NCBI GenBank assembly: GCA_016795105.1
Contig: JAEUIH010000077.1
Span: forward strand, 1-35,506
Direction: 5' to 3'
Origin: Planctomyces sp.
GTDB taxonomy: Bacteria > Planctomycetota > Planctomycetia > Planctomycetales > Planctomycetaceae
DNA length: 35,506 nt
Part shown: positions 1-35,506 of the stretch, piece after piece
How the letters are laid out: each line of letters begins with the position of its first letter
How positions within the stretch are numbered: the first letter of the stretch is position 1
Position numbers and translations under genes: made by a program
Notes under the pieces: model-generated
What the model saw: the letters and a program-made list of their open reading frames with translations, nothing else
Told to the model about the DNA's origin: nothing
The model's database searches: none

Positions 1-34
1 GGTTGCGTTTTTGGGAGGATGTGGCAGGGAAGGT

Positions 35-92
35 GCGGACGGCAGACGGAGTCTGCCTGCTACAGAAGCGGCACATTCCATGTGCCGTCCGC
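35..92. repeat. Pair of REP family A palindromes, heads facing each other
   Basis: Two family A units lie head to head. Positions 35-63 hold a minus-strand unit, which on that strand starts GTAGCAGGC and has stem GGCAGAC/GTCTGCC around TCC. Positions 65-92 hold a plus-strand unit with a decayed head (GAAGC), stem GGCACAT/ATGTGCC, and the family tail GCCGTCCGC. The same unit recurs at 10551, 24668, 24749, 35349 and 35430. The GTAG head followed by an imperfect hairpin is the hallmark of REP sequences mobilised by RAYT (TnpA-REP) proteins; no such transposase is encoded in the window. The remaining sequence up to 194 shows only the leader of the first gene. Confidence 0.8.
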
Positions 93-194
93 GACGTGGT
101 GGCGAAATTGGAAGCTGGGTTCATCTGGCAAAAATGGGCGGAAGTGGTCAGAATCTGATCGTGATGAACGGCATTCAGGAATCAGGAGGATTCA

Positions 195-1373
195 ATGCGA
201 CTTAAGATGATGTTGCAGACTGTGTTGATGCTGCTGGTGGCGACGATATGTGTTCCAGCGGGTTGGGGCGTGACTGAGTTTTTGTGTGCAGAAACGCAGG
301 AGTCGGAGAAGGAGCCCGAGTCTTCGGTTTCGGAGCGGGAGTATCCGCTTGAGATTGACGTGCTGACTCAGCCGCAGCCTTCCTATCGCATCAATGCGCA
401 AAAGTGGGGGCGTGTGTTTCAGGAAATCGGGTACATCGTTCGATTTCGCGAAGGGCGCGCAGGAGAACGAACCACTGTGGAGAACGTGGAACGATTAGGT
501 CAGGAAGTGACTCGAATTGTTGGCCTGATGGAATCTGACGGGCGAATCGCGTTCCGTGGCCGCAAGTTTGCGATGTCGGAGCCCGATCAGATCACGGCAT
601 GGTTTGAGGAGTTGAAGCGGTTTGGAGCCAATGGACCACCGAACTCCAATCCAACCTGGGGACTCAATGATGCTCAGTTCGCTGCAGTGACTCGGCTGTT
701 GAGTATCCCGGTTGACCAACCTGTGATGATGAAATCTGCTGTTGAAGCGGTTGATTCGATGCAGCTTCCTTCTGTGGTGCGACTCCGTTTTACAGACGCG
801 GCGAAAGCGAAGGCCGTCATTCCGCCGGACGACCAGAGTCCTGGCGTGAGTGAATTGGGAGAAGATGCTGTAGGCATGAGTAAGGGGACCGTCCTCGCGA
901 TCGTGCTTGCTCAATATGGACTTGGATACCGTCCGCTTGTGAATCCCGAAGGCGGGTATATCCTTGAAATTGATGCCGGGGACGAATCCAGCAACTTCTG
1001 GCCGGTGGGTTGGAAGACAAAGGAAGCAATCAACGTAGCAGTTCCTGAAATCTTTAAACCGATCACTGTTGATGTGGAAGACGTTCCGGTGACGGCAATT
1101 GTCGATCTTTTGAGTGAACGCCTGAAAGTCCGTGATTTCTATTCGACGGCTGCTTTGCGGGGCGCTAAAATCGACGTCGCGGAACTGACGTACTCGCGAA
1201 AGCCGGAGAAGATTCCACCGTCCCGATTGATGTCTCTGATGGGCGATCGCTTTCAGATGGGAATGGATATCCGAACCGATGAGAGTGGAAAGTGCTTTCT
1301 GTGGGTGACCACAAAGAGTGACTGGCAGGCATTTCGCCAGCGATTTGCTCATGTGATTCCAGGCAAACCATAA
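195..1373 (+). CDS. Exported protein of unknown function (392 aa)
   Basis: I do not recognise a family. The first 30 or so residues form a likely signal peptide: MRLK, then a hydrophobic stretch with a VPAGWG segment. The rest is a soluble alpha/beta-looking protein without cysteine pairs or obvious catalytic motifs, so it probably acts in the periplasm. The start is well supported by AGGAGG seven bases before the ATG. It is followed after 20 bp by another exported protein on the same strand, suggesting a two-gene unit. Proteins of this kind are frequent and lineage-specific in planctomycetes, so lack of recognition is expected. Confidence 0.75.
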   Translation: MRLKMMLQTVLMLLVATICVPAGWGVTEFLCAETQESEKEPESSVSEREYPLEIDVLTQPQPSYRINAQKWGRVFQEIGYIVRFREGRAGERTTVENVERLGQEVTRIVGLMESDGRIAFRGRKFAMSEPDQITAWFEELKRFGANGPPNSNPTWGLNDAQFAAVTRLLSIPVDQPVMMKSAVEAVDSMQLPSVVRLRFTDAAKAKAVIPPDDQSPGVSELGEDAVGMSKGTVLAIVLAQYGLGYRPLVNPEGGYILEIDAGDESSNFWPVGWKTKEAINVAVPEIFKPITVDVEDVPVTAIVDLLSERLKVRDFYSTAALRGAKIDVAELTYSRKPEKIPPSRLMSLMGDRFQMGMDIRTDESGKCFLWVTTKSDWQAFRQRFAHVIPGKP

Positions 1374-1393
1374 TTGGAAGGGGAAAACAGGCT

Positions 1394-2224
1394 ATGGCAA
1401 TTAAGAATCGTACCTATGCAGCGCTATTGGCAGGAGCCGGCAGCCTGGCCATTGTTTGTCAGTTGAACCCTGCTACTCGAGCAGCCGACGAAGTGATTGA
1501 GTCTGTTGAGTCGGAAGTGGTTGAATCGGAGGTGATTTCCGAGACAGAATCGGAATCGGCGAAAGAATCGGCGAAAGAATTGACTGAAGAGCAGCGGCAG
1601 ATGCTTGCAATGATGAAGGAGAGGCATCTGAGGCTCAACGAGACGTTGAAACGTGAAATCGTTGAATTGAAAGAAAAGATGGCTGTGAAAGAACGAGAAC
1701 TGGCCGAATCGTTAAAGGAGAGACGCAATGAAGATGCGGCTCGACTTGAAGCGGAGCTGGAGGAAGTTCAGCGACATTTCAAAAAGCTGAGCGACCATCA
1801 GCTTCAGGCGGAGATTGCGTTTCTCGACTCGATCGCTCAAAAGATGCAATCAGGAGAGGCGAGGGATGTTGCAGTGGTTGCGCGTGGACGGAGACGGTCT
1901 GACGACGAGCATCGAATGGTGCGCGAACTGGAGGATTTGAATCGGCACCGGGCGGGGAATCCTGACTCTGAACGTCAGCTGGATCGAATTCGGCTGTTAC
2001 ATGAGTTTGGTGAGAAGCTGGCCAGCGCTGGGTTTCCGGATATTGCACATGAATTGCACCGCCGTGGCGAAGAACTTGAGAGAGAAGTCCATCGAATCGA
2101 GGGGAAGCGGGAACGTCCGGAGCCATCGAATGCTGAACTTGCTGAACAGGTGCAGCAACTTCGAGCAGAGGTTCGGGAATTACATGAGAAGTTAGACATA
2201 TTGCTGAATCGGACAACACGGTAA
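1394..2224 (+). CDS. Exported coiled-coil protein (276 aa)
   Basis: A signal peptide (residues 1 to about 30, ending near ATRAAD) is followed by an acidic stretch of ESVESE-type repeats (about residues 33-62). Then come two long heptad-rich helical segments (about 63-135 and 225-276) rich in Glu, Lys, Arg and Leu, typical of coiled coils. The last segment (AELAEQVQQLRAEVRELHEKL) could drive dimer or trimer formation. No catalytic motif is visible. It lies 20 bp after the preceding exported protein and is probably co-transcribed. A structural periplasmic role is inferred from composition only. Confidence 0.7.
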   Translation: MAIKNRTYAALLAGAGSLAIVCQLNPATRAADEVIESVESEVVESEVISETESESAKESAKELTEEQRQMLAMMKERHLRLNETLKREIVELKEKMAVKERELAESLKERRNEDAARLEAELEEVQRHFKKLSDHQLQAEIAFLDSIAQKMQSGEARDVAVVARGRRRSDDEHRMVRELEDLNRHRAGNPDSERQLDRIRLLHEFGEKLASAGFPDIAHELHRRGEELEREVHRIEGKRERPEPSNAELAEQVQQLRAEVRELHEKLDILLNRTTR

Positions 2225-2282
2225 TTGGCTGATGTTTATTCAGTGATTCCGGGAAGCAGCAGAGTTGTTGGAAGGTGAATTG

Positions 2283-3260
2283 ATGTACCTGGTTCGAAGA
2301 ATCGTCGTTGGGGTCGAAATGCCATCGACTCGTCCGTGGGACGCTGCCAATCTGGAGGCACCAACGCGGCTGGCAGTGCGTCAGGCCTTTGAGATTTCGT
2401 TGATTTCCCGAATACCAGTGACACTGGTATCGGTACTTCCACGGCCAAACGCTGGCTGGTTTGGGTCTCAGGAGCAGGCCGAAGGTGACCATGAGATCGC
2501 CAGGGAAGAAGCTCTGGAGGTACTCCACGATCTGGCGAGGCAATACACGCATTTGCCGGACGGCCAAACGGGTGTCGAATGTGTGATTAGCGCTGGCGAT
2601 CCGTGGTTTGAGATTTTGAAAGTCTGTAAGAATCTTCCCGATACAATGATCATTTGCGGGACTCGGGAGGACGGTACCCTGCGGCGTGCAATTTTTGGAA
2701 GCACAGGGCTCAAGTTGCTTCGGAATGCAGCCGGACCTGTCTGGCTTGTAAAGCCTCGCCTCGATGAAGATGATCGCCTCGATATCCTTGCTGCGACGGA
2801 CCTGACTGAAGTTGGCCAGGAAGTCGTGCTGACAGCTGTGTCGCTCGCGAAAATCGTCCCTTCGCGAGTTCATATTCTGCACGTGGTCGACAATAGCATT
2901 GATCGGTTTGCTCGACGACTCAATGTTTCCGAGGCAGAGCTTTCGGCTCAGGAGACTCAGGAGATGAGCAATGCTGAGAACGCTGTCCATGAACAGCTTG
3001 TCGGAACCGACTATCGGACGCTTCAGCCACCAGGAGTGAAAGTGCATGTCACTCGGGGCAAGCCGGATCTCTGCATCCTCGCAGCGGTCCAGGAAACTCG
3101 TGCTAATGTGGTCATTGTTGCAAGTCGTGCTCGAGGAGGAATTGTCGGTTCTCTGATGGGGAATACCGCAGAATCGCTGCTGGCGGAACTGGACTGTTCG
3201 ATTCTGGTCATTAAGCCCGACGATTTCGTCAGCCCGATTGAAGTGGACACGTTCGCCTAG
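2283..3260 (+). CDS. Tandem universal stress protein (UspA family)
   Basis: Two Usp domains follow one another (about residues 1-150 and 160-315). Each has the alpha/beta nucleotide-binding layout. Domain 1 ends in a glycine-rich loop (GTREDGT...IFGSTG) and domain 2 has the typical SRARGGIVGSLMGNTAE loop, which in ATP-binding members contacts the phosphates. The protein is cytoplasmic. I chose ATG 2283 because GGAAGG sits 7 bases before it; a TTG at 2265 would add six residues without a better site. The gene ends 17 bp before the convergent fabH-like gene. Tandem Usp proteins usually act in stress or energy-state signalling; the ligand cannot be told from sequence. Confidence 0.85.
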   Translation: MYLVRRIVVGVEMPSTRPWDAANLEAPTRLAVRQAFEISLISRIPVTLVSVLPRPNAGWFGSQEQAEGDHEIAREEALEVLHDLARQYTHLPDGQTGVECVISAGDPWFEILKVCKNLPDTMIICGTREDGTLRRAIFGSTGLKLLRNAAGPVWLVKPRLDEDDRLDILAATDLTEVGQEVVLTAVSLAKIVPSRVHILHVVDNSIDRFARRLNVSEAELSAQETQEMSNAENAVHEQLVGTDYRTLQPPGVKVHVTRGKPDLCILAAVQETRANVVIVASRARGGIVGSLMGNTAESLLAELDCSILVIKPDDFVSPIEVDTFA

Positions 3261-3277
3261 AGAGTTGTCGACTGAGC

Positions 3278-4453
3278 TTACCAGCGAAACAGGCCAGTAC
3301 CCCAGGTGAGGCCGGCGCCGAAACCGCACATTACGACAAGGTCACCGGTTTGAATTCGTTCATTTCGAACGGCTTCATCGAGTGCCAGCGGGATTGAGGC
3401 CGCGGACGTGTTTCCGAATCGGTTGAGGTTACAGTACACTTTGTGCTCGGGAATGTTGAGCACCTTCATTGCATGATCAATGATTCGGATGTTTGCCTGA
3501 TGGAGGACAAACAGTTTGACATCGTCAACAGACACACCGGCCCGGGACAGGACAAGTTCGATGGTTTCTGAGACAGCCTGGATGGCCCACTTGAAAACAT
3601 TGCGGCCGTCCATCTTGAGGAAGTGATCACCAGCGGCGATGGAAGCCGCGGTCAGCGGATTTCTGGTACCTCCGGCCGGACGATCAAGGAGATTACCTCC
3701 GGCTCCATCAGCGCCAAGCTGATAGCAGAGCAATCCCTGAGTGCTGGAGCCTGGTTCGAGAATTACGGCTCCTGCCCCGTCACCGAACAGAGGAGCTGTA
3801 CGCTGATCGGTAGGTTCAACAATGCGGCTGTTGACATCGGCTCCGATGACCAGAGCTCGACGTGCATTTCCGGTCGCAACGTACTGAGCGCCGGTGGTGA
3901 GTGCATACATGAAGCCGGAACAGGCGGCCTGAATGTCCATTGCCGGGGCATCCAGTTTGAGTTTGTCCTGAACGAGGCAGGCGGTTGACGGGCAGGTGTA
4001 GTCCGGCGTGAACGTGCCAACGATCAACAGGTCAATTTCGCTGGCGGAAACACCCGCATTCTGCATTGCTCGGCGAGCAGCTTCGACTGCCAGGTCGCTG
4101 GTGTTTTCGAAGGTTTCGGCGAAACGTCGTTCGAGGATTCCGGTGCGGCGTTCGATCCAGCCTTCTTCGAAGCCGTAACGTTGTTCGAGCTGAGCATTGG
4201 TCACAACGTGAGCGGGCGCATAAGACCCGATTCCTCGAATGCTGACGCCTGTCAGACGGCAGGTCCGCTGTGACCGACGAAACAGGAGTCGAGATTCTTC
4301 AGCGGGAGGTTTGGTTTCGGCGGGCGTCTTTGCCATCACTGTGGGCTGTTGAGTTTTTGGCAACAGGGCTTCTCGCACCTGCTGTGCATCAATTGTGGAT
4401 TCAACTGATGACTCAGCTGCTGATTCAGCAACATCACTGGTTCTGGAATCCAT
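3278..4453 (-). CDS. fabH: Beta-ketoacyl-ACP synthase III (FabH-type)
   Basis: This is a thiolase-fold condensing enzyme that would join an acyl-CoA to malonyl-ACP to start fatty acid synthesis. From Met at 4453 the catalytic triad is Cys178 (in AACSGF), His318 (in LHQANIRI) and Asn348 (in RFGNTSAAS). A GDGAGA loop and the C-terminal FGAGLTWG motif are also present. The FabH core starts near residue 66. It is preceded by a Ser/Glu/Thr-rich extension of low complexity, so the true start is uncertain: ATG 4453 is my choice, ATG 4336 would give a 352-aa protein, and neither has a clear ribosome site. FabH paralogues also act in specialised lipid or polyketide pathways, and no other fatty acid gene is adjacent except acpS 16 kb away. 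Confidence 0.88.
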   Translation of the reverse strand: MDSRTSDVAESAAESSVESTIDAQQVREALLPKTQQPTVMAKTPAETKPPAEESRLLFRRSQRTCRLTGVSIRGIGSYAPAHVVTNAQLEQRYGFEEGWIERRTGILERRFAETFENTSDLAVEAARRAMQNAGVSASEIDLLIVGTFTPDYTCPSTACLVQDKLKLDAPAMDIQAACSGFMYALTTGAQYVATGNARRALVIGADVNSRIVEPTDQRTAPLFGDGAGAVILEPGSSTQGLLCYQLGADGAGGNLLDRPAGGTRNPLTAASIAAGDHFLKMDGRNVFKWAIQAVSETIELVLSRAGVSVDDVKLFVLHQANIRIIDHAMKVLNIPEHKVYCNLNRFGNTSAASIPLALDEAVRNERIQTGDLVVMCGFGAGLTWGTGLFRW

Positions 4454-4867
4454 GCGTTTCGCTTTACAGGTCGAGGGCATCCGCCCAACAGGAGGGTAAG
4501 ATCTTTTCCACGGATCGAACGGACATTGATTTCTCACCGTCAGCGTGAATCGATGCCGGAGTTCTGTGGAATTCCGGGAAACAAAAGGACAGTCAACCCA
4601 TGCGAATAACACTGGATCATGGCAGTTTGAGAAGAGACCCACAATAGGAATCTGTGGAGACTTTCCCGTCAGCCTGTCCAGCCCAAGGCGGCCGGACCTT
4701 GTAGAAATCACATGATTGCCGTGAATTCAGACCTCCCCAAGGTCCGTCAGCACAGCCTGTTTCCCAGCGCTTAACCACGCGGGATTCTAGCGTTGTGTTT
4801 CGTGAATGGAAATCCGATTGGCAGGCTTTCCGGCGAAATCAGCGTGACGGCCTGTTGAATCGGCGGT
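4454..4867. other. Intergenic region between divergent fabH and kinase genes
   Basis: These 414 bp separate two divergently transcribed genes. The fabH frame stays open across part of the region (to 4711), but its translation there looks non-coding and begins at a GTG lacking a ribosome site. I see no convincing promoter hexamer pair, hairpin terminator or repeat. The promoters of both neighbours should lie here. Confidence 0.5.
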
Positions 4868-6379
4868 ATGCTCGGTGGATTGATCGCAGTGTTCGAACGT
4901 GAGGTCGGGTGCATCGCGAGGGGTAAGGACAGTTCATTGACGGATACGAACGCAATTGAGTGCTCAGGTGGCGACCCCGAGCCGAACGAAAACAGTGACA
5001 CCGACTTTGTGCTTCAGGGGTTGCCGGAACCACTGGACGAAACCGGTTTGCGTTCACGGGAGCCGTTTGAAATCCTGGCAACGCAGTTTTCCGAGGAGCT
5101 GCGTCAGGGATTGGGGCCATCAATTGAGTTGTATGCTCGACGTTATCCACCCCATGCGGACAGAATCCGCGAGATTTTTCCAGTTCTGGCAATGCTTGAG
5201 CAGGCTCGCACAGAAAAGGAATCGGCCGCATTTCGACATAACATGCCTGACCGATTCCCATTTAACTCGATTGGCGGGTGTGAGTTACTTTGTGAGCTTG
5301 GGCGTGGGGGCATGGGGATTGTCTTTCAGGCGCGTGACGAACGCTCGGGGCATATCGTTGCTGTCAAAGTTCTTCCGTGGCGAGTATCAATAGCGCCGGA
5401 GTGGAAGCAGAGATTTGAAAATGAGGCAAAGATCGCTGCGAGACTACGTCACCGGAACATCGTCCCCGTATTTCGGTACGGAATCGATCATGGATATTGT
5501 TATTGCGTGATGCAGTTCGTGGATGGTGTGGGGCTCGATGAGATCATTCAGCGACTGCAGCAGTCGGATGGTGTTGTCTATCAGGATGAGATTCTTCGAA
5601 CTCAGAAGGGGCGTCCCAGCGGATTTGTCCGGACGGATGAGCAGCGACAGGTCCTGGAGGATGTTCGTTTGGTGTCGGGCGATTGTGATCCGGCAAAACG
5701 TCGTCGACTGACAAAAGACTCGTGGAACTCGCTGGCGCGAATTGCTCTTCAGATTGCGCAGGCGGTCCGAGCAGCCCATGCCGAGGGAGTTGTTCATAAC
5801 GACATCAAGCCGGCGAATATTCTGCTGGATGGCGAGGGGCGTGTGTGGGTCACTGACTTTGGATTGTCTCAATGGAATCCACAGGCTGGGCATGGCAGTC
5901 TGTTGTATCGAATTCCATCCGGAAATCCGGCTGCAGGCCAAAACGAGCTGCCCCGGCGACTGGCGGGAACGCTCCGATATATGGCTCCCGAACGACTGCT
6001 TGGGAATTCAGATGTGAGGAGTGATCTGTACAGTGCCGGTATGACACTCTATGAATTGACCGTCCTGCGGCCCGCCTTTCCGGAGACAAACTCGGAAATG
6101 CTGATTCGCGCGATTCTCGAAACGGAGCCCCCTGCCCCGAGGAGCATAATTCCAGGGATGCCAGTGGATTTGGAAACCGTCATTTTGAACTGTATTGCCA
6201 AGGCACCGGCCGATCGTTACCAGACTGCAGACGCGTTTCTTGCTGATTTATTGGTCTTTGGAAACGGTGGCCATGTGAGTTCGGTTCGGCGGAAAAGCTT
6301 CTCTGGACTGTTCAAAACGATCTCAGACCGTGTTCGCGGACGAAAAGAAGAACTCGACCGTGGACAAGAGTCGACTTGA
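4868..6379 (+). CDS. Soluble Ser/Thr protein kinase, non-RD type
   Basis: A Hanks-type kinase domain spans about residues 136-470. It shows the glycine loop GRGGMG (145-150), VAVKV with the ATP-binding Lys167, an alpha-C glutamate in FENEAKIA, HNDIKPANIL (310-319), DFG (330-332) and an APE-type MAPERL. The usual HRD is HND, so the arginine that couples to an activation-loop phosphate is absent (non-RD). An insert of roughly 60 residues (about 228-285) separates the hinge region from helix E. The N-terminal 130 residues are acidic and unassigned. No membrane segment is seen, unlike many planctomycete kinases with a C-terminal sensor, so it is probably cytoplasmic. The start is uncertain: TTG 4937 has AAGGA seven bases upstream. 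The stop codon directly abuts the glnII sigma-54 promoter. Confidence 0.9.
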   Translation: MLGGLIAVFEREVGCIARGKDSSLTDTNAIECSGGDPEPNENSDTDFVLQGLPEPLDETGLRSREPFEILATQFSEELRQGLGPSIELYARRYPPHADRIREIFPVLAMLEQARTEKESAAFRHNMPDRFPFNSIGGCELLCELGRGGMGIVFQARDERSGHIVAVKVLPWRVSIAPEWKQRFENEAKIAARLRHRNIVPVFRYGIDHGYCYCVMQFVDGVGLDEIIQRLQQSDGVVYQDEILRTQKGRPSGFVRTDEQRQVLEDVRLVSGDCDPAKRRRLTKDSWNSLARIALQIAQAVRAAHAEGVVHNDIKPANILLDGEGRVWVTDFGLSQWNPQAGHGSLLYRIPSGNPAAGQNELPRRLAGTLRYMAPERLLGNSDVRSDLYSAGMTLYELTVLRPAFPETNSEMLIRAILETEPPAPRSIIPGMPVDLETVILNCIAKAPADRYQTADAFLADLLVFGNGGHVSSVRRKSFSGLFKTISDRVRGRKEELDRGQEST

Positions 6380-6396
6380 TTGGCACGCAGAATGCA
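6380..6396 (+). promoter_or_regulatory. Sigma-54 promoter of glnII
   Basis: TTGGCACG-CAGA-ATGCA matches the -24/-12 consensus TTGGCACG-N4-TTGCA at every fixed base but one, with exact spacing between the invariant GG and GC. Transcription would start near 6407, giving a leader of about 230 nt before glnII. Sigma-54/NtrC control of glutamine synthetase, including GSII in rhizobia, is well established. I did not find an obvious NtrC dyad upstream, inside the kinase gene. Confidence 0.7.
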
Positions 6397-6406
6397 TTAT
6401 ACCGCC

Positions 6407-6639
6407 TATAACTGAGATTTCGTCAGAATGATCAGTTCCCTGCCTAAGGAGCGAGCAGGGGTGCTTCTAAAGTGAGCAAACGGGTGAGTCAATGAAATTT
6501 AACGAGTGTCGGTGTTAGGCACTGCCCGGGGGTTCCGCGCAAGGATGACGCTTCTGTCGCGGGAAGCGAAGCGCAGCGAGAAGTGACTCGCTGAAGGACT
6601 GCGATTAATCAGGTTTTTCCGGGAGGAGAACAGAGAGAA
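6407..6639 (+). other. Leader of glnII with two hairpins
   Basis: The predicted leader holds a hairpin CCCTGC/GCAGGG at 6438-6460 and a longer imperfect one at 6551-6583 (CTTCT pairing with AGAAG, with further inner pairs). Neither is followed by a T tract. It ends with a strong ribosome site, GGGAGGAG, 12 bases before the ATG. I do not see the conserved core of the known cyanobacterial glnA riboswitch. Confidence 0.35.
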
Positions 6640-7653
6640 ATGTCAAAGAGTAAGTTGGAGTACATCTGGCTGGACGGCTCGAAGCCGACCCAGGGTCTTC
6701 GATCGAAGACAAAGGTGGTTCGAGATTTCGGCGGGACTCTGGAAGAATGCCCGGTGTGGTGTTTTGACGGAAGTTCAACGAACCAGGCACCCGGCGGATC
6801 GTCGGACTGCCTGCTTCAGCCGGTTGCCATCTTCCCTGATCCAGGTCGAATCGATGCCTATCTGGTGATGTGCGAAGTTTTGAATCCGGACGGATCGGTT
6901 CATGAGTCAAATGGTCGCGCGACGATCGACGACGATGACTCAGACTTCTGGTTTGGATTTGAGCAAGAGTACTTCCTGTGGGATAAAGACACCAATCGCC
7001 CACTTGGATTTCCGCCAGGTGGTTACCCATCACCCCAGGGCCCATACTACTGTTCGGTCGGTGCGAATCATGCATTTGGTCGAGAGCTGATTGAAGAGCA
7101 TCTCGATCTGTGTCTTGCAGCTGGGCTGAATGTTGAAGGTATCAACGCCGAAGTTGCAACCGGACAGTGGGAGTTTCAGGTTTTCGCGAAGGGTGCGAAG
7201 AGAGCTGGTGACGAAGTCTGGGTTGCTCGATATTTGCTCGAGCGAACTGCCGAAAAATACGACTTGTGGATTAACTGGCACTGCAAGCCGCTCGGCGATA
7301 CCGATTGGAACGGATCCGGGATGCACGCCAACTTCTCGAACAATGTTCTGCGAACATGTGGAAGTCGAGAGACTTACGAGAAGATTTGCGGTGCGTTCAA
7401 GCCTCGAATTAAGGAGCATATCGCAGTCTACGGAGCGGATAACCATATGCGTTTGACGGGTAAGCACGAGACTCAGTCGATCGACAAGTTCAGTTTCGGT
7501 GTATCGGACCGAGGTGCTTCGATCCGTATTCCAGTCGCAACGGTCAGCAATGGCTGGAAGGGTTGGTTGGAAGACCGCCGTCCTGCATCGAATGCCGATC
7601 CTTATAAGGTTGCTGCTGAGATTATTCGAACTGTGAAATCCGTTCAGGTCTGA
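6640..7653 (+). CDS. glnII: Glutamine synthetase, type II (eukaryote-like)
   Basis: The enzyme makes glutamine from glutamate, ammonia and ATP in the cytoplasm. At 337 aa it has GSII length, well short of GSI (about 470) or GSIII (about 700). Family motifs in order are WCFDGSST (40-47), FGFEQEYFLWD (105-115) with metal-binding glutamates, NAEVATGQWEFQ (169-180), WNGSGMHANFS (223-233), GADNHMRLTGKHET (265-278), FSFGVSDRG (284-292) and EDRRPASNADPY (311-322). There is no adenylylation-loop tyrosine of the GSI kind. The gene stands alone with its own sigma-54 promoter and terminator, so regulation by nitrogen status is likely. Bacterial GSII is known from rhizobia, actinobacteria and some planctomycetes. 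Confidence 0.96.
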   Translation: MSKSKLEYIWLDGSKPTQGLRSKTKVVRDFGGTLEECPVWCFDGSSTNQAPGGSSDCLLQPVAIFPDPGRIDAYLVMCEVLNPDGSVHESNGRATIDDDDSDFWFGFEQEYFLWDKDTNRPLGFPPGGYPSPQGPYYCSVGANHAFGRELIEEHLDLCLAAGLNVEGINAEVATGQWEFQVFAKGAKRAGDEVWVARYLLERTAEKYDLWINWHCKPLGDTDWNGSGMHANFSNNVLRTCGSRETYEKICGAFKPRIKEHIAVYGADNHMRLTGKHETQSIDKFSFGVSDRGASIRIPVATVSNGWKGWLEDRRPASNADPYKVAAEIIRTVKSVQV

Positions 7654-7695
7654 GATCGATCTGAATTGATCAGATTCAATGAGGAGCCAGTCATC

Positions 7696-7782
7696 CCGCA
7701 TTGTGCGGTTCCGCCGTCGCAAAGCAGCGATGGCTGGATTGGGAGTCACTGCTGGCTGCCGGAGTAATCTGGCAGTCAATCC
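7696..7782 (+). ncRNA. Candidate structured 3' RNA downstream of glnII
   Basis: Three hairpins follow each other between the glnII stop and its terminator. They are 7696-7708 (CCGCA-TTG-TGCGG), 7713-7734 (GCCGTCGC/GCGATGGC, 8 pairs with one wobble) and 7736-7782 (outer GGATTG/CAATCC, inner CTGCC/GGCAG). Together with the terminator this resembles a 3'-UTR-derived small RNA. This is a structural reading by eye and no known family is recognised. Confidence 0.35.
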
Positions 7783-7787
7783 TCCCG

Positions 7788-7820
7788 GGCCATCCGACCG
7801 CAAGTCGGATGGCCTTTTTT
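7788..7820 (+). terminator. Intrinsic terminator of glnII
   Basis: A perfect 11-bp stem, GGCCATCCGAC/GTCGGATGGCC, with loop CGCAA is followed by six Ts. It lies 134 bp after the glnII stop. The stretch from 7821 to 8016 shows nothing further that I can identify. Confidence 0.92.
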
Positions 7821-8016
7821 ATTGGTGCTCAGCGTTGAAGAACGCCTGGAATTCATAATTTAAGATACTGCACAGAGATTCAGCTTGAGAATGTTGGGGT
7901 TGCATGTGCATGATTCCGTGTGAACGGAGTTATCACTGGCCATGGCGGGATGAAAGGTTCCTTCACCAGAGTCGAAGGTGGGGGAGTCGTCAGTTCTGTA
8001 CCTGCGTGCAACTGCG

Positions 8017-8508
8017 ATGTCTCAAAACGATAATTCCATCCCACGCGACGGGAAAGCGCGTTCAGCGGGAGCTGCTTCACGCCGGCAATTGCCACCCTAT
8101 CGCTGTCGCTTTTGCAATGAATATTTGCATCCGGCCGCAGAACGAGCGGTCGATCTTTGGAAGCGTCTGTTTCTGTTTCGGACGTTCCAGTGTCCTCACT
8201 GTTTTGAACTTTATGACCGGCCGTTGACGATACTCGGGCGGCTTTGCCTTGTGCAGTGGTTCTACAGTCCACCAAAACGGCGTGTGCATCGCACCTTCGT
8301 TGATGAACATAGAGCTTCGAATGAGTGGTCAATTGGTGGCATTCTTGCTCGGTTTGGACGGATGCTTTCGCGTGCTGATCGAAGGTTGACTGATTTTCTC
8401 AGCAGTCTGATGCTGAGTTTTATAGCAGTCTTTCTGAGAGGGCGACAAAAGAGTCGTCCCAGTGCATGGCGTAAGTTTGCGAGCTGGTTGTCAGGGCGTC
8501 GTCATTGA
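8017..8508 (+). CDS. Zinc-ribbon protein of unknown function (163 aa)
   Basis: Residues about 28-70 hold two CxxC pairs, CRFC and CPHC, separated by about 30 residues, a plausible four-cysteine zinc ribbon. The rest is Arg-rich and basic, with a short hydrophobic stretch near FLSSLMLSFIAVFL that may be a single membrane-associated helix. I do not recognise a family. I chose ATG 8017; a GTG at 7978 would add 13 residues, and neither has a clear ribosome site. The last 18 bp overlap the 3' end of the convergent membrane-protein gene. Confidence 0.6.
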   Translation: MSQNDNSIPRDGKARSAGAASRRQLPPYRCRFCNEYLHPAAERAVDLWKRLFLFRTFQCPHCFELYDRPLTILGRLCLVQWFYSPPKRRVHRTFVDEHRASNEWSIGGILARFGRMLSRADRRLTDFLSSLMLSFIAVFLRGRQKSRPSAWRKFASWLSGRRH

Positions 8509-9207
8509 GCGGCGTTTGAGGGATTGATACCGTCGATTGACGAGAACCAGGCATCCTCCGATGACGAGGATACCGCCAATCAGAAGAGCCGGGTTATCGC
8601 GGCCGACATACTTCGAGATCAGTTCACCGCCGAAGTACATCAGAGCACAGCCAAGCACATTTCCAATCAGGATGCCCGCAAATGTCGCGCTGCGAGTCAT
8701 ACCAAGCAATCTGCCGAAAAGAGAGCCTCCGACGCTTCCCGTGGCGGCGAGCGGCACCATCACGAACAACACGAGCCCCAGAAACGTAGCACGCTTCATC
8801 CAGGGGTTGGACTTCAGGATAAAGCTTCCGTCTTCTATCAGAAACTTCATTCGCGGGCCGAGGAACGGAAGTCTCAGCAGAAATCCAATATGGAATGCAA
8901 GAATGCAGGATGTCATCACATCCATATAGAGGACCATCAGAAACAGCTGTTCCCCGGTAAAAAACGTCGACTGTTCGGCGGCCTGATTGTCGCTGCCGCC
9001 GAGGATCACGAACTTGCCGAGAAAGAAGAACGTGGCAAGCGCTGTTGTGAGAAGTTTCCATGCCGTTTCAATGCCCGACTGCAACGCCACAATCGCGAGT
9101 ACGCTCAGTGTCAGCAGGAATGGGCCGACAAGCGTCGCTGTCCAGAGGACGGGATAGTTTCTGCGAAACGCGGATTCTTCATCCCACGACTGGGTATCAA
9201 CATCCAT
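8491..9207 (-). CDS. Membrane protein, small multidrug export-like
   Basis: About five to six membrane helices span 238 residues (around 20-42, 50-70, 85-110, 140-160, 175-200 and 205-225). The segment FVMVPLAATGSVGGSLFGRLLG followed by an ILIGNVLG helix resembles the conserved Pro/Gly-rich loop of the Sm_multidrug_ex family (PF06695), where the usual form is IPLPGTGAWTG. The match is by memory and moderate, and the transport role of that family is itself only putative. The gene is divergent from glpX and overlaps the preceding convergent gene by 18 bp. Confidence 0.65.
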   Translation of the reverse strand: MDVDTQSWDEESAFRRNYPVLWTATLVGPFLLTLSVLAIVALQSGIETAWKLLTTALATFFFLGKFVILGGSDNQAAEQSTFFTGEQLFLMVLYMDVMTSCILAFHIGFLLRLPFLGPRMKFLIEDGSFILKSNPWMKRATFLGLVLFVMVPLAATGSVGGSLFGRLLGMTRSATFAGILIGNVLGCALMYFGGELISKYVGRDNPALLIGGILVIGGCLVLVNRRYQSLKRRSMTTP

Positions 9208-9402
9208 GACACAAGATTCCTGCGAAATTGATTAGAGAAATCAGATCATCCTGAACGCATGTTGAGCCTGAGATTGGATGACTGTCAACGAAAGTCGTTC
9301 TCATTTCCAATAGTTGGCTGTGAGAATCGCTGACAATCGTTGAGGAACAGCGTATTCTCGGCGCAAGTGCGTTTTACGAAACCTTTCACCGGGGCATGGT
9401 CT

Positions 9403-10449
9403 ATGACGAGCGATATTCAGCGACTTGTTGAGTTCGATTTTCTGCGTGCAACCGAAATAGCGGCGTTGAACTGCATGCAGTGGGTCGGTAAAGGCGACAA
9501 GGAAGCCGCAGATGCTGCGGCCTGCGATGCGATCCGCGGCATGTTTGACATTACAGATATGTGTGGTGAAGTTGTGATTGGTGAAGGCATCAAGGACGAG
9601 GCGCCGGGGATCTTCAAAGGAGAGCGGCTCGGAATGTGGCGTGACGGATCGCCTCGATTTGATATCGCGCTCGACCCGGTTGACGGAACAACGAACTGCG
9701 CGAAAGGGATGCCCAATTCGATCAGTTGTATTGCGGCTGCGACACCGGACGGGAGCGGAAACCCCGGGCTTCAGGACATACCGGCATTTTATATGAAGAA
9801 GCTGGCTTATCCACCGGAAGTTCGTAAGGCGTGGATGGCGGATCCGTCGATTCCCGTCAGTGTCAACGCGCCTCTTGCAGATGTCATCCACATCACCGCT
9901 GAGATTCTGGGAAAGAATCCTCGTGACGTAGTTGTGATGATTCTGGATCGACCTCGCAACCAGCCATACATTGAAGAGGTTCGTCGAGCAGGTGCTTCGT
10001 TGAGAATGATCGCCGACGGCGATATTTCTGCGGCACTTGCTCCGGCACTTCGCCAATCCAACGTTGATCTGTACGCAGGGATAGGAGGATCGCCGGAGGG
10101 AATTCTTGCCGCAGCAGCTTTGAGATGTCTGGGCGGAGGCATGCAGGCTCAAATTTGGCCTCGGGATGAAGCAGAACGCAGATCACTCATTGAAATTGGG
10201 TGGGAAGATCGGCTGAACACGGTGTATCGATCGAAAGACCTTGCGTGTGGAACCGATATTCTGTTTGCGGCAACAGGTATCAGTGACAGTCCGTTACTTC
10301 GAGGTGTGGAGGTTCACGGAGGCACGGCCGTAACACATTCAGTCCTGATGAGGTCTCGGAGCGGCACAGTTCGTTATCTGACTTCAGAACACAATCTGCA
10401 CCAAAAGACGATTCACTTGCGATCGTCGGTGAGTGAAGTATCGATCTGA
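9403..10449 (+). CDS. glpX: Fructose-1,6-bisphosphatase class II (GlpX)
   Basis: The enzyme removes the 1-phosphate of fructose-1,6-bisphosphate in gluconeogenesis, using divalent metal in the cytoplasm. Characteristic segments are the N-terminal FDFLRATEIAALNCMQWVG, the metal site GEGIKDEAP, DPVDGTTNCAKGMPNSISCI, a phosphate-binding region near DGDISAAL, and GIGGSPEGILAAAALRCLGG. With ATG 9403 the protein is 348 aa, close to the family norm (about 320-340). The frame is open upstream to a TTG at 9340, but the family N-terminus aligns at 9403. It converges on the heme protein gene, with a shared hairpin between them. Confidence 0.95.
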   Translation: MTSDIQRLVEFDFLRATEIAALNCMQWVGKGDKEAADAAACDAIRGMFDITDMCGEVVIGEGIKDEAPGIFKGERLGMWRDGSPRFDIALDPVDGTTNCAKGMPNSISCIAAATPDGSGNPGLQDIPAFYMKKLAYPPEVRKAWMADPSIPVSVNAPLADVIHITAEILGKNPRDVVVMILDRPRNQPYIEEVRRAGASLRMIADGDISAALAPALRQSNVDLYAGIGGSPEGILAAAALRCLGGGMQAQIWPRDEAERRSLIEIGWEDRLNTVYRSKDLACGTDILFAATGISDSPLLRGVEVHGGTAVTHSVLMRSRSGTVRYLTSEHNLHQKTIHLRSSVSEVSI

Positions 10450-10503
10450 TCAGGAAATGCGATTGCGAGACCTGGCTTCAGGTTGCTGATGCTGCAAACA
10501 AAC

Positions 10504-10535
10504 AGCCCCTGAAAAGGCAGTGCTTTTCAGGGGCT
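10504..10535. terminator. Hairpin between convergent genes, likely bidirectional terminator
   Basis: A perfect 13-bp stem AGCCCCTGAAAAG/CTTTTCAGGGGCT encloses GCAGTG. The plus-strand tail is TGTTGAG; the minus-strand tail TGTTTGTTTG is more T-rich. It lies between the stops of glpX (plus) and the heme protein gene (minus). Confidence 0.7.
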
Positions 10536-10550
10536 TGTTGAGTATCGTTG

Positions 10551-10579
10551 GCGGACGGCACTCGGAGAGTGCCTGCTAC
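10551..10579 (-). repeat. REP family A unit overlapping a stop codon
   Basis: On the minus strand the unit starts GTAGCAGGC, has stem GGCACTC/GAGTGCC around TCC, and ends GCCGTCCGC. Its GTAG head occupies 10579-10576, so the TAG is the stop codon of the heme protein gene. Confidence 0.85.
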
Positions 10580-13500
10580 TTTTGGGGAGCAACTTCCTGA
10601 TTCTGTGCTTTCAGGTATTCCAGCAAGTCAATGAACTCCGATGGGGCCATTGTTGCGGCAGCACCTTCGGGCATACTGCTCTGGTTCTGAACAACGCGTT
10701 CTTCGATGTCGGCAACAGCAATTTTTCGAAGCGCCTTTCCATCAAAGATTTCGACTTCCTGATCGTTTTCACTGACAACCAGACCAGCGACCGGCATGCC
10801 GTCTGATGTGATGATCAGAGTCTGTCGATACTTGGCGTCGAGGTCAGCGTTAGGTTCGATGATCGACTGAACGATTTTCAACGGCTTCAGACGTTTGGCG
10901 ACACCTGCGAGATTCGGACCGAATTCTCGTCCTTCACCGTTGCCGACGCGATGACAGGCCGTGCAGTTTCGAACAAAGACCTCACGACCGCGATTTGCAT
11001 CGCCGCCGCCAATTTCCGACAAGGCAGTCAGCGCTTTGTTTCGCTCTTCTTCTGGTTTGGTTTCCTGGCTGAGCAGTGTCTGCAGGAACGGCAAAGCGGT
11101 CGCTCCGGATTTGGAAGCAGCCATGAGCTGAGCGACAATTTCGTGAGCTCGTGGGCCGGCTTCAGCAATTTTTCCAGTGAGATACTCGCTTCGCCAGATG
11201 GATTCGTTCGCTGCGAGAGCATGCAACAACGTGTAGTCGCACCAGTAATCGGCGGGAGCCTGGGTCATACCCATCAGCGTGCGTGCGGCTGGCAGTGTCG
11301 GATAGAAGCTGAGACCTCGAGCAGCCTCTGTGCGAACTCGCGGATGTTTGTCTTTTGCTGCCATCACCAGCATATCGAAGGCGTTGTCGAGGTATTCCCG
11401 TTCATCGGCGATGATTCGTACCGCGGCCGCTCGGGCTTCAAATGCCTTCGACTTTGTCATGACCTCTGACAGAAGGTCAACGTTGTGGTGATGATGTGAC
11501 TGCAGCACCCAGAGGGCTTCTGTGCGAAGACGATCATACTCGTCCGAAGCCGGATCAAGTTTGCGGACCCATGCCGCGACTGCGGCTGCCACGTCTTCGG
11601 TCGGGCGATCTCGAAGTTCGCGACGAGCCCTGTATCGGGTTCGAAGTTCGTATGCTTTGAGTTGTTCGAGCAATTCCGGAACCGACTTTCCGAACTGAGT
11701 GACGGGTTCGACGAGTGGGCGGCCTGGGTATGTCAGACGGTAGATTCGACCTCGAGTATGGTCGCGGTTCGGATCGCGCTGGCTGTACTGCATGTGGCCG
11801 ATCAGTGCATTTGCCCAGTCCCCGAACCACAGAGCACCATCGGGACCAATCTGAGGATCTGCGGGCCGGAAATGTTTGTCCGTTGAACGCACAAGGTCGT
11901 CCGGGGATCCGTCAGCGGCTTTGAGCCGAGCTCCCGCATATCCACCACCGTCATCTGTGATGGTGAATCTTGGAAGGCCATTCATATTGATCACGCAGGC
12001 ATATGTGAGTTGTCCCTGCACTTCATCAGGGAAGTGACGAGACACGAGCAGTTCTGTGCCGAGTGCTGGTCGCATGCCTTCGTTGTTGAAGATCATGTTG
12101 AGGCCAGTGCGTCCACGAAACTGGGCGCCAGAGAGTGGAGTATCCCATGCATGGTTGGCCGTTGTTCCATCACCGACAATCCCTTGCCCCCAGCCATTAA
12201 ATACATAACACCACATATTGTACTGACCGGGCAGAGCGAACTGACGAATCTTCAGGGTCTTTGGGTCCATGACATAGGCACCGCCGGCACCCTGACTTCG
12301 ATGAGGTCCCCATGGGGTTTCGAGCGTTGTGCTGGTGGCGATGCCTTCGAGCATATGAAGATATCCGCCGTGATTCCATTCAAACGCGCCGCACGTGTGA
12401 TGAGTATCATCCGTAGCCCAGCCGTCCATGAGATGAACGACTTCATCGGCTTTGTCATCGCCATCATTGTCTTTTAGCCACAGCATTCTGGGCTGGTCAA
12501 CGACCAATACTCCGCCATTGAAGAATTCAAATCCGGTGGGACAGTGCAGCTTGTCGTAGAACACTGTGGACTTGTCGGCTTTCCCATCTTGATTTGTGTC
12601 TTCAAGGATGATGAGTCGGTCGTTCGGATGTGAGTCGCCAGGCTTCCACTGCGGGTATGTCGGCATACAGGCAACCCACAGGCGGCCACGATTATCGAAG
12701 TTCAGCTGGACAGGCTTCGCAAGTTCCGGAAACTGGGTTTCATCAGCAAATGGTACCAGCTTGAAACCTTCCGGGACATGTGTGGAACTGACAAGCTCTT
12801 CCGGAGACAAGTACTTCAGGGCATCGGCTTCCGAGTACTTTTGTTGAGGGTTCCCGAAACGGGTTTCGGGTGTGATCAGGTCTCCGGTTGTGGAATCATC
12901 TGGTTTCTCGGGTACCGATTTTCCCTGAACGAGATCCCAGATGTAGCGATCTCGGACTTCAGCCATTCTACGGATTTTTGCGTATTCACGTGGAAAAGTC
13001 TCGGTGTCCCAGGTACGGCGACCACCATAGACATACCAGCCATTCAGCATTCGGTAGTCCTGAAGGTGGACCCACGATTTGTCATTGATTGCGGCACGAA
13101 GCCGTTCGTAGACCTCACTGCCGAAGCTGGCCTTTGAAGGGCTTCCAAACATTTCAAGGTCAATGACTCGGGCCACTTCCCGGTCACCGGCATCGTTCAA
13201 ATGACAGCCATTGATTGTCAGCTGCAGACCTGGCTTCGCTTCGAACATCATGAATGACGCTTCGAATACGTCGACGAAGGCAAGTTTTCGCTGAGCTGCG
13301 ACTTCTCGGACCGCCGCAGCGTAAGCCTTCAGGTTTTCATTTTCGATCTTTCCGGATGGAAGAGCGCTGGTTCCCGCAGATTCAAATGCAATCGGAGAAA
13401 CGAGCACAAAACGCGGGGACGCTCCGGAATCGTCTCGAGGGTATCGTGAGGAGATTTGATCAAGATACTTCTGATAAGACTCTATAAACGCCGGTATACC

Positions 13501-13980
13501 TGCAGGCCCGGCGTAGGATTCATTAAAACCAAAGAAACAGATGTAAGTGTCTGCACCAAAGGCGGACATCGGGTCATCCAGATTTGTATAGTCCGATGAT
13601 CGTTGCTGAATTCCAACTTCTTCAGCCGGCCGAGCAAAGTTGCGAACGACCAGTTCGAGTTCCGGGAATCGGGAGTGCAGCAGAGTTTCAAAATGCCCGA
13701 ACAGATTCATGCGCTCGGCAGTGGAGTTTCCGAGGAACCCAATCCGTTCACCCTTTAAGAACCGCACTGGCAATTCGCTGGGAGGCAATTGCGGGCGGGC
13801 AGGACGAGGTGGCCGTGCAAGGAGTTTCTCTGCCAGCTCTTTCGATGGCCCCTGAGCCATCGCGTGATCGGCTCCGCATATGAGACTCCCAATGATGACC
13901 CCGGCAACGGTGATCTTGTGGAGAACCGTCATCGGACGCAAACACGTCTGTTTAAAAAGTACTCGCTTCGACATTCGCAC
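10576..13980 (-). CDS. PVC-type exported heme-binding dehydrogenase with SGNH domain (1134 aa)
   Basis: A large exported multidomain protein. In order: a signal peptide (ending near HAMAQ); an SGNH/GDSL-like esterase region (about 70-290) starting at FLGNSTAERM; a PVC membrane-bound dehydrogenase region that resembles a soluble-sugar-dehydrogenase beta-propeller (about 395-760); HEAT-like helices (about 770-980); and a C-terminal cytochrome c domain with CTACH (1006-1010) and a possible distal Met near SSMPEG. It may oxidise sugars or sugar polymers at the cell surface and pass electrons to the heme; the substrate is unknown. The start at GTG 13980 is favoured by GGAG eight bases upstream and overlaps the upstream gene by 29 bp; ATG 13932 would also leave a signal peptide. 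Its TAG stop is the head of a REP unit. Confidence 0.9.
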   Translation of the reverse strand: MRMSKRVLFKQTCLRPMTVLHKITVAGVIIGSLICGADHAMAQGPSKELAEKLLARPPRPARPQLPPSELPVRFLKGERIGFLGNSTAERMNLFGHFETLLHSRFPELELVVRNFARPAEEVGIQQRSSDYTNLDDPMSAFGADTYICFFGFNESYAGPAGIPAFIESYQKYLDQISSRYPRDDSGASPRFVLVSPIAFESAGTSALPSGKIENENLKAYAAAVREVAAQRKLAFVDVFEASFMMFEAKPGLQLTINGCHLNDAGDREVARVIDLEMFGSPSKASFGSEVYERLRAAINDKSWVHLQDYRMLNGWYVYGGRRTWDTETFPREYAKIRRMAEVRDRYIWDLVQGKSVPEKPDDSTTGDLITPETRFGNPQQKYSEADALKYLSPEELVSSTHVPEGFKLVPFADETQFPELAKPVQLNFDNRGRLWVACMPTYPQWKPGDSHPNDRLIILEDTNQDGKADKSTVFYDKLHCPTGFEFFNGGVLVVDQPRMLWLKDNDGDDKADEVVHLMDGWATDDTHHTCGAFEWNHGGYLHMLEGIATSTTLETPWGPHRSQGAGGAYVMDPKTLKIRQFALPGQYNMWCYVFNGWGQGIVGDGTTANHAWDTPLSGAQFRGRTGLNMIFNNEGMRPALGTELLVSRHFPDEVQGQLTYACVINMNGLPRFTITDDGGGYAGARLKAADGSPDDLVRSTDKHFRPADPQIGPDGALWFGDWANALIGHMQYSQRDPNRDHTRGRIYRLTYPGRPLVEPVTQFGKSVPELLEQLKAYELRTRYRARRELRDRPTEDVAAAVAAWVRKLDPASDEYDRLRTEALWVLQSHHHHNVDLLSEVMTKSKAFEARAAAVRIIADEREYLDNAFDMLVMAAKDKHPRVRTEAARGLSFYPTLPAARTLMGMTQAPADYWCDYTLLHALAANESIWRSEYLTGKIAEAGPRAHEIVAQLMAASKSGATALPFLQTLLSQETKPEEERNKALTALSEIGGGDANRGREVFVRNCTACHRVGNGEGREFGPNLAGVAKRLKPLKIVQSIIEPNADLDAKYRQTLIITSDGMPVAGLVVSENDQEVEIFDGKALRKIAVADIEERVVQNQSSMPEGAAATMAPSEFIDLLEYLKAQNQEVAPQK

Positions 13981-16195
13981 GAAGTTCGCTCCGGATAGTG
14001 GTGGGTATTGCAGGAAGGAGCAAAGTCGGACCCGTTCTGGTCCAACTCGCGCTTGCTACGCTACCCTGTTCGGGAGTCGAGAGCAACCGAATGACGACTT
14101 CATTGTCTTCTCGAGCGACGGTCGATGCGAAAATGCAGGCGGCCTGTTGAGAGTGAATCCGAATGTGAGTGATTTCCGGGGGAATCAGGAAGTAACGAGC
14201 AGAGGTCCCCCGGACAGTGCGACTCAACCTGGTCGCCGACACTGCAGGCTGAATTTTCTCGATGTGTACGCCCCCGATCTGCTCGCTTTTGCTGTCCGGG
14301 CATTTGTTCTTCCGGAGGTGAGATTGAGAGTTGGAATCGAGAAGGCAAAATTTGTCCCGTGACAAAATGTCGGCGGCCTGTTGAGTGGTCCAGTTTTGGA
14401 GTGTCTGTTCAATAGAGCATCCGGAAAGCTGCTCGATTCGGCGCATCGGGGATTGAGACGCATCCAGCAGGACCCCTGGTGATCGCTGTGGTCCCAAAAG
14501 GTATTCAAGAAACAAAGTCGTCGCTGCACGCGCACCGCCCCGACGCTCTGAGAACGGAACCACCGCATCATCTGGCATGACAGGAGCATTAGCGGGCGCC
14601 CTGAAAAATGCCTCGCGACGTAGCTGAAAATTCTCCGAATCGGCCGCAATGCGACGCTCCATGCAGTGAGCAATCCCCTCGTGCATCCAGGCAGGTACCA
14701 TGTCTCTTGCTGAACCCTCCCCAAAAATTCCGGAAGAAATCAGGCGACTTTGCCAGGAATATATAGATGCGTGCGCCAATTCATGAGCCAGAAGCGCACG
14801 CAGTTCCTGACCCGAAACTGCCAGTCTTGAATCGAGGTAAAGAGTATCTCCAAATCCATCGCTGTCTCTGCGGAGGAAGTCATCAGAGCGGACAACGCCT
14901 CGAATTGGGACGTCGGTAATAGATGTGCGGCAGTCGAGGTGACTTAGGAAGATCGCAAACGTGCCATCGCCGTCCACGTCCGATATTGGTCCCAACTCAA
15001 TCTCAACCCGTTTCAGCATGTCGCCATCGATTTCCTGGAGGATTCGCAGGGCAGCGAGTTTGATGTGTTCACCAGCGATGCTTCCAGCATTGAGTTCTTC
15101 CACATCGCCATAGACCGACACACGAGAAGAACAGGCAACCAGACAGCCTGACCGCATTTCGTGGATGACCCCGGAGTCTACAAATCGCGGCTGCAGGAAT
15201 CGCTTCGCCGCCATAAGACTCTCCGGTGTGATCTCGGCACCTCCCTGCGAATCTCTGCCTGTCGGTACACGATTCATACCGGCATCCAAACCGACGGGGT
15301 CAGACCATGTCTGTTCGTATGTCCAGTACTTGTGCTGTTCAGGTACTTGTTCAGATTTATTGCAGACAGCCTGATTTGTTTCGGATGGAGTGGTTTGCGA
15401 ACGGGGATCTGGCCCCGGGTGGGCGTGGGGTTGATTGGGGTCTGGCCCCCCACGATCGGGGTCAGGGCTGCCAAAAGTGGAGTGTGTGGTCTTGTTTTTG
15501 GTGAGTACGATTGAGACTTTTTTGGGAAACGTGGGGTCAGGCCATTTCTGGTCAGACGTCCAGTACTTGTGTTGTTCAGGTAGTTGTTCAGTGTTATTGC
15601 TGAAAGCCTGATTTATTTCGGAAGGAGTGGTTTGCGAACGGGGATTTGGCCCCGGGTGGGCGTGGGGTTGATTGGGGTCTGGCCCCCCACGATCGGGGTC
15701 AGGTCCGGAAGCGGTGGCGATTGCTCCGCGGGATTCGCGGACGTTGACGCTGGTTTGGTTCGGTGGAGATGGGAGGAATTCGATTAAGAATTTGTGACGA
15801 TCACCGGACAGTTCCGCGCTGCCAACGACCAGAATCCTGGGTCCGGGAATATCTCGATCAACAGACGTGTCATCGAGGTGAAGCGTTTGTGACGTTTCGT
15901 TTTGGGAATTCGTTCGTTGTGAATCTCTGGAACCGGAAAATGCTCTGGAATCGATGTGGAGAATTTCTGATCCAGAGTCACCTACGTTTAAGCGGACGAT
16001 TGGGTTACGACTGGACGTTGGCATCCCCGAATTAAGCGGGGTGGCCAGATCGAGAGGGTGAGCGAATGAAGATGGAGCGGTGTTTTCCGAAGTTTGATGA
16101 GCTGAAAATAGGGGCCATGCTGTGAGGAGGAGGGCCAGGCTGCATCCGATCGCCCCCGGAAACTGTAGTTTCGGCAGCCACATGCGCTCCCCCAT
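13952..16195 (-). CDS. Exported gluzincin-like metallopeptidase with internal repeat insertion (747 aa)
   Basis: An N-terminal signal peptide (about 1-32) is followed by a low-complexity region. The C-terminal half carries a zinc-site motif HELAH (471-475) and, 31 residues later, WMHEGIAHCMERR, whose Glu506 would be the third zinc ligand. This arrangement is typical of gluzincins such as the M30-like or related peptidases. A DVDGDG segment (407-412) could bind calcium. Residues 165-221 and 244-300 are two near-identical 57-residue blocks (GPDPDRGGPDPNQP...) encoded by a repeated DNA element that looks foreign to the protein. Their frame is preserved, so the gene may still be functional with a disordered linker. 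The start is ATG 16195 or 16183; neither has a clear ribosome site. It probably shares a transcript with the heme protein. Confidence 0.75.
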   Translation of the reverse strand: MGERMWLPKLQFPGAIGCSLALLLTAWPLFSAHQTSENTAPSSFAHPLDLATPLNSGMPTSSRNPIVRLNVGDSGSEILHIDSRAFSGSRDSQRTNSQNETSQTLHLDDTSVDRDIPGPRILVVGSAELSGDRHKFLIEFLPSPPNQTSVNVRESRGAIATASGPDPDRGGPDPNQPHAHPGPNPRSQTTPSEINQAFSNNTEQLPEQHKYWTSDQKWPDPTFPKKVSIVLTKNKTTHSTFGSPDPDRGGPDPNQPHAHPGPDPRSQTTPSETNQAVCNKSEQVPEQHKYWTYEQTWSDPVGLDAGMNRVPTGRDSQGGAEITPESLMAAKRFLQPRFVDSGVIHEMRSGCLVACSSRVSVYGDVEELNAGSIAGEHIKLAALRILQEIDGDMLKRVEIELGPISDVDGDGTFAIFLSHLDCRTSITDVPIRGVVRSDDFLRRDSDGFGDTLYLDSRLAVSGQELRALLAHELAHASIYSWQSRLISSGIFGEGSARDMVPAWMHEGIAHCMERRIAADSENFQLRREAFFRAPANAPVMPDDAVVPFSERRGGARAATTLFLEYLLGPQRSPGVLLDASQSPMRRIEQLSGCSIEQTLQNWTTQQAADILSRDKFCLLDSNSQSHLRKNKCPDSKSEQIGGVHIEKIQPAVSATRLSRTVRGTSARYFLIPPEITHIRIHSQQAACIFASTVAREDNEVVIRLLSTPEQGSVASASWTRTGPTLLLPAIPTTIRSELRANVEASTF
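15296..15466. repeat. 171-bp GGGGTC-rich repeat, copy A, inside the peptidase gene
   Basis: The block starts GGGGTCAGACC and ends GATCGGGGTCAGG. It contains imperfect palindromes such as GGGGATCTGGCCCC and GGGGTCTGGCCCC. About nine tenths of its bases match copy B at 15533-15703, exactly 237 bp away. Both lengths are multiples of three. Confidence 0.85.
15533..15703. repeat. 171-bp GGGGTC-rich repeat, copy B, inside the peptidase gene
   Basis: Same length and boundaries as copy A (starts GGGGTCAGGCC, ends GATCGGGGTCAGG), in the same orientation. The 66 bp between the copies are not part of the close match. The GC-rich palindromic ends look more like an intergenic repeat than like protein-coding sequence. 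Confidence 0.85.
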
Positions 16196-16620
16196 CGACA
16201 GATGTCACGCCCAGGAAAGGGCGGAAATTTCAACGGCAATGGCGAAAGCGACGTGATTACGAGCCGCTTTTTTGCCCCCGACCAAAGTATCGTCCTCAAA
16301 ATCGGAAAAGTTGATGCAAACCGCCGCTTTCAAGGGGCAGGAATACGGAGAGTGCTGACTGAAGCACGTTTAACGGTTGGAAGAGCTCAGATTTAGAGAC
16401 GACCGTGAGGTGTTAGACTTTGTCGGGTTCAGCGGCTCGCACGCCCTTAATTGCCAACTTTGCCCAGGCCTGTGCGTTCTGCCTGTTTTTGCAGGGATTT
16501 CCTTTCCACGTTGTCCGAACACGACTGTAGACTACTCCGCGCGGCATTTTAGCTGTTGCGTTGGGGGCCGAGAGACGTTTGCTCGGCGAGGAACGCCCGT
16601 TGTTCCACAGGGGATTACTC
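16196..16620. other. Divergent intergenic region, 425 bp
   Basis: Separates the minus-strand peptidase gene from the plus-strand VWA gene. Small hairpins occur at about 16353-16370 (GTGCT/AGCAC) and at 16567-16587 (GCCGAG/CTCGGC). The second lies in the leader of the VWA gene. No convincing promoter pair or repeat was seen, and the short frames here do not look like genes. Confidence 0.45.
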
Positions 16621-19128
16621 ATGCGGCATTTGCTAGGTTCTACGTTTAGTTTTGGGGTATGCCTTGCGGCGGTTTGCCATTCAGCAAGTGCAGACCGATC
16701 GGTGGGCACGGCGGTCCCTGACGCGATGGTTCATCGATATGGAACACCGGCTGACAGTTATTTTGCACTTTCACTTCGTGGAGAAGCGGCCGAGCCGACG
16801 ATCCGCGACTTTATTCTCCTTGTTGATACATCTGCGAGTCAGACCGGTCGATACCGGGATGCTTCGCAGGACCTCGTCAATCGCGTGTTGACTCAACTGC
16901 CGGTTGGTTCACGTGTACAGCTCTTCGCTGTTGATACCACGGTAGAAGGTCTGACTTCACAACCTGTACCGGTGAACTCTGCGGAAGTTCGAGCTGCTGT
17001 GGAACTACTCAGCAGTCGAACACCACTGGGTGCGACCAACCTGTCAGTCTCGATGGAGCAGATCGTAAAGCGTCAGAAGACGGAAACTCGGTCCAGCTTG
17101 ATCTACATCGGAGACGGCCTAAGCTCAGCCGGGCTGTTGTCTGCAGAGCAGCTGTCCGAGCTGACTCGAAGTCTTCAGGACAAAAACATAAGTCTGCATG
17201 CAGCATTACTGGGTCCGAAACTTGATACTCAGTTGATGTCGGTTCTTGCGAATCAAACCGGTGGAACGGTTCAAATTCTGCATTCTCTGGACGTGGCGGG
17301 CGCGAGTTCATCTTTGGTGAAGTCATCTCAGCTTGCACCTGTGGCCGTGAAATCGATTACGGTTTCGGGCAAGGGATGTGAGTTGGTGGCGGGCGACCAA
17401 ATCCTGCTGCGAGCTGATCGACACACCGTGATACCTGGTAAAGGTGAGCTTTCTGGTGATGTTGTCGTCCGGGGCGTGACAGTCGATGGACGGAATGTCA
17501 GCTGGACAATCCCTGCTTCCGGGATTCAAACCGCTGGCGGTGAATTGAAATCAATCTATGGACGGGCCGTCGTCAGCGATGGTCTTGACATGTCTGTTGT
17601 TGGACTGAACGGGCTTCAGTCTGCCGCAAGGGAGTTTGAACTCTCAGTGAAGGCAGGCACGATTCAGCTGACATCTGCCGGACAGGTTTCGGATGAGCAA
17701 TCTGGTGTAGCGCCAGGATCCGCCGATGACTCCCTGAAGGCACCATCTGCTGGTGAAGAAGAAGCACTTCGAGCTGCCGAATCAAAACGTCAAATCCGAA
17801 CACAGCGATTGACTCAGCAAGTCAATGCCGCGACGGATGAAGCTCGCAAGTATGGAGCCTCTCAGCCGGACTACGCAGCCGGCATGCTGAAGGACATTCG
17901 GGAGACGATTGCCGCAGAAGCAGATATCAACCCCGAAGCCAAAGATGAGTTGCTGCGACGAGTGGACTCGGCCTTGATCAATGTTCAGACGTCTTCTGAT
18001 CATGCTCGACTGGAACTCCAGCAGGCTGCTCAGCGAGAAGCAGTCGTTGAAGCTCAGCGAAAGCTACTCACCGAAACTGCACTGGACGAAGAGCGTCTCC
18101 AGACAATGATTGATCAGGTGCGAGGACTCCTGAACCGTGCTCGACATGGAGATTCCAACGCCTACGAAGACGCCGAACAGGTTGCTCGCAAGGCAATTGA
18201 AATGACACCAGGAGACGGCACTGCGACGGCGGCTCTTGTTGTTTCTGAGGCCGCTGGTCAGCTTGATAAGGCTTACAAACTCGTCAATCTGCGACATGAC
18301 CGTTTTCTGGAGACGTTGTATCAGGTGGAATTGTCACACGTGCCGTTCCCGGACGAGCCACCTGTGCTCTACCCACCTGCCGACGTATGGCGAGCACTCA
18401 CGCTGACTCGCAAGAAGAAGTACGAATCTGTCGACCTGCGTTCAGAGAAGCCTGCTGAGAAGTGGCTTCGCGACATGCTTGACGAACCGGTTCCCGAACT
18501 CGAATACCAGGGTGAAGTATCACTCAAGGAAATCCTTGACCAGATTTCAGAGTACTATACGAACACTTATGGTGCGACAGGCGGTGGTGGTGCTGGTGCG
18601 GATTATCGCATGACGATTATTCCGGACTTCAAGGAGATTGAACTGGCCGGTGTCACGTCACTCGAAGATGTGATGATCAAGGATATTTCGCTCCGAGGGA
18701 TTACTCTGCGAAATGCGCTCGAACTGATCTTCTCGCAGACGGAAGACCCGGAACTGACCTACATGATTCGCAACGAAGTCATGTTGATCACGACGGTCGA
18801 ATTTGCAGAATCGGACGAAAATCTGATTACTCGAGTTTATCCGGTAGGTGACCTCACGATTTCGCCATCGATTCGCCCAAGCGGTGGTGGTGGCCAGGGC
18901 GGTTTCGGCGGCGGCGGTCAGGGCGGCTTTGGTGGTGGTGGCCAGGGCGGCTTTGGTGGTGGTGGTCAGGGCGGCTTTGGTGGTGGTGGCCAGGGCGGAT
19001 TTGGTGGCGGTGGTGGATTTGGAAGCATTCCACCTGAAATGCTGAATCCTGCTCCAGCAGCTGGCGATTCAGGTATCTCAAATGACGCCATCCAGCAGCT
19101 CAAAAAAAAACCAGCAAAGAAGAACTGA
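16621..19128 (+). CDS. Exported VWA-domain protein with coiled coil, STN-like domain and GGGGQGGF repeats
   Basis: Start chosen at ATG 16621 (AGGGGA upstream), which gives a clean signal peptide ending near HSASA. A von Willebrand A domain (about 62-240) has the metal-ion site DTSAS (69-73). A helical coiled-coil region (about 390-560) follows. Near 620-745 is a region resembling the short N-domains of secretins (SLKEILDQISEYY..., SLRGITLRNALELIF, MLITTVEFAESD). Residues 755-794 are five perfect GGGGQGGF repeats. The reading frame ends at TGA 19126-19128, just after an A9 tract, and the -1 frame continues open into the next gene. The annotated end may therefore be only one of two products. 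Function is unknown; the architecture suggests a cell-envelope assembly or adhesion protein. Confidence 0.85.
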   Translation: MRHLLGSTFSFGVCLAAVCHSASADRSVGTAVPDAMVHRYGTPADSYFALSLRGEAAEPTIRDFILLVDTSASQTGRYRDASQDLVNRVLTQLPVGSRVQLFAVDTTVEGLTSQPVPVNSAEVRAAVELLSSRTPLGATNLSVSMEQIVKRQKTETRSSLIYIGDGLSSAGLLSAEQLSELTRSLQDKNISLHAALLGPKLDTQLMSVLANQTGGTVQILHSLDVAGASSSLVKSSQLAPVAVKSITVSGKGCELVAGDQILLRADRHTVIPGKGELSGDVVVRGVTVDGRNVSWTIPASGIQTAGGELKSIYGRAVVSDGLDMSVVGLNGLQSAAREFELSVKAGTIQLTSAGQVSDEQSGVAPGSADDSLKAPSAGEEEALRAAESKRQIRTQRLTQQVNAATDEARKYGASQPDYAAGMLKDIRETIAAEADINPEAKDELLRRVDSALINVQTSSDHARLELQQAAQREAVVEAQRKLLTETALDEERLQTMIDQVRGLLNRARHGDSNAYEDAEQVARKAIEMTPGDGTATAALVVSEAAGQLDKAYKLVNLRHDRFLETLYQVELSHVPFPDEPPVLYPPADVWRALTLTRKKKYESVDLRSEKPAEKWLRDMLDEPVPELEYQGEVSLKEILDQISEYYTNTYGATGGGGAGADYRMTIIPDFKEIELAGVTSLEDVMIKDISLRGITLRNALELIFSQTEDPELTYMIRNEVMLITTVEFAESDENLITRVYPVGDLTISPSIRPSGGGGQGGFGGGGQGGFGGGGQGGFGGGGQGGFGGGGQGGFGGGGGFGSIPPEMLNPAPAAGDSGISNDAIQQLKKKPAKKN
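18883..19002 (+). repeat. Five in-frame 24-bp repeats encoding GGGGQGGF
   Basis: Five consecutive 24-nt units (third positions vary) encode GGGGQGGF and are followed by a partial unit GGGGGFGS. They form a flexible glycine linker near the C-terminus of the VWA protein and are prone to slippage, so copy number may vary between strains. Confidence 0.9.
19101..19128 (+). other. A9 slippery tract, candidate -1 frameshift site
   Basis: CTC AAA AAA AAA CCA in the VWA frame provides a classic A-AAA-AAA slip site at 19102-19110. The zero-frame stop TGA comes 15 nt later. The -1 frame has no stop from here through the whole following gene (to 20318). Options are ribosomal -1 slippage, addition of one A by RNA polymerase, or a one-base homopolymer error in the sequence. 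Confidence 0.7.
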
Positions 19129-19205
19129 GTCGAGTAACAGATGGCGTTCAGTATTGCCCGGCAGGGGTTCTGAACAACCATCCTGAACGACGTGCTTCTG
19201 AATGG

Positions 19206-20318
19206 GTGATGGTCTCACTGTCTGTCAACCAGCAGAAGCAACAACAGGAAGAAACTGAGAAACCGCAGAATTCGCCAACGGGTGAGTCTGCGGTTTCTTC
19301 ACGCGCGAAAGAAATACTGGCGAAAGTAACGACTGGCGTCGGCGAGAATTCAGGGCCGTCGGAGTTCGGAAAGTTGTGGGACAAGGTATTTCGGGAACGC
19401 GAGTATTCGTCGGAAGTTTTAGCAGAAGCATTTGCGATGCTTCATGCTCGGAAACAGTATGACGTCGCGGTTGAAGGTCTTTTGAGCAGTATCCGCAACG
19501 ACCATGCGCAGCCGTGGACATACGATGTACTGGCCATAGAAATGGCGCTGGCGAAACGGCCGGCGACAGAGCTGGATCGAGTCCTGCAGTCGCGAATTGA
19601 CTTTGTGCCCGGCGATCTTACACAAGTGATGCTGACCGTGGCGATGCTTTCCCGGTTCGATGCTCATGAGCAGGCCCTTGACCTCTGTCAGAAGGCGGCT
19701 GAATCAAATCCCGAAATGCCCGAACCATGGCTCGTTGGTCGAAATGTCGCAGATCGACTTGGCCGGCCAGAGGACCAGGTTTGGGCGAGGTGTGGGATTC
19801 TTCAGCATGTCTGGTTGGCGGACTATGCACGTCTGCATGAAGAAGCTCGAAAGACCATTCAGCGGCTGATTGAAGAAGCTGAGAAGAGGGGAGATGCAGC
19901 AGCAGCGTCGGCATTTCGGGAGCGTCTATTGTCGGCCAATGCTCGTGATGTCAAGGTCACGCTGAAATGGGCCGGCACAGCGGATCTTGATTTGATGATC
20001 ACCGAACCATCCGGTGTTCGGTGCGATTTTCGTACCAACATCACGCCTCAGGGCGGCCGACTGGTGAAGGTGGATAGTGGTAGTGCTGCGAATAAGTCCG
20101 GTAACCATGAAGAGCAATATGTTTGCCACACGGCAGCAAATGGCGAATATCAGTCCACTGTTAGGTTTGTCCTTGGAAATGTTGTCGCAGGAACAGCGGT
20201 ACTCGAGATCATTCAGAATGAGAATTCACCTCAGGAAACGCGGACTCGAAAAGTCATTACACTCCGCAAGGAAGACGCAGTGGTCTCCTTTACTGTTGAC
20301 AACGGAAGGTTGAAGTGA
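19206..20318 (+). CDS. TPR-like / DUF2135-like protein, probable C-terminal part of the VWA protein
   Basis: As a separate gene it would start at GTG 19206 or ATG 19209, neither with a ribosome site, and it has no signal peptide although its partner is exported. Residues about 60-235 form helical repeats of TPR type. Residues about 245-365 form a beta domain (VKVTLKWAGTADLDLMITEP) resembling the YfaP/DUF2135 domain that often accompanies VWA domains. The same frame is open upstream from 19101, and its translation there (SKEELSRVTDGVQYCPAG) reads like protein. The simplest view is that this is the rest of the VWA protein, reached by a -1 shift at the A9 tract (about 1230 aa in total). Its stop overlaps the acpS start (TGATG), which implies translational coupling. 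Confidence 0.75.
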   Translation: MMVSLSVNQQKQQQEETEKPQNSPTGESAVSSRAKEILAKVTTGVGENSGPSEFGKLWDKVFREREYSSEVLAEAFAMLHARKQYDVAVEGLLSSIRNDHAQPWTYDVLAIEMALAKRPATELDRVLQSRIDFVPGDLTQVMLTVAMLSRFDAHEQALDLCQKAAESNPEMPEPWLVGRNVADRLGRPEDQVWARCGILQHVWLADYARLHEEARKTIQRLIEEAEKRGDAAAASAFRERLLSANARDVKVTLKWAGTADLDLMITEPSGVRCDFRTNITPQGGRLVKVDSGSAANKSGNHEEQYVCHTAANGEYQSTVRFVLGNVVAGTAVLEIIQNENSPQETRTRKVITLRKEDAVVSFTVDNGRLK

Positions 20319-20716
20319 TGCGTCTGGAAATCGGGACGGACATCGTTGAAATCGAGCGAATTCGCGGGATGATGGATCGTCACAGGGATCACTTTATTGA
20401 GCGATGTTTTACTGCTGCTGAGATCGAGTATTCGAGGAGGCATCGGGATTCAGCAGTTCGTTTTGCTGGCCGATGGGCAGCAAAAGAAGCTGTGGTCAAG
20501 GTATTGGGAACCGGATTTGTTCAGGGGATTACCTTTCACGATATCGAAGTTGTTCCATTGCCTTCAGGTCAGCCTTCTGTTGTGTTGACCGGAGGTGCAA
20601 AAGAAATTGCGGATCGTTTGGGAATCACCAGTTTGAAGCTCACAATTTCGCACGCCCGAGAGTATGCGACCGCCACAGCCATCGGACTCTGTGAAACGCA
20701 GGACGGTCATTCGTGA
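20318..20716 (+). CDS. acpS: Holo-[acyl-carrier-protein] synthase
   Basis: Transfers 4'-phosphopantetheine from CoA to apo-ACP. At 132 aa it has the usual AcpS length. It shows GTDIVEIERI with Asp8, and FAGRWAAKEAVVKVLGTG with Glu57, the two magnesium ligands of the family. The C-terminal SHAREYATATAIG is also typical. The start is ATG 20318, overlapping the preceding stop by one base (TGATG), with GGAAGG upstream. It is therefore translationally coupled to the envelope protein gene, an unusual partner, and is the only acpS-type gene seen here. Confidence 0.95.
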   Translation: MRLEIGTDIVEIERIRGMMDRHRDHFIERCFTAAEIEYSRRHRDSAVRFAGRWAAKEAVVKVLGTGFVQGITFHDIEVVPLPSGQPSVVLTGGAKEIADRLGITSLKLTISHAREYATATAIGLCETQDGHS

Positions 20717-20720
20717 CCAG

Positions 20721-20831
20721 CAAAGTACTCATCACGGTCCGCCATGATGTCGAGTATCGGGCAAGGGGGGCAATTGCGGAACCGTCACGTACCAGTGTTC
20801 GACATCACGACGGAGCGTGATGAGTACTTTG
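20721..20831. repeat. Long imperfect inverted repeat between convergent genes
   Basis: Arms 20721-20753 and 20799-20831 are complementary over 33 bases with three mismatches; the outer 16 bp (CAAAGTACTCATCACG) are perfect. The loop is 45 nt. It fills most of the gap between acpS (plus) and the M24-like gene (minus). It may act as a bidirectional terminator although no T run follows, or be a small mobile palindrome. Confidence 0.75.
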
Positions 20832-20842
20832 GTGGGGGTGAT

Positions 20843-22180
20843 TTATTCGAGGACCGATTCCTCGGAGAACGGTGAATCCTCTTCGTCGAAGATCGATCGA
20901 TCGGAAGTGAGTTCCAGTTCCCAGACGGAGTCCATTCGTCCCGCTGGCTCGACTTCAAAGCTGTGGCTCGCGAACGGAGAGTCCTGTTGAATTGGGCTCA
21001 CTTGAGCACCCGTTGTCGGAGGCAATGTTGTTTGGATCTTCAGAATGCCTGGGCACTCGACATCCACACCCTTGACCTTGACATGAAGTTTTGGCCAGAC
21101 CGCCGAATCGGTGAGACGTTCGAATCCCTGTTTCGTGATGAGAACCGTATCACCCATCAACGCGGGACCGACAGATGGATGCCAGAAGACCGGCATTCCG
21201 GTTTGCAGGACAAAATCTGAGTCGGGAGTGAGTTGAACTTCAGAGGGGCGATAGCCGAGGACATCTGCCTGATCAGCAAGCTGCCACTCGCAGCCAAGAC
21301 CGAACTTTTCGTAGATGCGTTTCACTTTCTGCCAGACATCCTTGAGGGGTTCATCATGCTTTGAAAAGTACATACCTGTCGCATGGACGAGAACCGCTCT
21401 CTGATGTGCTTCCCAGAGCTCCAAAGGCCAGTCTCCGAGGCAGACGGTGCGAGTCACAGCGGAGTGAAGTCCCCAGCGCCGGGCGGTACAGCTGACGACG
21501 GCACACCGATCGATGGGAGATTCTCCGAACGCCCAATGCCGAAATCGTTCGTTACGTCCATCAGCACAGACCTGAATCCGAACCGGGGTAATTGTTCGTT
21601 TCAGGAGACGGTGACTGATCTCGCCGGCAACTTCTGCTTCGGTTGTCCCCGATCGAATATTATTCGCGCTGACTTCGACCGCATACGTGGCAACCTGTGA
21701 CAGCTTGCGAAGTCGGTCGACTTCCAGTCGCGTGAGCGGCAGTCGTGCTTTGGCGATGCGACGGGTGGCATTGCGAGTTCCTTCATAACCGGAGTCGCTG
21801 ATGACTTTTCTGCCACGGCACAAGTCATCGATCAGGGCTGAATGCGGCTGAAACCATTCGCGTTGCTTTAGCTGAAATCCCAGGCCGAAGACTTCACGCT
21901 CAAAAATCAGAGTCGAATCCACAGCGTTCGTGGCGACGAGACGAGCATCTTCGGTGATAAAGAGGCTGGTTTGACAATTGTCCGGGGTGGAGCGAGTCAG
22001 ATCGGCGCCCGCGGTCATCCAGGCGATGTTCACGGGGTCCTGAAGAAGCAAAGCATCACCGCCGGTTGATTTCAGCAGTTCGCGAACACGTTCGTGCTTG
22101 ATTTCAACATCTTCAGCGCGGCTCGCATCCTGCACAAGCTGTCGACGGCGCTTTAAGTCGTCTGTCTTCCCTCCCGACAT
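20843..22180 (-). CDS. M24-fold (aminopeptidase P-like) protein lacking metal ligands
   Basis: The length and order of motifs follow the creatinase/Xaa-Pro aminopeptidase family: an N-terminal domain (about 20-150) and a pita-bread C-terminal domain (about 155-375). The metal-binding residues are replaced, however. In the segment equivalent to DxGxxxxGYxxDxTRT the gene reads SCTARRWGLHSAVTRT, giving Ser and Ala for the two Asp. The GMxxxxEP glutamate is replaced in GMPVFWHP, the final EDTVLVT is GDTVLIT, and no GHGIG is seen. It is probably a catalytically dead relative, perhaps a binding protein. A Ser/Glu/Asp-rich tail of about 60 residues is extra. ATG 22180 has GGGAG seven bases upstream. 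No signal peptide is seen. Confidence 0.8.
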   Translation of the reverse strand: MSGGKTDDLKRRRQLVQDASRAEDVEIKHERVRELLKSTGGDALLLQDPVNIAWMTAGADLTRSTPDNCQTSLFITEDARLVATNAVDSTLIFEREVFGLGFQLKQREWFQPHSALIDDLCRGRKVISDSGYEGTRNATRRIAKARLPLTRLEVDRLRKLSQVATYAVEVSANNIRSGTTEAEVAGEISHRLLKRTITPVRIQVCADGRNERFRHWAFGESPIDRCAVVSCTARRWGLHSAVTRTVCLGDWPLELWEAHQRAVLVHATGMYFSKHDEPLKDVWQKVKRIYEKFGLGCEWQLADQADVLGYRPSEVQLTPDSDFVLQTGMPVFWHPSVGPALMGDTVLITKQGFERLTDSAVWPKLHVKVKGVDVECPGILKIQTTLPPTTGAQVSPIQQDSPFASHSFEVEPAGRMDSVWELELTSDRSIFDEEDSPFSEESVLE

Positions 22181-22590
22181 CCATCAGCTCCCGTCAACGA
22201 TTTTCGGCTGGATCCGTATTCGCTTTACTCAGTTTATGAAAGTTCTTTCAAATGCAAAGAATTCCTTCGGAAAAACATGGCTTCTGAATGGGAATCCGGC
22301 GTGGATTCGAAGTGAGGGATCAACAAAGAGGTACGCATTCAGGTGAATCTCTGTTGAAATCGCCGGTTGTACGGAGCGCACCAGCATTGAGGAAGATATG
22401 GCTTTCACTGCGAAGACAGGCGGTTTACAGGGATGGGTTGAACCGAATTTCGGGAACACGGACGGATTTTCCCGCATGAACTGCCCGATCAGACCCGGGA
22501 CGGACGCTCCCCGGTTGACCGTCTGCGAATGCGGTCCTACAGTGGAATACTTGGGTTTGCGGATAAATGATGAACTGAAAGGCGTTTTGC
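22181..22590. promoter_or_regulatory. Divergent intergenic region upstream of ftsH
   Basis: These 410 bp separate the M24-like gene and ftsH and should hold both promoters. A perfect palindrome TGAAAG-TT-CTTTCA at 22237-22250 is a possible operator. An 88-codon frame starting at 22398 behind GAGGAAG overlaps ftsH but shows no family resemblance, and I did not call it. I found no clear heat-shock element such as CIRCE. Confidence 0.4.
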
Positions 22591-24627
22591 ATGTCAGGTG
22601 GTCAGGATCAGCCGAACGGCAATGGCTCCAACGGGGCACCTCGTCCGAACCGCGGTCCGCGTAAAGAACGGAATCAAAGCGGCAGCACGATTTGGTATCT
22701 CCTTGTCGGATTTATCCTGGCAATGGTGATCATGTCAGTGTTTAACCGCGCATCTCGGCGAGAATCCATCACGTACAGTGACCTGATCAATCGGGTTCAG
22801 AAAGGCGAATTCAATTCGAACAATATGTTTGAAGTGATCGTCAGTCCGTTTGGGGTCACATGGCAGACAAAATCCAAAGACGATTCGGAAGGGCAGCGAA
22901 CGGAAGAGTTTAAGCTTTATCAGTGTTCTCTGTATGGAGCCAGCGACGAGCGACGAGCACAGATTGAAGAGATGCTGGAATCCAAAGGACTCCTCAACGG
23001 ACATCCTCAGCCAGCATCCGAATGGACTGCCCTCATTCCATTGTTTCTTATCAGTGGCCTGTTCGTGTTGGGAATTATTCTGATCCTTCGTCGCCTCGGT
23101 GGTGCCGGTTCTGCGATGTCTTTTGGCAGAAGCCGAGGACGTCTTTATGCTCAGGAAGATGTCAACGTCACATTTAACGACGTTGCCGGGATCGACGAAG
23201 CCGTTGAAGAGCTGAAAGAGATTGTTGAATTTCTGAAAACTCCACAGAAGTATCAGGCACTTGGAGGTCGAATTCCGCGGGGGGTTCTTTTGGTAGGACC
23301 TCCGGGCACCGGTAAGACAATGCTTGCGAAAGCGGTTGCAGGCGAAGCCGGCGTACCATTCTTTGGGCTGTCCGGATCCGACTTTGTTGAGATGTATGTT
23401 GGGGTCGGTGCTGCTCGAGTTCGTGACATGTTTCAACAGGCCCTGCAGCGTTCCCCGGCGATTATTTTCATCGATGAACTCGACGCGCTCGGGAAGGTGC
23501 GAGGCAGCGGAGCTCCAGGTGGACATGATGAGCGCGAACAGACGCTGAACGCACTGCTGGTGGAGATGGACGGCTTTGGCACAGATCAAAGTGTGATCGT
23601 GATGGGAGCCACCAACCGTCCCGAGACGCTGGACCCTGCTCTGATGCGTCCTGGGCGATTCGATCGACACGTACTCGTGGATCGACCCGATATCAAGGGA
23701 CGCGAAGCGATTCTCAACGTACATGCCCGCAAGGTAAAGCTGGATGCCGATGTGGATTTGAAACGACTTGCCAAGCTGACACCCGGATTTGTTGGTGCAG
23801 ACCTTGCAAACCTGGTCAACGAGGCCGCCCTGCTCTCAGCGCGACGTGATGATAAACGAGTGACAATGAAGTCGTTTGAAGCGGGCATTGAACGCGTTGT
23901 GGCCGGCCTGGAAAAAACTTCCCGGATTATCGTGGATGATGTCAAACGCCGGGTTGCCTGCCACGAATGCGGACATGCTCTGGTTGCGGCAAGTCTGCCT
24001 CACACAGACCCGGTACACAAGATTTCGATCATTCCCCGCGGCATGGGAGCGCTGGGCTACATGCTGCAGTTGCCGGAAGACGATCGGGAATTGCTGACTC
24101 AGTCGGAACTTGCCAGTCGCATCGCAGTACTACTGGGGGGAATCGCGGCAGAACAGATTGTCTATGACGAAACCAGTACCGGCGCACAAAATGACCTGCA
24201 GCGCGCGACAGACCTCGCTCGCAGAATGGTGACAGAGTTCGGAATGAGTCCTCGGCTTGGTCGAATGTACTACAGTGAAGCGCAGAGGTCGCCGTTTCTT
24301 GCGGGTGGGGGCGGCATTATCGCCGAATCGATACACAGCGAAAGCACTCTTCGCGAAATCGATCTCGAAGTGAAGCGTCTGGTCGATGAAGCGTATCGAA
24401 CAGCCTTCGATACGTTAAGCATGCAGCGGCAGACACTGGATCGTCTGCGAGCCGACCTGATTGAGATGGAGACGATGTCGGCGGAGCACATGCATAAGGT
24501 GATTGAGGAGAACCGTACCGGTCCAAAGATTATGCCGGGTACGGTTTCCGTTACGAAGCCGGAAGTTCCCCAATTGCCGTCAAGTGGCCCTGCTCTCCCG
24601 GAAGTACCTCCTGCTGCTGGAGGTTAG
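22591..24627 (+). CDS. ftsH: ATP-dependent zinc metalloprotease FtsH
   Basis: A membrane-anchored AAA+ protease that degrades misfolded and regulatory membrane proteins as a hexamer. It has two membrane helices (34-50 and 147-167) flanking a small periplasmic domain, Walker A GPPGTGKT (236-243), Walker [11 protein letters not shown] (291-300), and the second region of homology with MRPGRFDR (352-359). The zinc site is HECGH (458-462), with Asp535 in [10 protein letters not shown] as third ligand. The N-terminal 33 residues are a Gly/Asn/Arg-rich tail, and the C-terminus is a Pro-rich tail; both are extensions relative to E. coli FtsH. HECGH instead of the usual HEAGH keeps all catalytic residues. 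Planctomycetes often have several FtsH copies, so this may be one of a set. Confidence 0.97.
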
Positions 24628-24667
24628 TTCCCGTTCAGGATCTCGCATTCGCAGCAGGAATTCTTCT

Positions 24668-24775
24668 GTAGCAGGCACATTCCATGTGCCGTCCGCAACA
24701 CACTGCTGCGGCTCTGCGCGCCGTCTCACCAGCCTGGGAGACGCGAAGGCGGACCGCAGACGGAGTTTGCCTAAG
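24668..24775. repeat. Composite REP element (REP A - linker - inverted REP A)
   Basis: A plus-strand unit at 24668-24696 (GTAGCAGGC, stem GGCACAT/ATGTGCC, tail GCCGTCCGC) is joined by a linker of about 52 bp to a decayed minus-strand unit at 24749-24775. The same arrangement, reversed, occurs at 35349-35458, and the linkers also match in part (CACTGCTGC...CGCCGTC). This is a bacterial interspersed mosaic element built from REP units. Confidence 0.8.
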
Positions 24776-24800
24776 TGTCACCCGTTCGGTCAAACACGAG

Positions 24801-26462
24801 TTAAGTGACCGTGAAGTTTACTGCAATGCTCCAGACACTGAATTGACCGCTGCCTGAAACTGCTCGGACCCATGATCGATAGTTCCCGGCAGCCAGATTT
24901 GCAGCTGGGGTGAACGAAGTGGTGACGATGTTGGTTTGGTTGATCACAGTTGAGGGCACGTCGATACGACTGACCCAGAGTTCATAACGAATTGCACCGT
25001 CGACGGGTTTCCATGTGAACGTCGGAGTGCGATCGGCTGTGGATCCGGTCGGAGAAAGGACTGAGGTTCTGCCGCCAACAAAAAAGTCTGCGGCCGGAGA
25101 CCAGAGGGATAAGACGTTTTGGGCGCTTCTGGCTCTGACCCACCACCGGTATGGGCCGTCAGCGAGATTGACGGAGGGAGTAAACGTGTTGGAAGACACG
25201 TTCTGATTGATGAACGTAATTCCGGTGGTTTGATTTCGAACCTGTAGATCGTAGCTAACAGCTCCAGCGACGGTGCTCCATGTGAGAGTGGGTGTTTGAT
25301 CGAACGTTGGATTGATCCCGTTTGTCGGAACTGGGGCGAGGGCAACCTGAAAATCGATCGCAGGGGACCAAAGTTCCGTTGTGGAGTTGTAGACGGCCTG
25401 AACCCAGGCCCTGTAGAGACCCAAAGGCAGATCGGACGTTGGAGTAAAGGAAGTCGTTGGGATATTCTCCTGATAGATTACCTTTCCCTGTCCGGTTGAG
25501 AGATTCGAGATCCAGATCTTATATGACGTGGCGCCGGGGACAGCATTCCATGCAACAGTTGGCCGCGCCGAGTTCTGCAGCTTTGGCATCGGCACGAATG
25601 ATGACCTTGCAATTGTGCTGAACGTGCGGACTGGTGACCAGATGGACTTTATGTTTCCGGGGCTGACGGAACGCATCCAGACACTGTAATTGCCAAGAGG
25701 GAAATCGACATTTGGAGTCACTGAAGTGCCTGTGACAGGCATTTCCAGAAAACGATATTTTTCGGCGCTGCTGACAAACAACTCGTAGGAAGTTGCTCCC
25801 GTTGCCTGGTCCCATTCGAACGAAACCCGGTACGTTCCTGTGACGTCCACGAACCGAGGCTCACCGAACGCGGGCATCGTGATGACGGGCGGGCCGGTGA
25901 CGATTTCAACTTTGTAGTCCTCGACTTCACCATCCGACGCCAGACCGGTTGGCGACAGGCCGCCTGTGGAACTCAGGCGAAATCGGGCGAACGTTGTCCC
26001 GATTACAGAGTCATTCGGGATGCTGAAGAACAGGGTCGTCTGTCCATTGGTCACCTCGACGCTGTTCAGAAACTTTTCTCCGGGGTCTGTCCAGTCTCCA
26101 TCTGCATTAAAGTCGATCCATGCATCAACACGCGATCCCGGCGTGACGTTGGCAGCCGTTACCACGACTTTTGCATCATTTTTGCCGGGGTAAAGAAGTG
26201 AGAAGCTGATACCGTCATCATCTGAACCTTCAGCGTCTGCAGCTGCAGAAGGAGCTCCGTCAGATTCCGCGTCGATTGCAGCACCCAGTTTACCGGCTCC
26301 CACCACGTGACGAGCTCCGTTGTCGGCCAGCGATACCGGGTACGGCGCAGGAGCATCCCCAAAATCACTTGCGAGGAGTAAGCGTTCTTCACAAAGCTCC
26401 GCCATGGCAATATCACATTGTTGAGGCGGGCTGAAGCGTCTGCGATTTTTGCGGCGACCCAT
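24801..26462 (-). CDS. GEVED-domain surface protein with four FN3-like repeats
   Basis: The N-terminus is basic (MGRRKNRRRF) and followed by CEERLLLASDFGDAP, a LEPR-XLL-like motif that marks many exported planctomycete giants. A GEVED domain (about 35-190) ends in its namesake DGEVEDYKVEI and contains the calcium-type WIDFNADGDWTDPGE. Then come four repeats of about 90 residues (about 195-553), each with the pattern PT(F/L)TW..V.GA..Y.LWV...SFTP..L..G.YR.WVRA, a fibronectin III-like sandwich. It is probably secreted or cell-surface bound and involved in adhesion or in a matrix. ATG 26462 has AGGAG eight bases upstream. It is much shorter than typical members, which often exceed 1000 residues. 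Confidence 0.85.
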   Translation of the reverse strand: MGRRKNRRRFSPPQQCDIAMAELCEERLLLASDFGDAPAPYPVSLADNGARHVVGAGKLGAAIDAESDGAPSAAADAEGSDDDGISFSLLYPGKNDAKVVVTAANVTPGSRVDAWIDFNADGDWTDPGEKFLNSVEVTNGQTTLFFSIPNDSVIGTTFARFRLSSTGGLSPTGLASDGEVEDYKVEIVTGPPVITMPAFGEPRFVDVTGTYRVSFEWDQATGATSYELFVSSAEKYRFLEMPVTGTSVTPNVDFPLGNYSVWMRSVSPGNIKSIWSPVRTFSTIARSSFVPMPKLQNSARPTVAWNAVPGATSYKIWISNLSTGQGKVIYQENIPTTSFTPTSDLPLGLYRAWVQAVYNSTTELWSPAIDFQVALAPVPTNGINPTFDQTPTLTWSTVAGAVSYDLQVRNQTTGITFINQNVSSNTFTPSVNLADGPYRWWVRARSAQNVLSLWSPAADFFVGGRTSVLSPTGSTADRTPTFTWKPVDGAIRYELWVSRIDVPSTVINQTNIVTTSFTPAANLAAGNYRSWVRAVSGSGQFSVWSIAVNFTVT

Positions 26463-26794
26463 TGTCGGGCTCCTGGGATTTCTTGTGAGTTCGTCGAGCG
26501 AGCCACAACTTTATGGGATACTCCGCGTGTCTGCCATATGAATGTCTCCGGTGTCTTAGTTTTCGGCAATCAAACGCTTCGCGTTCATCGATCACTCGAG
26601 CGTGGTAATGCTTTCACGCCTGTCGCTGATCAGGTTCCTCTCCTTCCGGAAACGGTCGTGCTGTGACAGAATTTCCTTCACTTCAGCAGGATTGAAATGC
26701 CGTTCACGACTTGCTGTGATGTGCGTCACCGGCAGATGCATTCGCGAGGGACACTGTCTTCTTGTACTTCGTGACTGACAAATGCTGGTTCCTG
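26463..26794. other. Divergent intergenic region, 332 bp
   Basis: Lies between the GEVED gene (minus) and the SMI1/KNR4 gene (plus). I see no repeat, strong hairpin or convincing promoter; both promoters should be here. Confidence 0.4.
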
Positions 26795-27568
26795 ATGTCC
26801 TTTGCCATTTGTGCCGGGAGAATCATCATCGACGTTCTGAATCTGTTGGACCAGCTTGAAACACTGCGGCGGCTCGATCCGAAGTATCGTGTTTTCGGAG
26901 CGTCAAGACATCGTTATCAACTGAATGCGCCGACCTGCCCGAAGGTATTGGCGGAGTTTGAGGTTCGGCATTCTGTCAGCCTGCCGTCTGATTATTGTAC
27001 GTACATGACGCAGGTCTCAAATGGTGGCGCGGGTCCCAACTATGGCCTGATTGAAATTGAACGGGCGGCCCTGGGGCATATCCCGTCACTGCCCTTCCCT
27101 GTTCACGAAGTCGATAATACGCCGGATGGTTCGATTTTCGAAGGCAACAGAATTCCCGGAGCGATCTGGCTTTCAGACAACGGATGCTGTACGTTTGATA
27201 TTCTTGTCGTCAAAGGGAGGCACGCCGGAAGCGTCTGGACGGTTCTGGAGAATGACCACGGCCATTGCTGTCAGTCATTCCATGCCTGGTATTGCGGATG
27301 GCTGAAGTCAGCGATTCGGACCCTTGAACGAGAACCATTCCTGTCAACGTTGCGCCCCGGAATGCACATCGATGAGATTCGGGCCGTTTTCGGTGACGAA
27401 ATCGTGCCGGTTGCGGACAATGAGAAATCCGTTGGTTACATTGTCGCGTTCTGCGACTGCAATGCAGTGTTTCGCTTCAATTCAAACGATCAACTGCTGG
27501 GCGTCAAACACCACGCACACGTGATTTGTCCGAGTATGAATTCATTTAAAGGAACGCAACCGTGTTGA
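26795..27568 (+). CDS. SMI1/KNR4 (SUKH) family protein
   Basis: The diagnostic segment is VRHSVSLPSDYCTYMTQVSNGGAGPNYGLIEI (about residues 60-90), with the family pattern LP.DY...L...NGG.GP.YGL. A downstream acidic and aromatic region has ILVVKG...GSVWTVLEN. The C-terminal 70 residues (RPGMHIDEIRAVFGDE) look like a separate small domain. SUKH proteins are often immunity proteins against contact-dependent or polymorphic toxins, but many are stand-alone; no toxin gene is adjacent, so that role is not supported here. Start ATG 26795 is preferred over TTG 26762. Its stop overlaps the next gene's start by 7 bp. Confidence 0.75.
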   Translation: MSFAICAGRIIIDVLNLLDQLETLRRLDPKYRVFGASRHRYQLNAPTCPKVLAEFEVRHSVSLPSDYCTYMTQVSNGGAGPNYGLIEIERAALGHIPSLPFPVHEVDNTPDGSIFEGNRIPGAIWLSDNGCCTFDILVVKGRHAGSVWTVLENDHGHCCQSFHAWYCGWLKSAIRTLEREPFLSTLRPGMHIDEIRAVFGDEIVPVADNEKSVGYIVAFCDCNAVFRFNSNDQLLGVKHHAHVICPSMNSFKGTQPC

Positions 27569-27729
27569 AGACAATCCCGGCAGTTATGTTGTTTGGTATT
27601 TTGCTTGTTGGCTGTGATTCAGCTGTGAGGCGGGAACAGGCTGAACAGGCTCGGAGAGAGGCGCAGAGTGCCGAACTCAAAGAGTTGGGCAATTCAATGC
27701 ACGAAAGTGGTGAACAAGCTCAGAAGTGA
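27562..27729 (+). CDS. Very small lipoprotein (55 aa)
   Basis: GTG 27562 opens a 55-codon frame overlapping the end of the SMI1/KNR4 gene by 7 bp, with GGAACG about 6 bases upstream. The translation begins MLKTIPAVMLFGILLVGC, a short signal peptide with lipobox LVGC, so Cys18 would be lipidated. The mature part (DSAVRREQAEQARREAQ...) is a charged helix of 37 residues, typical of small helical lipoproteins. No family is recognised. It is small enough to be missed by automatic calling. Translational coupling to the upstream gene is likely. Confidence 0.65.
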   Translation: MLKTIPAVMLFGILLVGCDSAVRREQAEQARREAQSAELKELGNSMHESGEQAQK

Positions 27730-27742
27730 TGCCGTTCCGTAT

Positions 27743-28017
27743 GTAGCTTGGGCATTCCTGCCCGAGCCGTCCCCGCGCCACTGCAGTGATCGAACCAGTG
27801 CGTGGACAAGTCGTAGCTTGGGCATTCCTGCCCGAGCCGTCCCCGCGCCGCTGCAGTGATCGAACCAGTGCGTGGACAAGTCGTAGCTTGGGCATTCCTG
27901 GCCGAGCCGTCCCCGCGCCACTGCAGTGATCGAACCAGTGCGTGGACAAGTCGTAGCTTGGGCATTCCTGCCCGAGCCGTCCCCGCGCCGCTGCAGTGAT
28001 CGAACCAGTGCGTGGAC
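27743..28017. repeat. Four tandem 70-bp repeats headed by a REP-like palindrome
   Basis: Units start at 27743, 27813, 27883 and 27953, each beginning GTAGCTTGGGCATTCC; the last is cut at 28017. The first third is a hairpin (GGGCA-TTCC-TGCCC) with the GTAG head of a REP, followed by GAGCCGTCCCCGCGCC and a spacer ending GTGCGTGGACAAGTC. The units differ at only one or two bases. Because 70 is not a multiple of three, long frames through the array are accidental. Confidence 0.93.
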
Positions 28018-28071
28018 GGGCAGGAATGCCCATCCTACATTTGTGGTGACGGGCAGGAATGCCCATCCTAC
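28013..28071 (-). repeat. Two REP family C units, 33 bp apart
   Basis: On the minus strand both units start GTAGGATGGGCATTCC and end TGCCCGTC (28038-28015 and 28071-28048). They close the 70-bp array with opposite orientation, and share its GGGCATTCCTGCCC core. The outermost GTAG (28071-28068) carries the TAG stop codon of the DUF4345-like gene. Confidence 0.85.
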
Positions 28072-28445
28072 ATTTTTCTGAGATAGAGAGCGGAGAGGAA
28101 GATGAGCCATTCGTTGGCTGCGAGGACCAGTGTGGTGATTGCCACGTGATGGTCTTGTAGCAGGCTGATACTTCGAAAGAGGACGAGGCAGCCGTGAACC
28201 AGGACACATGCGTCAAGAACGGCCGGCAATGAGGAGCGATTTCGGAGTGGCATCAGGAAGACAAGGCCGAAGCCGAGTTCCATTCCTCCGTAGACAGTCA
28301 GGAACTCAGAGCGACCTCCGGCATTGATCAGTTGAAAGCCGACTGCCTGCGATGTTGATTCCGGGAGGAACGAGCACCAGAGGGCAAGCAGGATGTAGGC
28401 GAGTCCAACTACGGACACATAGACCAATCGAACTCGCATACCCAT
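28068..28445 (-). CDS. DUF4345-like membrane protein (125 aa)
   Basis: Four membrane helices occupy nearly the whole protein (about 5-27, 45-65, 72-95 and 100-122). The YGGMELGFGLVFLM segment and the spacing of the helices resemble DUF4345. No function is known for that family. The frame is open upstream to 28586, but that part contains a terminator for the preceding gene, so I start at ATG 28445, which has AGGGA about 9 bases upstream. The last codon is followed by TAG lying within a REP head, and the sequence beyond is repeat DNA. Confidence 0.7.
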   Translation of the reverse strand: MGMRVRLVYVSVVGLAYILLALWCSFLPESTSQAVGFQLINAGGRSEFLTVYGGMELGFGLVFLMPLRNRSSLPAVLDACVLVHGCLVLFRSISLLQDHHVAITTLVLAANEWLIFLSALYLRKM

Positions 28446-28476
28446 TTTCAGTGTTCCCTGAATCTCCAGGATCGCC

Positions 28477-28516
28477 AAAAAAAAGACTCGGTCGCCTGGG
28501 TCAGGCGGTCCGAGTC
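28477..28516 (-). terminator. Intrinsic terminator of the STAS gene
   Basis: On the minus strand a 14-15-bp stem (GACTCGGACCGCCTG pairing with CAGGCGACCGAGTC, one bulge) is followed by eight Ts (28484-28477). It lies 67 bp after the STAS gene stop and separates it from the DUF4345-like gene. Confidence 0.9.
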
Positions 28517-28582
28517 GATTGTAGATGCAGATAGGCCGAATGCGAGGAGTCGATTTTCCGCTGAAATGGAACGTACGAGCGT

Positions 28583-29068
28583 TCAAGAGGGAGTCTTGAG
28601 TCTTTCTGGGGCTCGAATCCCATATCGGATCGATTTGATTTCATCGTCATCTTCGTCGACTTCAACGTCGTCCGTCATGAAGACGCGTTTGTGGTATTCG
28701 ACCTGTTCGCCGGGCGAGTTTCCTCGGACAGCTTCGTCGGAGAGGAGAAAAGTGCGGCCCTCTTCGAGGGCAAAGAACATTCGAAACCAGAGCATTTGCT
28801 CGACATTTGCCTGAGGTGAAAGCAGGCGGATTTTCAGTCCGGCTTCATACCACTCAAACAACATGCCGAAGAAGCCACTGGGAATATACTTGACGCTGGT
28901 GAGATCCACGGCCAGTGAACGGTAGCCATCATTTTCAATGAGGGCCGTCATTGCTTCCCGAAGGAGAGCCAGATCGGCACCATCCCAAATCTCCATGTCG
29001 TCGAGTGACACGATCGCGAGTTCGTTTTCAATTCGAATACTCAAACGCTGTCGTTTTCTGGAACTCAT
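28583..29068 (-). CDS. STAS-domain (anti-sigma factor antagonist-like) protein
   Basis: Residues about 8-105 match the STAS fold: RIENELAIVSLDDMEIWDGADLALLREAMTALI, then LAVDLTSVKYIPSGFFGML, where classic members have a phosphorylatable Ser in DSSGL. Here the loop reads IPSGFFG, keeping one Ser. An acidic tail (DDVEVDEDDDEIKS) follows. Such proteins release sigma factors or act in other switch modules, but no kinase or sigma factor is adjacent. Start ATG 29068 has AAGGA five to six bases upstream; the longer frame to 29284 looks non-coding. It is divergent from sufR and shares its control region. Confidence 0.75.
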   Translation of the reverse strand: MSSRKRQRLSIRIENELAIVSLDDMEIWDGADLALLREAMTALIENDGYRSLAVDLTSVKYIPSGFFGMLFEWYEAGLKIRLLSPQANVEQMLWFRMFFALEEGRTFLLSDEAVRGNSPGEQVEYHKRVFMTDDVEVDEDDDEIKSIRYGIRAPERLKTPS

Positions 29069-29317
29069 TGAAATCCTTGTCCTTGGCAAAAGGTTGGCTC
29101 GTTGCTTCTTTGCAATGAGGGGGTGAATCCATACCTTTGCAAAATACGATCCGATGTTAAGACGAATTGGCACCGGGATTCCAAACGTGACTCTAAGGCC
29201 TTTTCCTGTATAGAGTTGCGGCGTTTTGAATAATATTTTCCGCAGTTCCCGAGCTGCATCATTCGTGTAGGAACAACGCAACAATCGGTGAAAACATGAT
29301 TCGAAAAAGCATCACTT

Positions 29318-29332
29318 TGAGATCAGATCTCA
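29318..29332. promoter_or_regulatory. Perfect palindrome TGAGATC-A-GATCTCA
   Basis: A 7+1+7 palindrome next to a minus-strand TATAAT (29337-29332), which could be the -10 box of the STAS gene. It would then overlap the transcription start and could be an operator. No matching -35 box with normal spacing was found. Confidence 0.45.
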
Positions 29333-29342
29333 TTATAAACCA

Positions 29343-29366
29343 TTTTGGCACCTGAAATTGCCAAAA
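29343..29366. promoter_or_regulatory. Candidate operator upstream of sufR
   Basis: TTTTGGCA-N8-TGCCAAAA is a perfect 8+8 inverted repeat. Its right arm overlaps the -35 box of the putative sufR promoter, the usual place for a repressor site. SufR autoregulation is known in cyanobacteria, with a different reported core (CAAC-N6-GTTG). Confidence 0.5.
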
Positions 29367-29385
29367 AGAATTCGCTGAGTATCAT
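29358..29385 (+). promoter_or_regulatory. Putative sufR promoter
   Basis: TTGCCA (29358-29363) and TATCAT (29380-29385) are separated by 16 bp, close to the sigma-70 consensus. Start of transcription would be near 29392, about 40 nt before the sufR ATG. Confidence 0.5.
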
Positions 29386-29431
29386 GCTTCTGTGGACTGT
29401 GTTGTGATTCTTTTTCTCAGGCAGATGTCAG

Positions 29432-30067
29432 ATGAATTCCGCTTTGGATCATCGGGATCGAGAAATACTGGAGCATTTGCATCGGATGTCCGGTGCTGAT
29501 GTGCAGGAACTCTGCGATCTGCTTGGGGTGACACGCAACGCGATCCGACAGCGGATTAGTCGGCTGGAATCGACCGGGTTAATTGCATCGGAGTTGAGAA
29601 ATCAGCTTCGAGGTCGGCCGAGGAATCTGTACCGAGTGACGGCCGAGGGATTGCATGCTCTTGGAGAGAACTATCGGGAGTTGGCGGTCGTTTTGTGGGA
29701 GGCCATTGTGTCGTTCGGCGATTCCGAGGTTCGGGAAGCTTTGATGAAGCGGGTGCAGGATTCGCTTGCAGAGCGATTTCGGCGTCAGCTTGCAGGCTGT
29801 GGTTCCGTGGAAGAGCGAATGGGGCAGTTGGCGGGTGAGATGAAGGCCAGTGGGTTCAATCTGGTGAGTGAATCCAGTGATGGTTTGCACATTTTGCGTG
29901 AAACAAGTTGTCCGTTTCCGATGCTGGCAGAAATGGGTGACGCCATTTGTCAGGTTGAGCGGCAGGTATTGGAGCAGGTTTTAGGGGCTCCGGTGGAGTT
30001 TGGGAATCGTTGTCGAGACGGTCATCCCTGTTGTGAATTTCATGTGAAAACAGAGAAAGTTCTCTGA
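29432..30067 (+). CDS. sufR: SufR-type iron-sulfur regulator
   Basis: A DNA-binding winged helix spans residues about 8-72 (QELCDLLGVTRNAIRQRISRLESTGLI, then wing GRPRNLYRVT). The C-terminal part has four cysteine positions that could hold a Fe-S cluster: Cys160 (SCPFP), Cys173 (12 residues later, as in cyanobacterial SufR), Cys194 and Cys200/201 (CRDGHPCCEF). It is the first gene before sufCBD on the same strand, so it probably represses or tunes the cluster in response to Fe-S status. Distinction from other DeoR/ArsR-like regulators rests on the C-terminal cysteines and the neighbourhood. Confidence 0.85.
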   Translation: MNSALDHRDREILEHLHRMSGADVQELCDLLGVTRNAIRQRISRLESTGLIASELRNQLRGRPRNLYRVTAEGLHALGENYRELAVVLWEAIVSFGDSEVREALMKRVQDSLAERFRRQLAGCGSVEERMGQLAGEMKASGFNLVSESSDGLHILRETSCPFPMLAEMGDAICQVERQVLEQVLGAPVEFGNRCRDGHPCCEFHVKTEKVL

Positions 30068-30181
30068 GGGATTGAAACCGGGAATGGTGCTGTTAGAGTC
30101 CTGACTGCACTTCCTGCGTAAGTGGCATTCGCAGGGTTCAGTCAGTGCTGTTTCAGACAGGTTTTTGAGGGTTCGAGCGAC

Positions 30182-30718
30182 ATGACATGGATTGAAGGTC
30201 GATTCGAGGAAAATGTCATTACAACGACTGTTGAGCAGGCGTTGAACTGGGGACAGCAGTCCAGTATCTGGCCGATGACATTTGGTTTGGCATGCTGTGC
30301 GATCGAGATGATGGCGACAGGTGCCAGCAAGTATGACATTGACCGGTTTGGTGCTGGTGCGTTCCGGGCAACTCCTCGGCAGGCGGATCTGATGATTGTT
30401 GCGGGAACTGTTACGTTCAAGATGGCGAGTCGAGTTCGTCGTCTTTACGAGCAGATGCCTGACCCGAAGTATGTAATTGCGATGGGTGCCTGCACTGTCG
30501 GTGGAGGTCCTTATTTCAAGCACGGATACCACGTGGTTAAGGGTGTGGATCTGGTGGTGCCGGTGGACGTCTATGTTCCCGGATGTCCCCCGCGTCCTGA
30601 GGCCCTTCTCGAGGGGCTGATGCGAATTCAGGACAAGATTAAAGCACGTCGGCTGACTCGGGGAGAAGCATCTCTTCCGGTTCCGCACCACTCTGGTTAT
30701 TCGGCCCTGAACGTATGA
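30182..30718 (+). CDS. nuoB: NADH-quinone oxidoreductase subunit B, stand-alone
   Basis: NuoB holds the N2 cluster of complex I, the last redox centre before quinone. All four ligand cysteines are present: Cys38 and Cys39 (LACCAIEMM), Cys104 ([11 protein letters not shown]) and Cys135 ([14 protein letters not shown]). With ATG 30182 the protein is 178 aa, a normal length, starting [10 protein letters not shown] as in related sequences. No nuoA or nuoC flanks it: sufR lies 114 bp upstream and sufC 236 bp downstream. It is probably co-expressed with Fe-S assembly, or a relocated complex I subunit. It could alternatively serve a hydrogenase-type complex, but the sequence looks like genuine NuoB. 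Confidence 0.94.
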
Positions 30719-30954
30719 TATCACCATGATTCGCTTTTAGGGCTGTGTCCGATGATCAGTCGCCTGATGATCCGTCATGGTTGCTGAAGTGTGATCGAAA
30801 ATGTGAGCTCCCGGGAAATGCCACACTCGGGAATGAAGAATTCATTTCAAGACAAACTGACTGAACCCGATAAGAGACTGGACGATAGCCATCCGGCGGT
30901 GACAAGTGTCGCCTCGGTGGGTTGTGTGTGTCCATCGAAGGAAGTGACGATCGA

Positions 30955-31767
30955 ATGAGCAGCGTGTTGAAGATTTCGGATCTGCATGTCTCCGTTGGTG
31001 AGACGCCCATTTTGAAGGGCGTGAACATTGAAATTCGTCAGGGCGAGATCCATGCTCTGATGGGCCCCAACGGTTCTGGCAAGAGTACACTGGCATACGC
31101 GCTTGCGGGCCACCCGAACTATCATGTGACAGACGGATCGATTGAGATCGACGGTGTGAACATCACCGAGATGGAAGCTGACGAGCGAGCACGGCTCGGG
31201 ATGTTTCTGGCCTTCCAGTATCCCGTTGTGATTCCAGGTGTGAAGGTTGCTGACTTTCTTCGTCATGCGATTTCAAACATTCGCAATCCCGAGCGTAAAG
31301 AAGGCGAAGGCCTGATTGGGATGCGGGAGTTCCGCAAGGAAATTCGGGAGCGAATGGACGAACTGGGCATGGATCCGGAGTTTGCTCGCCGATACCTCAA
31401 CGACGGATTTTCCGGCGGCGAGAAGAAGCGGATGGAGATTCTGCAAATGGCGATGCTTCAGCCGCGATTTGCGATTCTGGACGAAACGGACAGTGGACTC
31501 GACAGCGACGCGGTCCGCGTCGTGAGCGAAGGCCTCGCCCGGTTGTCCGGACCACAGATGGGCGTTCTGATTATTACTCATCACGAACGACTTCTCGAAT
31601 TCAATCCTCCACAGTTCACGCATGTGATGCTGGGTGGGCGAATTGTTGAGACCGGTGATGCTTCACTCGCCCATGATCTTCATGCGAATGGTTATGCGAC
31701 TGTTCGACAGCGACACCCCGATGCGGCTGCCGAGAATGCTCGGGCAGAACAACCCACTACGGTCTGA
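30955..31767 (+). CDS. sufC: Fe-S assembly ATPase SufC
   Basis: An ABC-type ATPase of 270 aa that drives conformational change of the SufBCD scaffold in the cytoplasm. Walker A is GPNGSGKS (37-44), the signature is FSGGEKKR (152-159), Walker B is AILDETDSGLD (173-183), and the H-loop is THH (208-210). FAFQYPVVIPG-type residues (here FLAFQYPVVIPG) are typical of SufC. Start ATG 30955 is preferred over ATG 30922 because the family N-terminus (LKISDLHVSV) follows closely. sufB follows after 85 bp. Confidence 0.97.
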   Translation: MSSVLKISDLHVSVGETPILKGVNIEIRQGEIHALMGPNGSGKSTLAYALAGHPNYHVTDGSIEIDGVNITEMEADERARLGMFLAFQYPVVIPGVKVADFLRHAISNIRNPERKEGEGLIGMREFRKEIRERMDELGMDPEFARRYLNDGFSGGEKKRMEILQMAMLQPRFAILDETDSGLDSDAVRVVSEGLARLSGPQMGVLIITHHERLLEFNPPQFTHVMLGGRIVETGDASLAHDLHANGYATVRQRHPDAAAENARAEQPTTV

Positions 31768-31852
31768 GTGCGGGCTGGGTATTGAGCGATTGTTCGATTC
31801 ACAAGTTTGCTGATTCAGCATTCTGATAAGTTAATTTCTGGAGCAGGTTGTC

Positions 31853-33268
31853 ATGGCCACAGATGCGCCGATCAAGTCCGAAGTCGAAATTGGTGACTAC
31901 CAATATGGCTTTCACGATCCGACGGATAACTACGCGTTCAAGAGCCGCAAAGGGCTGGATGCGGAGATTGTGCGTCAGATTTCGGAGATGAAGCGAGAAC
32001 CTCAGTGGATGACAGATTTCCGTCTTCAGTCGCTGGAGATCTTTGAATCTCGCCCGATGCCCAACTGGGGCGGGGACATGAGTGAGCTGGATTTCAACAA
32101 CATCTACTACTACATGAAAGCTGCCAGCGAGCAGGGGCGATCATGGGATGATGTTCCGGAAGACATTCGTCGGACCTACGATCGTCTTGGGATTCCTCAG
32201 GCTGAAAAACAATACCTGGCTGGCGTCAAGGCTCAGTACGAATCTGAAGTTGTCTATGGCAGTCTTCAGGAAGACCTTGCAAAACAGGGAGTGCTCTTTA
32301 CGGATACCGATACGGCAGTTCAGGAACATCCGGAATTGCTGAGAGAGTATTTTGGTAAGATCATTCCTCCGGGCGACAACAAGTTTGCTGCTTTGAATTC
32401 TGCGGTGTGGTCCGGTGGTTCGTTCATCTACGTGCCGAAGGGCGTGAAGATTGAATTCCCGCTTCAGGCCTACTTCCGGATCAACAGCCAGAACATGGGT
32501 CAGTTTGAACGAACTCTGATCATTGTGGATGAAGGCGCTTCTGTTCATTATGTGGAAGGCTGTACGGCTCCGACCTACAGCAGTGACAGTCTGCATTCGG
32601 CGGTTGTGGAAATCATCGTTAAACGAGGTGCCCGCTGCCGTTATACGACGATTCAGAACTGGTCAAACAACGTCTACAACCTCGTGACAAAGCGAGCGAT
32701 GGCGTACGGTGATTCATTGATGGAATGGGTCGACGGGAATCTGGGTTCCAAGCTGACCATGAAGTACCCTGCCATTTATTTGATGGAACCTGGTGCTCGC
32801 GGCGAGACCCTGTCGATTGCATTTGCAGGTGCCGGTCAGCATCAGGATGCAGGCGCCAAGATGGTTCATTGTGCTCCGAACACATCAAGCCGAATTATCA
32901 GCAAGAGTATTTCCAAAGGTGGTGGACGATCCAGCTATCGCGGACTTGTGAAGATCGCGAAGGGTGCGGAGAACAGCAAGTCCAATGTGGTCTGTGATGC
33001 ACTGATACTTGATCCTGCCAGCCGCAGTGACACGTATCCGTACATTGAAGTTGAAGAACAGAATGTGGCAATTGAGCACGAAGCCAGTGTTTCGAAGATT
33101 GCTGAAGAGCAGTTGTTTTATCTGATGAGCCGAGGACTCTCTGAGGCGGAAGCTTCGGCCATGATTGTGACGGGGTTCATTGAGCCGCTCGTAAAAGAGC
33201 TGCCAATGGAATACGCAGTCGAGATGAATCGACTGATTGAACTTCAGATGGAAGGGTCGGTTGGCTGA
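31853..33268 (+). CDS. sufB: Fe-S assembly scaffold SufB
   Basis: Scaffold subunit on which the nascent cluster is built, a partner of SufC and SufD. At 471 aa it matches the family. Typical segments are [20 protein letters not shown] (about 17-36), [26 protein letters not shown] (about 185-210), [20 protein letters not shown] (about 222-241), [24 protein letters not shown] (about 259-282), and [21 protein letters not shown] near the C-terminus. The Cys of EGCTAP and the downstream Cys residues are those expected in SufB. Its stop overlaps the sufD start by one base (TGATG), so the two are translated together. Confidence 0.97.
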
Positions 33269-34608
33269 TGTCATCGGTAACTGCAATGAGTCTGGATCGA
33301 GCTGGTTTTGGAGCTGACGTGTTCGACGCATTCATCGCCGGTCGTAAAGAACCGGCCTGGATGCTCGATGCTCGCCGAGCTGCCTTTGAACAGTACTTGA
33401 ATCTGTTGGCTGACGATCTGGATCCGGAAGAATGGAAACGCGTTGATCTGCGTGTTTTCAATGCTGCTAAGTTTCGACCGCTGAACGCGGCGGGTCAGGA
33501 ATCCGGAAAACCTGCCGCAATGACTCTTCTGAGAGATCAGGCTGAGTACGGTGGATCAATTGCGCATGTCGATGGGCACACTGCACATTGTCATCTCACG
33601 CCGGAGATTGCGGCTCAGGGGGTATTGTTTGGTGACCTTGCAACACTGCTCGCTGAGCATCCTGAACGACTCCGTCCGTATTTCATGTCACAGGCAGTTC
33701 GACCGGGCACGGATCGGCTTTCCGCATGGCATGCTGCATTCTGGACCAGCGGGACACTGCTGTTTGTTCCTCGAGGAGTCGAGGTTGAATTGCCTTTGCA
33801 CAGCCTGATTTCGCATACTCAGAACGGCGTTGCCGACTTTGGGCACACGCTGATTATTCTGGAGGACGAGGCTCGTGCAACTTTGCTGGAAGAGACCGCT
33901 TCTGCGGATCCAAACGCAGCCGGATTACATGTTGGATGTGTCGAGCTGATAGTGGGACGTCACGCAAATCTGCGATATGTGCAGCTGCAGAACTGGAATC
34001 AGCAAACCTGGCATTTTGCTCATCAGGCTGGCAACGTAGACGCTGCGGGGTCACTTCAGTGGACCGTTGTTGGACTTGGAAGCAGGCTCGCACACATTCA
34101 CCAGGATGTAAACCTGAACGGACGCGCAGCGACAGCTGAAGTGAATGGAGTCACATTTACGTCGGATCGTCAGAAGATCTCCTATTATACTCAACAACAT
34201 CACCGCCAGCAGGGAACGCGAAGCGACCTGCTTTACAAGGAAGTACTGCGAGATGATTCGCGGGTGATCTGGCGAGGCATGATCAAGGTTGATCCAGCCG
34301 GTCAGCAGACCGACGGTTACCAGCGCAGCGACGCCCTAATGCTCAGCGACAGTGCTCGATGTGATTCAATTCCTGGACTGGAGATTGAAGCGGACGATGT
34401 TCGCTGCACACATGGTGCTACAACGGGGCGAGTCGACAAAGACCAGGTGTTCTACTGCATGAGCAGAGGTCTCAGCCGACAGGAAGCGATGCATATTATT
34501 GTTGAAGGATTCTTCCAGCAGGTGTATGACCGCATTCCCATTGAAGTGGTACGGGAGACATTGAGTCGGACTGTGCAGGGAAAACTTGGGATCGAGGCGG
34601 TTGCCTGA
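33268..34608 (+). CDS. sufD: Fe-S assembly protein SufD
   Basis: Paralogue of SufB, 446 aa, completing the SufBC2D complex. It shares the beta-helix core: FWTSGTLLFVPRGVEVELPLHS, HTLIILEDEARATLLEETAS, ANLRYVQLQNWNQQTWHFAHQAG and the C-terminal SRGLSRQEAMHIIVEGFFQQV. Unlike SufB it lacks the EGCTAP cysteine. HGATTGRVDKDQVFYCMSRG near the C-terminus corresponds to the SufD region with the functional His. It starts one base inside the sufB stop. The Rieske gene follows after 10 bp. Confidence 0.95.
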   Translation: MSSVTAMSLDRAGFGADVFDAFIAGRKEPAWMLDARRAAFEQYLNLLADDLDPEEWKRVDLRVFNAAKFRPLNAAGQESGKPAAMTLLRDQAEYGGSIAHVDGHTAHCHLTPEIAAQGVLFGDLATLLAEHPERLRPYFMSQAVRPGTDRLSAWHAAFWTSGTLLFVPRGVEVELPLHSLISHTQNGVADFGHTLIILEDEARATLLEETASADPNAAGLHVGCVELIVGRHANLRYVQLQNWNQQTWHFAHQAGNVDAAGSLQWTVVGLGSRLAHIHQDVNLNGRAATAEVNGVTFTSDRQKISYYTQQHHRQQGTRSDLLYKEVLRDDSRVIWRGMIKVDPAGQQTDGYQRSDALMLSDSARCDSIPGLEIEADDVRCTHGATTGRVDKDQVFYCMSRGLSRQEAMHIIVEGFFQQVYDRIPIEVVRETLSRTVQGKLGIEAVA

Positions 34609-34618
34609 GGGAATTGAA

Positions 34619-34918
34619 ATGGAACGCGTGATTGGTCTTGATGAAATAGCGTCAGGTGAACGTCGATCGGTCTTTGTTGACGACTTTCCGGCACTCGTGG
34701 TTCGAATTGAAGAACAGTACTTCGTCATCGAAGATGTTTGTTCGCATGATGGACAGCCACTGACTGATGGGCCGATTGAAGGTTGTGCAATTGTGTGTCC
34801 CAGACACTCCGCAAAATTCGATCTGGCAACCGGAAAAGCGATCTGCATGCCGGCCACGGAACCGATTCGCGTTTTTCGAACTGAAATTCGAGATGGCGCC
34901 GTTTGGGCTGAGCTGTAG
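34619..34918 (+). CDS. Rieske [2Fe-2S] ferredoxin
   Basis: A 99-aa single-domain Rieske protein with both ligand boxes: CSH (Cys41, His43, in VCSHDGQPLTDG) and CPRH (Cys60, His63, in VCPRHSAKFDLATG). The size and boxes match the small ferredoxins of aromatic-ring dioxygenases (NirD/BphF type), but no oxygenase gene is present. Small Rieske proteins are recurrent members of suf clusters in several phyla, where an electron-supply role is supposed. Start ATG 34619 has GAGGGA upstream and lies 10 bp after sufD, so co-translation is likely. Confidence 0.9.
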   Translation: MERVIGLDEIASGERRSVFVDDFPALVVRIEEQYFVIEDVCSHDGQPLTDGPIEGCAIVCPRHSAKFDLATGKAICMPATEPIRVFRTEIRDGAVWAEL

Positions 34919-35005
34919 CTGTTGAGTTCTGAGGTGAAGTAAACTGAGTTCCAGTCCTGCTCTATTGGCAGAACAGTCTTGTGATTGACGTGAAGGTTGC
35001 TTGCG

Positions 35006-35305
35006 ATGCCGTCGGATTTGGAATTGATTGAAGCTCTGAAGCAGGTGATCGATCCTGAACTCATGGTCAACATTGTGGACCTCGGATTGGTGTACTCAGT
35101 GAACCACGCGGACGGCAAGGTGACAGTTGAGATGACTTTGACGAGTCCAGCGTGTCCGGCCGGTCCACAAATCGTGCAGCAGGCTCGAATGGCTCTGGAG
35201 CGACTCGAAGGAGTCACAGAAGCCACCATCACGTTGACAATGTCGCCACCATGGACCCCAGATCGAATGACGGACGATGCTAAGGATCAGCTTGGTATTT
35301 TCTAA
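35006..35305 (+). CDS. sufT: SufT-like / MIP18 family (DUF59) Fe-S assembly factor
   Basis: 99 aa with IDPEL (15-19), NIVDLGLVY (22-30) and the conserved cysteine in LTSPACPAGP (Cys50), the usual landmarks of DUF59 proteins that help mature Fe-S proteins. The domain stands alone, without the extra N-terminal part seen in some SufT proteins, so metal-sulfur cluster assembly factor is the cautious name. ATG 35006 has GAAGG upstream. It is the last gene of the suf cluster in this window; no cysteine desulfurase (sufS) or sufU follows before the edge. Confidence 0.9.
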   Translation: MPSDLELIEALKQVIDPELMVNIVDLGLVYSVNHADGKVTVEMTLTSPACPAGPQIVQQARMALERLEGVTEATITLTMSPPWTPDRMTDDAKDQLGIF

Positions 35306-35316
35306 TGTGTCCATGC

Positions 35317-35339
35317 TATGAATCGTTTTACGATTCATA
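35317..35339. terminator. Hairpin at the end of the suf cluster
   Basis: A perfect 10-bp stem TATGAATCGT/ACGATTCATA closed by TTT, 12 bp after the last stop. No T run follows, so termination strength is uncertain. Confidence 0.5.
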
Positions 35340-35348
35340 TGCGTCAAA

Positions 35349-35458
35349 GTAGCAGGCAGACTCCGTCTGCCGTCCGCTTCGGCGCAGAGTAGACCGGTAG
35401 GACGGCGTGAAGGGCGGCAGCAGTGAGTGGCGGACGGCACATGGAATGTGCCTGCTAG
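35349..35458. repeat. Composite REP element, second copy
   Basis: A plus unit at 35349-35377 (GTAGCAGGC, stem GGCAGAC/GTCTGCC, tail GCCGTCCGC) and a minus unit at 35430-35458 (stem GGCACAT/ATGTGCC) flank a linker of 52 bp related to that at 24697-24748 in reverse orientation. The last unit reads CTGCTAG instead of CTGCTAC. Confidence 0.85.
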
Positions 35459-35506
35459 TGCGTTTGCGAGTGAATCAAATCAGCGGGGTGCAAGTCCCCG
35501 TCAGGA
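35458..35506 (+). mobile_element. Possible 5' end of a group II intron, cut by the window edge
   Basis: GTGCG at 35458-35462 matches the 5' start of bacterial group II introns, and CGGGGTGCAAGTCCCCG (35482-35498) is a hairpin of the kind found early in their domain I. The start lies exactly where the REP unit departs from its consensus. Only 49 bases are visible, so this is a tentative call. Confidence 0.3.

Follow-up and report, generated by a model that had tools for sequence, protein, structure and literature searches.

A conserved run of nine A's as a candidate transcriptional slippage site joining a VWA protein to a TPR/beta module in planctomycetes

Functional transcriptional slippage is known for few cellular genes. 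In dnaX of Thermus thermophilus, transcriptional slippage at nine A's gives two protein lengths from one gene (PMC1088944, PMC5009743), and the longer product of Shigella flexneri mxiE depends on slippage at a homopolymer, in that case U's in the mRNA (PMC1088944). Transcriptional frameshifting also gives two length variants of tssM in Citrobacter rodentium, where it is described as the rescue of a prematurely interrupted gene (PMC4256274), and in some IS elements slippage at an A run joins two ORFs (PMC1088944). Other work concerns ribosomes and terminators. At tR2 and pyrBI, a ribosome close behind the polymerase blocks folding of the terminator hairpin, termination is maximal once the stop codon lies more than about 27–30 nt upstream of the terminator, and when a one-base insertion placed the stop beside the terminator, termination fell from about 90% to less than 10% (PMC4824070). 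For planctomycete genes, nothing on slippage was found in the open-licence literature that was searched, which is no proof of absence. A term search inside PMC10632474 (Planctopirus limnophila) returned nothing on slippage, and a 2013 genome-wide survey of frame transitions lists two planctomycete genomes (PMC3711429).

The window analysed here is the whole 35,506-nucleotide stretch of Planctomyces sp. DNA, and it contains a gene that resembles each of these systems in part. Like Thermus dnaX, this gene has a sense-strand A9 and two predicted products, but the unslipped mRNA of dnaX encodes the long product, whereas that of the window gene would encode the short one, and here a terminator-like hairpin follows the run. 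As in mxiE, which is another gene with another homopolymer, slippage would be needed for the longer product. As in tssM, there would be two length variants from one interrupted gene, but the arrangement is kept across 47 genera. As in the IS elements, the run joins two ORFs, but in a cellular gene, not a transposase. An IS3-like element was also seen by eye in the window genome (L056). At tR2 and pyrBI the reading frame is fixed by the DNA, whereas in the window gene it would be set per molecule by slippage, the coupling in planctomycetes being inferred. The parts of the locus, all on the forward strand, are as follows.

16621..19128 (+): short-form ORF from ATG, 835 aa (ORF list and translation), with a signal-peptide-like N-terminus (by eye), VWA domain, conserved C-terminal half and Gly-rich tail
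16813..17274 (+): VWA domain, residues 65–218 (Pfam search)
18883..19023 (+): Gly-rich repeat tail, GGGGQGGF (sequence)
19102..19110 (+): A9, the putative slip site (sequence, and comparison of families f1 and f2)
19126..19128 (+): zero-frame stop TGA of the short form, 5 codons past the A9 (family median 4)
19110..20318 (+): -1-frame extension of the predicted long form, 402 codons from an ACC codon, then TGA 20316–20318
19206..19208 (+): nominal downstream GTG start (ORF list); internal starts are not conserved in f1
19258..19298 (+): strong terminator-like hairpin in the linker (RNA folding)
19344..20315 (+): downstream module, TPR-like helices and then a beta domain (Pfam and homologue comparison, structure model)

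The short-form ORF matched Pfam VWA_3 with an E value of 5.5e-20 and 72.4 bits against a cut-off of 27, and so met the criterion for a VWA domain; alignment of homologues showed that the C-terminal half of the protein is conserved. From 19101 the -1 frame reads QKKTSKEELSRVTDGVQYCPAG... and meets its first stop at TGA 20316–20318, and one A added at the A9 is predicted to give a fusion of 830 + 402 = 1232 aa beside the 835-aa short form. TPR_14 (Pfam) matched 26 of 34 downstream modules (best E 1.9e-6). The structure model of the downstream module was poor (mean pLDDT 56); its beta domain had nine strands in this low-confidence model, and a fold search with the model returned nothing at E <= 0.001. 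An earlier note, made without database searches, had proposed that the beta domain resembles DUF2135. This found only weak support, since DUF2135 (PF09906) matched 2 of the 34 modules with a best E of 0.038, which is not significant, and a Pfam search of the window's own protein gave no DUF2135 match. The positions that the same note gave for the A9 (19102–19110), the TGA (19126–19128), the open -1 frame to 20318 and the GTG at 19206 all held; the hairpin at 19258–19298 was absent from it.

Runs of this length are scarce in these genomes. The 8.9 Mb window genome has 30 distinct runs of at least nine A's on both strands (34 overlapping hits), and the relative G121, in two contigs, has 10 runs of nine or more A's; an A9 at the junction is far above chance expectation. 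The homologue search matched 159 genomes of the window's family (f1), and loci were examined from 132 of these, giving a set of 145 distinct loci in 53 genera. Where junctions were identical only one locus was kept, which removed 15, and three genomes whose match reaches the contig start (G140, G091, G170) were left out. Also set aside were five loci cut at the piece end and five loci without the downstream module that had less than 600 nt left, two of which have A9. One of these five short loci, L121, has a duplicate (L132) that is long enough; L121 and the copy preceding it are without module and run.

A -1 shift at an A run joins the two modules in 116 of the 145 f1 loci, representing 47 genera. 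The run is A9 in 113 of these junctions, A8 in two and A10 in one, and no junction is without a run of 8–10 A's; A9 with the same -1 relation occurs in 46 genera, or 47 counting the A8 and A10 loci. In a second family (f2), the A run and the -1 shift were found in 28 of 30 loci. The run starts in codon phase 0 in 100 of the f1 loci, phase 2 in 12 and phase 1 in 4, and in f2 it starts in phase 1 in 26 loci and phase 2 in two. Its flanks are variable and all three codon phases are used. Since the run stands in different phases in f1 and f2, no one in-frame heptamer accounts for nine fixed A's. No stop interrupts the -1 frame across the run in any of the 116 loci, and between the run and the matched domain a -1-frame stop occurs in none of the 116 linkers, against 113 with a +1-frame stop. 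Two draft-assembly loci with A10 (L148, L240) encode both modules in a single ORF, which fits restoration of the long frame by one extra A. As exceptions, three f1 loci call for a +1 shift instead of -1, and in L175 the stop precedes the run; these may be assembly errors or real. The run was absent from all 14 f1 loci that lack the downstream module and have at least 600 nt of further sequence. In nine of these 14 cases the genome also carries a slip copy, and two further copies in G166 are without module and without run.

Programmed transcriptional slippage may be recognized by a long homopolymer that is otherwise rare, by conservation of both run and extension, and by a run length independent of phase. 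These criteria are met here, as inferred from sequence alone with no RNA data on variable A number. The comparison strongly supports the inference in the earlier note, namely that slippage at the A9 yields a fusion of about 1230 aa beside the short form: 47 f1 genera share the run and the -1 relation and have no conserved internal start, and the run and shift are found in f2. That note left polymerase and ribosome as alternative slipping agents, and the sequence does not decide between them, although polymerase is favoured.

Our analysis also showed a hairpin in the linker. In the window, a 66-nt piece folds at -28.5 kcal/mol (z -4.63) with UUUCUU after the G-C core; the hairpin lies 129 nt after the short-form stop (family median 49) and was not called by a strict terminator scan. 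In f1, a hairpin score of at least 25 was reached in 94 of 116 loci (81%) against 7% of 115 controls, and by genus in 37 of 47 against 3 of 47 controls. The fold z at +40..120 after the run was -3.75, with 76% of loci below -2, compared with -0.43, -0.31 and -0.20 in one upstream and two far windows. U's number 4.0 in the 8 nt past the G-C core, against 1.7 in controls. At the family level this meets the description of a terminator, a G-C-rich hairpin with a U-rich tail, though only by inference, as there are no RNA data on transcript ends; the tails are often interrupted, e.g. UUCUGUU. No hairpin reaches this score in 22 of 116 f1 loci and 11 of 30 f2 loci. The hairpin lies at least 27 nt past the stop in 89 of the 94 f1 loci, and the long frame passes through it in 116 of 116.

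Four other explanations of the hairpin were tried and rejected. Against its being a by-product of the encoded protein, none of 20 synonymous linker recodings reached it in 28 of the 40 loci sampled, with the caveat that at least one recoding equalled it in the other 12. As a general companion of A runs, it scored at least 25 in only 1 of 10 runs of the PhnD-PQQ gene (L246) and 2 of 16 dnaX loci examined (25 have a run), which indicates that slippage does not need the hairpin. As a control of the neighbouring acpS, it fails because, among 78 loci with at least 250 nt of sequence beyond the module, only the window's own was found to have acpS. A role as stimulator of ribosomal frameshifting is ruled out by distance, the best hairpin starting a median of 67 nt after the run in f1.

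The comparison thus shows the conserved A9, the -1 relation, the open linker, the hairpin and the hairpin spacing. From it we infer that a programmed fusion through RNA polymerase slippage at the A9 is the likely explanation, without transcript or peptide data. In this model, one transcription unit would give two programmed products. The polymerase would slip on the nine A's, and some transcripts would carry one extra A (or a different number congruent to +1 modulo 3). The unslipped mRNA would encode the 835-aa exported VWA protein, and the slipped mRNA a fusion of about 1232 aa, in which the signal peptide of the VWA protein carries the TPR/beta module out of the cytoplasm. Use of both proteins is likewise inferred, with no RNA or protein data.

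The hairpin suggests a further step. With nine A's, the ribosome would be released at the stop, the hairpin would fold and the unslipped transcript would end; with ten A's, the ribosome in the -1 frame would cover the hairpin, the polymerase would continue and the long mRNA would be completed. No RNA data bear on this. We lean slightly towards transcripts ending at the hairpin at all, and whether such termination depends on reading frame could as well be false as true. The same balance applies to the bolder reading of a slippage-gated attenuator, in which a one-base stutter of the polymerase would set both protein length and mRNA length per molecule. If true, a gated attenuator operates in a cellular gene that two bacterial families have retained.

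This is a candidate cellular slippage gene whose run length is shared by 46 f1 genera and which also occurs in f2. Natural comparators are present, namely single ORFs, separate genes, A10 copies, and paralogues without run and module, so that the question of why slip rather than fuse becomes testable in cultured planctomycetes. The hairpin adds a specific hypothesis, in which the ribosome couples slippage to transcription termination. A gene finder unaware of the slip presumably annotates one functional protein as two.

The alternative that survives best concerns only the hairpin, which may not be frame-gated. It would then be an mRNA-stabilising 3′ end or a leaky plain terminator of the short form, and both products would arise without translation coupling. 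In its favour, 10 of the 14 module-less copies also have a hairpin (score at least 25) after the stop. Against it, the spacing of at least 27 nt between stop and hairpin (89/94) agrees with the distance beyond which ribosome interference ceased in E. coli (PMC4824070), and the long frame crosses the hairpin in every locus; both points are geometry only. We regard this alternative as slightly the weaker account.

The second is programmed -1 ribosomal frameshifting, in which slippage of the ribosome on A_AAA_AAA would yield the same two products with a uniform mRNA. An in-frame A_AAA_AAA is present within every A9, which satisfies the X_XXY_YYZ heptamer rule, and both A8 loci read AAA AAA AAG, the classical ribosomal site (A_AAA_AAG). 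In the PhnD-PQQ gene, A8–A10 is followed by G in 10 of 10 runs, with in-frame A_AAA_AAG in nine by reading of frames, and frameshift efficiency increased with poly-A length in three cassettes (PMC3711429). However, seven A's would suffice for the heptamer, whereas 113 of 116 f1 loci retain nine, and do so in each of the three phases. The two surplus positions, which differ by phase, are still invariant save in the two A8 loci. No stimulatory structure was found at the usual spacing: the best hairpin lies far downstream, and the fold z just after the run was -1.03 (0..60) and -1.17 (+5..85), both windows overlapping the hairpin. Ribosomal slippage is therefore unlikely but not excluded, and polymerase slippage remains the likely, inferred reading.

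The third, two separate cistrons, in which translation of the downstream part would begin at GTG 19206 or a similar start and the A9 would play no role, is very unlikely. A GTG is indeed present at 19206, and at least one ATG, GTG or TTG occurs in 70 of the 116 f1 linkers. In addition, outside f1 and f2 the modules form either one ORF or two genes, and in families f9 and f15 a gene of its own encodes the second module; this gene has its own start, its product begins with what by eye resembles a signal peptide, and an A run is absent. Clearly separate genes, which the earlier note named as the refuting case, were thus found, but only in these other families. In f1, ATG is absent from 104 of the 116 linkers and all three start codons from 46, and the -1 frame is open through every run. 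Unlike its separate homologues, the downstream part in the window has no signal peptide visible by eye; that note's argument from an exported partner is strengthened, because the separate second genes carry their own signal-peptide-like N-terminus.

An error of sequencing or assembly, or a frameshift that arose recently in a true single ORF, could be suspected, since the window's genome is a 391-contig assembly and homopolymers are error-prone; the earlier note had kept a one-base sequencing error as an alternative. This explanation failed and is all but excluded, as the A9 and -1 relation recur in 46 f1 genera (47 with A8/A10) and in f2, single-contig genomes such as G004, G007, G016, G021 and G036 included.

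In an unrooted tree of 48 rows, the f1 rows and the f2 rows each lay on one side of a branch, and f1 and f2 were not drawn as sisters. Two gains of the A9, or one gain with losses, are both compatible with this and remain possible. An f2 query against 294 genomes drawn from the phylum gave 17 matches at E <= 1e-40, all in f1, f5 or f7; the draw had no f2 match, which makes this a weak test. Finally, the Thermus layout was found in f1's own dnaX. An in-frame A9 or A10 was present in 25 of 30 dnaX loci, and stops lay within 23 codons of the run in both other frames in 24 of these 25, the remaining one (L296) having 73 codons in one frame.

The coordinates that the earlier note had assigned to the VWA ORF, its A9 run, its zero-frame stop and the open −1 frame all held on re-check. 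Our analysis indicates that the fusion of the VWA protein with the downstream module is very likely programmed. The features of the window locus are as follows.

16621-19128, plus strand: VWA ORF, short form, 835 aa
19102-19110, plus strand: nine-A run within the VWA ORF, with the zero-frame end five codons further on
20316-20318, plus strand: TGA as far as which the −1 frame is open, read from the sequence
19258-19298, plus strand: hairpin, found by hairpin search

With one extra A at the run, the predicted product has 1232 aa.

Of the 30 loci fetched first, the window's among them, 27 showed the downstream module; their junctions have A9 in 26 and A10 in one, and a −1 frame relation in 26 and +1 in one (L015). 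A profile search of f1, the window's own family, with the C-terminal half of the VWA protein as query matched 159 of 170 genomes, and junctions were then fetched. With identical junctions dropped, the set comprised 145 loci (132 genomes, 53 genera). A −1 shift at a run was identified in 116 of them, from 47 genera (113 with A9, two with A8 and one with A10), and no −1 junction without a run was found among the f1 loci. Of the remainder, one is fused with A10, three (L015, L120, L140) need +1 instead of −1 at A9, in one (L175) a stop lies immediately ahead of the run, and 10 were cut off or too short to classify; the other 14, without the downstream module, are also without any run, despite at least 600 nt of further sequence. 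The flanking bases differ between loci while the run itself is constant. The zero-frame stop lies at a median of 4 codons past the run, and the −1 frame is uninterrupted across it in 116/116 loci. In the linker between the run and the matched downstream domain, stops occur in the −1 frame in none of the 116, in the +1 frame in 113 and in the zero frame in all. Two VWA gene copies from draft assemblies, L148 and L240, have A10 and a single ORF, which may be either a real change of the default product or a homopolymer error.

In f2, the profile matched 45/45 genomes at E ≤ 1e-20, 43 of these at E ≤ 1e-60; of 30 loci fetched, 28 have A9 with the −1 relation, a further one is fused with A10, and the last has neither run nor module. 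Eleven loci from f3-f7 are each a single ORF without a run of at least seven A's near or past the end of the profile match; the module is complete in eight, and only its C-terminal end was matched in three (L199, L200, L202). Many of the profile matches listed for the order to which one of these families belongs fall in ORFs of 1300-1450 aa. Eighteen fetched loci of this order with shorter ORFs have no run near the stop (some are truncated by contig ends), and in five of them (L336, L338, L343 and L344 of f9, L347 of f15) the module is a separate downstream gene with its own start and, by eye, a signal-peptide-like N-terminus. The module is thus found fused, as a separate gene carrying an export signal, or behind A9 with none. 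Since it has no export signal of its own behind A9, it is best understood there as exported as a fusion. f1 and f2 sit on separate branches of the tree; because this is unrooted, one or two origins of their arrangement are both possible.

Polymerase slippage is the likelier mechanism at A9, as inferred from sequence comparison; it is not proven. The codon phase at which the run starts is 0 for 100, 1 for 4 and 2 for 12 of the 116 f1 loci; for the 28 f2 loci it is 1 in 26 cases and 2 in the other two. An in-frame A_AAA_AAA would free two of the nine positions, which two depending on phase, but these are invariant, the only exceptions being two loci from a single genus, which read AAA AAA AAG. 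Their constancy in every phase favours, without proving, a run-length-dependent process. Support from the same genome (8.9 Mb in 391 contigs, the window being C366; 30 distinct runs of at least nine A's on both strands, from 34 overlapping hits) comes from dnaX (L039, G000:C50:2913-2922), which has A10 with stops within 6 codons in the other frames. Across f1, 25 of 30 dnaX loci (L272-L301) have an in-frame A9 or A10, and in 24 of the 25 (exception L296) neither of the other frames stays open for more than 23 codons. This layout is that of Thermus dnaX (PMC1088944, PMC5009743). In a second fusion gene (L050, G000:C343:11842-11850), a phosphonate-binding-like protein and a PQQ propeller (Pfam) are joined by a frame shift; 10 of 13 homologues (L242-L254; f1, f3, f5) have A8-A10 at the junction, with −1 in nine and +1 in one (L247). 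Ribosomal slippage is plausible at this junction because G comes after every run.

RNA folding between +40 and +120 nt past the f1 run was far stronger than in shuffles (mean z −3.75, 76% below −2), compared with −0.43 upstream, −0.31 and −0.20 in two far windows, and −1.03 and −1.17 in two near windows overlapping the hairpin. A gapless-stem search for the best hairpin per locus gave a median stem of 15 positions starting at a median of 67 nt past the run, beyond the zero-frame stop in 115/116 loci and ahead of the matched domain in 108/116. Scores of at least 25 (strong hairpins) were found in 94/116 loci (81%) and in 7% of 115 control windows from the same loci; by genus, in 37/47 versus 3/47 controls. 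The 8 nt past the G-C core contain 4.0 U versus 1.7 in controls. The 94 strong hairpins have 81 different 5′ arms, indicating that structure rather than sequence is kept, and in 28 of 40 sampled loci none of 20 synonymous recodings matched the observed score. Strong hairpins were present in 63% of 30 f2 loci versus 7%, and a score of 25 was reached within 260 nt before the domain in 2 of 12 fused genes (L197, L205).

In E. coli, a terminator has full strength once more than about 27-30 nt from a stop, and a one-base insertion putting the stop beside the terminator lowered termination from about 90% to below 10% (PMC4824070). Of the strong f1 hairpins, 89/94 lie at least 27 nt beyond the short-form stop, and the long frame passes through the hairpins. 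From this anatomy we propose a slippage-gated attenuator, in which nine-A transcripts would be terminated at the hairpin and ten-A transcripts completed. This reading is bold but testable, and we consider it slightly more apt to be wrong than right. Its main rival takes the hairpin to be an ordinary short-form terminator that transcription leaks past; in favour of this rival, copies without the module often also have a post-stop hairpin (10/14).

The VWA domain assignment of the short form is clear. The downstream module consists of TPR-like helices and a beta domain, with TPR_14 matched in 26/34 members at E ≤ 1 (best 1.9e-6). The DUF2135 likeness claimed for the beta domain in the earlier note proved weak (2/34 members, best E 0.038), as is the structure model of the module. 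Our inference is a complex, secreted or in the cell envelope, to which the short form would contribute the VWA domain and the long form would add a TPR interaction module, whose binding partner is unknown.

Elsewhere in the window, a 747-aa minus-strand ORF that has no Pfam match shares 29 nt (13952-13980) with the beginning, as listed, of an ORF of 1134 aa whose domains are DUF7133, GDSL lipase, HEAT and cytochrome c; there is no A run at this overlap. Other A9 runs of the same genome lie, in frame, within a reverse-transcriptase-like ORF (L043, G000:C78:1254-1262) and a dnaB-like helicase ORF (L058, G000:C357:10068-10076), both named by eye from translation, and where two ORFs of an IS3-like element (by eye) meet in a +1 relation (L056, G000:C347:162929-162937). 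A relative with a 5.5 Mb genome (G121) has ten A9 sites (L302-L311), among them the VWA slip site (L309) and an in-frame A9 in a hydrolase-like ORF (L306, by eye), where one other frame stops 5 codons on.
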